From Cryomorphaceae bacterium (GTDB lineage: Bacteria > Bacteroidota > Bacteroidia > Flavobacteriales > Schleiferiaceae), in assembly GCA_020832345.1 (NCBI GenBank), contig JAFIEY010000199.1:1-63330 (forward strand): a stretch of 63,330 nt of DNA. The letters run 5' to 3'. A program made the translations under genes and the position numbers. Every line of letters starts with the position of its first letter. Position 1 is the stretch's first letter. The notes beneath the pieces were generated by a model. It was not told where the DNA came from. It searched no databases and worked only from the letters and a program-made list of their open reading frames with translations. Of the stretch, positions 1 to 63,330 are shown piece after piece.

Positions 1-144
1 TGAGTCTGCTCTAAAAAGTCCCTTTCTGCCAAAATCTTCCTTGTCGGTAGATTTTTGAATCCTCACTAACAGCTGGTTAGCTCCGGTTCAAAAATCCCCT
101 CCGCGTCGATTTTGATTGATATCATCCTTTTTAGAGTGGACTCA
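1..144 (+). repeat. MITE-like element, full-length copy A
   Basis: This is a 144-bp element with imperfect 18-bp terminal inverted repeats: the left end TGAGTCTGCTCTAAAAAG matches the reverse complement of the right end with two mismatches. Its interior is palindromic: GATTTTTGAA at about 50-59 pairs with TTCAAAAATC further on, and an inner CTAAC pairs with GTTAG around an AGCTG loop. The window starts exactly at its first base, so the left flank cannot be checked; the right flank is AAAT. It lies just downstream of the 3' end of the patatin gene. I see no ORF of substance inside. It is one of five near-identical full-length copies in this window. Confidence 0.9.
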
Positions 145-150
145 AAATTG

Positions 151-197
151 CAAAAAAACGACCGGCGGGTTAAACTGTCGGTCGTTTGTTTTTTTGA
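151..197 (-). terminator. Intrinsic terminator overlapping the end of the patatin gene
   Basis: On the minus strand the stem AAACGACCG pairs with CGGTCGTTT across a loop that contains the TAA stop of the patatin gene, and a run of seven T follows. The upstream arm is therefore the last codons of the gene. It ends the six-gene operon that starts near 7.2 kb. Confidence 0.8.
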
Positions 198-2020
198 GGT
201 GACGACCAATCGATGGGTGTTTCCGAAAGTTTTTTATCCGTGTATTTCCGACTTTGTTCGATCGTTTCCAAGTGGCGATCCCAGGCCAAAAATCCAACTT
301 GCTGAACGGGCGGTTCTATGTGTAAATCACATCTTTGTATCGCCTCTTTGTATTTGTCGTAATTCGACAACACCATGGCTTCCATAATAATAGATGCAAA
401 TTTGGGCACTTTAATCCTTCGTCCGGTTACTTTATTTTTAATGTGTTCAACTGAATCCGGAACCCGATCATAATCCAGTTTATAGGATTTAAATTTATGA
501 AGTGTGACGATAATCTTTCGATTAATATTTTTCTTTTCCAGTGTTGAGATAGGCAAGTTATCCAAAATACCTCCATCCAAAAGCAGGTTGTTACCGTCCA
601 CTGCCGGGGGAAATAATCCGGGGAGGGAAATCGACGCCCGGGTTGCTTTATCCAATCGGCCATGGCTAATTTCACGTGCGGTTTTTTCGCTGAGATTTGC
701 GGACATACATGAAAAATTAATCCACAAATCTTCGATGTTTATATCGCCGTACAATTCATGAAGGAACTTATCCAAATCCTTTCCCTTCAAGAGGGAAATA
801 AATGGAAAGAAATTCATGTTTTTCCTTTTGGTGGGAATGAATTTAGCAATTCGATTTGCACTGCGCATTACTTCATCCTCCTCCAAATCCATGGCAAAAA
901 AGGCGCCGGCAATAGAACCCGCACTAGTTCCGCAAATATAATCCATGGGAACACCTTTATCCTTCAATGCTAAATATACACCTACATGGGCCATGCCCTT
1001 AGCACCACCTCCTGCCAATGCAATGCCCACAGCATTCCCGGAAATATACCGAACAACTCTGGCCATATCACACTTTCGATCCATGCGAACATGATGGTGC
1101 AAATGAACATTTCTATCCGTTAAAAAACGGGCGGTGTTTTCTGGTTTAGTTTTCCCATCTGCATGTAATAAAACCAAATGGGTAGTTTGCAGTTGATGAT
1201 GACCAGTATAAAGCTTTTTTTCTAAAACCGTCGGAGTTGGATTATCAGAAAAGGATTTTATCACAAAATACATATCTGCCTGCCGCGTGGATTGCTCAAA
1301 AAACGCAGGCTCATCTGGGGTGCTAATAATGAAAACGAAATCATGGTCGGATTCTGCCTGATCAAAAAATTGCTGAACACGAGCATTAACAAGGGGATCA
1401 TCTCCATTTAAATCCTTTGGTGTGACTCCCGTTACATTGTAAAATGTAGAGGCATCAATGGTTTTGCAAGTACCGGATTTTTGGATTTCCGTTTTGATTT
1501 CGGATAAAAAGGTTTTTGTGAGTGAGCCGGATTTTTCCACCAAAAGGGAAATCACACGACCGGGAGCAGAAGAATTATCCTTGCCCAATTGTTGTGTAGA
1601 ACGTCTGACAATGGTTTGCATGATGCCAAAAACCAAATTGGGAAAAAGACTCAAGAACTTTTTCAAACCTAGTTCATCGAGTTGTATCAGCACAGAGTCT
1701 CTAATGGCAAAAACGGAGGATGATCTTTTTTCCTTGGTAAACACACCCAATTCACCCACTGATTGTCCGGCAGCAACTTCTCCCAATTTTGTCATTTGAC
1801 CATCTTCTCCTTCCAAAACGGCGGATAATCTACCGCTGACCAAGAAGTAAATACAATCGGATGTAGCACCTTGGGAGATGATTTTCTCGCCACCTTTTAC
1901 AAATTTCCAGGAAACTAAATCTTTAATGGAATCCCATTGCGATTCTGAAATGCTTCCAAACACGGGTTTCAAAACATTTTGAATAACCGAAAAATCATAC
2001 TTGGGTACTTTTGGCTCCAT
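170..2020 (-). CDS. Cyclic-nucleotide-binding patatin-like phospholipase
   Basis: The 616-residue protein joins a cyclic-nucleotide-binding domain (about 15-140) to a C-terminal patatin lipase domain (about 330-540), the layout of neuropathy-target-esterase-like lipases. The patatin part shows the oxyanion motif GGGAKG (337-342), the nucleophile Ser366 in GTSAG and the dyad Asp482 in DGG. The phosphate-binding cassette keeps Gly89-Glu90-Leu91 and Arg99, so ligand binding is plausible. The middle region (about 150-325) is the one typical of this architecture and has no clear catalytic motif. An adenylate cyclase gene lies directly upstream in the same operon, so I infer that cAMP controls a membrane phospholipase or lysophospholipase activity. 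No signal peptide is visible, so it is probably cytoplasmic or peripheral. Confidence 0.88.
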   Translation of the reverse strand: MEPKVPKYDFSVIQNVLKPVFGSISESQWDSIKDLVSWKFVKGGEKIISQGATSDCIYFLVSGRLSAVLEGEDGQMTKLGEVAAGQSVGELGVFTKEKRSSSVFAIRDSVLIQLDELGLKKFLSLFPNLVFGIMQTIVRRSTQQLGKDNSSAPGRVISLLVEKSGSLTKTFLSEIKTEIQKSGTCKTIDASTFYNVTGVTPKDLNGDDPLVNARVQQFFDQAESDHDFVFIISTPDEPAFFEQSTRQADMYFVIKSFSDNPTPTVLEKKLYTGHHQLQTTHLVLLHADGKTKPENTARFLTDRNVHLHHHVRMDRKCDMARVVRYISGNAVGIALAGGGAKGMAHVGVYLALKDKGVPMDYICGTSAGSIAGAFFAMDLEEDEVMRSANRIAKFIPTKRKNMNFFPFISLLKGKDLDKFLHELYGDINIEDLWINFSCMSANLSEKTAREISHGRLDKATRASISLPGLFPPAVDGNNLLLDGGILDNLPISTLEKKNINRKIIVTLHKFKSYKLDYDRVPDSVEHIKNKVTGRRIKVPKFASIIMEAMVLSNYDKYKEAIQRCDLHIEPPVQQVGFLAWDRHLETIEQSRKYTDKKLSETPIDWSSPQKNKRPTV

Positions 2021-2129
2021 TTTACTTTTAGTTATTTAATCACTGCGAGAAAACGACTAAGTCAAGTACAATTAGACTTCTTCTCGTCGTCGTATTTTAA
2101 CGAATTAGTGTAAATTTTCTATTCAAATC

Positions 2130-3083
2130 TCAAAGTTTAATTTTTTGCAGCAATAATTCCAGTGCAGTTGTTAAGTGATGTCGATTAGAAATAGACTGCA
2201 ACTCGCTAAACGAAATGTTTTCCTTAAAGGCAAAACCATTTTCGGTAATTTGCAGATAGGGATTATTTTCCAGTAAGAGTTTTTCTTTGGAGTGCCCAAT
2301 AGAATTTAATTCGTGGACTTCAACGGGAAAGTGAATTCCCCGAATTTCGAGTTTTTGTTTAAACGAAGTATTAAAAGTTGGCGAAAGCAAATTCTTGGTC
2401 ACCGAGCTGATAAAAATTGAACCCGGCTTAGCAAGGGACTCTAACCGACTGGCGATATTCACATTACCACCTATAATGGTATAATCCATTCTATTTTCAG
2501 ATCCAAAATTTCCAACGGTACAATATCCGGAATGAATGCCCATACGTGCTTTTAGTCCGTGTTCAATGCCCTTATTTTTCCATTTCTTATCAATTTCCTG
2601 ACATTTAACCTGCATTTCAATCGCCATGGCACAGCAGTCTTCCGCGTGTTGTTTATCATTTATAAATTGCGGATCACCAAAGAACACCATGAGGGCATCC
2701 CCAATAAACTTATCGATAGTTCCACCGTGTTTATGGGCAATAAGTGCCATATCGTTGAGGTATCCATTGAGTAAGTCCGACAAGACTTCCGGATCGGTTC
2801 GATCGGAGATTTCGGTAAAACTAACGATATCGGAGAAAAAAATAGTAAGGAACTTTCTCTTATAAGAAAGCGTAACCTCTTGCCCATTTCCCACGATAGA
2901 TTCAAACAGTTGGGGCGAGAGGTATTTTTTGAGTTGATTGATCAAATTGGAAATGTCTCGGTTTTTAAGCTCAAGTTCGTTTTCCATGACCGAGCTGTGT
3001 TCGGCGATGGTTTCGTAAAGATTTTTGAGGTCATTTACCTCATCAATTAATTTTTGTTTATCCCATTGTTGGATGTTATCCAT
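2130..3083 (-). CDS. Class III adenylate cyclase, soluble
   Basis: This 317-residue protein has a short N-terminal coiled coil (about 10-50) and a class III nucleotide cyclase domain (about 75-255). The catalytic set looks complete: metal-binding Asp85 and Asp129, Lys125 and Asp200 at the adenine-selecting positions, and Asn209 and Arg213 of the transition-state pair. Lys plus Asp favours ATP over GTP, so cAMP is the expected product. No membrane segment is visible. The roughly 60 C-terminal residues match no domain I recognise. It follows the STAS-like gene by 19 bp and precedes the cyclic-nucleotide-binding patatin gene by 109 bp, which suggests that maker and sensor of one messenger are co-expressed. 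Confidence 0.9.
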   Translation of the reverse strand: MDNIQQWDKQKLIDEVNDLKNLYETIAEHSSVMENELELKNRDISNLINQLKKYLSPQLFESIVGNGQEVTLSYKRKFLTIFFSDIVSFTEISDRTDPEVLSDLLNGYLNDMALIAHKHGGTIDKFIGDALMVFFGDPQFINDKQHAEDCCAMAIEMQVKCQEIDKKWKNKGIEHGLKARMGIHSGYCTVGNFGSENRMDYTIIGGNVNIASRLESLAKPGSIFISSVTKNLLSPTFNTSFKQKLEIRGIHFPVEVHELNSIGHSKEKLLLENNPYLQITENGFAFKENISFSELQSISNRHHLTTALELLLQKIKL

Positions 3084-3102
3084 GGTTCAGGTTTGGCTTA
3101 AT

Positions 3103-3447
3103 TTAGTTCATTTCCAATTTAATATTGGGCCACAATTTTTTAAAATTGGAAAGTGATTTTTGTTGCCATGAAACTTCATTAGAACCTTTAACCGTAAGTT
3201 CTAATCCTCCATTCTTTTTACAATTGAGAATAAACAAACTAATGGTTGTAATTCCCGAACTGTTTAAGAATTGTAAATTTTCAAAATCAAGCACAAGGGA
3301 ATCGTCAAATGTGTTTCCGTGTTCCTTGAGAAAATCTGCAACCTGCTCATATTCTTTCATATTGGCAAGTCGCATAGAACCACTAAATTTTATGCTGCTG
3401 CTGTTTTCATCTAATGTAACTTCAGCGTCTCCTGCTTTCAGTGTCAT
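3103..3447 (-). CDS. STAS-like anti-sigma-antagonist-type regulator (slr1659-like)
   Basis: This 114-residue protein has the size and fold signature of a STAS domain: alternating strands and helices with LNSSGITTI near residue 62, where STAS phospho-acceptor serines normally sit. It resembles the slr1659 superfamily that commonly sits beside slr1658-type proteins. Here it follows a GHKL-like protein by 47 bp, with a PP2C phosphatase just before that. This is the usual parts list of a partner switch: kinase or binder, phospho-switch and phosphatase. The phosphorylation role is inferred from context. The downstream target is unknown. Confidence 0.72.
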   Translation of the reverse strand: MTLKAGDAEVTLDENSSSIKFSGSMRLANMKEYEQVADFLKEHGNTFDDSLVLDFENLQFLNSSGITTISLFILNCKKNGGLELTVKGSNEVSWQQKSLSNFKKLWPNIKLEMN

Positions 3448-3494
3448 AATTATTTCGTTTTCGATTGGGTTTTATTTCTTATTCAAGATGCCAA

Positions 3495-4148
3495 CTAGGC
3501 ACTTTCCAGACTGTAATAAACCTGAATTTTCACTCGGTGAGTACCGTCTTCGGAGTGGAATCTTGCACCAATTTTAATGGGGTAGTCTTTGAGTAAAAGC
3601 ATGATGCCAATACCTGAACCTTCAGGACTATCGCTTTTCTCGGCCAGGGTTTGATAGTATAAACCTTCCAAATCTTCGCATTCAAGCAAATTCTTAACGT
3701 GTTTTTTATACCCCTCATAATGGTTTATGGTGGTAATGTTTTCTATTTCAATTTTCAGAATTGAATCGTAGAGCATGAGGTGAATTTTTACTTCACCACC
3801 GCGTTTTACGGAATACTTTGTAGCATTTTCTATCAGCTCATTAAAAATGGTTGAAATAGAATTTTCTAAAACTTGAGATTTTTCTCTTGTGTTGCCGTAA
3901 AAAGCTGCAACAAAATCTGCCAACATTCCGCATCGTTTCCAGTAGGAAATCATATCTATTGGCTTTAGTCGGATAAACACATTCCCTTCCGCGGGAATGC
4001 TTTCGTGGATGATATTAAAATCACCGATTACAACTTCTTCGTTCATGGATTTTTGGGTTTGTTGTGTCACCATTTCAGTCGGGTTATCATTATTTTCCAG
4101 GGGGTGTCTCATTGTGGGCAATATTTTTTCTTGAGGCAAAGTACTCAT
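3495..4148 (-). CDS. GHKL ATPase-like regulator (slr1658-like)
   Basis: This 217-residue protein carries an N-box-like NELIENATKYS near residue 100 and a G-box-like GSGIGIML near 182, as in the GHKL ATP-binding fold of anti-sigma-factor kinases. The first 50 residues are polar and probably disordered. I see no histidine-kinase dimerisation helix, so it is more like an RsbW-type serine kinase or a nucleotide-binding partner than a two-component sensor. It overlaps the upstream phosphatase gene by 4 bp (ATGA) and precedes the STAS-like gene, which supports a partner-switching module. Whether the nucleotide site is functional cannot be judged here. Confidence 0.72.
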   Translation of the reverse strand: MSTLPQEKILPTMRHPLENNDNPTEMVTQQTQKSMNEEVVIGDFNIIHESIPAEGNVFIRLKPIDMISYWKRCGMLADFVAAFYGNTREKSQVLENSISTIFNELIENATKYSVKRGGEVKIHLMLYDSILKIEIENITTINHYEGYKKHVKNLLECEDLEGLYYQTLAEKSDSPEGSGIGIMLLLKDYPIKIGARFHSEDGTHRVKIQVYYSLESA

Positions 4149-5701
4149 GATTCTGGTTTTTCATTTTTTTTAAAGGCAATAGCGGTAATATCATCCATGA
4201 TTTCCCGTTTACCCACAAACTGATAAACATCATCATAAATGGCTTTTAGCAGTTTTTTCGGACCTTTAGATGCATTGTTTTCAAACACTTCCATAAGTCT
4301 GTCTTCTCCATAAAAAGCGCCATCGGGATCTTCCGCTTCGGTCAGACCATCGGTATAAAAGAAGTACAAGTCGCCGTGATTTAAGGGCAAATCTTGTTCT
4401 CGTAAGTGTTCACCAACATCTTCAATTAAACCAATGTAAATCCCTAAATCTTCTGTGGAAATCATTTTACATGATTGTTTTTCCGCGTCGAAATACAGGA
4501 TGTTTTCGTGTTGCCCACAAACTGTGAGCTTATCTTCTTCAATTCGAGCCAAAATCATCGTTAGATTCCGAAAATCTTCCATTCTATTTCGGATATTTCG
4601 ATATAAAATGGTGTTGATTCGATTGAGTGCTTTGGGCAATTCCATCCGATGGTCGTCGAGTGTAGCCCTTGTAATGCTTTGTGCCATCAACATTACAAGA
4701 CCGGATTGTAATCCGTGGTCAGTAACATCGCCAATGGCCAAAATGGCAGATTTATCCTTTTGAGGTAAAAATTCGTAAAAGTCTCCACCAACTTCAGATG
4801 CAGGATCCATCCTAGCGGCCACTTCAATGCCTATTTGTGCAACAAATTCTTGTTCATTGGGCAGCATCATCAACTGGATTTTCCTCGCAACATCGAGTTC
4901 CATACCCATTCGCATGTTCTCATTTTTGAGCTGCATTTTTTCCTCGTTGGCAATATTGATTTTCTCAATTACCGTAGGAATGACATTCAGCACCCGGGAA
5001 ATCATGTTGGATTCAAAATACACCGCTAAGAAAGCGAAAATCATAAATATCATCCAAACAGTGAAGTAAAGCAAAATTGGTCCGGGAACCAATCGCTTGT
5101 CTTGCAGTTCTACCAAACGTTCCTCTGCATCCAAATCACCTTTGGCCAACGCATCATTAAAAGCGGTAACTTCTTCTTGGGTAAGTAAGTGATATTCAAA
5201 ACCGGGGCCAATATTGTAATAAGCCACCGCAAGACTTAGTCCACTAATAATAAACCAAATTACGGCAGTTTTCCGTCCGAGTACCGTACCGACAACAAAT
5301 AAAAGAATAACGGAAAATCCGAAATCCACCAACATGCTCATTGCGGTATTAATACTTGCATGAACAATAAGCAAAGCCATCAACATGGCGATTAAGATGG
5401 AGGCCCAGGCGGTTACCTTGTCCTTTTTTATCGTGCCTTGCGTTTTCCCGGATAATACCCTAAAATTATAATTAAGCGATAAAGCATTGATTAAAATGAG
5501 AAGCGGATAGAAGATTAAATCACGTGCAGGATCGGGCAACGTACCAAAATTGATAAGTTGAATAACGAGAAATAATACCAGAGATGCTATAAAAACTGCA
5601 TTTACAGCAATAAGAATTTTTCGGCTTGTATCCCGTCCCGGTTCTGCTAGCATCTGTCCTGCTTCTAGCAGAACGTCATCATTGTGATTAATATTCTCCA
5701 A
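4145..5701 (-). CDS. Membrane-anchored PP2C (SpoIIE-type) serine phosphatase
   Basis: The 518-residue protein has about six hydrophobic segments between residues 28 and 235, a short coiled-coil linker, and a SpoIIE/RsbU-type PP2C domain from about 275. The metal-site motifs are present: EVGGDFYEF near 300, DVTDHG near 322, FYTDGLTEAED near 455 and DDITAIA near 505. It should dephosphorylate a phosphorylated STAS protein, and the best candidate is the one two genes downstream. The membrane domain presumably senses an envelope or lipid signal, but I do not recognise its type. It starts 3 bp after the acyltransferase-methyltransferase gene. Confidence 0.88.
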   Translation of the reverse strand: MENINHNDDVLLEAGQMLAEPGRDTSRKILIAVNAVFIASLVLFLVIQLINFGTLPDPARDLIFYPLLILINALSLNYNFRVLSGKTQGTIKKDKVTAWASILIAMLMALLIVHASINTAMSMLVDFGFSVILLFVVGTVLGRKTAVIWFIISGLSLAVAYYNIGPGFEYHLLTQEEVTAFNDALAKGDLDAEERLVELQDKRLVPGPILLYFTVWMIFMIFAFLAVYFESNMISRVLNVIPTVIEKINIANEEKMQLKNENMRMGMELDVARKIQLMMLPNEQEFVAQIGIEVAARMDPASEVGGDFYEFLPQKDKSAILAIGDVTDHGLQSGLVMLMAQSITRATLDDHRMELPKALNRINTILYRNIRNRMEDFRNLTMILARIEEDKLTVCGQHENILYFDAEKQSCKMISTEDLGIYIGLIEDVGEHLREQDLPLNHGDLYFFYTDGLTEAEDPDGAFYGEDRLMEVFENNASKGPKKLLKAIYDDVYQFVGKREIMDDITAIAFKKNEKPES

Positions 5702-5704
5702 TGG

Positions 5705-7195
5705 TCAGCGTTTTTGATAAATCTTTGTTTCTATACGAATAGATATATCATCGTTGTGGGTAGAGTAATGTGATTCTGCCAGTTCAAATTCAGCTTCAAT
5801 TTCAGGTCGTTGACCCATAAAAGCAAACATTGCCCACATGGTCCATTTTCCCAATCTGAGGTGATTTCCTTCCAGTACAGGACCGTTTTCAGTGCCTGTG
5901 TTTGTTGTGGTTATGGTGAATTCTTCCACCAAGCTAAATCCCCCCGTTTCAGCCAAACTATTCATTTCTAGCATAATCTTTCGATTTCCCTCATACATAT
6001 CACTATGTTTTTGCACCATAGTTTTTATGACATCGGGACCCTCAAAAGTTGCATCATTAACATCCGTAACTATGAAATATCCTTGGTTGGCTAATATACG
6101 GTGGATTTCTTTTATAGCTAAATATGGCTTCAACAAGTGTATAAATAAAAATGAGGTGTGAACTAAGTCAAATTTTTTATCCTCAATTAATACATTATAC
6201 ACTGAACCATTGAACCATTGAATATGCGGATGAGAAAATTTTGCATAGTCTATAAGGTCTTTATCTATGTCTATACCGGTAAGATTTTTACCTTTTGATT
6301 CCGGCAACTTACTTATAAGCGACAAATACACGCCCGGACCGCAACCCATATCAAGAACATTTTGGATGGATGGATTGTTTTTTAACAACGATCGCCAAAT
6401 TTTTTCCTGGGTTAGAAATAGCATCCTGGCTTGAGCCGATAACCGGGGAAGTTCATCGCCCAATGAAAGAGGTTGAAGGTATAAATTGTTTTCATCCAAA
6501 TCAATGTGATAAGAACCAGCCAGCGCTTGATTGCTTTGGATGTGGTGGGCCAAATCGGGAAGTGAAATTTTGTGGTTTTCCTTTTGACGGGAAGAAAAAT
6601 TCCGCATGGCCAGCACCAACTTTTTTAATCTAATGGGTTCATCAATCAACAAAACATCCACCTCCTCATCACCGTCCTTTGCTTCAAATATTTTATTGAA
6701 ACCATAAATCCGATTATAACTATCGCGAAACCTACGGTGTGCACCTGCAAGCGAAGCAAATAATCCCGCCGGCTCAAAAAGTTCAAAAACGCTTTTTATT
6801 CCAAAGGCGACCATAAGACTTGCCATTTTCTTATCTCGATATTCGGGAAGTTCAGCCCTACGGGAAAATTGAACCAGATTGCGTGAATGACCGGTAATAC
6901 CCAAATTTTCGAGATGTGGGTGGCCGGGTGGAAAAACAAACATGCTAACGGTAGAAACCAATTCGTTGCTATTAAACAAGCCCAAATGAAGTCCCAACTC
7001 ATCATAAGGTGAATCAACAACGTAATCATCTAATTTTTGCTCTTCTACAAAAACGCGGTGTCGAAGCGCACGTATAGCATCTTTGTACTGATCAAAAAGC
7101 ATCCAACGTAGAGAGAACTGATGCTGATCGTCAATTTGTTCTCTTGATTTATTATTTGGTGCCACGAGAGTTTCGTTTTGCAGTTTTGAGTGCAT
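5705..7195 (-). CDS. GNAT/FeeM-like acyltransferase fused to a SAM methyltransferase
   Basis: The 496-residue protein has two parts. Residues 30-210 look like a GNAT-fold acyltransferase of the N-acyl amino acid synthase or autoinducer-synthase type, with LRHRVFVEEQ near 43 and an arginine-rich FSRRAELPEYR segment near 110. Residues about 265-400 form a class I methyltransferase with motif I VLDMGCGPGV near 283. A single chain that could acylate and then methylate a small amine would make a lipid-like product, possibly a signal; this is inference. It is the first gene of the operon, preceded by a 444-bp gap with a good promoter match. Substrate and chain length are unknown. Confidence 0.68.
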   Translation of the reverse strand: MHSKLQNETLVAPNNKSREQIDDQHQFSLRWMLFDQYKDAIRALRHRVFVEEQKLDDYVVDSPYDELGLHLGLFNSNELVSTVSMFVFPPGHPHLENLGITGHSRNLVQFSRRAELPEYRDKKMASLMVAFGIKSVFELFEPAGLFASLAGAHRRFRDSYNRIYGFNKIFEAKDGDEEVDVLLIDEPIRLKKLVLAMRNFSSRQKENHKISLPDLAHHIQSNQALAGSYHIDLDENNLYLQPLSLGDELPRLSAQARMLFLTQEKIWRSLLKNNPSIQNVLDMGCGPGVYLSLISKLPESKGKNLTGIDIDKDLIDYAKFSHPHIQWFNGSVYNVLIEDKKFDLVHTSFLFIHLLKPYLAIKEIHRILANQGYFIVTDVNDATFEGPDVIKTMVQKHSDMYEGNRKIMLEMNSLAETGGFSLVEEFTITTTNTGTENGPVLEGNHLRLGKWTMWAMFAFMGQRPEIEAEFELAESHYSTHNDDISIRIETKIYQKR

Positions 7196-7639
7196 TGCAA
7201 TAGGATTTATTGTTCCGGATGTTTTACCCGTAATAAATTCTCGAATTGTGAAATCTGAGACAATGATATGCAGTTTTCAAAACGCTTTGTAAAGTGATAA
7301 TTAGTGAGAAGCATTCAGAAGAATAATTAGGGTTTCCGACAAATGTACAAATCAAAATCGCAAATTCACAAATGTGAAAAGTGTTTTTTTATTATGATAA
7401 CAAATAGAAATAAAATAAATATTATATCCTTGTTTTTTAAAAAATAATTCAATTATATATACTTTTTTCTGACATCCAATATTTCTTAAATCAGGCTATA
7501 TTTATCTTCCCGTATATTTTTATTTTCCAAAAATCGAACTTATTTGTCGAATTTTTTCCACAAAATGGGATATTATACAAAATTTTCAATAGGTTTTTTC
7601 TATTAAAATGACCCCCTAAAAATGGATTTTTTGAAAGAT
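7196..7639. other. AT-rich intergenic region between the signalling operon and menD
   Basis: The 444-bp gap holds no ORF that looks real. Its left part holds a promoter match driving the signalling operon leftwards. The right part (about 7380-7620) is very AT-rich with long A and T runs, and menD ends at its right edge, reading leftwards into it. No clear intrinsic terminator for menD is visible, and no RNA gene was recognised. Confidence 0.6.
7340..7372 (-). promoter_or_regulatory. Putative promoter of the six-gene signalling operon
   Basis: On the minus strand TTTG is followed after 21 bases by TACATTTG, matching the Bacteroidota form TTTG-N(19-21)-TAnnTTTG. It would give a leader of about 135 bases before the start codon at 7195. 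Confidence 0.5.
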
Positions 7640-9172
7640 TTACACCTTAACTTCTATAAAAACATGACCTTTTAGACTGAGCGCTTGGGTCAAAGACAAT
7701 TCGTCAACAACAACTGTATGGGTAAACCCAAATGATTTAGCGACTAAGCCTATCTCATAATTTGTGGGACTTTGTTGCCAGTCTGCAATTTCCGGATGCT
7801 GCTCCGGACCACTGATTACCGAAAAAATATGACCACCGCCATTGTTTATTACGACTATTTTAATCTGGCGAACCGACCCCGCCAACCAAAGGGCATTGCT
7901 GTCGTAGAAAAAAGATACGTCACCAAGAAGACACAGAAAATCAGAATTATGTGCAATCGCCTGCCCTATGGCCGTGGACAATGTGCCGTCAATCCCGGCT
8001 GTCCCCCGATTGGCGTAAATCACTTTATTTGACAATGTCGCCAACTGTGCATATCGAATCACGGAACTATTCCCCAAATGCATCACAGCTGGAGAGAATC
8101 GCATTATCGTTTGTATCGCAGTCAAATCACACCATGAAGATGACTCGTGTTTCCTCTCGTCCTCAAAATTACTTTCCATCACTTTCCAACCAACCTTTTC
8201 TATAGCTTCAAATTCCTCAACCAGTGCAATTAACACTGATGAAGGCTGACTTTTAACATGAATCGAAATGCTCCCAAAGGGTTCCGGAGCATGGTCTATT
8301 TCTTCGATATGAATGATTGGAATCCCCTCAAAAGCACCTTTAATTTTTTTCGAAACCCAATCTCTTCCTATACTCACAAGCAAATCGGGATTAAATTCCC
8401 CACAACCCAACAAAACATCAATATTCCTGATAATGTCCGATCCTTGAATATTACAAAGCCATTCTCCGGCTACCTGCCCCCCTGCCCTCATCCAGGTTTC
8501 GACTGCTGCTTGCACTTTTCCGTCTGGCTCCATTTGCCCCAATAGCAATAAAGGCCGACGACTTTTCCTAATAAGTTTCTTCGCTGACAACAATATTTCC
8601 CTACTGACAACATTTGTGGGTTGAGGACAAAAAGTGACATTTGGTTTTTCAAGGTTAATATCATCTCCATATAACGGTTCCTTAAACGCAACATTCAAAT
8701 GAACCGGACCCAACAAATTTTGGTTCAAAACTGCCTTTAAAGAATCCGTTATAAAGTCAACATCATTTTCAATTTCCAGGTCGATTTTATACCTTATATA
8801 TATACCATATAAATTTCGTTGTTCAATTGTCTGGCCATTGCGTTGCCCAACTGCCTCTTTTGGCCTGTCAGCCGTAAGGCAAATCAATGGCACTTTTTGG
8901 TAATACGATTCTACTACCGATGGCAGATAATTGGCAGCAGCCGTACCGGAAGTGCAACAAGCCACCACAGGTTTTCCACTGGCCAAAGCAATTCCCATTG
9001 CGGTATAGCCAGCAGAGCGCTCGTCGGGTTGGAGGTGGACGGATATTTCCGGGATTTTTTTTAGCGCGATCATAAAGGGCGCATTTCGGGAACCCGGACT
9101 CATCACCAAATGAGAAACCCCGCGTTGTTGAAGAATTTGAAGTATTCTATATGCACGCTGAACCGAACTCAT
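7640..9172 (-). CDS. menD: SEPHCHC synthase, menaquinone biosynthesis (MenD)
   Basis: MenD is a thiamine-diphosphate enzyme that joins 2-oxoglutarate-derived succinic semialdehyde to isochorismate. The N-terminus has SPGSRNAPFM. The C-terminal cofactor site shows GTAGIDGTLSTAIGQA and GDVSFFYDSNAL, followed by NNGGGHIF, all typical of MenD. I start it at the ATG at 9172, which overlaps the menF stop by 4 bp (ATGA). An in-frame upstream ATG at 9304 would add 44 residues that only read menF out of frame. The resulting length of 510 residues is slightly short but complete. It takes the product of the overlapping menF gene. Confidence 0.93.
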   Translation of the reverse strand: MSSVQRAYRILQILQQRGVSHLVMSPGSRNAPFMIALKKIPEISVHLQPDERSAGYTAMGIALASGKPVVACCTSGTAAANYLPSVVESYYQKVPLICLTADRPKEAVGQRNGQTIEQRNLYGIYIRYKIDLEIENDVDFITDSLKAVLNQNLLGPVHLNVAFKEPLYGDDINLEKPNVTFCPQPTNVVSREILLSAKKLIRKSRRPLLLLGQMEPDGKVQAAVETWMRAGGQVAGEWLCNIQGSDIIRNIDVLLGCGEFNPDLLVSIGRDWVSKKIKGAFEGIPIIHIEEIDHAPEPFGSISIHVKSQPSSVLIALVEEFEAIEKVGWKVMESNFEDERKHESSSWCDLTAIQTIMRFSPAVMHLGNSSVIRYAQLATLSNKVIYANRGTAGIDGTLSTAIGQAIAHNSDFLCLLGDVSFFYDSNALWLAGSVRQIKIVVINNGGGHIFSVISGPEQHPEIADWQQSPTNYEIGLVAKSFGFTHTVVVDELSLTQALSLKGHVFIEVKV

Positions 9173-10161
9173 AAAGCTGCAATCAAATGACGAAGAACCT
9201 TGAGTTTTTGTTCCGTTTCTTCCCATTCTTTTTCCGGGGAGGAATCCGAGGTAATTCCACCGCCAGCGTATAATACAGCAGCATCCGAAAAAACCTGCAT
9301 GCATCGTAAATTGACATATGCCGAATGTTTTTTTTCGCTGTCTATTCCCAAGCCTATATATCCGGCATAATACCCTCGTTGATAACCTTCATTTTTAAGA
9401 ATAAAATCTCTGGCTAAACCCGATGGATACCCACATACGGCAGGTGTAGGATGAAGGTGGTTCGCAAGAGAAAACGGATTTTGTTTTTCAACTCGATCTG
9501 CATGAATCTCAGTACACAAATGAACCAAATGTCCTGCACGCCTGGTATAGGGACCCTTTTCAACAATGTCTTTTACCCCAATAGATTGAAGTCGCTCCTT
9601 TAAGTACCGGGTCACCCAACCTTGTTCTGCACGCTCCTTATCACTCCAGAAAACATCATCCGGGCGTGAGACTGGCCACTGGGTTCCAGCCAAACTCATG
9701 GTTTTTAAATTATTGCCCTCGGTTTCCAAAAGAAGCTCTGGTGTAGCCCCAATCCAACATGCTCCTTCGCAAAACATAACGTAAATAAATGCGCCCGGGA
9801 AATTTTCACATAAATTATTGAAAAATTTTAAAGGCGTAAATCCCGATGGAATCGGTACAACTTTATATCGCGAAATAACAATTTTCTTAACCTCACCTGC
9901 GTCGATTAGATCCTTGGCTCTTTTGACGGTATTAAAGTATTCAGCCTTTCCTATTTCCTTTCCTTGTTTATAATCACTAAAGGTAAGCGAATCTAAAACA
10001 CTTGAATCGGTTTTAGAAATATTGAAATACCGCGGATTGTCATTTTCAAAGGAAGCCCATACCAATTGGGCCACCTCAGCGTCACACGATTTACAATCAT
10101 AATAATTAACGGCTTGATCTCCGGGAAACCGACATGCTAATATGGCGTCTGATTGAATCAT
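9169..10161 (-). CDS. menF: Isochorismate synthase (MenF-type chorismate-binding enzyme)
   Basis: The 330-residue protein is a chorismate-binding enzyme. It has the conserved stretch VKKIVISRYKV near 90, WIGATPELLLE near 155, LAGTQWP near 174 and the C-terminal YAGGGIT near 300 typical of isochorismate synthases. It is shorter than E. coli MenF because the N-terminal half is reduced, as is common in this phylum. It overlaps both the thioesterase gene upstream and menD downstream by 4 bp. Coupling to menD favours menaquinone over siderophore synthesis, since no siderophore genes are nearby. Confidence 0.9.
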   Translation of the reverse strand: MIQSDAILACRFPGDQAVNYYDCKSCDAEVAQLVWASFENDNPRYFNISKTDSSVLDSLTFSDYKQGKEIGKAEYFNTVKRAKDLIDAGEVKKIVISRYKVVPIPSGFTPLKFFNNLCENFPGAFIYVMFCEGACWIGATPELLLETEGNNLKTMSLAGTQWPVSRPDDVFWSDKERAEQGWVTRYLKERLQSIGVKDIVEKGPYTRRAGHLVHLCTEIHADRVEKQNPFSLANHLHPTPAVCGYPSGLARDFILKNEGYQRGYYAGYIGLGIDSEKKHSAYVNLRCMQVFSDAAVLYAGGGITSDSSPEKEWEETEQKLKVLRHLIAAL

Positions 10162-10580
10162 TTGATATCCAATACAATGTTGGTAAGTTTACAAAGACTG
10201 ATCAGTTGGTTATCCTGATCGGTTATTCTAATTTGCCACAAATGGGTGGTTTTGCCTTTGTGAACAATTTCTGCTCGGGCAGTAACCTGACCTTCCCGAA
10301 TGGTTTTTAGGTGATTGGCGCTAAATTCCAACCCCAGCACTTTTTTATTTGGCTCGGCAAAAACGTGACTGGCAGCACTGGCGACAGATTCTGCCAATGC
10401 CATAGAAGCACCGCCGTGAAGGTATCCGTAAGGTTGATGAACCCTGCTGTTTACAGGCATTACAGCTTCAAGGTATGTGTTTCCAATGGCTGTATATCTT
10501 ATTTCCAGAGTGCCCATAAGGGTGTCTTTGGTTCGCACATTTAGTTCGTGCAAAATCGCGTCAAAATTCAGATTCTCCAT
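10158..10580 (-). CDS. Hotdog-fold thioesterase, likely DHNA-CoA thioesterase (MenI-like)
   Basis: The 140-residue hotdog protein of the PaaI/YdiI type has the signature HGGASMALAESVAS near 55, including the active-site region His-Gly-Gly and a downstream Glu. It is the first gene of a three-gene operon with menF and menD, overlapping menF by 4 bp. The position strongly suggests that it hydrolyses 1,4-dihydroxy-2-naphthoyl-CoA in menaquinone synthesis. A broader acyl-CoA thioesterase role cannot be excluded. A TATTTTTG box lies a few bases upstream at 10586-10593, which would give an almost leaderless transcript. Confidence 0.82.
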   Translation of the reverse strand: MENLNFDAILHELNVRTKDTLMGTLEIRYTAIGNTYLEAVMPVNSRVHQPYGYLHGGASMALAESVASAASHVFAEPNKKVLGLEFSANHLKTIREGQVTARAEIVHKGKTTHLWQIRITDQDNQLISLCKLTNIVLDIK

Positions 10581-10945
10581 GCGTGCAAAAATAGAAAGGA
10601 TTTGTGGTTATTGCGAATTCCATCGACGTATTCCGCGCAAAATAATTTTGAGTCTGATCCAAAATGTCCCTTTCTGCCAAAATCTACTTTATCCATAGAT
10701 TTTGAATCCTCACTAACAAATAGTTAGCTCCGGATCAAAATTCCCCTTTGCAACGAATTTGATTGAAATCATCCTTTTTGGAGTGGACTCATTTTATAAC
10801 TTTGCACAACACCCCACAGCACTTAAAATGACTAATAATAATCATGTTTATCCTAAAGAATTTTGCGCAACTTTGCCGCATCAATAAATCTTAACACAAA
10901 GTCTCGTCGAAAAGACTTTTTTGAGTAAAAATATGTACTGACAAT
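10581..10945. other. Divergent intergenic region holding MITE copy B
   Basis: This 365-bp gap between the thioesterase gene (leftward) and the PLP decarboxylase gene (rightward) is mostly MITE copy B (10649-10791). A TAACTTTG box lies at 10797-10804, just outside the right end. Its -33 partner would be the TTTG in the element's own terminal repeat, but the spacing is only 16 bases, so element-driven transcription of the decarboxylase gene is only a possibility. I see no RNA gene. Confidence 0.6.
10649..10791 (+). repeat. MITE-like element, full-length copy B
   Basis: This 143-bp copy is more diverged than copy A, with several substitutions in both arms and the interior. The flanking 4-mers are ATTT and TTTT, a three-of-four match. 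It sits between divergent genes. The terminal inverted repeats remain clear: TGAGTCTGATCC at the left and GGAGTGGACTCA at the right. Confidence 0.88.
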
Positions 10946-12181
10946 ATGAAAAACTGGAAAAAGAGAAGTAAAGCCGAAATCAAAGAAATGGTATTTTCAG
11001 CGCTAGATGAAAACGTCAATTTTATAGAGAGCAACGTTATTGGGATTCCAGGTTCACGTTTAGATCCAAAGGTGTTTTATCAAGACGCACCATTCCTTGC
11101 AGAAGCACCTTTTTTATCAGCCCTAATTCGGAATCCCAATCACATTGGGTGTCATAGTTTAGGGGATTCGGAGCCGTTTTTTGCAGGGACCCAAAAAATT
11201 GAATTGGAAACCCTCAGGATGTGTGCGGAAGATATTCTTCGCGCAGAACCCAATTCCACCGATGGTTATGTTGCAAGTGGTGGAACAGAAGCGAATATCC
11301 AGGCGGCATGGATCTATCGCAATTATTTTATGCAGGAAAAAGGCGCCGACACCAAAGAAATTGCATTGATTTGTTCTGCTGACAACCACTACTCTGCTGC
11401 CAAAGCCGCCAACCTTCTAAACATTGATTTCGTGCGCATTGCGGTGGACGACAATACGAGAAAGGTTCAATCATCGGATTTAAAGAAAAAAATTACCCAA
11501 CTCAAGGCAGGGGGTGTAAAACACATCATCGTCTTTGCCAATATGATGACAACGATGTTCGGAAGCGTCGATCACCCAGACGACTATGTACCCGTTTTAA
11601 AGGAAGCTGGAATGTCGTATTTCATTCATGTTGATGGAGCCTATGGCGGATTTGTTTATCCCTTCAACGGAATAGAACACGGGTTAGATTTTAGCCATCC
11701 GGGAATAAATTCCATCACCCTTGACGCCCACAAAATGGTGCAAGCGCCCTATGGAACCGGTGTATTTCTCATTCGCAAAGGATATATGCATTATGTGAGA
11801 AGTGACGAAGCCTCCTATGTTAAAGGGCTCGACGCCACTTTAATTGGTAGCAGATCCGGCGCTAATGCAGTCGCCATTTGGATGATTTTGAGTACCTATG
11901 GCAAAAGTGGCTGGACAGAAAAAATCCAAACACTTATCGCCAGAGCAAAACGAATTGCCGATGTATTGACGGAAAAAGGAATTGCCTTTTATCGGGAAAA
12001 GGGAAGCAATATTGTCGCAATCCGCTCCGGACAAATACCCATTGAGGTTATTGAGGGTTTTCATTTGGTTCCCGATGATCACCACAATCCAAGATGGAAT
12101 AAAATTGTGGTTATGGAACATGTTACGGATGAAAAGGTTGACGCTTTTTTAACCGCCATTAATAGACAACATTACAATTAA
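10946..12181 (+). CDS. Pyridoxal-phosphate-dependent group II amino acid decarboxylase
   Basis: The 411-residue protein is a fold-type I PLP enzyme of the glutamate/aspartate/tyrosine decarboxylase group. ASGGTEANIQAA near 110 forms the phosphate-binding loop, HVDGAYGG near 230 carries the Asp that pairs with the pyridine nitrogen, and Lys263 in TLDAHKMVQAP is the Schiff-base lysine. The substrate is not evident; aspartate (to beta-alanine), glutamate or tyrosine are all possible. Its 3' end overlaps the convergent PAP2 gene by 33 bp. MITE copy B lies upstream. Confidence 0.85.
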   Translation: MKNWKKRSKAEIKEMVFSALDENVNFIESNVIGIPGSRLDPKVFYQDAPFLAEAPFLSALIRNPNHIGCHSLGDSEPFFAGTQKIELETLRMCAEDILRAEPNSTDGYVASGGTEANIQAAWIYRNYFMQEKGADTKEIALICSADNHYSAAKAANLLNIDFVRIAVDDNTRKVQSSDLKKKITQLKAGGVKHIIVFANMMTTMFGSVDHPDDYVPVLKEAGMSYFIHVDGAYGGFVYPFNGIEHGLDFSHPGINSITLDAHKMVQAPYGTGVFLIRKGYMHYVRSDEASYVKGLDATLIGSRSGANAVAIWMILSTYGKSGWTEKIQTLIARAKRIADVLTEKGIAFYREKGSNIVAIRSGQIPIEVIEGFHLVPDDHHNPRWNKIVVMEHVTDEKVDAFLTAINRQHYN

Positions 12182-12754
12182 CGGCAAAGCTCCCGCAAAA
12201 TATCCGGCAATCACCTCATTTAAAGTGTGGGCCTGCAATTGAAGTCTGGCCCACCCGAGGATTCCACCACCTAAAATAGCCACACCCAAAATATGGGGAG
12301 AAAAATGACTGCCCGACATGGCCAAATATGCAAGTAACGTAACTAGTCCGGCAATTCCTGCGGCGTGTGCGCTTATTTTTAATTTTCTCAAAAACATGAT
12401 TTGCACAAAAATCGTGATGCATGCGCTCAGCATAAATAGGTATAGCAAAGGTGTGTTTTCTACAGCCTTGAGCAATTGGGCTGTGAAATAAAAAAACACC
12501 GCTCCCATGGCAAAGGGCACTTTCCTATCACTGGCCCGCTTCATCAATAACGACTTGATGTAGCCAAGGCGAAATAAAATAATACTGGTAATTAATGGCA
12601 ATAAATATGTGCCAATCACCACCAGTAATATGATGCGCCGATGGGCTTCTACCGGCAAAAACTGACCGCGAAATTCCAATATTAAATAAACACCCAGAAT
12701 GGGCATTATGGAAGGGTGGAATATATAAGAAATTATCTGGGCAACTGATCGCAT
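12149..12754 (-). CDS. PAP2-family membrane phosphatase-like protein
   Basis: This integral membrane protein of about 201 residues has some five to six hydrophobic segments. The family motifs are only partly kept: KRASDRKVP resembles KX6RP, SGSH near the middle resembles PSGH, and RLQLQAHTLNE resembles the RX5HX3D motif with Glu for Asp. It may act on undecaprenyl diphosphate or another lipid phosphate, but activity is uncertain. I start it at the ATG at 12754, 4 bp after the rpoN stop, so both genes probably share a transcript. An upstream ATG at 12832 lies inside rpoN and is unlikely. It overlaps the convergent decarboxylase gene by 33 bp at the 3' ends. Confidence 0.75.
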   Translation of the reverse strand: MRSVAQIISYIFHPSIMPILGVYLILEFRGQFLPVEAHRRIILLVVIGTYLLPLITSIILFRLGYIKSLLMKRASDRKVPFAMGAVFFYFTAQLLKAVENTPLLYLFMLSACITIFVQIMFLRKLKISAHAAGIAGLVTLLAYLAMSGSHFSPHILGVAILGGGILGWARLQLQAHTLNEVIAGYFAGALPLIVMLSINGG

Positions 12755-12758
12755 AAGC

Positions 12759-14213
12759 TTATATTTCTTTTCGCAGACGGGCAACCGGAATGTCCAGTTG
12801 TTCCCGATATTTTGCCACGGTCCTTCGTGCAATGGGATAGCCTTTTTCCTTTAGCAATTTGGCGAGCTTCTCATCGGTGAGGGGCTTTTTCTTGCTTTCT
12901 TCGGCGATACTTTCTTCCAGGATTTTTTTAATTTCACGGGTCGAAACTTCTTCACCGTCTTCATTGGTCATCGATTCGCTGAAAAACTGCTTGATGAGAA
13001 AGGTTCCGTAGGGTGTCAGCACGTATTTGCTGCTGGCCACACGAGATACAGTGGAAATATCCATGTTGATTTCATCGGCAATATCTTTGAGAATCATGGG
13101 GCGAAGCTTCTTTTCATCACCAGTGAGAAAGTATTCCTTCTGGTAATTCATAATGGAAGACATTGTAATGAGCAAAGTTTGTTGTCGTTGCTGAATGGCA
13201 TCTATAAACCATTTGGCGGCATCGAGTTTTTGCTTGACAAACTGAGCAGCTTCGGCTACCTTTTTATCCTTTCTGGTACCCTGTGCTTTATAGGCTTCCA
13301 ACATATTTCTATATTCAGAACTCACGTTAAGTTCAGGAGCATTTCGGGAATTGAGGGAAAGTTCAAGTTCACCTTCATTTATTTGAATGATAAAATCCGG
13401 CGTGATGGCCTGCGAAATGGTTCGCCCGCTTTCGATGGAATTCCCGGGCCTGGGATTGAGCTTGGAAATTTCCTCCAAAACCTCCCGCAGTGTATCCTCA
13501 TCAATTTCCAATTTACTCATGATTTTCTCAAAATGCTTTCTGGTAAAAGACAAAAAAAGCTCATCAATGATTCGTTTGGCTAAAATCACTTTTTCACTTT
13601 GGTTGCGGCGGCTCAATTGTAGAGACAAGCACTCCTGAAGATCTCGTGCACCAACCCCGGCAGGATCGAGTTCCTGCACCTTTTTTAGCAGGAAGTTCAA
13701 TTTCTCGGCAGTTGTCATCACACCGTGGGAAAAAGCTAAATCGTCGGTAATTGATTGGATATCTCTACGCAAATAACCGTCCTCATCTAAATTACCGATG
13801 AGGTAACGGGACAGAAATTGATCCTCCTCGTTGAGTTTTTTCCAACCAATTTGCTCGTTTAGCGTATCGTAAAAACTTTTGGAAGTCACCACCGGAGCTT
13901 CATATTGATCGTCGTCGCTGCTGTAGTTATTGCTCTTCAAGCGATAGTCGGGAATCTCGTCGTCCGACAAATACTGATCCACATCAATATCGTCAGATTC
14001 GATGACATTATCGCTATCGTAATCGTCGTTATCGCCAAAGTCATCGCGCATTTCGTCCTCATAAGACTCCTCCTCCAAGGCGGGATTTTCCTCCAATTCT
14101 TCTTTAATTCGTTGCTCCAAATCTTGCAAGGGCAACTGAATCAACTTCATAAGCTGAATCTGCTGTGGCGACAGCTTTTGCGACAGTTTAAGGGATAACG
14201 ATTGCTTGAGCAT
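12759..14213 (-). CDS. rpoN: RNA polymerase sigma-54 factor
   Basis: The 484-residue protein has the full sigma-54 layout. There is a Gln/Leu-rich activator-interacting region I (residues 1-50), a very acidic region II (about 55-110), a core-binding region, and the C-terminal RpoN box ARRTVAKYRE that reads the -24 element. It directs transcription from -24/-12 promoters with AAA+ activators, none of which is encoded in this window. The PAP2-like gene follows after 4 bp. The acidic linker is rich in Asp and Tyr. Confidence 0.96.
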   Translation of the reverse strand: MLKQSLSLKLSQKLSPQQIQLMKLIQLPLQDLEQRIKEELEENPALEEESYEDEMRDDFGDNDDYDSDNVIESDDIDVDQYLSDDEIPDYRLKSNNYSSDDDQYEAPVVTSKSFYDTLNEQIGWKKLNEEDQFLSRYLIGNLDEDGYLRRDIQSITDDLAFSHGVMTTAEKLNFLLKKVQELDPAGVGARDLQECLSLQLSRRNQSEKVILAKRIIDELFLSFTRKHFEKIMSKLEIDEDTLREVLEEISKLNPRPGNSIESGRTISQAITPDFIIQINEGELELSLNSRNAPELNVSSEYRNMLEAYKAQGTRKDKKVAEAAQFVKQKLDAAKWFIDAIQQRQQTLLITMSSIMNYQKEYFLTGDEKKLRPMILKDIADEINMDISTVSRVASSKYVLTPYGTFLIKQFFSESMTNEDGEEVSTREIKKILEESIAEESKKKPLTDEKLAKLLKEKGYPIARRTVAKYREQLDIPVARLRKEI

Positions 14214-14299
14214 AACAATTGGTTTTTGCTTTGTAGGATACGAATATACAAAACAAATCTATTCGATGGCTCGATTTTTGATATGTCGGTGAAAATTTT

Positions 14300-15496
14300 T
14301 TAAAAAAATAATAAACTGCTGTCGCCATAGCTCAGAAAACGATAATCATTTTCCAAAGCATGGCGATAAATGTGCTTCCAATTTTCGCCAACTGCCGCAG
14401 CTACTAACATCAATAAGGTAGATTGCGGTTGGTGAAAATTTGTGATCAATGCGCGACAAACACGAAAGGAATAACCGGGTACAATCATTAAAGAGGTACG
14501 TGCATAGGCTTTTCCTCCCGAGTGGTTCAAAGCCTTTTCCAGCGCATCGACGGCTTCAAGCAAAGGAATCTCTTGCGGCAAATTATAACAATCCCATTGT
14601 TCCAAGTTCCAATTAAAATCACCGGAAAGTGCCTTTACCCCCATCCAATACACCGATTCTAAAAAACGTAAACTGGTAGTGCCTACCGCAATGCGCAAGG
14701 CAGCAGCACGACGCAAGTCCCTAACCACACCCTCGTCGATCACCATTTCCTCAGAATGCATTTTGTGATCCATTAGACTATCGGACTTAAGCGGCAGAAA
14801 AGTTCCACCACCCACATGCAGTGTGAGCTTACTCATGCCAATACCCTTTTCCGCCAACTGACCCAAAACCTCATTTGTGAAATGTAATCCCGCAGTAGGT
14901 GCAGCCACCGAACCCTGACGTTTGGCGAACACTGTTTGATACCGCTGTTTATCACTTTCCACCACTTCCCTTCGGATATATGGCGGCAAAGGCACCTTGC
15001 CCGCGGCATCCAGAATTTCGGCAAAGGCAATTTCATCGTCCCATGAAAACGCCACCAAAAATTTTCCTTCCAATTGATCGAGCTTCTCCATTCTTAGGAG
15101 AATTTCTCGTTTGCCAACATTCACCAAAAGAGGAACCTCTCCGGATTTCCAGTGTCGGGCACCACCAATTAAACAGTAAAATTCAGCATTTCTCTTTTGC
15201 TGCATGACTTGCTCTACCGACTTTCCTTCGGGAGCTTCCAGACAAAAAACCTCAACCGCACGATCTTTATTTGGCAAAGACGCCAGTATTCTCGCCATAA
15301 CCACTTTGGTTTCGTTAAAAAACATTTGTGTTTCGGCGGGCAGATAATTAGGCAATTGCCAAAAATAGTCATCGGTGATTTCACCATTTTGGTAAACCAG
15401 TAATTTGGATCTATCACGCACACTTAGAGGCTGAAAAGCTATTTTTTCTTCCGGCAATTCATAGGTGAAATCCGCGGGTGCGGGCAATGAAATCAT
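14300..15496 (-). CDS. queA: S-adenosylmethionine:tRNA ribosyltransferase-isomerase (QueA)
   Basis: QueA moves the ribosyl part of SAM onto 7-aminomethyl-7-deazaguanine in tRNA to make epoxyqueuosine. The 398-residue protein keeps family landmarks: FNETKVVMARI near 60, RQGSVAAPTAGLHFT near 190, LHVGGGTFLPL near 225 and LITNFHQPQSTLLMLVAA near 355. The last matches the conserved C-terminal block. It lies 46 bp downstream of the start of alr's 3' end; a possible TAGTTTTG box at 15514-15521 suggests its own promoter. No other queuosine genes are in the window. Confidence 0.95.
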   Translation of the reverse strand: MISLPAPADFTYELPEEKIAFQPLSVRDRSKLLVYQNGEITDDYFWQLPNYLPAETQMFFNETKVVMARILASLPNKDRAVEVFCLEAPEGKSVEQVMQQKRNAEFYCLIGGARHWKSGEVPLLVNVGKREILLRMEKLDQLEGKFLVAFSWDDEIAFAEILDAAGKVPLPPYIRREVVESDKQRYQTVFAKRQGSVAAPTAGLHFTNEVLGQLAEKGIGMSKLTLHVGGGTFLPLKSDSLMDHKMHSEEMVIDEGVVRDLRRAAALRIAVGTTSLRFLESVYWMGVKALSGDFNWNLEQWDCYNLPQEIPLLEAVDALEKALNHSGGKAYARTSLMIVPGYSFRVCRALITNFHQPQSTLLMLVAAAVGENWKHIYRHALENDYRFLSYGDSSLLFF

Positions 15497-15542
15497 ACGG
15501 TGTAAAATTTGGGCAAAACTACAGGGAAAACATCATAACACT

Positions 15543-16700
15543 TCAATCCGGCACCACCATTCTTGGAATATGTTCGGGTAGCCGAGTAAGCAATTCGTAA
15601 TTTAGAAAATTGGAAAATTCACCAAAGGAGGCAACCGTAATTTCCTGCTCCCCCTGATGTCCGATAATCACAACTTCATCTCCCGGCTTCACACCATCTA
15701 TTCCAGAAACATCAATAGTAGTTCCGTTCATGTTTACTGTTCCCACAACCGGCACCCTCTCTCCCTTAACCAAAAGCCGTCCTTTATTGCTTAAACTCCT
15801 AAAAAATCCGTGTGAATAACCCACGGGAATCACAGCAATTTTCATATCCTGATGCGCTATATAACTGGTTCCATATCCGATATACTCTCCCGTTTTGACA
15901 TCTTTGACATTCATCACCCGGGTTTTCCAAGAAATAATTCGCTCAAGGGGACTTTTTTTCATGGGGCGATTACCACAATATTCAATAAAAATTTCCGGAC
16001 TGGGCCAAAATCCGTATTGCATTATGCCCAGGCGAACCATGTCGTATCGGGTATCGGGGTAGCGAACCAATGCCGCTGAACACGCGAGGTGACGACAATA
16101 ATTTTTAAACCCCGCTTCTTTGAGCATTTTGTCAAATGCCTTAAATCGCTGCCGTTGTTTCTTAATGCGCAAATAATTAGCAATCCCTTCGGCACCGGCG
16201 AGATGCGAACATAAGCCAACCACCTCAAAATGTTCCGAATTTTCTTTTATAAGCGAAATTACTTCTTTCATTTCCGAAAAGTTGAAACCCGTACGGTTTA
16301 GGCCCGTTTCTGCTTCGAGGTGGATTCGCGCAGGCTTCCCTACCTTAATTGCTTCATTTAAAGCCATCAGCAAACGTCCCTTTGAAAAACAAAAAAAAGA
16401 AATCTCCTTATCTATGACCCAGTCAAAGGCATTTGACGCAATTTCACCCATAATCATTATATCGCTTTTTCCATTGCCCGAATGGTAAACCCGATATGCT
16501 TCATCATCACTAAATACCGAAAAATGATTGATGCCACAAGCCTCTGCCATGGGCACAAAAATTTCAATACCGTGGCCATAGGCATTTCCCTTAACTACCG
16601 AAGAAATACGTATTCCCTTTTTACCCAATAGCTTTCGGACAAAGGCATAATTAGCATTTAATGATTGTTCACTTAATTCGATACACGAGGTTGCATTCAT
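15543..16700 (-). CDS. alr: Alanine racemase
   Basis: The 385-residue fold-type III PLP enzyme interconverts L- and D-alanine for peptidoglycan. Lys37 in SVVKGNAYGHG is the Schiff-base lysine, and EYIGYGTSYIA near 275 carries the second catalytic tyrosine region. The C-terminal domain contains VPVVGTVNMNGTTIDVSG, the usual substrate-entry block. The length is normal, and no MurF domain is fused, unlike many relatives in this phylum. The M20 amidohydrolase gene ends 45 bp upstream on the same strand. Confidence 0.93.
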   Translation of the reverse strand: MNATSCIELSEQSLNANYAFVRKLLGKKGIRISSVVKGNAYGHGIEIFVPMAEACGINHFSVFSDDEAYRVYHSGNGKSDIMIMGEIASNAFDWVIDKEISFFCFSKGRLLMALNEAIKVGKPARIHLEAETGLNRTGFNFSEMKEVISLIKENSEHFEVVGLCSHLAGAEGIANYLRIKKQRQRFKAFDKMLKEAGFKNYCRHLACSAALVRYPDTRYDMVRLGIMQYGFWPSPEIFIEYCGNRPMKKSPLERIISWKTRVMNVKDVKTGEYIGYGTSYIAHQDMKIAVIPVGYSHGFFRSLSNKGRLLVKGERVPVVGTVNMNGTTIDVSGIDGVKPGDEVVIIGHQGEQEITVASFGEFSNFLNYELLTRLPEHIPRMVVPD

Positions 16701-16745
16701 TCAAAAATTTCTTTTATCGGAAGAAAAAAACTTCCTATTTCGACA

Positions 16746-17906
16746 TTAATCAAGACCCATTTTATCCCTGTAAATCTCAAAAAACAATCCACTGCCTATG
16801 GGTGTCAATTCATCCGGAAAATCATAGGTGGGATGGTGTAGTACAGGTGTTTCCTCTCCACTGCCAAGACAAAACAAAGCACCGGAGGTCAACTTCATCA
16901 TTTCACCTACATCTTCACTCCACCGAGTGGGCGTCTTCATCATTTCTACTTCACACTGCATGGATTTTGCCGCTTGTAAAACACAATCGACATCCGATTG
17001 GCGATTGACCACCGCAGCAAAGGGTTCGACCCTTTCAGATTCCATTTTCACTCCGTGTTTTTCAGAAAATTTTTTGGCCTTTTCCAGCAATTCATCTATC
17101 ATTTCCTCTAAGGCATCATCGGTTTCAGATCGCAGGGTTAATGCGAGATTCATTACGCCCGGTGTTGTACCGAAAGCCGGATCACCCAATCGGGCGTGTA
17201 CCAAAGTTGAAATCTTATGTGGTGAATCCTTTATTTCTTCGTATTGCAAATACGGCATCAGTTCGGACAAAACAGGCAAAGGGGAAGTTCCCGCAAATGG
17301 TTCTGCTGCATGGGAAGTTTTCCCCCTAAATCGCAACCACAATCCCGTAGAAGCCATACACATACTTCCTGACTTTACCAGCACTGTTCCCATTGGATGT
17401 TCTGGTAAATTGTGAAGTGCAAAACAGGCATCTGCATTAAACGACTTAAAAGCCTGACTTTTCACCACCATTTCCGCACCTTCACCAACTTCCTCTGCCG
17501 GTTGAAAAATCAAACCGACAGCACCGTTTTTCGGCGGGTATTTCTCAACAAGCATACCCAATCCGCAAACCATAACCATGTGGCCATCGTGTCCGCATTT
17601 GTGGGATGTTCCTGGATTTTTTGATCGATGGGGCAAATCCTCGTTTTCCTCTTCAATGGGCAGGGCATCCAACTCGGCCCGAAAAAGCAACCGTTGTCCG
17701 GGATGTCCAGAATCCATAACGAGCAAAACCCCGGTTCCACCCAAACCGGTATGAATGGAAAAACCCGGTAAATATTTTTTAGCCCAATGAACAATTCGCT
17801 CGGCAGTTTTCACCTCTTGATGACTTTGCTCCGGATTTTGATGGATTTCACGGCGCAGATTTTTAAGGATTTCCAACTGCGCAGGCTCAAGTTTTATTGC
17901 TGCCAT
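16746..17906 (-). CDS. M20-family metal-dependent amidohydrolase
   Basis: The 386-residue protein resembles the IAA-amino acid hydrolase / N-acyl amino acid amidohydrolase branch of peptidase family M20. Metal and catalytic motifs are visible: KCGHDGHMVMV near 100, FQPAEEVGEGAE near 135 and LHHPTYDFPDE near 365. A dimerisation domain is expected between about 180 and 290. The natural substrate could be an N-acyl amino acid, hippurate-like compound or peptide. The start overlaps the upstream GNAT gene by 13 bp, indicating co-transcription. Confidence 0.88.
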   Translation of the reverse strand: MAAIKLEPAQLEILKNLRREIHQNPEQSHQEVKTAERIVHWAKKYLPGFSIHTGLGGTGVLLVMDSGHPGQRLLFRAELDALPIEEENEDLPHRSKNPGTSHKCGHDGHMVMVCGLGMLVEKYPPKNGAVGLIFQPAEEVGEGAEMVVKSQAFKSFNADACFALHNLPEHPMGTVLVKSGSMCMASTGLWLRFRGKTSHAAEPFAGTSPLPVLSELMPYLQYEEIKDSPHKISTLVHARLGDPAFGTTPGVMNLALTLRSETDDALEEMIDELLEKAKKFSEKHGVKMESERVEPFAAVVNRQSDVDCVLQAAKSMQCEVEMMKTPTRWSEDVGEMMKLTSGALFCLGSGEETPVLHHPTYDFPDELTPIGSGLFFEIYRDKMGLD

Positions 17907-18334
17907 CTCATTTCCAAATACTTGTTTGTAAACCCTAAATTCTCATATAGGTGCCGAGCGGGGTTATCGGATTCCACATGTAAAGCCACCCCTCCATCGC
18001 AGTGTTTCAGTGCTTCGGTCATAATTTTTTTTCCTATCCCTTTGCCTCTGGCACTCCCGTCCACGGCAATATACACGAGAATATTGGCGGGAATATACCC
18101 TTTCATCCCAGTGTGATTTATGATGGTAGCTCCGAGCAATCGCCCGTCTTCATAGGCAATTACACCAAAACCACCCAGCCCATTACCGCGCTTCATGGCA
18201 AAATCCATACAAGCCTGAATTTGATCTTTCGGATCACCGTATTGTTCCAAATGTTTAAAGAGAAAATCAATGATTTCTGACTCTGAAAATGCCCATTGAG
18301 GGAGATTATCCGAATGGATACTTTGAATATTCAT
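17894..18334 (-). CDS. GNAT-family N-acetyltransferase
   Basis: The 146-residue protein has one GNAT domain. The acetyl-CoA motif A reads ARGKGIGKKIMTEALKHC near 95, preceded by a beta strand (YIAVDG), and the C-terminal motif B region reads HLYENLGFTNK. The substrate is not evident. It overlaps the M20 amidohydrolase gene by 13 bp, so the two may act on related acylated amines, but this is weak inference. It is divergent from the methyltransferase gene at 18413. Confidence 0.86.
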   Translation of the reverse strand: MNIQSIHSDNLPQWAFSESEIIDFLFKHLEQYGDPKDQIQACMDFAMKRGNGLGGFGVIAYEDGRLLGATIINHTGMKGYIPANILVYIAVDGSARGKGIGKKIMTEALKHCDGGVALHVESDNPARHLYENLGFTNKYLEMRWQQ

Positions 18335-18412
18335 AGTTTATCTTTTCCGTAAGATGCTAAGGTACGACTTAAATTGGCGAGTTTCCAAATTCTAACTACA
18401 TTCGCAGAAAAA

Positions 18413-19033
18413 ATGGCCACCTGTCCACTTTGTCAAAACATATTAAACAAAAAAATCGATCCAGAATATTATGATTGTGGTGGCTGTTGGGCATTGGTAA
18501 AAAAAACGGAATACCTGCCGTCTTCAGAGGAAGAAATTTTGCGTTATCAACTCCACAACAACGACGTAAATGATCCCGAATACCAAAAATTCACCGCACC
18601 AATTACCGACCACATTTTAGCGAATTTCACAAAGGAGCACATTGGATTAGACTTTGGCAGCGGAACCGGACCGGTCATTACAAAAGTATTGCGCGACAAA
18701 GGTTATTATGTGATTCCATACGATCCATATTTTCAACCCGACACATCTGCACTCTCCAAAAAATATGATTTCATCGCCAGTTGCGAAGTTTTTGAGCACT
18801 TCCACCACCCCGCAAAGGAAATGGATTTACTTTGTAACTTACTCAATCCGGGGGGACATTTGGTAATCAAAACACATATATACAATGGTCAAAGTTTCCC
18901 CAATTGGTATTACCGGAAAGATCCAACGCACGTTTTCATATATCGCTCAGACACCTTTCGATATATTTCTTTGCATTGGGATCTTGCGTTAATTCATATT
19001 GACGAAAGGTTGATTGTGATGCGGAAAAATTAA
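18413..19033 (+). CDS. Class I SAM methyltransferase with N-terminal zinc ribbon
   Basis: The start is taken at the ATG at 18413 rather than an in-frame TTG at 18374, giving 206 residues that begin with a CxxC zinc ribbon (CPLC near 4, CGGC near 24). The methyltransferase core follows with LDFGSGTGPV near 83 as motif I, then a SCEVFEHFHHP segment typical of UbiE-like small-molecule enzymes. The substrate is unknown. It stands alone on the plus strand between two minus-strand blocks, so no operon context helps. Confidence 0.82.
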   Translation: MATCPLCQNILNKKIDPEYYDCGGCWALVKKTEYLPSSEEEILRYQLHNNDVNDPEYQKFTAPITDHILANFTKEHIGLDFGSGTGPVITKVLRDKGYYVIPYDPYFQPDTSALSKKYDFIASCEVFEHFHHPAKEMDLLCNLLNPGGHLVIKTHIYNGQSFPNWYYRKDPTHVFIYRSDTFRYISLHWDLALIHIDERLIVMRKN

Positions 19034-19072
19034 AATTTTGCCAACCAGATTAAAAACACAAAACCAATGCTG

Positions 19073-19621
19073 TTACTCCTTATCAACATCCTTTGAAAAA
19101 AAAGAAAACTCGACCCCGCCATATTTTCGGTGTTCAAAAAAGTATGGGTGATCTTTAAAATTTTGTCTGCGATCGTGCTCCACAACAAGAAACCCGGCTT
19201 CTTTTAGCATCTCGCGGTCGAATACCATCCTAATAACCTCATCATATTCTGGAAAGTCATAAGGTGGATCTGCAAAAATGAAGTCGTATTTGCGATAAGC
19301 CGTTCGCAAAAACCCCAAAACATCAGCCCTTTGCAAGGTGATATTGGTAATGGACAAATCCTCAATGGTCTTTTTCAAAAACTGAATGGTCGCTCCGTGA
19401 TGATCCACCGCAGTTACGGAGGCCACACCCCGAGAAAACAGTTCCAGGGAAATACTTCCAATTCCACAAAACAAATCAAGAACTTCCATGTCCTCGTAAT
19501 ACACCCTGTTGTTTAGAATATTAAACAAGCTTTCCTTGGCCATATCAGTAGTAGGACGAACGGGCAAATTTTTGGGTGCCCGTATAATTTTACCCCTTAG
19601 CTTACCGCTTATGATGCGCAT
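19073..19621 (-). CDS. rsmD: 16S rRNA guanine-N2 (G966) methyltransferase
   Basis: RsmD methylates G966 of 16S rRNA. The 182-residue protein has the N-terminal MRIISGKLRGKII, motif I VLDLFCGIGSISLELFSRG near 45, and the catalytic DPPYDFPEY near 118, all diagnostic of the family. Its start lies 20 bp inside the DUF3822 gene, and this pairing recurs in the phylum. The length is normal for the family. Confidence 0.94.
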   Translation of the reverse strand: MRIISGKLRGKIIRAPKNLPVRPTTDMAKESLFNILNNRVYYEDMEVLDLFCGIGSISLELFSRGVASVTAVDHHGATIQFLKKTIEDLSITNITLQRADVLGFLRTAYRKYDFIFADPPYDFPEYDEVIRMVFDREMLKEAGFLVVEHDRRQNFKDHPYFFEHRKYGGVEFSFFSKDVDKE

Positions 19622-20417
19622 AAATCATTTTTTCTATAAATACATGTTCCTGTTGCAAACCCATTTTCCCCAGCGCTTCATCAATGACAACATTTCCCGA
19701 AAGAGGCTGAACAGTTTTTACAAACCGTGAAAAAGCATCGTTAATTTCGGGCAATGTAGCTTCCGGGCCTCCAACCCACAGGGTTGTTTGTAAAGCTTTA
19801 ATTTTCAACTGCTCCAGCGCCAACAAAAGAAAATACTCCAAATCCGAAATATAGCCAGAAGTATAAGTGGTGTGTAGTTTTAAGTCCCCATTCTCATAAA
19901 CCAGAATTTCTGTGTTGCCCTTTTCCATTAGCAAAAAAGCGTGATTCTCCAAATCGTTGGGAATAATTTTCCGTAGTGCATGAAAAAATTCCGGGGTTCT
20001 TGCCATGGTAAAATCTTCCGGAAATGCCTCCAGAAGTTTCATGTCATCACCAAAATTAATTTTTTGCGTTTGCACGAGATAAGGAGGAAGAGCGTGGATA
20101 CTTTTGAGAAGTTCTAAGGAATTATTTGGTGGAAACGAATTGGGATAATGCGTAAAACAGCCACCCTGCCAACAGAAAAAATGAGTCAATTGGCCGGAGA
20201 AAAGTGCCGGATATTGTTTTTGGATTTCTCGCAACATTTTCGACGGCCTGTCTTCTAGCGTCCATCCCCACCTTCCGGCATTTATCAGACTTCCATTTTG
20301 GTCGAATGCGGTAGCAGTAGCGCTCATTTCTGTAAACCGCCATTGCAAAAAAGAAATCCCGGCCAGCATTTCAGCTGTTACCGGGATTGAAAAGCTATTT
20401 TGAATTACCCAACGCAT
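19602..20417 (-). CDS. DUF3822 family protein
   Basis: This 271-residue protein of unknown function has an actin-like or hydrolase-like alternating strand/helix pattern: an N-terminal sheet, a middle DDMKLLEAF segment, and a C-terminal QPLSGNVVIDEALGKMGL block. It overlaps rsmD by 20 bp and immediately follows the membrane-anchored gene at 20418. DUF3822 proteins are typically found beside rsmD (and often coaD) in Bacteroidota, so a role in rRNA methylation or a housekeeping partner is possible. No catalytic residues can be assigned. Confidence 0.8.
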   Translation of the reverse strand: MRWVIQNSFSIPVTAEMLAGISFLQWRFTEMSATATAFDQNGSLINAGRWGWTLEDRPSKMLREIQKQYPALFSGQLTHFFCWQGGCFTHYPNSFPPNNSLELLKSIHALPPYLVQTQKINFGDDMKLLEAFPEDFTMARTPEFFHALRKIIPNDLENHAFLLMEKGNTEILVYENGDLKLHTTYTSGYISDLEYFLLLALEQLKIKALQTTLWVGGPEATLPEINDAFSRFVKTVQPLSGNVVIDEALGKMGLQQEHVFIEKMIYAHHKR

Positions 20418-21026
20418 CTACCAGTTTCCACTGATACTTGGTTCAGCGATATTACCGATTTGCAACACAAAGTCGTAATCAAAAAAATCGCCGTACTCTT
20501 CCTCCAAATCGGATAAAATCCATTCATCTTTGGCGTAAACCTCAAAAGTGGGTAGTCGGGATTCACTTCGATAAATATTGCTGCTCGCAATGTGAAATTC
20601 CTTTTGACGATTGGAATACGGCACATATCGCAACTTCTCCAAATCGAAGTCTTTACCAAAGAGATGCTGCTTGACCGGAACTTCGTCAATGACTCTGACA
20701 ACCACAGTGTCCTTATTCATTTCCTGCTGATACACCTCGTTGTAATAACGAAATGAAGAGTCTTTCCGCTCCTCAATTTTCACATAGCCGGTGTCAGCAA
20801 ACAAAAACAACTCATCGAAGGAATCCGCATAATCTCCGGTTTCGTTCCGATAGGCAACTTGCAATTCCCTTATTTGTTCCAAGCGCTTTTTCACCACTTC
20901 GTGTCTTTCCTTTCGGATATCATTAAAGCGAATCGGCTTGTTTATAGATTCGTAAAGAATGTAAATCAACATTGCATTGATGATTATCAATCCAATTTTT
21001 ATTCCTAGTGCGGCCTTTTTATTCAT
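20418..21026 (-). CDS. Membrane-anchored protein of unknown function
   Basis: I do not recognise this 202-residue protein. It starts with a short cytoplasmic tail and one transmembrane helix (about 9-27), then a charged helix (about 38-60) leading to an outside domain rich in Asp, Glu and Tyr. The helix followed by ETGDYADSFDELF loosely recalls type II pseudopilin-like proteins, but no prepilin peptidase site is clear. Its stop is directly followed by the DUF3822 start, so it heads a three-gene operon with DUF3822 and rsmD. A TAGTTTTG box lies about 130 bp upstream at 21153-21160. Confidence 0.75.
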   Translation of the reverse strand: MNKKAALGIKIGLIIINAMLIYILYESINKPIRFNDIRKERHEVVKKRLEQIRELQVAYRNETGDYADSFDELFLFADTGYVKIEERKDSSFRYYNEVYQQEMNKDTVVVRVIDEVPVKQHLFGKDFDLEKLRYVPYSNRQKEFHIASSNIYRSESRLPTFEVYAKDEWILSDLEEEYGDFFDYDFVLQIGNIAEPSISGNW

Positions 21027-21269
21027 GACGGGCGTAATGGGTTTAAACGGGTCATTATGATTAATATGATTAATTCGTAAAACATGTATTGAGAAAAAAG
21101 CAGGTATTACAGCTTTTTTTCATCATCGGTTTTCAACAACAATAATCGCACGCAAAACTAAGACTTATTTTGCTATACAAAAAATGGTTTTTATGTTAAC
21201 AATTTTATTGATTTTATTTTATACTTTAGCCAAAATTTAAACCAAAAATTATTTAAACAAAATTATCTC

Positions 21270-21605
21270 ATGGAACAAAACAAAGTTGACAGCTACCTGA
21301 TGGCAAATGCCAAATATTTTGCTTCCGATCAAATTCCGGCAGTTCGCGATCACCTTTTAAGGTTACCAGATGACCGTATGGTTCAACTGCAATCATTAGG
21401 CCTAAAAGATCCAACCACCATTTTAATTGTTTCGCTTTTGGCCGGTGGATTGGGTGTAGATCGTTTTATGCTGGGCGAAACCGGCTTAGGTATTGCCAAG
21501 CTTCTTACTTGCGGTGGACTTGGTGTTTGGACAATTGTGGACTGGTTCATCATTATGGGAAAAACCAAAGAAAACAATCTTGCCAAAATCGGCGCGCTTT
21601 CATAA
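21270..21605 (+). CDS. TM2 domain-containing membrane protein
   Basis: The 111-residue protein has a polar N-terminal 45 residues and then two transmembrane helices of the TM2 domain, with the conserved LLAGGLGVDRFMLGETGLGIAK segment bridging them (about 57-80) and a TCGGLGVWTIVDWFIIMG second helix. The function of TM2 proteins is unknown. It is the first of three small membrane protein genes in a row, followed by an M48 protease, which suggests a joint envelope role. Confidence 0.87.
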   Translation: MEQNKVDSYLMANAKYFASDQIPAVRDHLLRLPDDRMVQLQSLGLKDPTTILIVSLLAGGLGVDRFMLGETGLGIAKLLTCGGLGVWTIVDWFIIMGKTKENNLAKIGALS

Positions 21606-21650
21606 TGGTTTCAAATGGGGGTCTTTTTCCCTGTCTAAAAAGTCTCCAAA

Positions 21651-22079
21651 ATGACCACACTCGTCAATCAAAAGCGCAATATCAATCGGTTTTATATACT
21701 GTTGACGGCGCTTTTGATTGCCGGGGGGTTATATCTTTTTATCCCCTTTTCCTCCTCTCAACCTGATGTTGGTTTTTGTCCATTGCACAGCACAACGGGT
21801 GTCGCTTGTCCGGGCTGCGGAACGGGTAAAGGCGTTCGGGCAATTTTCCAATTGGATTTATATAAAGCATGGATGGCCAACCCATTTTCATTTCCTTTGG
21901 CCATGTTGGTTACCATAGCACCGTTTTGGATCACATTTGATTTATGGCGAAATAATTACAGTTTTTTTCGTTTTAGTCATTGGGTTAATGTAACTTTGTC
22001 AAAGTCATACTTTTTTGCACCCATTATTGCGCTATTAATTACCAACTGGATTTGGAACATATTTAAATACACACTATGA
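21651..22079 (+). CDS. DUF2752 membrane protein
   Basis: The 142-residue protein has three predicted transmembrane helices. It carries the DUF2752 hallmark, two Cys-Pro motifs: CPLHSTTGVACPGCGTGKGVRA near 45-66. The function of the family is unknown. It sits 45 bp after the TM2 gene, and its stop overlaps the next start by 4 bp (ATGA). DUF2752 and TM2 proteins are commonly neighbours in this phylum. Confidence 0.87.
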   Translation: MTTLVNQKRNINRFYILLTALLIAGGLYLFIPFSSSQPDVGFCPLHSTTGVACPGCGTGKGVRAIFQLDLYKAWMANPFSFPLAMLVTIAPFWITFDLWRNNYSFFRFSHWVNVTLSKSYFFAPIIALLITNWIWNIFKYTL

Positions 22080-22585
22080 TTTCAGCACCCGACTTACTTC
22101 GACCCGAGCCTTCTTCCATCAGTTCTGAGCGCCGGCAGGAAGCAGCAAACTCCTATGTGCTAACTTTAATGGCCGTCATGGTAGGGCTGCCCTTCCCCAT
22201 TTTAAATCTCTTTGCCTGCCTAGGATATTGGGCTTACGCCAAAAAAAAATCAGTGTTTGTGCGCTTCCATGCCCTACAGGCCGTTTTAACCCAAGCCTTT
22301 GTTATTCTTGCTAACACCATCGCGATTGGCTGGGCGCTTAGAATCATCTTTTTATCAGATTACTACTGGACGCGTGAATTTTTTGTGTATCTAATATTTG
22401 CCGGGTGCATCAACCTCATCGACACCATCCTCAATATTGTGGCTGCAACCAAAGCCCAAAAAGGAGAGTTGTTTTTCTTTATTTTCTTTGGCCGACTGAG
22501 CTATCATTTAACCTTTGGAAAAGAACTTGCACAAGTAAATGAAATGGCCGGGGTGGAAAAAGAATCAACACAAATTTCAGATTAA
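22076..22585 (+). CDS. Small membrane protein, DUF4870-like
   Basis: The 169-residue protein has about three to four hydrophobic segments. It includes KKSVFVRFHALQAVLTQAF near 58, which matches the FHA-QA signature of DUF4870-type proteins. It overlaps the DUF2752 gene by 4 bp and precedes the M48 protease gene by 6 bp. The function is unknown; a role with the other small membrane proteins of this cluster is inferred from the tight spacing. Confidence 0.75.
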   Translation: MISAPDLLRPEPSSISSERRQEAANSYVLTLMAVMVGLPFPILNLFACLGYWAYAKKKSVFVRFHALQAVLTQAFVILANTIAIGWALRIIFLSDYYWTREFFVYLIFAGCINLIDTILNIVAATKAQKGELFFFIFFGRLSYHLTFGKELAQVNEMAGVEKESTQISD

Positions 22586-22591
22586 TCCGCT

Positions 22592-23377
22592 ATGAACAAT
22601 TTATCGCGCGAAGCCATCTTAGGAATTATTTTATCCATTGCACTTTTTACCGGAATTTATTTTTTACTTCCAGAAATGGAACCAAAAAAAGAATTGATTT
22701 CCTTTGAGCAAGAAAAGGAATTGGGAGACAAGCTAATTGATTTGATTTTAAAAGATGAAAAGAAAATAAAGTCCGGTGAACTCTATGATCTCACCGACAG
22801 CATATTTCAGCGACTTAGGGAGTTTCAGGACGAACAATATCGGGATATTCCCTATCAAATGCATTTGGTGAAAAACGCAGAAGTTAATGCAATGGCGCTT
22901 CCCGGCGGTCACATCGTCGTTTACACTGGCATACTTAAAATCATGGATCACCCGGATGCATTTGCTGGCGTGGTGGGTCACGAAATGGGGCATATTGCCC
23001 ACCGCCACATTGTAGATCGACTATTAACATCCGTTGGCGTAGGCGCTTTGGTGACGATTATTGGTGGTGACCCAGGTTTGGCACATGAGGCCATTCACCA
23101 TTTAATTCATTCTGCATTTTCGCGCAAACAAGAAACCGAAGCCGACGAATTTGGTTATGATCTAATGATAAAGTCCGGTTTTGCCCCCATATATTTATCC
23201 AAACTTTTTGCGAAATTTGAGGAGGAAATCCCCACCAATGACATTCCGCCCATACTCCATAGCCATCCAAAACATAAAGACCGTATTACCACAGCATTTT
23301 CTTACCCACTTCCCGACGATTTTGAACCCGCAGGTTTTTCCCAAGATCGTTGGTTAAAATTGATCGATTCGCTTTGA
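22592..23377 (+). CDS. M48-family metalloprotease, membrane-anchored
   Basis: The 261-residue protein has an N-terminal transmembrane helix (about 8-27) and a zincin domain with HEMGHIAHRH near 130. The third zinc ligand lies in ETEADEFGYDLM near 182. NAMALPGGHIVVYTG near 97 matches the BepA/Oma1-like branch. It probably degrades or quality-controls envelope proteins. It lies 6 bp after the DUF4870-like gene, so the four genes from 21270 form one operon. Confidence 0.9.
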   Translation: MNNLSREAILGIILSIALFTGIYFLLPEMEPKKELISFEQEKELGDKLIDLILKDEKKIKSGELYDLTDSIFQRLREFQDEQYRDIPYQMHLVKNAEVNAMALPGGHIVVYTGILKIMDHPDAFAGVVGHEMGHIAHRHIVDRLLTSVGVGALVTIIGGDPGLAHEAIHHLIHSAFSRKQETEADEFGYDLMIKSGFAPIYLSKLFAKFEEEIPTNDIPPILHSHPKHKDRITTAFSYPLPDDFEPAGFSQDRWLKLIDSL

Positions 23378-23442
23378 GTTACTCGGAGTTTTCGCCGACC
23401 TTTGTGGTTCGAGGAAACTAACACTTAAGCCTACCCCCTTTC

Positions 23443-24849
23443 ATGTATCTATCCCAGCAAATTGCCGACGCACTTTTCAGTTGTTTTACTGCCGGTTCGC
23501 CCACAGAAGACCAACGAGGTGCAATGGAAAAATTGGGTGCGTTTTTAGGCGGACAAGATCATCAAATGATGGTTTTAAAAGGTAGTGCGGGAACAGGGAA
23601 AACCAGTTTAATCAGTGCGATTACGCAAGTTATTCCTGCACTGAAAATGAAATATGTGTTGTTGGCACCCACCGGTAGAGCGGCAAAGGTCATGCAAAAT
23701 TACAGCGAGGTTCCCGCGCAAACCATTCATCGCCATATATATGTTACTCGAAATACTGGAAGTGGATTTTCATTTGAACTAAAATACAATCGATCAAAGA
23801 GAACCCTATACATTATTGATGAAGCCTCGATGCTCGGCGTCGATGACGGATTAAACAAAAGCTCTCTACTCCACGATGTACTCGAGTTTATTTTGTCGGG
23901 AGAAAACAACAAAATCCTGTTGGTGGGCGACCATGCGCAATTACCACCAGTGGGACAGGAAGAAAGTCCTGCCCTGGATGAGGAATATTTAAGGCGCTCG
24001 TTTTCTATATCCTTTGACACCATTTACCTTCATCAAGTGGTCCGACAGGCAAAGGAGTCGATCATACTGCGAAATGCCACCTTGCTTCGCACCATGATTG
24101 AAAACGAAAACCCGGGATTTCCCAGACTTGAAACCGGTAAAGACGTCATTCGCATTACGGACGCAATTGAAAGTCAAGAAGCATTTGATGGTGCATTTTA
24201 CAATCCACTCGAAATGGAAAGTGTTGTTTTATTGCGTTCCAATAAGCGGGCGAATATGTACAACAAAGAACTTCGTGCACGCATCATGTATAAGGAAGAA
24301 GAGCTTAGTGCGGGAGATTTATTGATGAATAATAAAAACAGTTATTTTTGGCTGGACAAGACCTCGGAAGCGGGGTTTATTGCGAACGGCGATATGCTGG
24401 AAGTCATCAGACCCGGCAAAGAAGAATTCATGTACGGTCATCGCTTTCGTCATGCGACTCTTCGATTGGTCGATTATCCGGAGGCGCCAAATTTTGAAGC
24501 CATATTAATGTTGGATACATTAACAGAGGAAACACCAACACTATCGCGGCAAAAGCAAAATGAATTTTTAAAGGCATTATGGGAAGAAGAACCCGGCTTG
24601 AGCAAAGGTGCTTTTTGGGCTAAAGTAAAAAAGAATCCGTATTTTAATGCACTTCAGGTGAAGTTTGCATACGCAATAACGACCCACAAAAGTCAGGGAG
24701 GGCAATGGCGACATGTATTTATTGAACAACCCTACTTACCTGATGGTGAAGTTAAAATTAGTGATTTGCGCTGGTTATATACAGCTTTGACGCGGGCCAC
24801 GGAGAAAGTATATCTATTGGGTTTTTCGGAGCAGTATTTTTCTGATTGA
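23443..24849 (+). CDS. RecD-like superfamily 1 DNA helicase/ATPase
   Basis: The 468-residue protein shows superfamily 1 helicase motifs: Walker A GSAGTGKTSL near 46, Walker B IIDEASM near 125, the GDHAQLPPVG motif III near 166, and the C-terminal TTHKSQGGQW (about 418) and LYTALTRATEKVYLLG (about 445). It is shorter than RecD2 and lacks the N-terminal extensions. It is probably a DNA-unwinding repair helicase with a UvrD-like C-terminal domain. It follows the M48 gene by 65 bp and may be independent. Confidence 0.88.
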   Translation: MYLSQQIADALFSCFTAGSPTEDQRGAMEKLGAFLGGQDHQMMVLKGSAGTGKTSLISAITQVIPALKMKYVLLAPTGRAAKVMQNYSEVPAQTIHRHIYVTRNTGSGFSFELKYNRSKRTLYIIDEASMLGVDDGLNKSSLLHDVLEFILSGENNKILLVGDHAQLPPVGQEESPALDEEYLRRSFSISFDTIYLHQVVRQAKESIILRNATLLRTMIENENPGFPRLETGKDVIRITDAIESQEAFDGAFYNPLEMESVVLLRSNKRANMYNKELRARIMYKEEELSAGDLLMNNKNSYFWLDKTSEAGFIANGDMLEVIRPGKEEFMYGHRFRHATLRLVDYPEAPNFEAILMLDTLTEETPTLSRQKQNEFLKALWEEEPGLSKGAFWAKVKKNPYFNALQVKFAYAITTHKSQGGQWRHVFIEQPYLPDGEVKISDLRWLYTALTRATEKVYLLGFSEQYFSD

Positions 24850-24892
24850 TCCTTCCGCGAAAAATGAACGATTTTGGATAAAATCAAACAAC

Positions 24893-24918
24893 AAAAAAAC
24901 CGCCCCAAAAGAGGCGGT
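24893..24918 (-). terminator. Intrinsic terminator of rpsT
   Basis: On the minus strand, ACCGCCTC pairs with GGGGCGGT (one G-T pair) around a TTTT loop, followed by a run of seven T. It lies 27 bp after the rpsT stop. On the plus strand the hairpin lacks a T tract, so it is unlikely to end the helicase gene. Confidence 0.88.
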
Positions 24919-24944
24919 CTTAAACTTTTAACAAAAAGCAGAAT

Positions 24945-25205
24945 TTAAGCGCTCGCTAAAGTGCTAACGTGCTTGGTCAACTTAGATTTTAAGTTGGCTG
25001 CTTTGTTGTTGTGAATGATGTTGCGCTTGGCCAAACGATCGATCATTGAAATGATAGAAGGCAATTGAGTCGTAGCCTCTTTAGCATCTTCCGTCCCTCT
25101 CAATTTACGGATGGCGTTACGTGCAGTTTTCGCATAGTAGCGATTGTGTACACGACGCTTTTCGTTTCTTCTGATGCGCTTTAGCGCTGATTTGTGATTT
25201 GCCAT
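24945..25205 (-). CDS. rpsT: Ribosomal protein S20
   Basis: The 86-residue basic protein starts [18 protein letters not shown] and has the three-helix composition of S20, which binds 16S rRNA in the small subunit. It lies 23 bp downstream of a tRNA-Glu gene on the same strand and is followed by a strong intrinsic terminator. The good promoter upstream of the tRNA implies a tRNA-rpsT transcript. Length and ends are normal. Confidence 0.97.
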
Positions 25206-25228
25206 TGTTTTTCTAATAAAATACTATG

Positions 25229-25300
25229 TAGCCCATAGGGGAATCGAACCCCTCTTTCCAGAATGAAAATCTGGCGTCCTAACCGATAGACGAATGGGCC
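25229..25300 (-). tRNA. tRNA-Glu (anticodon TTC)
   Basis: The 72-nt minus-strand sequence folds as a cloverleaf. The acceptor stem GGCCCAT pairs with ATGGGCT (first pair G-U), the anticodon arm is CCAGA-TTTTCAT-TCTGG with anticodon TTC, and the T arm contains GGTTCGATTCC. No CCA is encoded. It is transcribed towards rpsT from a promoter at 25353-25382. Confidence 0.97.
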
Positions 25301-25352
25301 ATAATGTAAAGTGCGTTTTTCAAATGGACAGTTACGTTTTCCAAATGGGCTG

Positions 25353-25382
25353 CAAAGATAAGACGGTTTTTATTTTCTGCAA
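25353..25382 (-). promoter_or_regulatory. Promoter of the tRNA-Glu / rpsT unit
   Basis: On the minus strand TTG is followed after 19 bases by TATCTTTG, an exact match to the Bacteroidota promoter form. The expected transcription start is about 45 bp upstream of the tRNA 5' end. Confidence 0.68.
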
Positions 25383-25429
25383 CCCCTGAATAAAAAAAAT
25401 TAAACTTTTTACAGCTCTTTGCGAAAAAT

Positions 25430-26542
25430 TTAATTATCTGACTGATCCATAGAAGATTGTAGAGCCGGAGAAGATGAAACATATTCTTGTTTTGCCAAAA
25501 ATGCCTCGGATTCAGGATCCTTAAGTCGGGCAAGCTGGTTGTGAAACCAAAGAAAAAACTGAACACCAAAGAGAATTATTGCCAAAACGAGATGAATTGG
25601 CTGCAACATTGGTGGAAAATCAGCATAGACCAGAATAATCCCGGCAATGGTTTCCAGCACAACCAACAGCATCATAAGCGTTACCAAAGCTACGGGCTTT
25701 TCCAGACGGCGGTTTTTGTTCCAAATATACCCATTGACCAACAATAATAGAATACTAAAGGATCTGTGGACATAAAAGGTAATTCCCAATTCTCCTGCCC
25801 ACAGTCCACGCTGTCCGCCTTCGTGCAATTTGTATAACTCATCCACTTGTTCCCTTACCTGAGTGCCCATTATAATTTGTGCTAAAGTCAGTGTAAGTGC
25901 AACTCCCATCCATGCAGGCAGACCTTTTTTATCAAATAAAAATCCCGAAACATTTTGCTGAACCAAAGCCATCATCATGAGAATAAGCGCTATAATAACC
26001 ATAGCCCCCAACATGTGAATGGTAATGCTTCCGGGGATTAAATTTCCGTCAACCACCAATTTGCCCAACCACGCTTCAAACCCCAACATAATTAGGGCGG
26101 AAAACGCCAAAACCGTTAATAGGGTAAATCGCCGAAGGTAGTACAAGGAAACGAAGGCAATCAAAATCATGGGCAATCCGGAAAGTGCCCCAAGCAATCG
26201 GTTGATATATTCAATCCAAGTATGCAGCGGATTAAAAACGGTATAATCGTGAACAGTATATGCCTTCCAGACTTCTCTATCCCACTCTTCTCCCGTAACC
26301 ATTGCGGCTTTTGCCTTCCACAGCGTATCGTTGTGAATGATCATTTGTCCTTTTGCGACTTCGGTATTCGGATGAAAAATCACCTGTTCAGTTTGGGTTG
26401 GCGGCACCAAAAGACCAAAACACTTTGGCCAATCGGGACACCCCATACCCGAACCACTCATTCTCACAACACTTCCGGCGATGACAACGAGGTAAACAAG
26501 TACCAGCTCAATCTTTAGCAGTCGCAAAAAAAACTTACGCAT
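25430..26542 (-). CDS. ctaA: Heme A synthase (COX15/CtaA)
   Basis: The 370-residue protein has about eight transmembrane helices. It converts heme O to heme A for aa3-type oxidases. Family marks include VVRMSGSGMGCPDWPKCFG near 27, the heme-ligand histidines around TWIEYINRLLG near 110 and HMLGAMV near 177, and HEGGQRG and HRSFSI in the second half. A large loop (about 50-100) resembles the longer COX15 type. It starts 3 bp after the heavy-metal domain gene. The heme gene hemL lies divergently just beyond. Confidence 0.93.
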   Translation of the reverse strand: MRKFFLRLLKIELVLVYLVVIAGSVVRMSGSGMGCPDWPKCFGLLVPPTQTEQVIFHPNTEVAKGQMIIHNDTLWKAKAAMVTGEEWDREVWKAYTVHDYTVFNPLHTWIEYINRLLGALSGLPMILIAFVSLYYLRRFTLLTVLAFSALIMLGFEAWLGKLVVDGNLIPGSITIHMLGAMVIIALILMMMALVQQNVSGFLFDKKGLPAWMGVALTLTLAQIIMGTQVREQVDELYKLHEGGQRGLWAGELGITFYVHRSFSILLLLVNGYIWNKNRRLEKPVALVTLMMLLVVLETIAGIILVYADFPPMLQPIHLVLAIILFGVQFFLWFHNQLARLKDPESEAFLAKQEYVSSSPALQSSMDQSDN

Positions 26543-26545
26543 GTA

Positions 26546-26875
26546 TTATAATTTACGGTAGGTTTGAGGTAGTCCACGGGCCGAATATGCACCATTATTT
26601 ATTTCTGATACATTTTCCCGCAAGGCGGTAGTATCCAAAATATTTTCATCAAATACCACAGTAGCTAAAGATTTTTCAAAATCAATAGCAAATGCGACAA
26701 CGCCTTCCTTTTGAGACATTTTTTTCTCAATCAGCTTTTTACAACCTGTTTCACACGTCATACCGGAAATTTCCATTTCGTAGGTCGTATTTGCTTTTGC
26801 TACCTTTGGAGTATCTTCACCACAACTCCAAAACATTAATATCGGCAATAGGAAAAATATTTTTTTCATGTTCAA
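26546..26875 (-). CDS. Heavy-metal-associated (HMA) domain lipoprotein
   Basis: The 109-residue protein starts with a lipoprotein signal (MKKIFFLLPILMFWSCGED, lipobox Cys at about 18) and one HMA domain. The metal site reads MTCETGC, with three residues between the cysteines instead of the usual two. It probably binds copper or another soft metal in the periplasm or at the outer membrane. It sits 3 bp before ctaA, so a link to cytochrome oxidase copper supply is a reasonable inference. A TACTTTTG box at 26961-26968 may belong to its promoter. Confidence 0.82.
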   Translation of the reverse strand: MNMKKIFFLLPILMFWSCGEDTPKVAKANTTYEMEISGMTCETGCKKLIEKKMSQKEGVVAFAIDFEKSLATVVFDENILDTTALRENVSEINNGAYSARGLPQTYRKL

Positions 26876-27089
26876 ATGGTCTTTTTAGAAATTTCTATAA
26901 TAAAAACAGAAGCGAAGCCAAAGGAAAACGGCTTTCAATACCCCGTAAATTCTTGAACTACAAAAGTACAACCGGGGTATGATTTAGGTGAATGTTTGCT
27001 TGAAGTTTTTTTTGTTTCTCATTTTGTTAACGACCTTTGCCGTGTGGAACCCCATATCTTCAATTCTATTTTTGATTTATAAAAAGAAC

Positions 27090-28385
27090 ATGGCAAAAAT
27101 TGACCTTTCTCGCAGCATTGAATTATTTTCAAGAGCCCAAAAAAGTATTCCAGGCGGTGTAAATTCACCTGTTAGGGCGTTTAAATCCGTTGGCGGATCG
27201 CCTATTTTTTTCAAATCTGCCAAGGGCGCTTACCTTACAGATGAAGACGGAAATCAATATATCGATTACATTAATTCCTGGGGGCCAATGATTTTGGGAC
27301 ACGGAAAAGAGGAGGTAATAGACGCCGTAAAAAGCCAAGCTGAAAAAGCCTTTTCATTTGGTGCACCAACAGAATTAGAAATTGAAGTTGCTGAGCAAAT
27401 TAAAACCATGGTGCCGTGGCTCGACGTGGTTAGAATGGTAAACTCCGGAACAGAAGCCTGTATGAGCGCAGTACGTTTGGCCAGGGGATATACCGGAAAA
27501 AATAAAATCATCAAGTTTGCCGGTTGCTATCACGGCCACGCTGACGGGTTTCTTATTCAGGCCGGGAGCGGTGCGCTTACCCTAGGGGAGCCAAACAGTC
27601 CGGGCGTTACAGAGGGCACAGCAAAGGACACACTTTTGGCTCGGTTCAATGATTTTGCAAGTGTTGTAGAACTCGTGAGTAACAATCCGGAAGAAATTGC
27701 CGCGATCATCGTGGAGCCTGTGGCAGGAAATATGGGGTGTATCCCACCAAACCCGGATTTTCTCGTGGGATTGCGCAGCTTATGTGATCGGGAAAACATC
27801 GTTTTAATTTTCGATGAGGTGATGACCGGTTTCCGACTCAGTCCTGCTGGTGCTGCTGGCAGACTGGGTGTCGAACCCGATTTGGCCACTTACGGAAAAG
27901 TTATTGGAGGCGGAATGCCCGTTGGTGCCTTTGGAGGCAAACGACATATTTTCGAGCATTTGGCACCAAACGGCCCGGTATATCAAGCGGGAACCCTTTC
28001 GGGAAATCCACTAGCTATGGTCAGCGGAAAAGCAACTTTAAAATACCTAAACGATCACCCGGAAGTTTACCAAAAAATCGACAATACTACCGCGAACCTG
28101 CATCGTGAAATGGAAATCTTGTTATTGGAAAAGGGTGTGCCATTTCAAATTAATCGCATAGGATCCATGATTTCGCTGCACTTTTGCGAAGGGGAAGTTG
28201 TCGATTTTGAATCAGCGACGGTGGGCAACAACGAGCACTTTAAACTATTTTTTCACCACATGTTAAATTCGGGTGTGTATCTGCCACCTTCTGCTTACGA
28301 AACCTGGTTTATTTCCGATGCAATCGGCAACCCAGAAAGGGAGAAAACCATTGATGCTTTCAGCGGATTTTTGAAAAGTCTGTAG
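27090..28385 (+). CDS. hemL: Glutamate-1-semialdehyde 2,1-aminomutase
   Basis: HemL makes 5-aminolevulinate from glutamate-1-semialdehyde in the C5 heme pathway. The start is the ATG at 27090 ([13 protein letters not shown]); an in-frame GTG at 26988 would add a spurious hydrophobic stretch. The 431-residue protein has [10 protein letters not shown] near 25, the PLP-binding [11 protein letters not shown] near 140, [10 protein letters not shown] near 245 and the Schiff-base Lys270 in [17 protein letters not shown] strong intrinsic terminator follows. Confidence 0.96.
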
Positions 28386-28407
28386 CACATATCCCTCATA
28401 AAAATAA

Positions 28408-28443
28408 AAATCCCCAGATGAATGATTCATCTGGGGATTTTTA
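28408..28443 (+). terminator. Strong, nearly symmetrical intrinsic terminator after hemL
   Basis: AAATCCCCAGATGAA pairs with TTCATCTGGGGATTT, a perfect 15-bp stem with a three-base loop, followed by T runs. A-rich sequence on the other side means it could also stop transcription coming from the tyrosine autokinase gene on the minus strand. MITE copy C begins 10 bp beyond. Confidence 0.92.
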
Positions 28444-28452
28444 TTTAATGCT

Positions 28453-28596
28453 TGAGTCCACTCTAAAAAGGATGATTTCAATCAAAATCGACGCAGAGGG
28501 GATTTTTGAACCGGAGCTAACCAGCTGTTAGTGAGGATTCAAAAATCTACCGACAAGGAGGATTTTGGCAGAAAGGGACTTTTTAGAACAGACTCA
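28453..28596 (-). repeat. MITE-like element, full-length copy C, with TGCT target duplication
   Basis: This 144-bp copy lies in the opposite orientation to copy A and is nearly identical to it. It is flanked by perfect 4-bp direct repeats TGCT (28449-28452 and 28597-28600). It sits between the convergent 3' ends of hemL and the tyrosine autokinase gene. Confidence 0.93.
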
Positions 28597-28620
28597 TGCT
28601 TATAATTGCAGAAATACCTA

Positions 28621-31074
28621 CTAGAATTTTTCATCGTCATTACCATAGCCGTAACCATAGCCATATCCGTAGCCGTAGCCATAACCGTAGCCATATCCAT
28701 AGCCGTAACCATAGCCCAGGGCACCTTTTTTCTGAACCACGTCATTGAGGACAAAACCAATTTTTAAGGTTTCCTCCTTTCCTTTCATCTCTTGGATCAA
28801 GTTGAGCATGGGCGCTTCAGAGAAATTACTGCGAACGGTATAAAGCACCAATCCGGAACGTTTCATTACTTCCAAAGAATCACTAACTAATAGCAAAGGC
28901 GCAGAGTCAATCACAACGTAATCATACATTTCGGATAGCGTAGCGAGCAATTCATCAAATTTTGCACTTTGTAATAATTCTGCTGGAAACGGCGGAATCA
29001 CCCCAGCTGGCATTACCGACATATTTTCAATTTGGGTATCGTATTTACACTCTTCCAAAGTGTTTAGACCAGACAGAAAGTTTGACACCCCATAATCATT
29101 TGAAATATCAAAGTCGAGATAAATTTTCGGCTTACGTAAATCCGCGCCAACCAAAATCACTTTTTTACCTGCCTGGGCCAAAGAGATGGCAAGGTTGGTT
29201 GCCACAAAGGTCTTTCCTTCTCCGGAAATGGAACTCGTAACCAAAATAATCTTTCGCTTACCTTCAGGATTATCACCAACAATAAATCTCAGGTTGGAAC
29301 GCAAGGCACGAAAAGCCTCCGAAATACTCGAGTTGGGACGAGATTTTGCCGGAATATTATCGGAATGTGCGTAATGCCCAATGGTTGACAATAGGGGAAT
29401 ATCCGCGATTTTCTTTAGTTGCGCCGGGTGATAAATCTTATTATCCATCAACTCTTTGATGGTAATTACCCCCACTGGCAATAAGAAGCCCAACATGGCG
29501 CCAATTATAAGGTTAAGTTTTGGCTTGGGGTGAATGGGATTCGGATTGTTTCTTGCCGATTCCACGATAAATACGTCGGGTTCAACACCTGCCTTGGAAA
29601 TACCAACCTCAGCCCTTTTTTGCAAAAGGAAGGTGTAAAGCTCTTCGTTTAAGGCAAACTTCCTTGTAATGGTTAATAGGTCAAATTCCGTTTTTGGAAT
29701 TCCCTTTAACTGCTTTTGCAAAATTTTACGTTGAGAATTTAATTCGCGCTTTTTGATCATTTCAGTCTCTTGTAGCGCCCGCAAGTTGTCCATCAATAAC
29801 TTTTGATGAATTTCAATTTGTTCGGTTAATACAGCAAATTGTGGGTTTTCTCTGGTCATACTCATCTTCCTGCGCTGCATTTCCAGGTATAAACTACTCA
29901 GCTCATTTACCAGAGAAACCAGCGAAGAATTTTCGATACCGGCAACCAAAGGAGAAGCCAATTCGCCCAAACTATCGCGTAAACTCATCCGTTCTTTCAG
30001 ATAAGTATAATAATTCTCACGCATGGACAATTGCGCCAATTGCGATTCTACTTCAAACAACTGGGTCAAGGAAGCCTCAGTCTCGGTGGGTAAATTAATA
30101 ATTTGTTTGCTACTTCTAAAATCCTGAAGCACATTTCGAACGGCAGTCAGTGAATCCTCAATACTTCCCAATTGGCCATCAATAAAATCAAGGGTGCGAT
30201 TTGCCTGAGCGTTTTTCTCACCTAGATTGTGCTCAATATAAGACGCCATAAAAGTATTCAAATATAATCTGTTTTTATGGGCGTGTTCACCGGCAAACTT
30301 TAAGGTAATCCCTGAGGACTCCTTGGCTGTGGGTTCTACTTCAAGTCGTTTCAAATAAGATCCAACTAAGGATTCCATAGGGTTAAGGCGAACAAAAAAC
30401 TGTTTGAGTCCTTCTTCACTGGAAAAGTGAGGATTTGGTACAAGTCTAAACCGGTAATAGGGAGTTTCAACCCACTCCCCTACTTCAATGGTTTTTATCG
30501 GATCTTCCCAACCTTCATCTGGCCCCGGATGTGATTCTTCTGTGACAAAATTAAATCCTTTAGCTTCCTCCTTTCGATAAAATTCAAAGGCACCATTTTT
30601 TGCTGATTCAAAATGATATTCAGTACCCACTAATTGCACGTGGTTTTTATCATATTCGAATATATATGGTACTTGATCTCCGTAAACCTCAACAATTCGC
30701 AATCTGGTGGGTCTAAAGTAGGCCACATCAAAATCCAATTTCTGAAGTGCACTTTCCGTGAGTTTTCTGGATTTAATGATGAGTAATTCATTTTCAAATT
30801 TTAACCTGGGATTATAATACCCCACACTGGTCATCATCATCTCCATCATATTACCACCGCCCTTTTGGTCGTCCCGCATGAGCATGACTGATTCTGCCTG
30901 ATATTGGGGCACGAGCAACCGCGTATAAAAGAATGCGATCCCCAACCCAATAACCAAACCGGAAAGCACATAATGGATATTTCGTAAAATCCTAAACAAA
31001 AGGGCTTTGATATCGATCTGCTCCTCTTGTTCGTTATTGAATTGTTGGAATTCGTTCGGGGCGTTTTGGTTCAT
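28621..31074 (-). CDS. Polysaccharide co-polymerase / bacterial tyrosine autokinase (Wzc-like)
   Basis: The 817-residue protein is a Wzc-type BY-kinase. It has a cytoplasmic N-terminus, a transmembrane helix (about 37-55), a long periplasmic Wzz/GNVR domain with coiled coils (about 300-480), a second helix near 525, and a C-terminal kinase with Walker A SGEGKT near 615 and Walker A' VGADLRKP. It controls capsule or exopolysaccharide chain length and export. The tail is unusual: the tyrosine cluster is a run of 12 Gly-Tyr dipeptides before NDDEKF. It follows the Wza-like gene by 114 bp; a TACCTTTG box at 31092-31099 could provide its own start. Confidence 0.93.
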   Translation of the reverse strand: MNQNAPNEFQQFNNEQEEQIDIKALLFRILRNIHYVLSGLVIGLGIAFFYTRLLVPQYQAESVMLMRDDQKGGGNMMEMMMTSVGYYNPRLKFENELLIIKSRKLTESALQKLDFDVAYFRPTRLRIVEVYGDQVPYIFEYDKNHVQLVGTEYHFESAKNGAFEFYRKEEAKGFNFVTEESHPGPDEGWEDPIKTIEVGEWVETPYYRFRLVPNPHFSSEEGLKQFFVRLNPMESLVGSYLKRLEVEPTAKESSGITLKFAGEHAHKNRLYLNTFMASYIEHNLGEKNAQANRTLDFIDGQLGSIEDSLTAVRNVLQDFRSSKQIINLPTETEASLTQLFEVESQLAQLSMRENYYTYLKERMSLRDSLGELASPLVAGIENSSLVSLVNELSSLYLEMQRRKMSMTRENPQFAVLTEQIEIHQKLLMDNLRALQETEMIKKRELNSQRKILQKQLKGIPKTEFDLLTITRKFALNEELYTFLLQKRAEVGISKAGVEPDVFIVESARNNPNPIHPKPKLNLIIGAMLGFLLPVGVITIKELMDNKIYHPAQLKKIADIPLLSTIGHYAHSDNIPAKSRPNSSISEAFRALRSNLRFIVGDNPEGKRKIILVTSSISGEGKTFVATNLAISLAQAGKKVILVGADLRKPKIYLDFDISNDYGVSNFLSGLNTLEECKYDTQIENMSVMPAGVIPPFPAELLQSAKFDELLATLSEMYDYVVIDSAPLLLVSDSLEVMKRSGLVLYTVRSNFSEAPMLNLIQEMKGKEETLKIGFVLNDVVQKKGALGYGYGYGYGYGYGYGYGYGYGYGYGNDDEKF

Positions 31075-31188
31075 TTTAAAAAATATTTTTGCAAAGGTAG
31101 GCGTGTATGTGATTTTGCTTTGTTCCCAAGTCCATAATAGCTTAATCTTATGGGCAATTGGTTAAATGGAAGCAATTCATTTCATGAT

Positions 31189-32016
31189 TTAATTGGTCCT
31201 TGAAAACAGCAAAATAAGGGTTAATGCTGAAGTAATAATTGAGACCGTAGTGGTAATCGTTTGTGATCCCGTAGTTCCAATTCCGTAGGATTTTTGACGT
31301 AGGGGTTTTACTTGAATAATGTCGTTGGGTTGAATAAAAAACATGGGATCGTTGAGTACCCTATGATCGGTAAGATCAACTTCAAAAACCCGAAGTCCCT
31401 GCGGATATTGCCGTATGATTTGAACATTTCGTCTATCGCCTACAAAAGCAATATCCCCGGCATTGGCCAAGGCTTCAATGATATTTAAATAAGGTGCGAG
31501 GATAACATGTCTGCCGGGACGTCCTACTTCGCCAACCACTGAATACCTAATACCCGCTTGTCGCACGCGAGAGAACACAGTAGATTCCTTAAAGTAGAGT
31601 GATAATCGCTTATCAATCGCAACCTGTACTTCTTCTTCAGTTAACCCTTCTGCATGGAGATTGCCAATAATAGGGATTTTTATTTTTCCATCAGACCCTA
31701 TGGTTTGGCCTTGCAAAAAGAAAATTGCATCTCCCCCCATATTGCCAATTGCTCCCATTCCTCCTTGACTCATCCCACCATACTCCGCGTCCTGGAAAAG
31801 TTTATTCGCTTCTTCGTCCAAACTTTTAATGGTAATCATTAACATGTCTCCTTGCTGAAGTTGGTACATGCTGCGGGTAACTTTAATAAACCCCGCATCC
31901 GTAGTGTCAAGGGAGGTATTCTTTTTTTCCTGAAAATAAATCAATCGCTTTCGGGAAATACAGGAGCTGGTCAGCGCAATGGTTAGTAAAAAGAGTAGTA
32001 TGCGAGAAATATTCAT
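31189..32016 (-). CDS. Polysaccharide export outer-membrane lipoprotein (Wza-like, SLBB)
   Basis: The 275-residue protein has a lipoprotein signal (LTSSCISRKRL, Cys at about 19), a Poly_export domain (about 50-150, QLQQGDMLMITIKSLDEEA), an SLBB domain (VVGEVGRPGRHVI near 165) and a C-terminal transmembrane segment (about 255-271). It should form the outer-membrane exit for the polysaccharide whose length the downstream tyrosine kinase controls. The start ATG at 32016 overlaps the stop of a tiny upstream ORF (TAATG). A duplicated 29-bp block covers its initiation region. Confidence 0.92.
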   Translation of the reverse strand: MNISRILLFLLTIALTSSCISRKRLIYFQEKKNTSLDTTDAGFIKVTRSMYQLQQGDMLMITIKSLDEEANKLFQDAEYGGMSQGGMGAIGNMGGDAIFFLQGQTIGSDGKIKIPIIGNLHAEGLTEEEVQVAIDKRLSLYFKESTVFSRVRQAGIRYSVVGEVGRPGRHVILAPYLNIIEALANAGDIAFVGDRRNVQIIRQYPQGLRVFEVDLTDHRVLNDPMFFIQPNDIIQVKPLRQKSYGIGTTGSQTITTTVSIITSALTLILLFSRTN

Positions 32017-32040
32017 TAGGTCAAAATTTGTTTTTTCAGC
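32012..32040. repeat. 29-bp direct repeat, downstream copy (covers the wza-like start)
   Basis: This 29-bp block is identical to 32100-32128, 88 bp away. On the minus strand it contains an A-rich stretch, then TTTTGACCTAATGA with the start codon of the Wza-like gene. Duplication of this block also duplicated the start codon. Confidence 0.9.
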
Positions 32041-32057
32041 AGTCTAATGGAACCCAT
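32016..32057 (-). CDS. Tiny upstream ORF 2 (13 codons), candidate leader peptide
   Basis: ATG at 32057 reads MGSIRLLKKQILT and stops with TAA. The final A of that stop is the first base of the Wza-like gene's ATG (TAATG), and its own ATG overlaps the stop of tiny ORF 1 in the same way. The arrangement suggests translational coupling or a leader-peptide control. Translation is unproven, and the ORF could be a by-product of the 29-bp duplication. Confidence 0.35.
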   Translation of the reverse strand: MGSIRLLKKQILT

Positions 32058-32104
32058 TATGATCCTTTTCCAGTGCGGGAAAGCTTATTTAAAGTGGGTT
32101 TCAT
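32057..32104 (-). CDS. Tiny upstream ORF 1 (15 codons), candidate leader peptide
   Basis: ATG at 32104 reads MKPTLNKLSRTGKGS. Its upstream region is the same 29-bp block that precedes the Wza-like gene, so if that block drives initiation there it should do so here. The stop overlaps tiny ORF 2 (TAATG). A further small ORF (MKKLPNKCPSIYMTS, 32171 down to 32124) lies upstream and ends inside the repeat. Confidence 0.35.
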   Translation of the reverse strand: MKPTLNKLSRTGKGS

Positions 32105-32128
32105 TAGGTCAAAATTTGTTTTTTCAGC
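32100..32128. repeat. 29-bp direct repeat, upstream copy
   Basis: Identical over 29 bp to 32012-32040. It provides the initiation region of tiny upstream ORF 1 on the minus strand. The two copies are otherwise flanked by unrelated sequence. Confidence 0.9.
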
Positions 32129-32234
32129 TAGTCATATAAATGCTTGGACACTTATTGGGTAATTTCTTCATTGCTCAATAAAAGTCAACAGACATTGTCA
32201 AATTGGAATCATCTATATGCATTTTTTAAGTTGG

Positions 32235-32242
32235 CAAATATA
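32235..32242 (-). promoter_or_regulatory. Possible -7 box for the polysaccharide export operon
   Basis: The minus strand reads TATATTTG, an exact TAnnTTTG match, but no TTG lies at the usual 19-21 base distance, so this is tentative. Confidence 0.3.
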
Positions 32243-32301
32243 CACCAATACAATGGGAATCATTCGGTCTAAATTTATTTTTACACGCCGTTGGAAAGAA
32301 T

Positions 32302-32334
32302 AAAAAAAGCGCTCTTTATCCAAGCGCTTTTTTT
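32302..32334 (-). terminator. Intrinsic terminator of the sorting-tail protein gene
   Basis: AAAAAAAGCGCT pairs with AGCGCTTTTTTT across a 9-base loop. On the minus strand it starts 2 bp after the gene's stop codon and ends in a T run. Confidence 0.85.
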
Positions 32335-32336
32335 AA

Positions 32337-33755
32337 TTATTTTGATATAACAACTTTCCGAATCTGCATGTTACCCTCATGTATCAATCGCAATACATAG
32401 GCACCGGAAGGAATTCCCGAAACATCAATCCGCTGTAATTCCGAACCCGATCCCTGCAAAATCTGCTTGCCTTGCATATCCATAAGCTGGTAGGTAAAAC
32501 TGTGAACTTCAACCCATTCAGCATTTATTACATCATTTGACGGATTGGGGTAAATCTTAATTTGATCGGCTTTTTCACTGGCAAAGTTATGGGCCGACAA
32601 AGTTGTACTTCCCGCGAGCATCGCAATGTTATCGAAGCGGTTATTGCCATTGGGCTGGTTGGTATTTCCAGACCATGTAATGCGAACCTTAAAATTAGGG
32701 TTATCGTTGGCAGCTGTAATGGCAGAAAAATCAAAGGAAAAAGTTTGATACGTTTCGGTAACTGAAACTTGTTTGATATCCATTCCAACGGTGTCGTAAT
32801 TTACCCCATCCAAAGAATATGCAACGTTGTTAAACAACATACCACTACCGGAGCGATGAACATCATACATGAGTTTGATACCTTCACATTCTGTGGTGGG
32901 CAATTCTATCACCAAGGCCCTGTCAAATGATGGATTTCGCACACGCAATGCTACGCCAGGCGCTGCACCGCGATGGAGGTTTAATCCTGAACCCGGACTA
33001 AAATCATCCATATAACCATCGCCAACGCCGAGGTAATCGAGGGTGGGGATAACATTTGGCACCCTAGTGTAATCGGCGGGTACCGGATCGGTCACTTCGC
33101 CAACACCCAAATTGTTAAAGTGCCAGTAGTGGATTAAATCCATCGTATCCACCGGTATGACAACCAAAGGATTTCCCTCAAGCACAATATTGTCAAAACG
33201 ATTATTGCCAGACAAACCTGAAGATCCTTCAAAAAAATTAATTTTGACCATGAAGTCGGGATTGTCGTTGGCAGAGGAAACCCCGGAAAAATTGAATGAT
33301 TCCAATTCGTAATCTTCGGTAACCACAACGCTGTCACCAAAAGGAGTTCCATCTTGCCAGGTGGTTCCCCCGTCTGTAGAAAAAGAAAGCCATTGCCGCT
33401 GTGCTCCATTCGATGTACGCTTTACCGCGAAACTAAATTGAACGTCCTCAAAATCCGTAGTGGGAAGTTCAAGCAGTAAATGTCTTGTATCCGACGGATT
33501 TCTAACCCTAAGTCCACTTCCGTCAATTTGTCCCTGACGAAGGTTTATGGTGGCACCATCAGACACATCATCCATATAACCATCACCTGTTCCGGGATAG
33601 GAAATAAATGGTGCATTGGCATGAAAGGAGTAATCGGCAGAAACTGAGTCAACTGTGCCGCTCAGGTTATTAAAATGCCAATAGTGAATTATGGTTTGTG
33701 CTTTAACGGAAAAGCTTAACAAAATAGCAAATACAAAAAAAGGAAAAATTCGCAT
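32337..33755 (-). CDS. Secreted protein with two repeat domains and a type IX sorting tail
   Basis: The 472-residue protein has a signal peptide (MRIFPFFVFAILLSFSVKAQ). Two homologous domains of about 190 residues follow: each starts IHYWHFNNL (about 23 and 207) and contains GDGYMDD, LRVRNPS, LELPTT-like and NNRFDNI blocks. The last 75 residues form a type IX secretion tail with IKIYPNPSNDV near 400 and a C-terminal VVISK. It is likely exported across the outer membrane and attached to the surface. The domains look like beta-sandwich carbohydrate- or matrix-binding modules, with no catalytic site seen. A good promoter and terminator flank it, so it is a single-gene unit. Confidence 0.85.
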   Translation of the reverse strand: MRIFPFFVFAILLSFSVKAQTIIHYWHFNNLSGTVDSVSADYSFHANAPFISYPGTGDGYMDDVSDGATINLRQGQIDGSGLRVRNPSDTRHLLLELPTTDFEDVQFSFAVKRTSNGAQRQWLSFSTDGGTTWQDGTPFGDSVVVTEDYELESFNFSGVSSANDNPDFMVKINFFEGSSGLSGNNRFDNIVLEGNPLVVIPVDTMDLIHYWHFNNLGVGEVTDPVPADYTRVPNVIPTLDYLGVGDGYMDDFSPGSGLNLHRGAAPGVALRVRNPSFDRALVIELPTTECEGIKLMYDVHRSGSGMLFNNVAYSLDGVNYDTVGMDIKQVSVTETYQTFSFDFSAITAANDNPNFKVRITWSGNTNQPNGNNRFDNIAMLAGSTTLSAHNFASEKADQIKIYPNPSNDVINAEWVEVHSFTYQLMDMQGKQILQGSGSELQRIDVSGIPSGAYVLRLIHEGNMQIRKVVISK

Positions 33756-33783
33756 GGCTTTTTAAAGGTTTAAAATTGTTGGA

Positions 33784-33814
33784 CAAAAATAACATCACTT
33801 TGGGTTTACACCAA
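33784..33814 (-). promoter_or_regulatory. Promoter of the sorting-tail protein gene
   Basis: The minus strand reads TTG, 20 bases, then TATTTTTG, an exact fit to the Bacteroidota promoter form, about 28 bp before the start codon. Confidence 0.62.
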
Positions 33815-33892
33815 TTATTAATGCGTTAAGTTTAGCCTTGTTTAAAAACAGGCATTAACTTTGCAAATGCCTGTAAACCCCAACCGTTTCGT

Positions 33893-34645
33893 ATGTCTTT
33901 CATTTTTCGATTAATCATTGTCGTTTCCCTCGTCTTTTCGGGTAGTTCTATTTTTGGACAAAGCCGGGAATTAACTGGGACGGTTTTCAACCTTGATGGA
34001 AGAATTATTGAAAATGTGCATGTTGTAAACCCAAACACTTCAAAAGGCACCATAACCAACCACGCAGGGCACTTCCGAATAAGGGCTTCCGTTGACGACA
34101 CCCTGGTGTTTTCTGTTCTATCCTATGAATACTATTACCACAAAGTATCCGAACGTGATTTTGAAAATCCCATGCGGATATTTTTAACAAAACAAAATTA
34201 TTTGTTGGAGGAAGTGAGCATCTACTCATATAAATTATCTACAAACCAGCCCCGTCCCATGCGGTTCAAAAAGCCAACCGTGCCGGACAATGAAGACATT
34301 CGCAATCCGAGAATTCCCCCACCCGCAGGTGCAGGTAATCCCATTGAAGCCATTTATCAAGCTTTTGACAAGCGACTAAAGCAGTTGAAAATATTGGAAA
34401 CCTACAAGCAAAGGGATGAATTTCAGGAAAAGTTGGAGGAAGGCAACAACCGAGATATTCTTATTGCCATAACCGGCATGAACGAACGCGAGGTCAAACC
34501 CTTTTTAATGTACTGTAGAATGGGCCCCGACTTCATTAACAGCTCTACAGATTACGAATTACTGACAGAATTACTGAGTTGCTTTCGATCCTACATCCAC
34601 CAAAAGGATATGTTTGAAATCATTTCAGACCACGATTGGGATTAA
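33893..34645 (+). CDS. Exported protein with carboxypeptidase-like regulatory domain
   Basis: The 250-residue protein has a signal peptide (MSFIFRLIIVVSLVFSGSSIFGQ). A CarboxypepD-type regulatory domain follows (about 25-110): RELTGTVFNLDGRIIENVHVVNPN, then GTITNHAGHFRIRA and DTLVFSVLSYEYY. Such domains usually start TonB receptors, but here there is no plug or barrel. The rest is polar and helical, with PRIPPPAGAG near 137. It probably lies in the periplasm; the function is unknown. A TAACTTTG box lies at 33856-33863. It is divergent from the sorting-tail gene and ends 3 bp from DUF2256 on the other strand. Confidence 0.8.
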   Translation: MSFIFRLIIVVSLVFSGSSIFGQSRELTGTVFNLDGRIIENVHVVNPNTSKGTITNHAGHFRIRASVDDTLVFSVLSYEYYYHKVSERDFENPMRIFLTKQNYLLEEVSIYSYKLSTNQPRPMRFKKPTVPDNEDIRNPRIPPPAGAGNPIEAIYQAFDKRLKQLKILETYKQRDEFQEKLEEGNNRDILIAITGMNEREVKPFLMYCRMGPDFINSSTDYELLTELLSCFRSYIHQKDMFEIISDHDWD

Positions 34646-34647
34646 CC

Positions 34648-34788
34648 TTATTGTTTGTCCTTATTGCGCCTACACCTTTCACTGCAATACTTTACCTCGT
34701 CCCAGTGCTTTTCCCATTTTTTGCGCCAAGAAAATGGTCGTCCACAGCGCATGCAAATCTTTTGGGGTAAATTTGTTTTTTTATGCAT
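34648..34788 (-). CDS. DUF2256 zinc-ribbon-like small protein
   Basis: The 46-residue protein has four cysteines in two pairs (CMRC near 12 and CSERC near 37) with a basic WRKKWEKHWDEVKYC linker, matching DUF2256, a small family of unknown function. I start it at 34788 (MHKKTNLPQK), which fits the family. An in-frame ATG at 34833 lies inside the rpsA terminator hairpin and would add 15 unrelated residues. It lies downstream of rpsA on the same strand. Confidence 0.85.
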   Translation of the reverse strand: MHKKTNLPQKICMRCGRPFSWRKKWEKHWDEVKYCSERCRRNKDKQ

Positions 34789-34809
34789 GTCGTAGTCAAA
34801 TGAATCCAC

Positions 34810-34845
34810 AAAAAAAGGGGCAAATGCAACCATAGCATTTACCCC
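34810..34845 (-). terminator. Intrinsic terminator between rpsA and the DUF2256 gene
   Basis: On the minus strand GGGGTAAATGC pairs with GCATTTGCCCC (one mismatch) around a seven-base loop, followed by seven T. It lies about 100 bp after the rpsA stop and 22 bp before the DUF2256 start. It should end the rpsA transcript, and leak-through would feed DUF2256. Confidence 0.85.
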
Positions 34846-34891
34846 TTATATGTATTACAGTTTCAGGTGTGAAACTAGAACGAATAATTAC

Positions 34892-34948
34892 TGAGTCTGC
34901 TCTAAAAAGTCCCTTTCTGCCAAAATCTTCCTTTTTAGAGTGGACTCA
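34892..34948 (+). repeat. MITE-like element, 57-bp short copy D, with TTAC target duplication
   Basis: This copy keeps the left 40 and right 17 bases of the full element and lacks the palindromic middle. Perfect 4-bp repeats TTAC flank it (34888-34891 and 34949-34952). The right duplication contains the rpsA stop codon, so the element sits exactly at the end of rpsA and becomes part of its 3' untranslated region. Confidence 0.92.
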
Positions 34949-37138
34949 TTACTTACCTTCGTTTTCACCATCCTCAAGATCAGCTTTCAATTGAGAAAGT
35001 GCATCAAGGTCACCTAGGGTAGTTTTCTCCACTTTGTTTTGAACGCGTTTGACAGCTTTACCGGCTGCTTTCGCTTCTTTCGCTGCATTAGCGGCTTCTA
35101 CTTGTTTGTGAACTTGGGTGTGAGAAACGAGAACTCTGCGTGCTTCACGCTTAAACTCAAGAACGACAAAGTCTAAAACCTCATCCTTCTCAATTTTACT
35201 TCCGTCCTCTTTCACCATGTGACGTGCAGGAACAAAGGCTTCAACGCCGATGTTTTCAATCATCACATTGGCACCTTTGTCAACCACTTCAACGACTTTC
35301 CCGGAAAGGGTGCTTCCCTCTTCGAGTAAGGTTTCGTAAGTTTCCCAAGGATTTTCTTCAACCTGCTTGTGCCCGAGGCTCAAACGACGGTTGTCCTCAT
35401 CGATGTCGAGAACGACAACCTCCAATTCTGCGCCAATATGGGTAAAGTCACTTGGATGCTTAACTTTTTTAGTCCAGCTCAAGTCAGAGATGTGAATCAA
35501 ACCATCGATACCTTCTTCTAATTCTACAAAGACACCAAAATTGGTAAAGTTGCGAACCTTCCCGGTATGCTTGGAGTTTTGCGGATATTTGGTTGTGATG
35601 TCAGCCCATGGATCGGTAGAGAGTTGCTTGATGCCCAAGGACATTTTGCGATCTTCACGATCCAAAGTAAGAACAACAGCTTCCACTTCATCACCAACTT
35701 TCACAAAGTCTTGAGCACTTCTCAAGTGTGTTGACCAGCTCATTTCACTTACGTGAATAAGACCTTCTACACCGGGGATAATTTCAACGAAAGCACCATA
35801 GTCAGCAATAACTACAACTTTACCCTTGATTTTATCACCTTCTTTGAGATCGTCGGGAAGTCCATCCCATGGATGTGCTTCAAGCTGCTTCAATCCAAGT
35901 TGGATACGTGTTTTGGCCTCGTCGAAGTCCAAAATTACCACGTTGATTTTCTGATCGATTTCGACCACTTCACTCGGGTGATTGATGCGACTCCAGCTAA
36001 GGTCGGTAATGTGAATCAAACCATCGATACCACCGAGGTCAATAAACACACCGTAAGATGTGATATTTTTCACAACACCTTCAATAACTTGTCCTTTCTC
36101 CAATTTGGAGATGATTTCCTTTTTCTGCTCTTCGAGGTCGGCCTCGATAAGCGCTTTGTGGGATACAACCACGTTTTTGAATTCATGATTGATTTTCACA
36201 ATCTTGAACTCCATAGTTTTATCTACAAATATATCGTAGTCTTTAATGGGGCGAACATCGATTTGCGAACCGGGCAAGAAAGCCTCAATTCCAAACACGT
36301 CCACAATCATACCGCCTTTGGTGCGGCACTTAACGTAACCGGTCACAACCTGCTCGGTATCATGTGCTTCATTCACGCGATCCCATGCCTTAATGGCGCG
36401 AGCTTTTCTGTGAGAGAGCACAAGTTGCCCATTTTTATCTTCTTGTAAATCCACCAACACCTCTACTTCGTCACCTTCCTTAAGATCGGGATTGTAGCGG
36501 AATTCGTTGAGCGAGATAACGCCTTCAGATTTAGAACCAATATCAATTACCGCTTCGCGATCAGATATTTGAACAACCTTACCGGAAACCACTTCACCTT
36601 CCAAAGAAGGACTAATGGTATCTTCATACATGTTGGTCAATTCGGCTCTTTCTTCTTGAGAAACTGATCTCAACCCGGATTCAAATTCTTCCCAGTCAAA
36701 ATCTTCAGTAGAAATGGTCAAATCCTCAAATTTGGGCTTACCGCCGTCTTTTTGTTTGGCTTCTTCTTTTTCTGCCTCTTCCACATTCACGGCCTCTTCC
36801 TTTTTGGCCTTGATGGTTTTCTTTTTGGCGGGCTTTTCTTCGGCTGTAGTTTCATCCGCTTTTGGCGCTTCTTCCTCAGCTGATTTCGCTTCTGTTTCGG
36901 GCGTTTCTTCTTTTGAAGTTGTCTCCTCTTTAGGCTCAACTGCTTCCTTTTTGGGTGCTTCTTCTTTCGAAGTCGTATCCTCCGTTGGCGCAACTGCTTC
37001 CTTTTCAGTAGATTTTTCCTCAGCCGGTGCGGCTTCAGTTTGGTTTTGATCGGCAGAAGCCGATGCTTGGTTTTCTTCAGTAACGGTGGTTTCCACCTCT
37101 ACTTCTTTTTTGTTTTCTTCAGACATTGAAGATGACAT
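34949..37138 (-). CDS. rpsA: Ribosomal protein S1 with acidic N-terminal extension
   Basis: The 729-residue protein has a low-complexity N-terminal 150 residues made of Glu, Ala, Lys, Thr and Ser (repeats such as TTSKEEAPKKE and EETTSKEETPE), then six S1 RNA-binding domains. Domain ends are marked by blocks such as GVFIDLGGIDGLIHITDLSW and GVFVELEEGIDGLIHISDLSW. S1 brings mRNA to the 30S subunit, which matters in a phylum with few Shine-Dalgarno sites. A promoter match lies at 37248-37281, a 57-bp MITE copy touches the stop, and the terminator follows. Confidence 0.95.
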   Translation of the reverse strand: MSSSMSEENKKEVEVETTVTEENQASASADQNQTEAAPAEEKSTEKEAVAPTEDTTSKEEAPKKEAVEPKEETTSKEETPETEAKSAEEEAPKADETTAEEKPAKKKTIKAKKEEAVNVEEAEKEEAKQKDGGKPKFEDLTISTEDFDWEEFESGLRSVSQEERAELTNMYEDTISPSLEGEVVSGKVVQISDREAVIDIGSKSEGVISLNEFRYNPDLKEGDEVEVLVDLQEDKNGQLVLSHRKARAIKAWDRVNEAHDTEQVVTGYVKCRTKGGMIVDVFGIEAFLPGSQIDVRPIKDYDIFVDKTMEFKIVKINHEFKNVVVSHKALIEADLEEQKKEIISKLEKGQVIEGVVKNITSYGVFIDLGGIDGLIHITDLSWSRINHPSEVVEIDQKINVVILDFDEAKTRIQLGLKQLEAHPWDGLPDDLKEGDKIKGKVVVIADYGAFVEIIPGVEGLIHVSEMSWSTHLRSAQDFVKVGDEVEAVVLTLDREDRKMSLGIKQLSTDPWADITTKYPQNSKHTGKVRNFTNFGVFVELEEGIDGLIHISDLSWTKKVKHPSDFTHIGAELEVVVLDIDEDNRRLSLGHKQVEENPWETYETLLEEGSTLSGKVVEVVDKGANVMIENIGVEAFVPARHMVKEDGSKIEKDEVLDFVVLEFKREARRVLVSHTQVHKQVEAANAAKEAKAAGKAVKRVQNKVEKTTLGDLDALSQLKADLEDGENEGK

Positions 37139-37247
37139 TTGTATTTCAACGGATCCCGGTTGTATTAAGAATTGATGCCCTTGAAAGTATTAAACTTTTG
37201 TTTTTCAAAAACCTCTATGGAACAACCGTCTTCTCCAAAAAGGGGCG

Positions 37248-37281
37248 CAAAGGTACGCAAACAATTAATTCCCACGACAAA
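37248..37281 (-). promoter_or_regulatory. Promoter of rpsA
   Basis: The minus strand reads TTTG, 22 bases, then TACCTTTG. The -7 box is exact, and the spacing is one base over the usual range. The leader would be about 100 bases. Confidence 0.5.
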
Positions 37282-37311
37282 ATATTGAAATTAATTTCAA
37301 CCACATAACGT

Positions 37312-39345
37312 CTATTTAAGGTGTTTCTCTAGCCAAGCAAAAAACTCACTTTGCCAAATCATCGCATTTTGCGGCTTTAGCACCCAGTGTCCCTCGTCAG
37401 GAAAAAGCAACAACCGAGCGTCGAGCCCTTTGAGTTTGGCCGCTTGAAATGCCTGCAATCCTTGTTCTACCGGAACCCGGAAATCCATTTCACCATGAAT
37501 TACCATAATAGGAGTATCCCATTTATCTACATTCTTATGTGGTGAGAATTCAGTGTATGATTTAGGAATTGGCGTTTCCCAATACGGCCCACCTAAATCC
37601 CAATCGGCAAAAAACAATTCCTCGGTGGTGCCGTACCAACTCTCCATGTGAAACAAACCGCAATGTGAAATAAAAGTCTTAAATCGCTTTTCGTGAACAC
37701 CTGCCAATTGATAAACAGAATACCCTCCGTAACTTGCTCCAATGGCGCCAACTCGCTCACGATCGATAAATGGTTTTTCCACAATAGCATCAAAAGCGGC
37801 CAGATAATCTTTGATGGATTGGCCACCCCAATCTCCACTAATATCGTCGTTCCAGGACTTGCCAAAACCCGGTAATCCGCGGCGATTGGGTGCAATAACT
37901 ACATATCCCTGAGCGGCCATGGCTTGAAAATTCCAACGGAAAGAATAAAATTGAGAAACCGCACTTTGTGGCCCTCCCTGACAATACAACAATGCAGGAT
38001 ATTGTTTTTGCTCATCAAAATTTGGGGGCAAAATAAGCCAAACCAACATCTTTTTGCCATCAGAAGTTGTGACCCATTCTTCGCGAATTTCACTTAATTG
38101 CATCCGGTCGTACAGGGGCGTATTAACTTTCGTGAGGGCTTTGGGTTCGGCCATTTTATTAAAGGTGAAAATTTCCGTAGCGTGATTCATGTCCTGCCTT
38201 GTAGCCACTACAGTTTTACCCACAGACAATACCGTCCCGTAATTAAACCTTCCCTTTGCAAAGGGATTAACTTCCTCGCTGATACCCCGTCGGCCTACAG
38301 ACAATTTTATTTGATAAATAGGTATGGTGGCCTTTTCGTCTTTCGTGATATAAATAGTTTTGTCATCGGCCCAATCATAACTGTGCCAATAATCTGCATG
38401 CAGACGATGCACCTGATCTTTTTCCATCTCATACACGACAAAATTGGATTCATCTGCCTCAAATCCCGGACGTGGCATGCTAAGCCAACTCAGAAGTTTT
38501 CCGTTCGGCGAAAATTTGGGATATTTATCATATCCAAGGTTTTCTTCGGAAACATTTTTTATCAATTTGCCATTTTCTAAATCATAAAGCATAATGTGGG
38601 TATTGGTGCTGGTGGCAAACTCAACCCCTACCTTTGGCTTAAATGTACACGCGAGATATTTCCCGTCTGGTGAAATTGTATAATCTCCCGTTCCACCAAA
38701 AGGCGGTGTAGGAAAAGCAAAATCTGATCCTTCCATTAAATTATCAAATTGCACAATGGGTTTAATTATTTCACTGGGAAAGGTTGAGATACAAAGGTGT
38801 TCTGTTTGGTCACCCTGCCATTTATCCCAATGACGATACATCAAATCATCGTATATGCGGGCATTGGCCTTTGGTAAAACCTGACCATATTTCCGCATGG
38901 GCCAGTATTGTCTATCAAACTTTTTGGAGAATACCAACACATATCCCTTTTGTGATTTTTTCAATCGAGCATTAGATATTCCACCTTTTATATCGGTTAC
39001 CTGAATTTCTTTTCCACCCCATTGTTTAAGGTATAGCTGTCCCTTGCGCAAAAAGGCAATGGTTTTATTATCGCCAACAAAATGTGCTCCCGATATACCT
39101 CCATCTTCTTCAGAAATATTTTCTGCGGCCCCACCTTCTACGGGCATGCGGAAGACGTAACGCTCACCACTATTTTCCTGCATATCAAAAGACGAAATGC
39201 CATATAGCATAAATTTCCCGTCAGGTGAAAGATCGTCAAGGCTTACCCGACCGAGTTTCCACAACAAATCCGGGGTCATAATGCTTTGTCCAAAAACCCC
39301 TAAACTCCCCGCAAGTAAAACCAAAAAATAAAAAATGCGATTCAT
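37312..39345 (-). CDS. S9-family prolyl oligopeptidase / dipeptidyl peptidase, secreted
   Basis: The 677-residue protein starts at the ATG at 39345 with a signal peptide (MNRIFYFLVLLAGSLGVFGQ). A beta-propeller covers about 30-420 and an alpha/beta hydrolase about 430-675. The catalytic serine is in GASYGGYSVYQ near 535, the aspartate in MDFRVPVEQG near 628 and the histidine in DEGHWVLKP near 658. It probably trims peptides in the periplasm. The reading frame stays open upstream into MITE copy E, whose end would add KSSFLEW; I judge this fortuitous. Confidence 0.9.
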   Translation of the reverse strand: MNRIFYFLVLLAGSLGVFGQSIMTPDLLWKLGRVSLDDLSPDGKFMLYGISSFDMQENSGERYVFRMPVEGGAAENISEEDGGISGAHFVGDNKTIAFLRKGQLYLKQWGGKEIQVTDIKGGISNARLKKSQKGYVLVFSKKFDRQYWPMRKYGQVLPKANARIYDDLMYRHWDKWQGDQTEHLCISTFPSEIIKPIVQFDNLMEGSDFAFPTPPFGGTGDYTISPDGKYLACTFKPKVGVEFATSTNTHIMLYDLENGKLIKNVSEENLGYDKYPKFSPNGKLLSWLSMPRPGFEADESNFVVYEMEKDQVHRLHADYWHSYDWADDKTIYITKDEKATIPIYQIKLSVGRRGISEEVNPFAKGRFNYGTVLSVGKTVVATRQDMNHATEIFTFNKMAEPKALTKVNTPLYDRMQLSEIREEWVTTSDGKKMLVWLILPPNFDEQKQYPALLYCQGGPQSAVSQFYSFRWNFQAMAAQGYVVIAPNRRGLPGFGKSWNDDISGDWGGQSIKDYLAAFDAIVEKPFIDRERVGAIGASYGGYSVYQLAGVHEKRFKTFISHCGLFHMESWYGTTEELFFADWDLGGPYWETPIPKSYTEFSPHKNVDKWDTPIMVIHGEMDFRVPVEQGLQAFQAAKLKGLDARLLLFPDEGHWVLKPQNAMIWQSEFFAWLEKHLK

Positions 39346-39409
39346 AACAGTAAAAAATAAATTAAGCAACAAAAGTAAACACCCACATCCAACTTTAGGA
39401 CTTAAAAAT

Positions 39410-39553
39410 AAAGGCCACTCTAAAAAGGATGATTTCAATCAAAATCGACGCGGATGGGATTTTTGAACCGGAGCTAACCAGCTGTTAGCGAAGATTCAAA
39501 AATCCACCGACAAGGAAGATTTTGGCAGAAAGGGATTTTTTAGAGCAGACTCA
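39410..39553 (-). repeat. MITE-like element, full-length copy E, with AAAT target duplication
   Basis: This 144-bp copy is in minus orientation. Its outer right end has drifted (AAAGGCCACTC in place of TGAGTCCACTC), and the rest matches copy A closely. Perfect AAAT repeats flank it (39406-39409 and 39554-39557). It lies between divergent genes. Confidence 0.9.
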
Positions 39554-39595
39554 AAATATATCGACATAGAACTTTCATTTGGGCCATGTGTTTTG

Positions 39596-39603
39596 TATCT
39601 TTG
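39596..39603 (+). promoter_or_regulatory. Possible -7 box of dps
   Basis: TATCTTTG is an exact TAnnTTTG match 65 bp before the start codon. The -33 position has TTC instead of TTG, so the promoter may need an activator. Confidence 0.4.
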
Positions 39604-39668
39604 TGGACATACGTTAACATGGATTTTTTGCACAAGAAAGCACAATCCAACTTAAATCAAAATTAAGA

Positions 39669-40142
39669 ATGAGTACATACAGAAAACTGGGTTTCGATGC
39701 AGAAGAAACCAAAGAAGTCGTTGATAATTTAAACCTCTTACTGGCGAACCTACACGTTCATTATCAAAAGTTAAGAAACTATCACTGGAACGTAGTCGGT
39801 CATGATTTCTTCGACCTTCACGATATTTTTGAACAAGAGTACAATGAAGTAAAAATCCAAATTGACGAAATTGCCGAGCGCATTCGCGTTTTTGGAAAAA
39901 CCCCGACCAGCACATTAAAGGAGTATCTCGAAATGTCGGAGGTAAAAGAAACTGGCACAGATCTGTCTTCCGACGAAATGGTAAAAGAAATACTCAAAGA
40001 TTTTGAGATTCTACTTTCTTTTATGGTGGATGCACTTGAAGCTGCCGGAGAGATTGGAGATGTTGCAACGGAAGATTTACTCACAGGATATATCAAACGC
40101 ACTGAGAAAATCCACTGGATGCTTACGGCGTTTGTTTCTTAG
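39669..40142 (+). CDS. dps: Dps-like DNA-protection / ferritin-like protein
   Basis: The 157-residue four-helix protein has the Dps ferroxidase motif: NYHWNVVGHDFFDLHDIFEQEY (His near 38, Asp near 50, Glu near 54) shared across subunits. Dps dodecamers oxidise iron with peroxide and coat DNA in starvation. The length is normal. No OxyR site can be identified by eye. Confidence 0.93.
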   Translation: MSTYRKLGFDAEETKEVVDNLNLLLANLHVHYQKLRNYHWNVVGHDFFDLHDIFEQEYNEVKIQIDEIAERIRVFGKTPTSTLKEYLEMSEVKETGTDLSSDEMVKEILKDFEILLSFMVDALEAAGEIGDVATEDLLTGYIKRTEKIHWMLTAFVS

Positions 40143-40199
40143 CAGTTAACTGTTAGCAATTTGTGGTGAATATTGGAAATTTAATCCACCTTATATGAT

Positions 40200-40211
40200 T
40201 GAGTCCACTCT
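40200..40211 (-). repeat. Possible solo terminal repeat of the MITE-like family
   Basis: TGAGTCCACTCT matches the outer 12 bases of the element's right end, then similarity stops and a C/T-rich stretch with a repeated CACCTCCTCAC follows to the guaD stop. It may be a remnant of a deleted copy. A 12-base match could also be chance in this context. Confidence 0.4.
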
Positions 40212-40241
40212 CACCTCCTCACACTCCCACACCTCCTCACT

Positions 40242-40715
40242 CTAATACGCTTTACGACCTTCGTATCTTTCCCATGTTTGAAAAGGGGTAATCCTATCTT
40301 CATCTGAAATTTGCGTAAAGGGTATAAATCGTTTTTTCGGGGCGAGAGAGATTTCACGATAAATAACCGCGTCATCAAAGCCTATTTTTGCGGCATCTTC
40401 GCTTCCTGCCGCAAAATAAACCGCTTTGGGGCGCGACCAGAAAATGGCGCCTAAGCACATAGGGCAAGGTTCACAGCTACAATAAACAATGCATTCGTCC
40501 AATTGGTGTGAACCCAAAACCCGACAAGCCGCCCGGATGGCCTCCACTTCCGCATGCGCTGTTGGGTCACTATTCTTCACCACATTATTGACGCCGGTTG
40601 CAACTGCCGAATTGTTTTTTACAATAATACAAGCAAAGGGACCACCACCATTTTTCACGTTTTCAGACGCCATGTTTAGGGTCAACTTCAACCAATCTTC
40701 GTGCGTTTTTACCAT
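40242..40715 (-). CDS. guaD: Guanine deaminase (cytidine-deaminase-fold, GuaD type)
   Basis: The 157-residue zinc deaminase has HAEVEAIRAACR near 53 (zinc His and catalytic Glu) and SCEPCPMCLGAIFW near 81 (zinc Cys pair). The C-terminal block AAKIGFDDAVIYREI and the closing PFQTWERYEGRKAY match the pattern of the Bacillus-type guanine deaminase. It turns guanine into xanthine. It stands 36 bp after a membrane protein gene on the same strand. Confidence 0.88.
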   Translation of the reverse strand: MVKTHEDWLKLTLNMASENVKNGGGPFACIIVKNNSAVATGVNNVVKNSDPTAHAEVEAIRAACRVLGSHQLDECIVYCSCEPCPMCLGAIFWSRPKAVYFAAGSEDAAKIGFDDAVIYREISLAPKKRFIPFTQISDEDRITPFQTWERYEGRKAY

Positions 40716-40751
40716 TGATAATCAATTTAAAATGAATTTGCCGGGATATAA

Positions 40752-41171
40752 TCAAACGCTTTCCCTGGCAAACAAATAGGGAAATCTTCTACAAAACAAT
40801 AACTCGGTTGTCGTTTTTTTATTCATGAAATAATAAAACAAAAAACCTCCGATTGAATATGCCAAGACATCCCACGGATCAGCATAATGATGGTCGTGCT
40901 TTCCGGGTAAATACCATTCAAAATAAACACTTAAAAGCAAAATCATGAAAATGACATGACCATAACTAAATGTGTAATTTCGATTTTGAAAAGTAAATTG
41001 CTGCTGAAACGCCAGGGTAAATCCCAAAACGATAGGTATTGCTAGAACATCATCTAAATAGGCATGAACAAAGGGAATGAAAATACCATGAGATTCCAAC
41101 CACTGGTTAATCAGAAATAACACACTGGCAAACCAAAACCACGGATGAAAGATTTTAAAAATTTGAATCAT
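40752..41171 (-). CDS. Small four-helix membrane protein of unknown function
   Basis: The 139-residue protein has about four transmembrane helices (near 9-25, 38-55, 68-84, 100-115). It has charged or histidine-rich pieces between them (LPGKHDHHYADPWDVLAYSIGG), resembling VanZ-like topologies. Related proteins are sometimes labelled magnesium citrate secondary transporter, for which I see no direct support. It lies between guaD and a zinc-ribbon membrane protein gene with gaps of 36 and 30 bp. Confidence 0.65.
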   Translation of the reverse strand: MIQIFKIFHPWFWFASVLFLINQWLESHGIFIPFVHAYLDDVLAIPIVLGFTLAFQQQFTFQNRNYTFSYGHVIFMILLLSVYFEWYLPGKHDHHYADPWDVLAYSIGGFLFYYFMNKKTTTELLFCRRFPYLFARESV

Positions 41172-41201
41172 AAAAAGTTGTTCTGTTGGTTGACGCCAAA
41201 C

Positions 41202-41474
41202 TCAGTGCGCTGCTCCAGATGCAATGTACACCAAAACACTGGCAATAAATAAAAAAATAGCCTGTCCGGTACGGGCCACCATTTTCACTGCTTTTAAGGC
41301 CCAATGATCATCAGCATTTATCTCAATTAAGGGAATGTCCAGTGGTTTAAATTTCCGCAACCGCTCCTCCTCCTCAGACCGATCAGGCTTGAGCAATTCA
41401 CCACAAAAATCACAATGTGGCTCCGCTGTTGTCGTCCACTTTCCGCAATGCGGGCATTTTATTTCTTTGGCCAT
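41202..41474 (-). CDS. Zinc-ribbon protein with C-terminal transmembrane helix
   Basis: The 90-residue protein starts at MAKEIKCPHCGKW; an earlier ATG at 41486 would add only MFFF. It has a CxxC-x(11)-CxxC zinc ribbon (CPHC and CDFC) and a C-terminal hydrophobic helix (about 68-88). It is probably a small membrane-anchored protein of unknown function. MITE copy F starts 22 bp upstream. Confidence 0.75.
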   Translation of the reverse strand: MAKEIKCPHCGKWTTTAEPHCDFCGELLKPDRSEEEERLRKFKPLDIPLIEINADDHWALKAVKMVARTGQAIFLFIASVLVYIASGAAH

Positions 41475-41495
41475 AAAAAAAAACATATTATCTTT

Positions 41496-41552
41496 TGAGT
41501 CTGCTCAAAAAAGTCCCTTTCTGCCAAAATCATCCTTTTTGGAGTGGACTCA
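41496..41552 (+). repeat. MITE-like element, 57-bp short copy F, with CTTT target duplication
   Basis: Terminal repeats are intact and the palindromic middle is missing. Perfect CTTT repeats flank it (41492-41495 and 41553-41556). At the deletion junction it reads ATCATCC, the right-end version of the flanking direct repeat, whereas copies D and G read ATCTTCC. Confidence 0.92.
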
Positions 41553-41711
41553 CTTTTTAACCATTCGCAGACAATCGCTCATAAAAAAATTTTCCGTAGG
41601 TTTGTCGTTTGAAAAAGCACTGCGCGAAAATACCATACGAAGATTCAGCATGCAAACAACCTTTTATCCATTTGCATGTTATTTAAGCTAACACCATTTT
41701 TCCCTGAACGA

Positions 41712-43055
41712 ATGAAAAGCCCCATAAAAGGATTCTCCAAACTTACCCAACAAGGCAAAATTGAATGGCTCGTCAATGAAGTATTTGACGGAGATCAAAG
41801 TGTTATAAACACCTTAAAATCCTATTTACATCAGGATGAGAAAGTGCAAAAACTGCACAATGAGTTTATTGAAAACACCATAACAAATTATTATTTGCCC
41901 CTGGGGGTAGCGCCAAATTTTCTTATCGACGGAAAATTGCACACCCTACCCATGGCCATCGAAGAAAGTTCAGTAGTGGCTGCGGCGGCAAAAGCTGCGC
42001 AGTTTTGGCTAAAACGCGGCGGATTTAAAACCACAATAGTCGGCACGGAAAAGATTGGCCATGTACATTTTATGTATCGAGGTGATGGAAACAAACTCAA
42101 GGCATTTTTTGAAGAAAATAAAAACCATCTCAAAGACGCAACCGATGACATAACAGCTAACATGCAGGCCCGGGGTGGAGGCATCACGGCAATTTCACTG
42201 GTTGACAAAACCAGCGATATGGCTGATTATTATCAACTCGATGTTCGTTTTCAAACCTGCGACAGCATGGGCGCCAACTTTATCAACAGCTGTTTGGAGC
42301 GGTTGGCCGAAACCCTGACACAAACCATCGAATCCGATAACCGTTTTACCCAAACGGAAAAGCAAGTGCAGATTGTGATGCGGATATTATCCAACTACAC
42401 ACCCAACTGTTTGGTTCGGGCAGAAGTGCGTTGTCCCATCGAAGACTTAAGCGAAGAAGAAGGTGTTTCTCCCCATGAATTTGCCGAGAAATTTTACCGC
42501 GCCGTTAGGATTGCCGAAATTGAACCTTACCGTGCTACCACGCACAACAAGGGAATTTTTAACGGAATTGACGCCGTGGTAATCGCAACCGGAAATGACT
42601 TTAGGGCAGTAGAAGCTGCAGGGCATACACATGCTTCAAAAAGTGGACAATACAGAAGTCTTACCCATTGCGAAATCGAAAATGGAATTTTTAGGTTTTG
42701 GATAGAAACCCCAATGGCGGTTGGTGTTGTTGGCGGACTTACCGGCTTACACCCCATGGTAAAACTCGCACACCGCATGTTGGGAAACCCATCTGCACCC
42801 GAATTGATGGGGATAATTGCCGCCTCTGGTTTGGCGCAAAATTTTGCAGCCCTGCGAGCATTGGTCACCTCCGGAATTCAAAAAGGACACATGAAAATGC
42901 ACCTTTTAAACATCCTAAATCAACTTGAAGCTACAGAAGAAGAAAAGCAGTTATTCGTCAATTATTTCAAAGACAAGGTGGTTTCTCACAACGCCGTCGT
43001 TCGAAAATTTTGTGAGATGCGCGATATTCCTTATTCCTCCATGGTGAAAAAATAG
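41712..43055 (+). CDS. mvaA: Hydroxymethylglutaryl-CoA reductase, class II type
   Basis: HMG-CoA reductase makes mevalonate for isoprenoids. I start it at the ATG at 41712 (MKSPIKGFSKLTQQGKIEWL), which fits family N-termini; an ATG at 41676 adds 12 residues. The 447-residue protein has AIEESSVVAAAAKAA near 82 (catalytic Glu), a long middle NAD(P)-binding part, PMAVGVVGGLTGLHP near 335 and the C-terminal KGHMKMHLL near 393 with the catalytic His. It resembles the degradative class II form, which many Bacteroidota use biosynthetically. The GHMP kinase gene follows after 24 bp. Confidence 0.92.
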   Translation: MKSPIKGFSKLTQQGKIEWLVNEVFDGDQSVINTLKSYLHQDEKVQKLHNEFIENTITNYYLPLGVAPNFLIDGKLHTLPMAIEESSVVAAAAKAAQFWLKRGGFKTTIVGTEKIGHVHFMYRGDGNKLKAFFEENKNHLKDATDDITANMQARGGGITAISLVDKTSDMADYYQLDVRFQTCDSMGANFINSCLERLAETLTQTIESDNRFTQTEKQVQIVMRILSNYTPNCLVRAEVRCPIEDLSEEEGVSPHEFAEKFYRAVRIAEIEPYRATTHNKGIFNGIDAVVIATGNDFRAVEAAGHTHASKSGQYRSLTHCEIENGIFRFWIETPMAVGVVGGLTGLHPMVKLAHRMLGNPSAPELMGIIAASGLAQNFAALRALVTSGIQKGHMKMHLLNILNQLEATEEEKQLFVNYFKDKVVSHNAVVRKFCEMRDIPYSSMVKK

Positions 43056-43079
43056 TATCAACCAAAATCAACAAACATC

Positions 43080-43985
43080 ATGACAAATTACGCTTCAGGA
43101 AAACTCATGCTAACCGGCGAATACCTAGTATTAAACGGAGCAGAAACCATCGCGTTAGCCACTAAATTTGGCCAAACCATGCACATTGAAAGCCATGGCG
43201 AAGGGCTTCTTTGGCAGGCAAACGACAACGAAGGAAATTTATGGTTTCAAGCTGAATGGAACGAACAAGGAGAAGTCATCAACACAACTGACCCCGAAGT
43301 TAGTGAGCGACTCAACGATTTATTTGCCATTCTGATGAGTATCAATCCAGAATTTGAACCCTTTAACGGAAATAAAATCACCACGGATTTAGAATTCCCA
43401 TTGGATTGGGGCTTGGGATCAAGCAGCACCAATGACGGATTGCTTTGCTCATGGGCAGATGTAGATATTTCCGATAAAGGTGATCTCAGTCAAATTTCAG
43501 GTGGAGGAAGTGGATACGATATCGTTGTCGCCATTGAAAAATCATCAATCACCTTTCAATTGGAAGATGAAGGTCCCGAATGGCAAACCATTTCATTTTC
43601 TTTCCCCACACCCGGTCACTGGCATTTTATCCACAGTAACGTCAAACAGTCAACAGCTGAAGAAATCGAACGTTACAACCAGCTTGAGCATTCCGAGGAT
43701 TACAACGAGCAAATTAAAGACATTAATGCCCAAATTCTGGCGTCAACATCGGATGAGGAAATTGCAGATTTACTTACGCAGCATGAGGACATAATTTCCC
43801 AATGCATTGGGCTTCCACCAATTAAATCAGAATTATTTTCAGACTATCCCTATTGTGTAAAATCATTAGGCGCTTGGGGTGGAGATTTTTTTCTGGCCTA
43901 CACACCCAATTCAGAGGATGTTCAATATTTTCAAAACAAAGGTTACAATACGATTTTATCGAGCAATGATATGATTAAGTCATGA
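43080..43985 (+). CDS. GYDIA-family GHMP kinase (mevalonate pathway)
   Basis: The 301-residue GHMP-superfamily kinase has an N-terminal MTNYASGKLMLTGEYLVLNGA, the ATP loop WGLGSSSTNDGLL near 115, and SGGGSGYDIVVAIEKS near 140, a variant of the GYDIA motif. Such proteins in this phylum are thought to phosphorylate mevalonate or phosphomevalonate. Its position directly after HMG-CoA reductase agrees. Its TGA stop codon is the first three bases of MITE copy G, which replaced the older TAA without changing the protein. Confidence 0.88.
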   Translation: MTNYASGKLMLTGEYLVLNGAETIALATKFGQTMHIESHGEGLLWQANDNEGNLWFQAEWNEQGEVINTTDPEVSERLNDLFAILMSINPEFEPFNGNKITTDLEFPLDWGLGSSSTNDGLLCSWADVDISDKGDLSQISGGGSGYDIVVAIEKSSITFQLEDEGPEWQTISFSFPTPGHWHFIHSNVKQSTAEEIERYNQLEHSEDYNEQIKDINAQILASTSDEEIADLLTQHEDIISQCIGLPPIKSELFSDYPYCVKSLGAWGGDFFLAYTPNSEDVQYFQNKGYNTILSSNDMIKS

Positions 43986-44039
43986 GTCTGCTCACAAAAG
44001 TCCCTTTCTGCCAAAATCTTCCTTTTTGGAGTGGACTCA
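43983..44039 (+). repeat. MITE-like element, 57-bp short copy G, with GTCA target duplication
   Basis: Perfect GTCA repeats flank it (43979-43982 and 44040-44043). It inserted right after the last sense codon of the GHMP kinase gene and supplies its stop codon. Removing the element and one GTCA restores AAG-TCA-TAA in frame. The deletion junction is the ATCTTCC form, as in copy D. Confidence 0.93.
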
Positions 44040-44143
44040 GTCATAAAATCATCCCGTTGTAAAAAAGATCTTTTTAACCGAATCACCCTTTGCATTTTCC
44101 ATTCAGTACACTACTTTTATGCGCTGAATCAGGCAAGCTTTAC

Positions 44144-46456
44144 ATGGTAAATAACTTCATACTTTTCCCGTATTTACTTCTTGGAATTGCATTGTATGCC
44201 ATGGCATTGGCGGTGCCATCGTTTAAGACCAACAGTAAGCGTTCGGCATTTAGTCCGGTCGTCCCACTGTTGGTTTTTGTCTTTTTTATAAGTCAACTCG
44301 GCGTTCCCTCTTCCCGCTTTAGCTTTTGGCAGGCCGAAACATTGCCTTTCAATTTTTCTTTTCACCTTGACGGGCTGTCCTTATTGTTTGCCTTGCTCAT
44401 CAGCGGTATCGGCACCCTAATATTTTTTTACGCCACGGCGTACATGAAAAATGCTGCTCATACCCAGCGACTTCTCGGGTTTTTACTCCTGTTTATGGGT
44501 GCAATGCTGGGTGTTGTGTTGGCCGATGACCTCATTACGCTCTTTTTGTTTTGGGAATTGACTAGCATCACCTCGTTTTTTCTCATTGGTTTTAAAAATG
44601 AAGATGAGGCCTCGCGAAAATCTGCTTTACAAGCCATCACCATTACGGGCTTGGGTGGATTAATAATGCTTGGAGGATTTATTATTTTGGGAGAAATAGC
44701 CGGCACCTATTCCATTCAGGAAATGGTAGGAAAAAAAGATGAAATTCAATCACACGCTTGGTTTATTCCCACCTTGATCTTAATCCTATGCGGAGCTTTT
44801 ACCAAATCCGCTCAGTTTCCTTTTCACTTTTGGCTACCGGGTGCCATGAAAGCCCCTACCCCCGTTTCTGCATACCTGCATTCTGCAACAATGGTAAAGG
44901 CCGGAGTTTATCTCCTCGCGAGATTTTCACCCATCCTGGGGGATCATCCGGTTTGGAATTACACCCTGATTACCGTGGGTGGAATTACCATGATATATGC
45001 TGCTTTTCAAGCGTTGTTTCGAACCGATATGAAATCTATTTTGGCCTATACCACTGTTTCGGCATTAGGCATCATGGTGTTTCTATTGGGTCTTCAAAGC
45101 GCTGATGCCGTTGCAGCGGTTTCTTTGTTTATCCTCGTGCACGCACTTTATAAAGCTGCATTTTTCATGCTTGCCGGAACCGTGGATCACGAGACCGGCA
45201 CCCGAGACATCAGTCAGCTAAAGGGATTGGGGAAAATCATGGGGCCGCTTTTTGGGGTAGGAATTCTCGCCGCATGGAGCAATGGAGGAATTCCGCCAAG
45301 CATAGGTTTTGTGGGTAAAGATTTGATTTACGAAAGCACACTGCACCATCACTTTTCACCTTATCTGCTCACCGGATTAAGTGTAGCCACCAATGTCATG
45401 TTATTAGCTGCCGGACTTTTAGTCGGATGGATGCCCTTTCGGGGAAAATTATCCCATCCGAATGCGCACAAACCTGCTTTGGCCTTATGGCTTCCTGCGG
45501 CCATCCTCGCCGTTTTGGGGATGATCTTTGGTTTGGCTCCGGGTTTAGTCGATAATATTTTGGTTCAACCCATCTATCAATCCATCTCTAATTCAACACC
45601 GGAATTTCACCTTAAACTATGGCATGGCTTTAATCCTGTTCTTTACCTGAGTCTGCTTACCATGGCCTTGGGATTTGGGCTTTACACCTTCATTCGTCCG
45701 GGCGGAAAAACCCTCAACTTTATTGAGCGAAGTGAGATTTTCGGGCCAAGAAAAATCATGCACGGATTGGCAAACGGATTTTTATTTCTATCGGAGAAAT
45801 ACACCCAGTTTATGCAAAACGGTAAACTCAGACGATATCTTCTCGTTATATTGTCATTTTGTGGCGGAATACTCGGATTTGTCGTTCTCACCGAAACCAC
45901 ATTTGTCATCGATTACAAAAGCCTAACCGAAATCACCATATATGAAGGGGTTACGGTCGCCATTTTGTTTATCGCCATTTTCCTCACCCTATTTTCAGGA
46001 TCGCGTTTAGCTGCCGTTGCTTCCATGGGCGTCATTGGGTATTGCTTGTGTATCATCTTTGTTTTCTATTCCGCCCCCGATTTGGCTATGACCCAATTCA
46101 CCATTGACACCCTCACCGTAATTTTATTTGTGTTGGTCTTATACAGATTGCCTCGCTTTATTCGTCTCACCTTTTCGGCAAGGCACATCATAGATGGCAT
46201 CGTTGCTCTTTCAATTGGTGCGCTTATGACCATCATTAGTTTGGAGGTTCTATACCGAACACCAAGTAGAGAAATTAGCGACTTTTACGCAGCAAATGCC
46301 TATATTTTGGCCAAGGGAAAAAACGTGGTCAACGTTATCCTGGTCGATTTCCGGGGCGCTGACACCATGGTCGAAATTGTTGTATTGAGCATTGCCGCCA
46401 TCGGGGTTTATAGTTTGTTGAAATTGCGTTTGCGCAAAAACGAAAAAATGGAGTAA
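44144..46456 (+). CDS. mrpA: Mrp-type Na+/H+ antiporter subunit A
   Basis: I start it at the ATG at 44144; a TTG at 44090 would add 18 residues with no family match. The 770-residue protein is the large antiporter-like subunit, related to NuoL. It has many membrane helices, with conserved LFLFWELTSITSFFLIGF near 145, KSAQFPFHFWLPGAMKAPTPVSAYLHSATMVKAG-like proton channel motifs near 240, and a C-terminal MrpA/DUF4040-like part (APDLAMTQFTIDTL). It heads a seven-gene operon. Confidence 0.93.
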   Translation: MVNNFILFPYLLLGIALYAMALAVPSFKTNSKRSAFSPVVPLLVFVFFISQLGVPSSRFSFWQAETLPFNFSFHLDGLSLLFALLISGIGTLIFFYATAYMKNAAHTQRLLGFLLLFMGAMLGVVLADDLITLFLFWELTSITSFFLIGFKNEDEASRKSALQAITITGLGGLIMLGGFIILGEIAGTYSIQEMVGKKDEIQSHAWFIPTLILILCGAFTKSAQFPFHFWLPGAMKAPTPVSAYLHSATMVKAGVYLLARFSPILGDHPVWNYTLITVGGITMIYAAFQALFRTDMKSILAYTTVSALGIMVFLLGLQSADAVAAVSLFILVHALYKAAFFMLAGTVDHETGTRDISQLKGLGKIMGPLFGVGILAAWSNGGIPPSIGFVGKDLIYESTLHHHFSPYLLTGLSVATNVMLLAAGLLVGWMPFRGKLSHPNAHKPALALWLPAAILAVLGMIFGLAPGLVDNILVQPIYQSISNSTPEFHLKLWHGFNPVLYLSLLTMALGFGLYTFIRPGGKTLNFIERSEIFGPRKIMHGLANGFLFLSEKYTQFMQNGKLRRYLLVILSFCGGILGFVVLTETTFVIDYKSLTEITIYEGVTVAILFIAIFLTLFSGSRLAAVASMGVIGYCLCIIFVFYSAPDLAMTQFTIDTLTVILFVLVLYRLPRFIRLTFSARHIIDGIVALSIGALMTIISLEVLYRTPSREISDFYAANAYILAKGKNVVNVILVDFRGADTMVEIVVLSIAAIGVYSLLKLRLRKNEKME

Positions 46457-46458
46457 CC

Positions 46459-46869
46459 ATGAACACCGTAATATTAAAAACCGCATCAAAATATTTATTA
46501 CCCCTATTGTTGCTGTTTTCCGTATTTGTATTGCTGCGCGGGCATTACCTTCCCGGCGGTGGATTTGTGGGTGGATTAATTGCGAGCATCGCTTTTGTCC
46601 TGCACGCATTTGCCAATGGATTGCCGGATACCCAGCGTTTACTGCGCATGCACCCCGGCTTTTTGATGCCGGTTGGACTGATGATTTCCCTGCTGAGTGG
46701 AATTTTCCCAATGCTTTTCAGTAAACCATTTATGACCGGTGTTTGGAAATCAGACCCCATTCCGGTCATCGGTAGTTTGGGTTCAGCACTGTTTTTTGAT
46801 ATTGGGGTTTATTTAGTGGTCATCGGGGCTTCATTGACCATCATATTTACAATCTCCGAAACCAAGTAA
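46459..46869 (+). CDS. mrpB: Mrp antiporter subunit B
   Basis: The 136-residue protein has about four helices and the MnhB block HYLPGGGFVGGLIASIAFVLHAFANG near 30. It follows mrpA after 2 bp and precedes mrpC by 2 bp. It is an essential part of the hetero-oligomeric antiporter, with no separate catalytic role known. Confidence 0.92.
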   Translation: MNTVILKTASKYLLPLLLLFSVFVLLRGHYLPGGGFVGGLIASIAFVLHAFANGLPDTQRLLRMHPGFLMPVGLMISLLSGIFPMLFSKPFMTGVWKSDPIPVIGSLGSALFFDIGVYLVVIGASLTIIFTISETK

Positions 46870-46871
46870 CC

Positions 46872-47222
46872 ATGGAAATACTACTTGCCGTTACCATAGG
46901 ACTATTGTACGCCGCAGGCATTTTTTTGATTCTTCGCCGGAGCTTGGTTCGTTTGATAATCGGATTGGTATTATTGGGCAATGGTGCCAACCTATTGATT
47001 TTCCTTTTAGGTAGAATTAGCAAAGGTCAGCCGCCGATTATTCCCGAAGAGAGCAAAGTGTTTTTGGATGCCTATGCCGATCCGATTCCACAAGCACTTA
47101 TTCTGACTGCCATTGTCATCAGTTTTGGACTTCAAGCCTACGCCATTATTCTGGTCAAACGCGCCTATAGGGTAGTAAAAACCGACGATATAGACAATAT
47201 GATAACCACCGACGAAGTATGA
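46872..47222 (+). CDS. mrpC: Mrp antiporter subunit C (NuoK-like)
   Basis: The 116-residue protein has three transmembrane helices and the NuoK-like RLIIGLVLLGNGANLLIFLLG near 27. DPIPQALILTAIVISFG near 72 is the characteristic conserved stretch. Its stop overlaps the start of mrpD by 4 bp (ATGA). Confidence 0.93.
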   Translation: MEILLAVTIGLLYAAGIFLILRRSLVRLIIGLVLLGNGANLLIFLLGRISKGQPPIIPEESKVFLDAYADPIPQALILTAIVISFGLQAYAIILVKRAYRVVKTDDIDNMITTDEV

Positions 47223-48760
47223 TTCCGCATTTCACCATATTGCCCATTTTACTTCCTTTGCTTTCCGCTGTGGTGCTGATGTTTTTTTGGAGCAAACCCA
47301 GAAACCAAAGGGTGCTGAGCGTCATTGGTCATGGACTTACACTAATGGCTTCATATTACCTTGCGCAAAAAACATTTACCGGAGAGATATTTTCTGTACA
47401 GGCGGGAAATTGGAGCGCACCTTTTGGCATCACATTCGTGGCAGATGCCCTGAGTGGTATGTTGGTGTTATTGGCATCTCTGGCCGCTTTTGCCGTCAGT
47501 ATTTTTTCAGCAGCATCGATCGGAAACGGTCGGGCTTCCTTTGGGTATTTCCCCATTCTTCAATTTTTACTAATGGGGCTAAACGGCTCATTTTTAGCGG
47601 GCGATATTTTCAACTTATACGTTTGGTTTGAGGTCATCATTATTTCATCATTTGTATTGATAACCCTTGGAGGGGAAAAAGCGCAGTTGGAAGGGGCCGT
47701 AAAATATGTTACCCTAAACCTATTGGCTTCCGTTATTTTCCTCACCGGCATAGCGGTATTATACGGTATAATGGGAAGTCTTAATCTGGCCGATTTGGCT
47801 GTAAAAATCTCTGCGAGTCCGGATAAGGGATTAATAAATACAGCAGCGATTCTTTTTCTGGTAGGCTTTGGGATAAAGTCGGCTATATTCCCGATGTACT
47901 TTTGGTTGCCGGCGTCCTACCACACCCCTCCGGCTGCGGTTTCTGCAATTTTTGGCGGGTTACTTACTAAAGTCGGCGTTTACGCACTCATTCGGGTTTT
48001 CAGTCTATTGTTTATTGAGGATCCTTTCATTCGGGATGTATTTATCGTGCTCGCTGTATTATCTATGATTACCGGAGCCGTAGGTGCCATTGGGCAACAA
48101 AACATTCGAAAGGTGTTTTCCTATTTAATCATTAGTCACATAGGATTTATGATAGCTGGACTGGGAATGTACAGTACATTGGCACTCATGGGAGCGGTTT
48201 TCTATTTATTCCACGACATATTAGTTAAGACAAATGTCTTCCTCATCAGTGGGGTCATTTTCAAAATGCGGGGCAGCTTTAGGCTGGAAAATCTCGGCGG
48301 ATTATACAACAAATTCCCATTGATTTCCATCGTATTTGCCATAGTCATGTTTTCATTGGTGGGCACACCTCCCCTTTCAGGATTTTGGCCAAAATTATAT
48401 TTATTACAATCATCCTTTACAGAAGGGGAACTTTGGATATTTGGCGCTATCTTATTGGCGAGTTTTCTAACGCTAATTGCCATAGTAAAAGTTTGGCTGG
48501 CAGCCTTTTGGAAAAAACCGGTGGAGAACAAAATCGCCATGGAGCGAATTGTTTGGCATCAACTTATACCCATAGAAAAATTCCTGATATTGTTACCCAT
48601 CCTCATACTTACCACGGCTACCTTATATATAGGATTTTATGCCGAAAACATTTCCGATATTTGCAAGTTGATAGCCGAGCAAATACAAGATAAATCCGGT
48701 TATATAGAAGCTGTAATGCCGCAGATAGAAACGAATATCAATCCTGAAAACATACCTTGA
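47219..48760 (+). CDS. mrpD: Mrp antiporter subunit D (NuoN/NuoM-like)
   Basis: The 513-residue protein has about 14 helices and the antiporter-type motifs: FNLYVWFEVIIISSFVLI near 136, GIKSAIFPMYFWLPASYHTPPAAVSAIFGGLLTKVG-like block near 220 (conserved Lys), and LFHDILVKTNVFLISG near 330. Together with mrpA it forms the proton- and cation-conducting core. It precedes mrpE by 1 bp. Confidence 0.94.
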   Translation: MIPHFTILPILLPLLSAVVLMFFWSKPRNQRVLSVIGHGLTLMASYYLAQKTFTGEIFSVQAGNWSAPFGITFVADALSGMLVLLASLAAFAVSIFSAASIGNGRASFGYFPILQFLLMGLNGSFLAGDIFNLYVWFEVIIISSFVLITLGGEKAQLEGAVKYVTLNLLASVIFLTGIAVLYGIMGSLNLADLAVKISASPDKGLINTAAILFLVGFGIKSAIFPMYFWLPASYHTPPAAVSAIFGGLLTKVGVYALIRVFSLLFIEDPFIRDVFIVLAVLSMITGAVGAIGQQNIRKVFSYLIISHIGFMIAGLGMYSTLALMGAVFYLFHDILVKTNVFLISGVIFKMRGSFRLENLGGLYNKFPLISIVFAIVMFSLVGTPPLSGFWPKLYLLQSSFTEGELWIFGAILLASFLTLIAIVKVWLAAFWKKPVENKIAMERIVWHQLIPIEKFLILLPILILTTATLYIGFYAENISDICKLIAEQIQDKSGYIEAVMPQIETNINPENIP

Positions 48761-48761
48761 T

Positions 48762-49238
48762 ATGCGGAGTTTCTTTTTGATGAATATTTTATTAACCCTG
48801 GTTTGGGTAGCGTTAACCGGGAAGTTTGAAGTGTCCAACTTTCTATTTGGGTTTGCCTTAAACTTCGGGGTACTTTACGTCATTTCGAGGGGAAATAGTG
48901 ATTTAAAATACTTCCAGCGTGTACCCAAAACCATCGGGTTTTTAATTTTTTTCATCAAGGAACTTATCAAGGCAAATTTGCAGGTCGCCTATGACGTAGT
49001 AACTCCACGAGATTACATGAAGCCCGGAATAATTGGTGTGCCACTAGACGCAAAATCAGATTTAGAAATCACACTTTTGGCCAACTTCATCACCATGACG
49101 CCCGGAACTTTGAGTTTAGATGTTTCTACAGATAAAAAGACACTTTATATCCACGCCATGTATGTGGAGGATAAAGAGGCATTTATTAGAGGAATAAAAG
49201 ACGGCTTTGAAAGAAGACTATTGGAAATAATGAGATGA
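48762..49238 (+). CDS. mrpE: Mrp antiporter subunit E
   Basis: The 158-residue protein has two to three N-terminal helices and a cytoplasmic C-terminal domain with LANFITMTPGTLSLDV near 108, the MrpE family signature. It overlaps mrpF by 4 bp. Subunit E is needed for complex assembly or full activity in other bacteria. Confidence 0.92.
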   Translation: MRSFFLMNILLTLVWVALTGKFEVSNFLFGFALNFGVLYVISRGNSDLKYFQRVPKTIGFLIFFIKELIKANLQVAYDVVTPRDYMKPGIIGVPLDAKSDLEITLLANFITMTPGTLSLDVSTDKKTLYIHAMYVEDKEAFIRGIKDGFERRLLEIMR

Positions 49239-49510
49239 GCACCAACGATTTTTTATATTTAATCATTTTACCTGTACTGAGCATATCGGTATTATTGGTG
49301 TTTATCCGGTTTATTATTGGGCCGGGGATTTCCGATCGCGTGGTGGCACTCGACCTCATGATTACGATTGGAATAGCCATTATCACCGTAGTAGCGATGG
49401 TTTCTGAAAAATCTTCATTTTTGGACATCGCCATGATATTTGCCCTTATCGCATTTTTGGGCACCATAGCTTTTAGTTTTTACCTTGAAAAACGCAACAG
49501 AGATGACTGA
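49235..49510 (+). CDS. mrpF: Mrp antiporter subunit F
   Basis: The 91-residue protein has three transmembrane helices and the MrpF block RFIIGPGISDRVVALDLM near 25. It overlaps mrpE by 4 bp and mrpG by 8 bp, which fits tight translational coupling at the end of the operon. Confidence 0.92.
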   Translation: MSTNDFLYLIILPVLSISVLLVFIRFIIGPGISDRVVALDLMITIGIAIITVVAMVSEKSSFLDIAMIFALIAFLGTIAFSFYLEKRNRDD

Positions 49511-49850
49511 TTTTTGGATTTTCACTTTATCGGGCGCGGGCGCATTATTTATCCTTTTGGCCGCCATCGGGATTTTAAAAATGCCCGATTTTTACCTTCG
49601 GGTTTCGGTAACGACCAAAGCAGCCACCCTTGGGGTTGGATTAATTTTGGTGGCATCGGCTTTTGCTTTCGACCACTTTTCCGTCACCTCACGCGTTTTG
49701 GCCATTCTGGTTTTTATTATTCTCACAGCTCCCGTAGGCGCTCACATGATTGGCAGAGCTGCCAATTTTATCGGTGTGAAAATGTGGGACAAGTCAGAGT
49801 TTAATGATTTGGAGGATAAGTATGATAAGAAAAGCCACAAACTCAAATAG
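49503..49850 (+). CDS. mrpG: Mrp antiporter subunit G
   Basis: The start is taken at the ATG at 49503 (MTDFWIFTLSG), 8 bp inside mrpF; an upstream ATG at 49485 adds six unlikely residues. The 115-residue protein has three helices and the MnhG block GILKMPDFYLRVSVTTKAATLGVG near 23, then TAPVGAHMIGRAAN near 80. It completes the A-G set, so the antiporter is predicted to be functional, exporting Na+ or K+ in exchange for protons. Confidence 0.92.
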   Translation: MTDFWIFTLSGAGALFILLAAIGILKMPDFYLRVSVTTKAATLGVGLILVASAFAFDHFSVTSRVLAILVFIILTAPVGAHMIGRAANFIGVKMWDKSEFNDLEDKYDKKSHKLK

Positions 49851-49867
49851 TGGCTGGCTATAAAGTT

Positions 49868-49922
49868 CGATAGCTGCGTTATGCTTTATGGTTAAAAGCT
49901 ATCCGATAGCTGCGTTATGCTT
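49868..49922. repeat. 19-bp direct repeat pair after the mrp operon
   Basis: CGATAGCTGCGTTATGCTT occurs at 49868-49886 and 49904-49922, a 36-bp period, between the convergent mrpG and pdxA 3' ends. CTAT precedes or lies near both copies. No stem-loop with a T tract is seen, so it is not an obvious terminator. Confidence 0.85.
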
Positions 49923-49949
49923 AGTTGAAAATCAATTCATTTACCATTA

Positions 49950-51020
49950 TCACCTATCGCCTCGTCGAGGAACGACCTGCTGCTTCAAGACATTTTTCGT
50001 ATCCTCCTTGTGCATTTTCCGATTTTTGAAAACCTCTAAGGCGAGAAAAACAGATTGGCGAAAGGAGTTTTCGTCGGCAATGTTTTGACCAGCGATATCG
50101 AAACCGGTACCGTGGTCGGGTGAGGTTCGGATAAGTGGAAGACCATGCGTAATATTAACCCCGCTACCAAAACTCAACGCTTTAAAAGGCGCCAATCCTT
50201 GATCGTGGTACATGGCCATCACCACATCAAATTGCGCTTGTCGTCCGCGGCCAAAAAATCCATCCGCAGGAAAAGGGCCAAAAATGGTCATGTTTTCATT
50301 TCGCAATTTTTCCACCGTGGGGCCAATGATATTCTGCTCCTCTATCCCAATTAATCCTTCATCTCCGGCGTGCGGATTGAGTCCCAAAACTGCAATTTTT
50401 GGTTTTTGCAAACCGTAATCTACACGCATGCTCTTATACAACTTACGCAATGCAATTTCTAAATCTTCAGCGGTAATGGTTTCAGAAACATTGGCCAACG
50501 GAATATGATCAGTCAATAGAGCCACCCGAAAATCTCCCTCGCAAAGGAGCATGATGGCCTTATCGCGATAATGCTCTGCCAAAAATCCGGTATGTCCACT
50601 ATAGGGAAAATCAGTTTCGTGATAAGATGCGGCCTTGTGAATCGGGGCAGTAACAATGGCATCAACGCCACCTTCATCATAGGCTTTCACGGCAGCTTTT
50701 AGCGATTTTATGGCAAAAGCGCCCACAACAGGGTCTATTTCGCCCAAATTAATATTCACATCCGCTTCCCAGCAATTCACCACATTTATTTTTCCGGGTT
50801 GTAATTCAGCCGTTGATTTAACTTGCTGATAATGTAAATTGATGAAATTACCAGCCTTTCTATGGTAGGAAACCACTTTGGCCGAAGCGAATATTACGGG
50901 TGTACAAATTTCACACATTCGAGGATCGGAAAAGGCTTTGAGCACGATTTCCATTCCAATACCATTTAAATCACCGCAGGTAATTCCTATCCTAGGCAAT
51001 TGGGTTTCTATTGGTGCCAT
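49950..51020 (-). CDS. pdxA: 4-hydroxythreonine-4-phosphate dehydrogenase
   Basis: PdxA oxidises 4-phospho-hydroxy-threonine in the DXP-dependent route to pyridoxal phosphate. The 356-residue protein has GITCGDLNGIGMEI near 12, FPYSGHTGFLAEHY near 137 (metal-binding His), LGLNPHAGDEG near 211 and MYHDQGLAPFKALSFG near 268 with the second metal-site His. It follows pepA by 3 bp, so they are co-transcribed. The last 25 residues are basic and variable. Confidence 0.94.
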   Translation of the reverse strand: MAPIETQLPRIGITCGDLNGIGMEIVLKAFSDPRMCEICTPVIFASAKVVSYHRKAGNFINLHYQQVKSTAELQPGKINVVNCWEADVNINLGEIDPVVGAFAIKSLKAAVKAYDEGGVDAIVTAPIHKAASYHETDFPYSGHTGFLAEHYRDKAIMLLCEGDFRVALLTDHIPLANVSETITAEDLEIALRKLYKSMRVDYGLQKPKIAVLGLNPHAGDEGLIGIEEQNIIGPTVEKLRNENMTIFGPFPADGFFGRGRQAQFDVVMAMYHDQGLAPFKALSFGSGVNITHGLPLIRTSPDHGTGFDIAGQNIADENSFRQSVFLALEVFKNRKMHKEDTKNVLKQQVVPRRGDR

Positions 51021-51023
51021 AAC

Positions 51024-52451
51024 CTATGATTTAGCGTAATGATTTACGACAAATTGGGTCAGTAATCGCACGCCGGCGCCAGTGCCACCAACCGGACGAT
51101 AACCATCTGAACTATCGAGGAAGGTAGGTGCAGCAATATCCAAATGCACCCATGGATAATCGGTAAAATGCTCTAAAAATTTTCCGGCGGTAATGGTCCC
51201 GGCTTCTCGTCCCCCGATATTCTTCATATCGGCTACTGTTGACTTAAGCATGGCTTTATATTCCGGCCAAAGGGGCAGTCGAACAAGTCGTTCGTGCATT
51301 TCGTGGCCGGCCTTCTCCAATCCGGAATACGTCTTATCATCCAGTTTGCCCATGGCACAAATACCTTGACGACCAACCGCTATAACTGCCGCACCGGTTA
51401 GGGTTGCAAGATCAATGACGAGATCCGGGTTGTATTTTTTTGCAAATGCCAGGGCATCACCTAAAATTAACCGACCTTCTGCATCGGTATTGAGCACTTC
51501 CACGGAGGTGCCGTCATACATGTGCAGAATATCCCCCGGTGTAATGGCATTTCCACCCGGCCTATTGTCTGTAGCGGGAATGAGTCCCATTACCCAAACA
51601 TCAGACTTCATCCCGGCGATTGCGGTAATGGCCCCGGAAACGGCAGCTGCACCACCCATATCTGATTTCATGCTATCCATGGAACCAGCTGTAGGTTTCA
51701 AACTCAATCCACCGGTATCGTACATCACGCCTTTGCCCACCAAAATCAACGGCTTAGTATTACGCGGCTTACTGGGTTTGTATTCTAAAATAGAAAATGT
51801 TGGCGGATCTACACTGCCTTTGTTGACGCCTAATAATCCGCCCATTCGCAAAGATTCAATATTGGTTTTATTCAAAACTTCCACGGAAAAACCCACTTCT
51901 TTTCCAATACTGACCAATCGCTCAGAAAACATCGTTGCGGTGAGTTTTATCAATGGTTCGTTGACGAGGTCACGCGCTAAAAAATTCCCGGTAATCATCC
52001 AACGTAAAACATTAAGCGCATCACTTTTGGCACCATCAACCCCGATATAATCCGGGCGATATTCACTTTTCACTTTTTTGTAAATATCAAAAGAGTAGGA
52101 CGCAAGTGAAAAACCCTCGGCAAGTGCAGTTCCGTATGCGGCATCAGCGCACCTAACAAAAATCGATTGTTCTTCAAAGGCCTTAACCGCAGGTAAAATA
52201 GCACTTCCGGCCATGCGAAACTGTTCTGCTTGTCTTGACGGGTCGGCGTCTGATTTAACCTTACAAATTACCGTCATTCGATCCCCGAGTTGATAAAAAT
52301 ATTGACCGTCATTTTTCACGGCAAATTTTTCAGCTTTTTGCTTTATGTCCTCGGAAAGGTTAAAAGTAGCCAATTGAGAAAGCTCAGAAAAAGCGATAAT
52401 TTCGACACCTCCCTTATCGGCGGCACCGAATTTTGTATGTTGTTGTAGCAT
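51024..52451 (-). CDS. pepA: Leucyl aminopeptidase (M17)
   Basis: I start it at the ATG at 52451 (MLQQHTKFGAADKGG); an ATG at 52520 adds 23 residues before a likely -7 box (TACATTTG, 52473-52480). The 475-residue protein has the M17 catalytic set: VGKGVMYDTGGLSLKP near 240 (Lys, Asp), SDMGGAAAV near 267 and NTDAEGRLILGDAL near 322 (metal-binding Asp and Glu, Arg). It trims N-terminal residues from cytoplasmic peptides. The protein is complete. Confidence 0.93.
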   Translation of the reverse strand: MLQQHTKFGAADKGGVEIIAFSELSQLATFNLSEDIKQKAEKFAVKNDGQYFYQLGDRMTVICKVKSDADPSRQAEQFRMAGSAILPAVKAFEEQSIFVRCADAAYGTALAEGFSLASYSFDIYKKVKSEYRPDYIGVDGAKSDALNVLRWMITGNFLARDLVNEPLIKLTATMFSERLVSIGKEVGFSVEVLNKTNIESLRMGGLLGVNKGSVDPPTFSILEYKPSKPRNTKPLILVGKGVMYDTGGLSLKPTAGSMDSMKSDMGGAAAVSGAITAIAGMKSDVWVMGLIPATDNRPGGNAITPGDILHMYDGTSVEVLNTDAEGRLILGDALAFAKKYNPDLVIDLATLTGAAVIAVGRQGICAMGKLDDKTYSGLEKAGHEMHERLVRLPLWPEYKAMLKSTVADMKNIGGREAGTITAGKFLEHFTDYPWVHLDIAAPTFLDSSDGYRPVGGTGAGVRLLTQFVVNHYAKS

Positions 52452-52696
52452 GATGTTTATTGTATTTGGCACAAATGTAAAATCACTGTGGCAAAGAGAA
52501 AAACTTATTTTACCTTTCACGCAATAAGTACCCTCATTGGCTAAATTTTTGCGGCCAATTAAAACGTTTGTTTGTAGTTTTACGTTTTATTCCAAAACCA
52601 TGAACATCATTTAAACCCAAGGAAAGAAATCTTGAGAAAATTTAACAGTTGTCCCTCAATAGAAAATTGTACTTTTATAGCGGCAAAATAAACTTT

Positions 52697-55360
52697 GTGA
52701 AAAGAATTTACGGCATACTCTTCATTTTTCTCCTTACACCCTGGATCTCAAATGCAACACATAACAGAGCCGGGGAAATAACCTATAGGCATCTTAGCGG
52801 TTCAAATTACGAAGTTACCATTACCACCTATACCAAAACCAGTGCTCCGGCTGACCGTTGTGAACTGGAAATATTTTGGGGGGATAATACTTCGGCTTTT
52901 TTACCGAGAATAAACGGCCCAACTGCCGGAAATTGCGCCCCAAACGGTATGGGAGAAACCCTGGCTAACGATGTTAAAAAAAATATTTATCGCGGGGTTC
53001 ACGCCTATCCATCTCCCGGAACATTCACCATTTCCACGCAGGATCCCAACCGAAACCAAGGCATCTCCAACATTCCCAACTCAGTCAACGTGGTTTTTTA
53101 CCTGCAAACCACCATCATTATTAACCCCATTTTGGGAAATAACAGTTCACCCGAGTTACTCAACCCGCCCATTGATGATGGTTGTGTGGGAAAATTATTC
53201 GTGCACAATGCAGCTGCATTTGACCCCGACGGTGACAGTCTGGCATATCGACTGGTGGATGTTCGCGGGGTAAACGGCATGCCCTTTGGCACCACTTACG
53301 ACCCCAGCTTCGTTCAAGATCCGGTAACCATAGACAGCATTACCGGAGATTTAATTTGGAATACCCCGCAGGTTCAGGGACAATTCAATTTTGCCATTGA
53401 AATTTTAGAATATCGAAAGTCTAGCTCCAATGTTTACGCTTTGATGAGTAGGGTTACCCGCGACTTACAAGTTACCATAATCGGAGGATGCAACAACGAT
53501 CCGCCGGAAATTACTCCGGCAGGCCCCTTTTGCGTGGTGGCAGGTGACACACTCAATTTCTCCATGACAGCAACAGACCCCAACGGGCATCAAGTCTCAC
53601 TTACCGCAACCGGCGGACCCTTTGAAATTGATGTCCCTGCTTTTTTAACGGGCCCTATAAGCGGCGTCGGTTCCGTAACACGAGAATTTACCTGGCGAAC
53701 AAACTGTTCACATGTACGACAGCAAAATTACTTTGTTTATTTTAGGGCCGAGGACAATCCACCGGGTCAGCAGACCGCGCTAACCGCTTACCAAACTGTA
53801 CAAATTCGGGTAATATCACCAGGACCCAGAGATCCCCTGGCCATTGGAAGTGCCGTTGGGATAGAACTAAGTTGGGATCCTTCGGTATGTGAGGGTCCGG
53901 TTAGATACGATATTTACCGAAGGGAAGATCCCAGCGGGTGGACTCCAGATTCGTGCGAAACCGGTGTTCCCGGATATACGGGCTTTGAGAAAATTGCCCA
54001 AGTCAACGGTGTAAACAATACATTTTATACCGACGATGAAGTTGAAACGGTGGGATTCGTGTACTGCTACCGGATTGTCGCTGTATTCCCCGATGGTGGC
54101 GAGAGCATTGCTTCAGATGAAGTTTGCGCAGAACTCCCGAAAACGCTTCCCGTAATGACCAATGTTGATGTGGAAGAAACCGACAGTCTGAATGGGGAAA
54201 TAAACGTTGCCTGGACGCGTCCATACGAAATTGACAGTTTACTCTTCCCGCCACCTTATCGCTATGAATTATATCGCGCTGTTGGCATCGAGGGAGAAAA
54301 CTTCACCTTAATTGAGACCAAGAATGACCTTTTTGACACCGCTTATACCGACACAGGACTGAACACCCGTGACAGCCTGTACCGCTATAAAGTAGATTTC
54401 CTTTTAATGCCTTCGGAAACTAAAGTGGGCGCTTCCTATCCGGCAACACAACCATTCCTGCTACCCCGTGGATCGAACGGGAGAATTACCCTTTCATACC
54501 AGTTCGATGGACCGTGGCGCAACGATACCATGGTCGTGTTTCGGGAAATTCCCCAGTTAAGCGGAAATTTCGACAGCATAGGATTCAGCACCTCCAGAAC
54601 CTTTACAGACACAGGACTTGTAAACGGACAGGAATATTGCTATTATATCCGAACCAACGGAAACTACCCCGCAAGTGGATTGCCGGAAAACCTCCGCAAT
54701 CGATCGCAAATTGCTTGTGGACTGGCATTGGATACCACCCGACCTTGTGCGCCGATTGTATTTAACGATTTTAAATGTCCGGACAATAAACTCGAATTAT
54801 TCTTTTCTGACAACCCCAACCCCGACTGCCCGGATCACACCTTTCTGTACTATAACATTTATTACAAAGCCAAGTTGGATGACGATTACCCGGAGACCCC
54901 GACCTTTAGCAATATCCAAGACAGCATTTTTGAAAGGTTTGAACTTCCCTTTAGCGGATGCTATAAAGTCACCGTAGTGAAGCGAAATGAAGAAGATCCC
55001 AGCGGTCTTGCCCGGGAAAGTCCATTCTCGGAAGAATTTTGCGTCGATCCATGTCCGGATATAATTATTCCCAACGTATTTACGCCAAATGGCGACGGGA
55101 GAAATGATGTATTTCGTCCAGTACCCGATCCCCGCGATATCAATTTTATAGAAATCAAAATTTTTAACAGATGGGGAAATATGGTTTATCGAAGTGAAAG
55201 CACGGAGCAATTTATCAATGAAGGTTGGGACGGCAACGATATGGAAACCGGAAAACCTTCGGCTGCTGGTGTTTATTTCTATGTGATGCGAATCATTTAC
55301 CGAGGGTTAACACCTCAAGACGAAATCAACCTTAACGGCGATATTCATTTATATCGTTAA
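52697..55360 (+). CDS. Large secreted protein with gliding-motility C-terminal (CHU_C) domain
   Basis: The 887-residue protein probably starts at GTG 52697 with a signal peptide (KRIYGILFIFLLTPWISNA); an in-frame TTG at 52649 is less likely. The body has PKD/fibronectin-like beta domains (about 20-800), Cys-rich with paired motifs and DVEETDSLNGEINVAWTRPYE near 500. The last 85 residues, from NVFTPNGDGRNDVFRP, form a CHU_C / type B type IX secretion signal that also carries IKIFNRWGNMVYRS. It is probably a surface adhesin or matrix protein. A flippase gene follows after 21 bp. Confidence 0.85.
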   Translation: MKRIYGILFIFLLTPWISNATHNRAGEITYRHLSGSNYEVTITTYTKTSAPADRCELEIFWGDNTSAFLPRINGPTAGNCAPNGMGETLANDVKKNIYRGVHAYPSPGTFTISTQDPNRNQGISNIPNSVNVVFYLQTTIIINPILGNNSSPELLNPPIDDGCVGKLFVHNAAAFDPDGDSLAYRLVDVRGVNGMPFGTTYDPSFVQDPVTIDSITGDLIWNTPQVQGQFNFAIEILEYRKSSSNVYALMSRVTRDLQVTIIGGCNNDPPEITPAGPFCVVAGDTLNFSMTATDPNGHQVSLTATGGPFEIDVPAFLTGPISGVGSVTREFTWRTNCSHVRQQNYFVYFRAEDNPPGQQTALTAYQTVQIRVISPGPRDPLAIGSAVGIELSWDPSVCEGPVRYDIYRREDPSGWTPDSCETGVPGYTGFEKIAQVNGVNNTFYTDDEVETVGFVYCYRIVAVFPDGGESIASDEVCAELPKTLPVMTNVDVEETDSLNGEINVAWTRPYEIDSLLFPPPYRYELYRAVGIEGENFTLIETKNDLFDTAYTDTGLNTRDSLYRYKVDFLLMPSETKVGASYPATQPFLLPRGSNGRITLSYQFDGPWRNDTMVVFREIPQLSGNFDSIGFSTSRTFTDTGLVNGQEYCYYIRTNGNYPASGLPENLRNRSQIACGLALDTTRPCAPIVFNDFKCPDNKLELFFSDNPNPDCPDHTFLYYNIYYKAKLDDDYPETPTFSNIQDSIFERFELPFSGCYKVTVVKRNEEDPSGLARESPFSEEFCVDPCPDIIIPNVFTPNGDGRNDVFRPVPDPRDINFIEIKIFNRWGNMVYRSESTEQFINEGWDGNDMETGKPSAAGVYFYVMRIIYRGLTPQDEINLNGDIHLYR

Positions 55361-55381
55361 TGGCCCGTAATTTCGCCACGA

Positions 55382-56833
55382 ATGAGTACCGCTAAAAAAC
55401 TACTTGGCCAAACCGCCATTTACGGACTTTCCAGCATGTTGGGAAGGTTTTCATATTTCCTTCTAACACCTGTACAGACCGGGAAATTACCACCGATGGA
55501 ATACGGTATCAGTACCGATATTTATGTGATCATTGGAATATTAATGGTGGTTCTAACCTTTGGAATGGAAACGGCATTTTTTCGACACGCCAGCAAGCGA
55601 AACAACAATCCCGATCAAATTTTTTCGGATGCACAATGGTTTGTTTTTGCCACAGCCATCGTATTCAACATTTTGGTCATAACCTTTCAAACGCCCATCC
55701 TACAACGCCTTCAATACGAAGATGCACCACAGTATTTATGGATGCTCCAAATCATTCTCACAGGAGAACTGCTGGTTGCGCTGCCTTTTGCCCGACTTCG
55801 ACAAAGAGAAAAAGCGGCGAAATTTGCAGGCATCCGACTGAGTGGTATCGGCATTATGATATTCCTCAATTTGTATTTTTTCCTTTGGGCACCCGCATTG
55901 GCCAATTCCGGTTACTCACCACCCTTCAGCGATGGAACGCCCCGGGTAGATCACATATTTTGGGCAAATATCATCTCCGTAATTTGGGTTGTTGTGCTTT
56001 TTGTCCCTGCCTATTTCAAGGTGCGATTTACACCGAGCATACCTCGCATCAAAACCCTGCTACTATACGGCAGTCCATTAATGATCGCCGGACTAGCGGG
56101 AATCATCAATGAGCTTATCGACCGGCAAATAATCAAATATAACCTAAGTTTGACCGAACTTGGGCTTTATGGAGCGGTTGCAAAAATCGCAGTTTTTATG
56201 GCCCTAATCATTCAATCATATCGTTACGCCATCGAACCCTTCGTTTTTTCCAAAGCAGAAGACAAAGACTCTCCGCAATTGTACGCGCGTATTTTCGACT
56301 TTTTGGTTTTACTACTCGTCATTGCCATGACTGGAATAGCAGCCGGCATGGATTATATCAAGTTCTTTATCGGCTCAGATTACCACCAGGCACTTTTTGT
56401 CGTTCCCTGGCTTTTGATTTCCCAATTGTTGCTCGGATTAATCATGCACATTAGTATATGGTATAAAGTGAGTGACAAAACCCGCTTTGGCATTTACCTC
56501 TCCGGCATTGGTGCCGTGATAACCATAGTACTCAACATATTGCTCTTACCGAGAATCGGAATTTTAGGCGCCGCAATTACCAATTTGTTTTCCCACCTCA
56601 TCATCATTGCCTTCTCGCTTTATTGGGGACAAAAACGCTATTACATTCCTTATAAACTGGGTAAAAACGCCGTATTCTTAATTATCGGCAGCAGCATGAC
56701 ATTTGTTTTTTGCGGAATAGAAGGATATTTTTTGTTTAAAATCCTCGTGTGGTTAACCTTTGCATTTTTACTATCGTATCGAGAAAAAGAAGTTTTTCTG
56801 CGTATATTGCCCATTAAAAAAACCTCACCATGA
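55382..56833 (+). CDS. Oligosaccharide flippase / polysaccharide biosynthesis membrane protein
   Basis: The 483-residue protein has 12 to 14 predicted helices and the start [23 protein letters not shown], typical of MATE-like Wzx/RfbX flippases. It would turn a lipid-linked sugar unit across the inner membrane. [16 protein letters not shown] near 260 and the [16 protein letters not shown] stretch near 395 are family-like. It overlaps dut by 4 bp. No glycosyltransferase is beside it, and the tyrosine autokinase at 28.6 kb could belong to the same pathway. Confidence 0.87.
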
Positions 56834-57267
56834 GTAGTATCTCCGTAATAAACAATTCCGGAAACGAATTACCGCAATACCAAACCGCGCATTCCGCCGG
56901 CATGGATATTCGCGCGCACCTACCCGAGGAAGCTATGATCATTGATCCCGGCGCGTATGCCCTCATACCGACAGGCTTAAAAATCGCACTCACCGAAGGG
57001 TTTGAAGCACAAATCAGACCTCGTTCGGGATTGGCTTTAAAAAAAGGCGTCACCGTATTGAACGCCCCCGGGACCATCGACGCCGATTACCGCGGGGATG
57101 TAGGTGTGATTTTAATCAACCATGGCAAAGAACCCTTCACGGTGGAAAATGGTGACCGCATTGCCCAAATGGTCATCGCCCGGTACGAAAGGATTGAATG
57201 GAAATCCGTAAATGAACTCCCCGAAACCGAACGCGGAAGCGGCGGATTTGGCAGCACAGGAAGTTGA
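56830..57267 (+). CDS. dut: Deoxyuridine 5'-triphosphate nucleotidohydrolase
   Basis: The 145-residue protein has all five trimeric dUTPase motifs: [10 protein letters not shown] near 23, [11 protein letters not shown] near 64, [20 protein letters not shown] near 78, [13 protein letters not shown] near 107 and [10 protein letters not shown] at the C-terminus. It converts dUTP to dUMP. It overlaps the flippase gene by 4 bp. Confidence 0.96.
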
Positions 57268-57310
57268 ATCATCAAACACAATCATACACTAAAAACTCAA
57301 AATTATCAAA

Positions 57311-58318
57311 ATGAAAATTATTGTACCCATGGCCGGTCGAGGCTCGCGTTTACGCCCGCACACACTTACCGTTCCCAAACCCCTAACTCCCATAGCTGGA
57401 AAACCCGTGGTGCAGCGTTTGGTCGAAGATATTGCCGCGATTAGCGCAGAGCAAGTAGAAGAAATCGCCTTTATTATTGGCGATTTCGGCAAAGAAACCG
57501 AAAAAGATCTGATGCAGATTGCCAAAAACTTGGGCGCCAAGGGACATATATTTTATCAAGATGTTCCACTCGGTACGGCCCATGCTATTATGTGCGCCAA
57601 AGAAATACTCACCGGTCCAATTGTCGTAGCATTTGCAGACACACTTTTTCGCGCAGACTTCAAACTCGACACCTCGGTGGACGGCGTAATCTGGACAAAA
57701 AAAGTTGAAAACCCCAGTGCCTTTGGCGTGGTTAAAATGGACGAAAACGGGGTAATCACCGATTTCGTTGAAAAGCCCCAAACCTTTGTCTCTGACGAAG
57801 CCATTATCGGTATTTACTTTTTTAAAGATGGGGCCAATTTGCGCTCGGAAATACAATATTTACTCGACAACGAAATAACCCACAAAGGAGAGTATTCCAT
57901 CACCGATGCTTTGGAAAACATGAAATCCAAAGGGCAGCGATTCAAAACAGGTGTTGTAGATGAATGGATGGATTGTGGAAATAAAGCTGTGGTCATAGAG
58001 ACCAATAACAAAGTTTTATCGTTTATAAAGGATAAAGAAACCATGATTCACGAAAGTGTGGTGCAAAAAAACACCCACATTATTGAGCCATGTTTTATAG
58101 GTGAAAATGTAAAACTTACCAATTGCACCATTGGCCCAAACGTTTCCATTGGAGATGGCACGGTGTTGGAACATGTAAAAATCGATCATTCGATGATAAT
58201 GAAAAACAGCCATGTTAAAAACATCGAACTCACCCAGTCCATGATTGGAAACCACGCAAAAATTGATGGCAAGTGGAAATCCCTGAGCTTGGGAGACTAC
58301 AGCCAAATGGAGGCTTAA
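57311..58318 (+). CDS. Sugar-phosphate nucleotidyltransferase
   Basis: The 335-residue protein is a glucose-1-phosphate thymidylyl/uridylyl-type enzyme. The N-terminal PMAGRGSRLRPHTLTVPKPLTPIAGKP-like signature (about 5-30) binds the nucleotide and sugar phosphate, and a left-handed beta helix follows (about 245-325, hexapeptide-like NVKLTNCTIGPNVSIGDGTVLEHV). It would make an activated sugar for surface polysaccharides, consistent with the flippase two genes upstream. The exact sugar and nucleotide cannot be assigned. Confidence 0.88.
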   Translation: MKIIVPMAGRGSRLRPHTLTVPKPLTPIAGKPVVQRLVEDIAAISAEQVEEIAFIIGDFGKETEKDLMQIAKNLGAKGHIFYQDVPLGTAHAIMCAKEILTGPIVVAFADTLFRADFKLDTSVDGVIWTKKVENPSAFGVVKMDENGVITDFVEKPQTFVSDEAIIGIYFFKDGANLRSEIQYLLDNEITHKGEYSITDALENMKSKGQRFKTGVVDEWMDCGNKAVVIETNNKVLSFIKDKETMIHESVVQKNTHIIEPCFIGENVKLTNCTIGPNVSIGDGTVLEHVKIDHSMIMKNSHVKNIELTQSMIGNHAKIDGKWKSLSLGDYSQMEA

Positions 58319-58331
58319 AAGCAAAAAACGT

Positions 58332-60032
58332 ATGTATAAGTACCTGCTCATCTTTACCCTAAACCTCGTCCTCATCCCTACTCTGTTTGCACAACAAGAC
58401 AGCGCAGGAGATTTGGTTCAGCGCAGGGAAATCATGTTTCAGGAAGCTTTGTTTGCCGCCATGGCCGCCAAAGCTACTGAAAACCCCAAGAAGCAAATAG
58501 AAAAACTCCGAACCGCAATGGATCTCCGGGACGACGTACCTGTGGTGTATTACGAGCTTTCCAAAGTGCTTTTTGAAGAAGGTGAAGGTGAAGAAGCACT
58601 ACATTACGCATACAAAGCAGCCGAATTAGATCCTGAAAATTATTGGATCGTCAAACATTTCTCAAACATGCTGGCCGCAGCGGAAATGTTTGACGATCTT
58701 TTAATTGTCCTTGAAGAGTTAAAATACATGACCGAGGACGATCTCACCTACGATTTGAAAATTTCGGAGGTTTATGCCGCACAAGGACAGTACAAAAAAG
58801 CCATCAAAAAACTCAACCAAATAGAAAAAGCCAGTGGGATAGTCCCCGACTTGGCGGAACGAAAAAAGAATATATGGCTGGCTGCCAACAAACCTAAAAA
58901 GGCAAGAAAGGAGCTGGAAAAACTCGTGAAAACCTATCCCAATGTACCCGAATTTTGGGGCGCTTTGGCCAATTTTCACCGGGCAAATGACAACAGCAAA
59001 GAAGCTGTAAGGGCTTATGAAAAACTACTCGAACTTCGCCCCGATGAACCAAGGGCGCACTTCGGGCTGGCTGAGGTTTATCGGGCAAATAATCAAACGG
59101 ATAAATTTCTTCACCACCTAAATATTGCCATGCGCAGTGAAGATGTCGATGAAGGCGTGAGATTGGAAGTCATCATGAGTCTCATCAACGCATCTATGCG
59201 GGCGTCACATTTGCGGAAAGACATACGGGAAATGCTCGAAAATGCCGAAGAATTTCACCCGAATTCCCACAGAATATTGGGACTCAAAGGAGATTTCCAC
59301 ATGGCCATGGGCGAAGTTTCCAAAGCGGTAGAGGCCTATGAAAAAGCCGTTGCCCTACCCGATGGAAAAGACAAAAACGTTTACACCAATATCGTAAGGA
59401 TTCATTTGGAAAAAGACAACCACGAGCGTGCTGTGCAATACGGAATGGAAGCTCTGGAGATTTTTCCCAACCAAAACGAATTGCACCTATTTACCGGCAT
59501 TGCCCTTATGGAAAACAAACAGGATAGTCTGGCAGCAGAAATCCTCCTTCAGGGATATGAAATCACATTTGGGAATCCCGATTTCAAAAATGAATTTCGG
59601 CGACTGCTCGGCGAGGCATACCAAAGGGCGGGAATGGCCGCGGAAAGTGACATCTATTTTAATGAGTACCTAAAGGAAAACCCGGACGACGAACTCACGC
59701 TTAACAACTACGCCTATTATCTTGCGTTGAGAAACGAACGACTTGAGGACGCCCTTATCATGACAGAAAAAAGCAACCAACTTTCCAAAAACAATCCTAC
59801 CTATCTCGATACATGGGCATGGGTGCTTTATCAAAAAGGCGATTATAAAAAAGCCCGAGAAATCATTGAGCGGGCCATCGAACTCGACGGCGGCCTAGAT
59901 CCTGAAGTCCGCGATCACTATGGGGACATCCTCATCAAACTCGGCAAAAAAGATCTGGCCATTGTGCAGTGGAAAAAAGCCATCGAACTCGGAGGAGATG
60001 TGGAAAGTATTCAACCCAAAATTCAAGAATAA
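58332..60032 (+). CDS. TPR-repeat protein, exported
   Basis: The 566-residue protein has a signal peptide (MYKYLLIFTLNLVLIPTLFAQQD) and about ten tetratricopeptide repeats from residue 45, marked by motifs such as ALHYAYKAAELDPENY, AVRAYEKLLELRPDEP and ARVIERAIELD-like blocks (AREIIERAIELDG). TPRs are protein-binding scaffolds, here in the periplasm. Its stop overlaps the next start (TAATG), so its expression is coupled to a DUF4292 lipoprotein. It may form an envelope assembly complex with the genes downstream. Confidence 0.88.
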   Translation: MYKYLLIFTLNLVLIPTLFAQQDSAGDLVQRREIMFQEALFAAMAAKATENPKKQIEKLRTAMDLRDDVPVVYYELSKVLFEEGEGEEALHYAYKAAELDPENYWIVKHFSNMLAAAEMFDDLLIVLEELKYMTEDDLTYDLKISEVYAAQGQYKKAIKKLNQIEKASGIVPDLAERKKNIWLAANKPKKARKELEKLVKTYPNVPEFWGALANFHRANDNSKEAVRAYEKLLELRPDEPRAHFGLAEVYRANNQTDKFLHHLNIAMRSEDVDEGVRLEVIMSLINASMRASHLRKDIREMLENAEEFHPNSHRILGLKGDFHMAMGEVSKAVEAYEKAVALPDGKDKNVYTNIVRIHLEKDNHERAVQYGMEALEIFPNQNELHLFTGIALMENKQDSLAAEILLQGYEITFGNPDFKNEFRRLLGEAYQRAGMAAESDIYFNEYLKENPDDELTLNNYAYYLALRNERLEDALIMTEKSNQLSKNNPTYLDTWAWVLYQKGDYKKAREIIERAIELDGGLDPEVRDHYGDILIKLGKKDLAIVQWKKAIELGGDVESIQPKIQE

Positions 60033-60799
60033 TGGAAACCTTGAGATTCAAATCCATCCTGATTTTGGCGATTTTTAGCATTGCCACGGCATGCTCATCA
60101 AAAAAAAAGGTGGCAGAAAAGGAAGATGAGATTGATATGGAAAATATGATTTTAATTGATCAAATTATTCAAACCAACCTAAGCCCCGCATTTTACAGCG
60201 CCAAGGGAAAAGGACGCTTCAATGGCATGGGTGTAAACCAAGGATTTAAAATTGAAATTCGAAGCATTCGCGACAGTATTTTATGGATTGACGTCAGTGC
60301 AGCCCTATTTGGAATAAAAGTGGCACGGCTGATGGCCACACCCGATAGCGTGCATTTTTACAACCGATTGGAAAAGTCGTACCTACAAAGCAGCATTACG
60401 GATCTGCAAAAACTGGTGAAAGGGCCGGTAAACTTTTACGATCTGCAAGCATTGATCAATGGACAGCCCATAGGCTCGCTGGGGAAAGGCACAAAACTGG
60501 AAAATCGGGAGGGACAATGGATCCACCTAAACAACAGTCCATCCAGGGAAGTATTGCTGCGTTTTGATGCCGGGACCTTTCAACTTCTGGCGCAGGGCAT
60601 TTCTTATCCTTTGGAAAAACAATCCGTACAAGCGTCCTACAGGAAGGACAGCGAAAGTATTCCCCTTCCCAAAGAGATTAATTTATCCACCGTTTATAAA
60701 AACGATGACATCCGTCTTTCCATTAATTTAGACGAAGTTAATTCCGAAAGTCCACCTCATTTTCCATTTAGCATTCCAAGTGGCTATAAACCTATGTAA
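60032..60799 (+). CDS. DUF4292 lipoprotein (LolA-like)
   Basis: The start is the ATG at 60032, giving a lipoprotein signal (METLRFKSILILAIFSIATACSSKKK, Cys at about 21). A 234-residue LolA/LppX-like half-barrel domain follows, as expected for DUF4292, with alternating hydrophobic strands and DVSAALFGIKVARL near 88. Such proteins often handle lipids or lipoproteins at the outer membrane. It overlaps the next gene by 20 bp and the TPR gene by one base. Confidence 0.86.
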   Translation: METLRFKSILILAIFSIATACSSKKKVAEKEDEIDMENMILIDQIIQTNLSPAFYSAKGKGRFNGMGVNQGFKIEIRSIRDSILWIDVSAALFGIKVARLMATPDSVHFYNRLEKSYLQSSITDLQKLVKGPVNFYDLQALINGQPIGSLGKGTKLENREGQWIHLNNSPSREVLLRFDAGTFQLLAQGISYPLEKQSVQASYRKDSESIPLPKEINLSTVYKNDDIRLSINLDEVNSESPPHFPFSIPSGYKPM

Positions 60800-62147
60800 C
60801 ATAAAGTCCATCACATGGTTGATGTGTATTTTCCTCCTTTTTGTCGTACCGGTCAACGGTCAAAAAGACAATAAGGAAAAGCTCCAATTGCAAAAAGTGC
60901 GGCTGGAGGACGAAATAAAATTGGCCAATGTCATCCTTCGGGAAATGCGGGAGGATCGAAAAGAAAGCATCAGTAGTTTGGAGGCTTTGGGGCAAAAGCT
61001 TCGGATTCGCGAGCAGCTGCTTAGAACCCTAAATCGGGAATTGAAACTGCTGGAAGAAGATCTCCAAGCGCAACAAGGGCAGCTCAAAGAACTGGAACAA
61101 CAACTCGAATTGCAAAAGCAAGTTTATGCGGATATGATTCGGAAGGCATACAGCAACCGCGATCAACACACCGTTTTGATGTTCATTTTGAGTTCTCAGG
61201 ATTTTTTTCAAGCCGTAAAACGCGTGCAATATCTCAAGCAAATTGCCAAAGCGCGGCAAAAACAGATAGAACGAATTGCAGAAACCCAATTCGCCATTGA
61301 GTCGGAGCAGGAATCCATCCGGAAAAAAGTAAAAGAAAAAGAAGCGGTAATTGAACGACAGCGAAGAGAAAAGGAAATCTTGCTGAAAGAGAAAAAAGAA
61401 CAAGAATCGCAACTTGCATCATTTAGTGGCAAGGAAAAAGAAATTCAGGAGGACATAAAGAAAAAGCAACAACAGCGCGACCAACTCAATCAGGAGATTC
61501 AACGACTGATTGCAATAGAAATAAAACGCGCAAAAGAAGAAGCCTTGCGGAAACAAATTGAGGATGAAGCAAAAAGTGTGGGCTTGGTCAAAAACAAAGA
61601 CTTTACCTCAAAAACCACCAATCAACAATTAAAGACCCTAATCACCAAGGCTAGAGAAGCCAAGGCAGCTGCGGGGAAAGCCACTGAAGCACCTGTAGAG
61701 CGATTACCGGAACTGAGTGCAGAAAGCCAGTTGTTGGCCGCCAATTTCAGTGCCAACAAGAAAAAACTGCCATGGCCGGTAGATCGCGGATTGGTCATTG
61801 CTAAATTCGGACCGCAAAGTCATGCCGTGGCCAAAGGCGTAGTATGGGACAACAAAGGCATCGACATAGCCTCCGAGAAGGGCAGCAAAGCCAAAGCCGT
61901 ATTTGAGGGCGAAGTAATAAGCATATTGCGAATTCCCGGCGCCAATAAGGCCGTGCTGGTGCGCCACGGGAATTATTTTACCGTATATAGCAACCTCACC
62001 GAAATATATGTAAAGCAAAACGACAAAATAAAAGTTGGGCAAACCATAGGACTTATTTTCACAGATGATGAAAACGGTAAAACGGTATTGCATTTTGAGA
62101 TTTGGAAGGATACAGAGGTGATGGATCCGCAGGGCTGGCTTCAGTAA
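60780..62147 (+). CDS. EnvC-like coiled-coil LytM (M23) protein, likely amidase activator
   Basis: The start is taken at GTG 60780, 20 bp inside DUF4292, giving a signal peptide (MAINLCNIKSITWLMCIFLLFVVPVNGQ); an ATG at 60822 would remove its front half. The 455-residue protein has two long coiled coils (about 30-110 and 160-265) and a C-terminal M23/LytM domain (from about 330). The metal ligands are lost: NKGIDIA in place of HxGxDI, YSNL in place of YAHL. It should therefore bind but not cut peptidoglycan, as EnvC and NlpD do, and activate an amidase. Confidence 0.85.
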   Translation: MAINLCNIKSITWLMCIFLLFVVPVNGQKDNKEKLQLQKVRLEDEIKLANVILREMREDRKESISSLEALGQKLRIREQLLRTLNRELKLLEEDLQAQQGQLKELEQQLELQKQVYADMIRKAYSNRDQHTVLMFILSSQDFFQAVKRVQYLKQIAKARQKQIERIAETQFAIESEQESIRKKVKEKEAVIERQRREKEILLKEKKEQESQLASFSGKEKEIQEDIKKKQQQRDQLNQEIQRLIAIEIKRAKEEALRKQIEDEAKSVGLVKNKDFTSKTTNQQLKTLITKAREAKAAAGKATEAPVERLPELSAESQLLAANFSANKKKLPWPVDRGLVIAKFGPQSHAVAKGVVWDNKGIDIASEKGSKAKAVFEGEVISILRIPGANKAVLVRHGNYFTVYSNLTEIYVKQNDKIKVGQTIGLIFTDDENGKTVLHFEIWKDTEVMDPQGWLQ

Positions 62148-62231
62148 GGGTTTACCTTTGCCGCAAAAAATTTAGTTTTTTTTTGAATAAAGAAAAGGGA
62201 AACACAGGATAAGAAAAATAGTTGTTCAAAG

Positions 62232-62260
62232 TTGTCATCCTCGATCCTGTCGTACTTTTG
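62232..62260 (+). promoter_or_regulatory. Promoter of tatA
   Basis: TTG, 18 bases, then TACTTTTG, close to the Bacteroidota promoter form, about 18 bp before the tatA start. The leader would be very short. Confidence 0.5.
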
Positions 62261-62277
62261 TCGCTCAAATTTAGGCT

Positions 62278-62553
62278 ATGCAATTTTTGCTTTTCAATAT
62301 AGGTTTTGGTGAAATTGGCTTTGTGCTGATCATCGTGGTTATGTTCTTCGGTTCCAAACAAATTCCCGCCATAGCCAGGGAACTGGGCAAAGGCATACGC
62401 ATGATGAAAAACGCCACAGAAGACATCAAGCGCAGCATCAATGATTCAGCGAAATTAGACGAAGAGGAAGACAGCATTACAGACACCATCAAAGAGGGAA
62501 AAAAAGCCATTGATGAGATTTCGGGAACTATAAAGCGGAATTTGAATCGGTAA
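62278..62553 (+). CDS. tatA: Twin-arginine translocase subunit TatA
   Basis: The 91-residue protein has one N-terminal transmembrane helix (about 6-24), then FGSKQIPAIARELGKGIR, the amphipathic helix with the conserved FG motif, and a charged C-terminal tail. TatA forms the channel for folded proteins. No tatC is in view, so the partner gene must lie elsewhere. A TatB-type identity is possible, but the short charged tail suits TatA. Confidence 0.92.
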   Translation: MQFLLFNIGFGEIGFVLIIVVMFFGSKQIPAIARELGKGIRMMKNATEDIKRSINDSAKLDEEEDSITDTIKEGKKAIDEISGTIKRNLNR

Positions 62554-62650
62554 ATTAAACGTTCACCGAGGTTCTTAAATTAAGATTACAATATTCGGGA
62601 CTAAGCTATGATTATAGGACAAAAACCAACTTGAGTAAATCTTCAAATTC

Positions 62651-62691
62651 TGAGTCTGCCCCAAAAAGTCCCTTTCTGCGAAAATCATTCT
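62651..62691 (+). repeat. MITE-like element, truncated left-end copy H1
   Basis: The first 40 bases of the element are present with a few substitutions, then it stops one base before a full copy of the same orientation. It could be the remnant of an older copy, truncated by recombination or by insertion of the next one. Confidence 0.8.
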
Positions 62692-62836
62692 TGAGTCTGC
62701 TCTAAAAAGTCCCTTTCTGCCAAAATCTTCCTTGTCGGTATATTTTCGAATCTTCTCTAATAGCTGGTTAGCTCCGGTTCAAAAAATCCCCTCCGCGTTG
62801 ATTTTGATTGAAATCATCCTTTTTAGAGTGGACTCA
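62692..62836 (+). repeat. MITE-like element, full-length copy H2
   Basis: This 145-bp copy has clear terminal repeats and the palindromic interior, with minor changes (a one-base insertion in the A run). The flanking 4-mers TTCT and TCGT do not match, unlike most other copies, which fits a rearranged junction with H1. Confidence 0.88.
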
Positions 62837-63083
62837 TCGTTTAATAGCAAGGATTACGAAATTTCAGCCAACCTTTAGTAACAACCAAGATTTTATCCGT
62901 TCGATACGTTTAAAAAAGTCCCAATATCCGGGACGTGTACATGGAATAACTCAACATACATTGACTACAAATAAAATTTTAAACACAATGATAATAAGCA
63001 TAAAATTTTCATTTGTATTAAATTTAAACGTATTTTCGTAAAATTAACCGATGTAAACCGACGTAGAATTAAAAGCATGAGCC

Positions 63084-63330
63084 ATGAAAAATACTATTGT
63101 AATCCCCATATTGATGATCTGTATTTTTTTACCCTTTGCCTGTAAAAAAAGTGAACAGATAGAAGCCACTACCGTAAACGGCCAGGTATGCACCTTTGGT
63201 TCCGAAGACCCCATTATTCACCCTCCGGTAAGGGTTCAGTTGCTTGAAAGGATTTCTACCGCTGTTTGGGGCAGTGCAGACTATTATGAAGTAGTGGATG
63301 AAACCATGACCGATGAAAACCAAAATTTCA
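63084..63330 (+). CDS. Lipoprotein with carboxypeptidase-regulatory-like start, cut by the window end
   Basis: The reading frame from ATG 63084 stays open to the end of the window (82 codons). It starts MKNTIVIPILMICIFLPFAC with the lipobox Cys at 20. Then TTVNGQVCTFGSEDPI resembles the first strand of a CarboxypepD-regulatory domain (a beta sandwich). It is probably an outer-membrane-attached protein. The rest lies beyond the window, so its function is unknown. Confidence 0.78.
   Translation, partial: MKNTIVIPILMICIFLPFACKKSEQIEATTVNGQVCTFGSEDPIIHPPVRVQLLERISTAVWGSADYYEVVDETMTDENQNF

Follow-up and report, generated by a model that had tools for sequence, protein, structure and literature searches.

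A probable partner-switching cAMP pathway encoded by a six-gene operon of a Cryomorphaceae bacterium

Six open reading frames, all on the minus strand and separated by 3, -4, 47, 19 and 109 bp, occupy one end of the 63,330-bp window (the whole stretch of DNA analyzed) and are probably best explained, taken as a whole, as a partner-switching cAMP pathway run by a PP2C phosphatase, a GHKL protein and a STAS protein (Table 1). Known partner switches act on sigma factors and, in a handful of cases, on diguanylate cyclases; here, judging from sequence, the likely target is a class III adenylate cyclase. We infer the following activities, contacts and direction of control. The membrane phosphatase (gene 2) would sense a signal and take phosphate off Ser63 of the STAS protein (gene 4), a residue that the GHKL kinase (gene 3) would phosphorylate. 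Unphosphorylated STAS would bind the cyclase (gene 5) at its N-terminal coiled-coil stalk and hold it as an active dimer, starting cAMP synthesis; phosphorylation of the N-S-S site, which would face the stalk groove, would break this contact. cAMP would then bind the cNMP domain of gene 6, releasing its patatin lipase to cut membrane lipid or lysolipid. Genes 1–4 would form a core and genes 5 and 6 an exchangeable output cassette, and gene 1 may be a second output or may make or modify the signal.

Table 1. Features of the operon, in window coordinates
Feature	Position	Strand	Basis
13-pair hairpin, likely bidirectional terminator at operon end	156..187	.	scan lists + strand only
Gene 6: cNMP-binding domain, NTE P-loop-like domain and patatin lipase	170..2020	-	Pfam
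Gene 5: class III adenylate cyclase with N-terminal stalk	2130..3083	-	Guanylate_cyc 1.6e-30
Stalk motif in gene 5, residues 12-42, proposed STAS docking helix	2958..3050	-	A3 profile
Gene 4: STAS protein, slr1659 superfamily regulator	3103..3447	-	NF047705
Gene 3: GHKL protein, slr1658 superfamily regulator, predicted STAS kinase	3495..4148	-	NF047703
Gene 2: membrane PP2C phosphatase of the SpoIIE type, hydrophobic in its N-terminal half and starting with TTG	4145..5701	-	SpoIIE 3.1e-35
Gene 1 (496 aa): fusion of a GNAT-like N-domain and a class I SAM methyltransferase	5705..7195	-	Methyltransf_11 7e-15
Bacteroidota-type promoter TTTG-N21-TACATTTG (pattern TTTG-N21-TAnnTTTG)	7340..7372	-	strict pattern match

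The frames and gaps confirm the tight six-gene spacing described in an earlier sequence-only reading. The domain names proposed there agree with Pfam and NCBIfam, except that STAS and HATPase_c fall under the Pfam cut-offs and "acyltransferase" reflects weak matches. The strict promoter pattern, which we take to be the Bacteroidota consensus, occurs twice in the 63,330 bp (both strands searched), both times on the minus strand, one occurrence lying upstream of gene 1, and the hairpin at the other end has the longest stem of the terminator scan; however, sigma-70-type promoters (25 found, 26.6 expected from shuffles) and terminators (7 found, 8.1 expected) show no excess in the window, and these counts were discarded as evidence.

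The three switch proteins carry largely intact sites; the roles of active-site residues in the operon enzymes, here and below, are those we presume for their families. In the phosphatase, the metal aspartates D307, D325, D451, D503 and D504 are invariant in six aligned sequences, and six hydropathy windows exceed the threshold between residues 29 and 227, three of these being consecutive and overlapping. Gene 3 scores 138.1 bits against the slr1658 superfamily model (curated cut-off 100), and its N-box NEL.EN (here NELIEN) is invariant in 18 sequences. It has a GSGIG G2 box as well, and its predicted structure (mean pLDDT 86) finds SpoIIAB (1l0o, E 9.2e-5) as the best PDB match, together with other anti-sigma kinases, so that the predicted GHKL fold, N-box and G2 box of RsbW/SpoIIAB-type kinases are all present. 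The G1-box Asp is replaced in all 18 aligned sequences by Asn137, at what we presume to be the equivalent position, and kinase activity is therefore not certain. The overlap of genes 2 and 3 may stem from the start codon chosen for gene 3, whose true start is likely at 4046, which would leave a 98-bp gap; relatives from five Bacteroidota start near the equivalent of Met35, and residues 1–30 of the model have a pLDDT near 60. Gene 4 reaches 120.7 bits over positions 1–111 of the slr1659 superfamily model (cut-off 100). Its predicted phosphosite is S63 in LNSSG: aligned by eye, the segment LQFLNSSGI corresponds to LLYLNTSSIK, the phosphopeptide of SiaC, and conservation of LNSSG across loci L044–L123 is not independent, since the patterns that selected these loci included LNSSGI. 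Genes 3 and 4 are distant analogues of SiaB and SiaC. Conservation and homology thus support the proposal that PP2C, GHKL and STAS form a partner switch encoded within the operon.

The resemblance of the kinase fold to SpoIIAB/RsbW, along with a weak similarity of the STAS profile to SpoIIAA (E 0.018), would also fit an ordinary RsbU-RsbW-RsbV-type anti-sigma switch acting on transcription, with the cyclase and lipase merely co-transcribed. We regard this as quite improbable: none of the six genes encodes a sigma factor, the STAS and GHKL proteins belong to the slr1659 and slr1658 superfamilies while anti-sigma antagonist models stay far under cut-off, and the stalk shared by cyclases, kinases and phosphatases beside slr1659 genes (see below) fits a protein target instead.

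The cyclase matches CyaB (PDB: 3r5g) at E 1.4e-54, and its two metal aspartates, adenine-binding Lys and Thr, Asn and Arg (D85, D129, K125, T202, N209 and R213) are invariant in 10 aligned sequences, bearing out the complete active site noted before. In gene 6, the cNMP_binding (1.6e-15), NTE_Ploop (3.7e-10) and Patatin (5.2e-26) domains all exceed their Pfam cut-offs. The lipase motif GGGAKG (337–342) and the S366–D482 dyad are invariant in four aligned sequences, as is the cNMP cassette G89-E90...R99, whose Gly-Glu and Arg had been singled out earlier; the protein thus has the domain set and dyad of an NTE-type patatin. Like NTE/PNPLA6 lipases (PMC9025805), it combines cNMP and patatin domains, and it has the Pfam NTE P-loop-like domain, but it is bacterial, has one cNMP domain rather than three and shows no hydropathy window above threshold. 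Among 88 genomes from the family, that of the window alone has NTE_Ploop. This genome holds six cyclase-domain matches (one partial), a single one with a stalk, and six cNMP matches besides gene 6, which leaves room for cAMP targets other than, or more important than, the lipase.

The whole set recurs elsewhere. All six genes, in identical order and strand, are found in three of 80 loci (L044, L045 and L046, Bacteroidota) at 41–67% identity, which answers the earlier suggestion of a co-occurrence search and indicates more than chance. The earlier reading had named a set not conserved in other genomes as grounds for refutation, and these three records show the opposite. Two further Bacteroidota, G528 and L047, keep the GNAT-methyltransferase, PP2C, GHKL and STAS genes with no cyclase or lipase adjoining; the two patterns point to a four-gene core with a cyclase-lipase cassette. 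Within Bacteroidota, the lipase accompanies the cyclase in all four loci that have one and is missing from both loci that do not. None of six Spirochaete and Chloroflexota stalk-cyclase loci has a cNMP-patatin, so that partnership with the lipase is not general. A patchy distribution of slr1659 proteins above cut-off (one of 148 genomes of the order, one of 395 of the phylum, two of 88 of the family) might suggest that the genes became neighbors by chance or through a single mobile insertion and do not work together, an explanation we can scarcely credit: order and strand are kept in the three records, and these are too diverged for one recent block transfer. A Burkholderia plasmid STAS gene (L040) was set aside, the other five genes being unmatched in its locus.

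The link between switch and cyclase that we propose is the stalk, a 32-residue helix motif (LYExxxEHSxxxENEL) that heads the cyclase. The A3 profile of this motif gives one match in the window's genome at E up to 1, the cyclase itself (E 3.3e-14), and one clear match in 395 genomes of the phylum, again the window. In several phyla, histidine kinases, GGDEF cyclases and PP2C phosphatases encoded close to slr1659 genes begin with the same motif: 62 of 80 slr1659 loci contain 65 motif ORFs, with cyclase, histidine kinase, GGDEF and PP2C outputs as classed by single-sequence probes (nine of the 62 unassigned, including L047, which is SpoIIE by Pfam), and no motif ORF was found in the other 18. All 18 strong matches, from 16 genomes, have an slr1659 gene above cut-off within 5.7 kb, and 15 of them have it within 1.8 kb. 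Because A3 was seeded from slr1659 loci, recovering those loci is circular, and the informative parts are its absence elsewhere and the new loci. In 146 cyanobacterial genomes, 27 of 31 new motif ORFs have an slr1659 gene no more than 1.8 kb away, where "new" means not identical to any ORF of L044–L123, so that relatives are possible, and where near-copies (e.g., L170/L171, L176/L177 and L186/L187) and two loci of a genome already used (L189 and L190) are counted; the remaining four have no slr1659 gene within about 5 kb. Conversely, Calothrix G591 gives no stalk match despite its two slr1659 genes, and no stalk protein was found in the G528 assembly. In L047, a stalk-bearing PP2C adjoins STAS in place of the cyclase. 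A search of the PDB with the stalk peptide gave nothing useful (best match a designed repeat protein, E 0.0011).

On balance, we lean slightly toward the stalk being a portable docking helix for slr1659 STAS proteins, such that any dimeric output fused to it (adenylate cyclase, diguanylate cyclase, histidine kinase or PP2C phosphatase) would come under PP2C/GHKL partner switching. According to PMC12143880, the partner in RsbT-RsbU turns a flexible linker into a coiled coil and so activates the phosphatase, and exchangeable linkers of this kind are proposed to govern phosphatase, kinase and GGDEF outputs alike. The partner there is RsbT, whereas it would here be an slr1659 STAS, and the word "adenylate" is absent from the main text of that paper.

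The closest known system is SiaABCD of Pseudomonas aeruginosa, which, in the available parts of PMC7647112 and PMC8457831, likewise has a PP2C, a kinase, a phosphorylatable STAS-like protein with an N-[T/S]-S site and a stalked nucleotide cyclase in one operon. As precedent for the proposed contact, SiaC N67-T68-S69 sits at the SiaD stalk, T68 inserting between the helices, and phosphorylation of T68 blocks binding (PMC8457831). There are also differences: the Sia output is a diguanylate cyclase and the one here a class III cyclase domain, those parts of the two papers name no GNAT-methyltransferase or lipase to match genes 1 and 6, and the Sia family cut-offs are not reached in the window (SiaA 55.2/700, SiaC 15.7/24.5, the SiaB-like DUF6272 18.0/26.6). 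The two stalks are also unmatched in sequence, since the alignment of 7e6g to a stalk GGDEF protein begins only at residue 109. Bgr of Sinorhizobium meliloti, as cited in those papers, belongs to this type of switch as well, acting on a diguanylate cyclase and giving a c-di-GMP output. Four rhizobial loci (L032, L035, L042 and L043), presumably the bgr genes, encode a GGDEF/EAL protein, PP2C, GHKL (slr1658 in L032) and STAS, but differ from the window in having the methyltransferase fused to STAS and no lipase seen in those loci. The namesakes of the superfamilies of genes 3 and 4, Slr1658 and Slr1659 of Synechocystis, are known from a mutant phenotype of iron recovery and Pgr5 expression (PMC7555055, in the parts available). 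The earlier reading was aware of no described system with this set. Similar systems are on record, as SiaABCD and Bgr show, and no operon like this one appears in the partly available literature on partner switching with an adenylate cyclase and STAS or with cAMP and patatin.

The solved protein nearest in sequence to the N-domain of gene 1 is the GNAT SACOL1063 (profile E 9.6e-5, profile positions 17–83 of 196), a match that places it in the GNAT superfamily, and glyphosate N-acetyltransferase follows at E 0.027. The N-acyl amino acid synthase FeeM stays under its Pfam cut-off (18.4 bits, E 0.002, cut-off 27) and matches one of six family members at E up to 1. Of the earlier model, then, the switch with the cyclase as likely target and a cNMP-patatin traveling with the cyclase in Bacteroidota survives on conservation and homology, but the "methylated acyl signal" ascribed to gene 1 is not supported. 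In the predicted structure (mean pLDDT 79), the methyltransferase half fits 3mgg (Z 18.4, rmsd 2.9 over 228); as the displayed fold-search matches are methyltransferases, they barely test the GNAT half.

That gene 1 is itself the main STAS target, with the cyclase-lipase pair as passenger or second branch, strikes us as unlikely, though it draws on genes 1–4 occurring together without a cyclase in G528 and L047 and on clusters of rhizobia, Spirochaetes and Chloroflexota that fuse a methyltransferase to slr1659-like STAS. The single stalk match of the genome is not in gene 1, however, and it is the stalk-bearing PP2C that stands by STAS in L047. Nor is orthology with the STAS-fused methyltransferases supported: against their profile gene 1 scores 23.0 bits, below another methyltransferase of the window (26.2), its relatives in L045–L047 scoring 38–43. 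A Stanieria methyltransferase (L034) reaches 98 bits, and was rejected as a candidate locus, no switch genes being annotated beside it.

In this operon, partner switching appears to be coupled to cAMP and a lipase, and the stalk motif marks a likely docking site on several output enzymes. If the docking-helix reading is true, the motif would be a general STAS-to-output adaptor in at least Bacteroidota, Spirochaetes, Chloroflexota, Cyanobacteria and Pseudomonadota, the window being a case in which the stalk drives a cAMP-lipase pair, and the targets of many uncharacterized slr1659 genes (at least 548 relatives in one scan) would become predictable from sequence.

The six genes that the sequence-only reading had assigned to one operon are all intact on the minus strand, running from 7195 to 170 with the tight spacing it had claimed, and the start of the GHKL gene (gene 3) is probably at 4046 rather than 4148. 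The predicted model of gene 3 has the SpoIIAB/RsbW fold, and the top fold matches of the gene 1 methyltransferase, from structure comparison of its predicted model, are mostly small-molecule methyltransferases. The Gly-Glu and Arg of the lipase's cyclic-nucleotide cassette, noticed in the same reading, are present in four of four sequences compared, at PKA-like spacing. A repeat whose ends are inverted (TGAGTCTGCTCTAAAAAG ... CTTTTTAGAGTGGACTCA) recurs between genes as long (∼144 bp) and short (∼57 bp) copies and resembles a non-autonomous mobile element; a copy sits immediately behind the operon.

Features of the operon and copies of the intergenic repeat in the window
Feature	Description	Position	Strand	Basis
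Gene 1	methyltransferase with GNAT-like N-domain		minus	Pfam/NCBIfam; GNAT from separate profile comparison
Gene 2	membrane PP2C, SpoIIE-type		minus	Pfam/NCBIfam
Gene 3	slr1658 superfamily regulator (GHKL)		minus	138 bits vs cut-off 100
Gene 4	slr1659 superfamily regulator (STAS)		minus	121 bits vs cut-off 100
Gene 5	class III cyclase		minus	Pfam/NCBIfam
Gene 6	cNMP domain, NTE P-loop-like domain and patatin		minus	Pfam/NCBIfam
Candidate promoter	Bacteroidota-type	7372-7340	minus	pattern match
Hairpin	13-pair	156-187		hairpin scan
Repeat copies	intergenic	1-144, 10649-10791, 34892-34948, 41496-41552, 43983-44039, 62651-62836

Scanning the slr1659 alignment against the genome collection gave at least 548 relatives, and the 80 best were taken forward as loci; the nearest named records among these 80 are one Saprospiraceae MAG and two Membranihabitans. 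Conservation of the gene set, the check proposed from sequence alone, was found in 3 of these 80 loci (L044, L045, and L046), where all six genes occur in common order and strand, with identities to the window of 43-52%, 54-66%, 56-65%, 57-67%, 62-64%, and 41-47% for genes 1 to 6, respectively. In L047, genes 1-4 are kept and are followed by a 308-residue SpoIIE phosphatase (4464-5390) with a cyclase-type stalk (the N-terminal helix motif of gene 5); in G528 (L129), a genome from the window's family, genes 1-4 are followed by an opposite-strand gene, the cyclase and lipase do not adjoin, and a search of the assembly for a stalk protein found none. Because genes 1-4 are kept without the cyclase and lipase in both, they form the core, and across six Bacteroidota loci the cyclase and lipase, both present in 4/4 and neither in the two core-only loci (0/2), appear to be gained or lost together. 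The system is rare among the window's relatives: slr1659 is above cut-off in 1/148 genomes of its order, 1/395 of its phylum, and 2/88 of its family, and the NTE P-loop domain is found in 1/88 of the family.

The stalk (LIDEVNDLKNLYETIAEHSSVMENELELKNRD in the window) is common to the cyclases of these loci, with His29 and Glu34 invariant in the 10 aligned. Sought in slr1659 neighbors by regular expression first and profiles second, it was found in 65 ORFs across 62 of the 80 loci. Sixty-two of the ORFs lie ≤3 kb from the STAS gene, with outputs (classed by probe; Pfam run on ten examples) of cyclase (28), histidine kinase (9), GGDEF (9), cyclase plus kinase (2), PAS only (5), and none assigned (9); the three further off (4.6-4.9 kb) are two cyclases and one PP2C. 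Short stalk proteins (108-189 aa) adjoin slr1659 in L050, L062, L063, L069, L072, L115, L122, L164, and L166; the probes used found no output domain in them, that of L164 has no NCBIfam match, and they are possibly decoys or adaptors. Like L047, L119 encodes a stalk-bearing PP2C phosphatase near slr1659 (2211-3182), which suggests that a STAS protein can control a phosphatase, in a cascade or feedback.

In 16 whole genomes, all 18 strong stalk matches lie ≤5.7 kb from an slr1659 gene over cut-off, 15 of them within 1.8 kb; four weak rows (E 0.08-0.95) are two second copies in the same frame and two in frames of <40 residues, and Calothrix (L097), one of the 16, has slr1659 and no stalk match. 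Of the 395 genomes in the same phylum as the window, none but the window's gives a clear score (3.3e-14); two other rows (E 0.008) cover just 15-19 positions, and one of these fragments contains a stop. Among 146 genomes of the phylum of Microcoleus (L068), the cyanobacteria, 23 have stalk matches at E ≤1e-6 (37 rows). The 29 regions taken cover 36 of these rows, the remaining one being the L068 locus itself, and hold 33 stalk ORFs scoring above 25 bits, of which 31 differ in sequence from those of the earlier loci. Twenty-seven of the 31 lie ≤1.8 kb from an slr1659 ORF, defined as over 60 bits (generic STAS proteins from a separate set of 29 loci reach 32), and four do not. These four (L170, L171, L179, and L188) are diguanylate cyclases with no slr1659 within ∼5 kb, L171 being judged by its sequence; their partner, if any, would be encoded elsewhere.

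In the Pseudomonas aeruginosa SiaABCD system, as described in PMC8457831, the STAS-like SiaC binds the stalk helices of the diguanylate cyclase SiaD with T68 lodged between the helices and N67 and S69 alongside, activating the cyclase by promoting its dimer, and T68 phosphorylation blocks binding. The SiaC phosphopeptide, LLYLNTSSIK (PMC7647112), can be aligned by eye to the gene 4 segment LQFLNSSGI. Given this precedent, the fold of gene 3, and the gene 5 stalk with its slr1659 association, the simplest reading is that the STAS protein would grip the stalk and so switch the cyclase on. cAMP would then be the link to the gene 6 lipase; in HeLa cells, according to a review (PMC9025805), the level and activity of NTE rise when cAMP is raised and fall when it is lowered. 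Elsewhere in the window's genome, six further cNMP matches and additional cyclase domains were found.

In Spirochaetes and Chloroflexota (L048, L055, L073, L081, L088, and L094), a cyclase lies in or beside the cluster and is 45-48% identical to gene 5 across most of the protein, including the stalk; a search of these six loci for cNMP-patatin found none. Rhizobial plasmid loci (L032, L035, L042, and L043) encode a GGDEF/EAL protein, a small GHKL-like protein, a STAS-methyltransferase fusion, PP2C, GHKL, and STAS. The fusion, of a STAS domain with a class I methyltransferase, occurs in L032, L035-L038, L043, L048, L055, L073, and L088; in L032, L048, and others it is immediately preceded by the gene for a small GHKL protein, which suggests a second partner-switch pair within one cluster and a methyltransferase under STAS control. 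A Stanieria plasmid methyltransferase (L034, 6974-7801) reaches 98 bits against the profile of STAS-fused methyltransferases, with no switch genes annotated alongside.

The literature searched, which took in few subscription journals and lay outside the original papers on Slr1658 and on Bgr (the Sinorhizobium meliloti partner switch with a diguanylate cyclase), contains no description of this operon or, within the same scope, of a stalk common to slr1659 neighbors. Partner switching of a nucleotide cyclase is an already known type, to which this operon would belong; what is new here is the predicted cAMP and lipase output and the GNAT-methyltransferase within the core, and the stalk motif may generalize beyond this operon.
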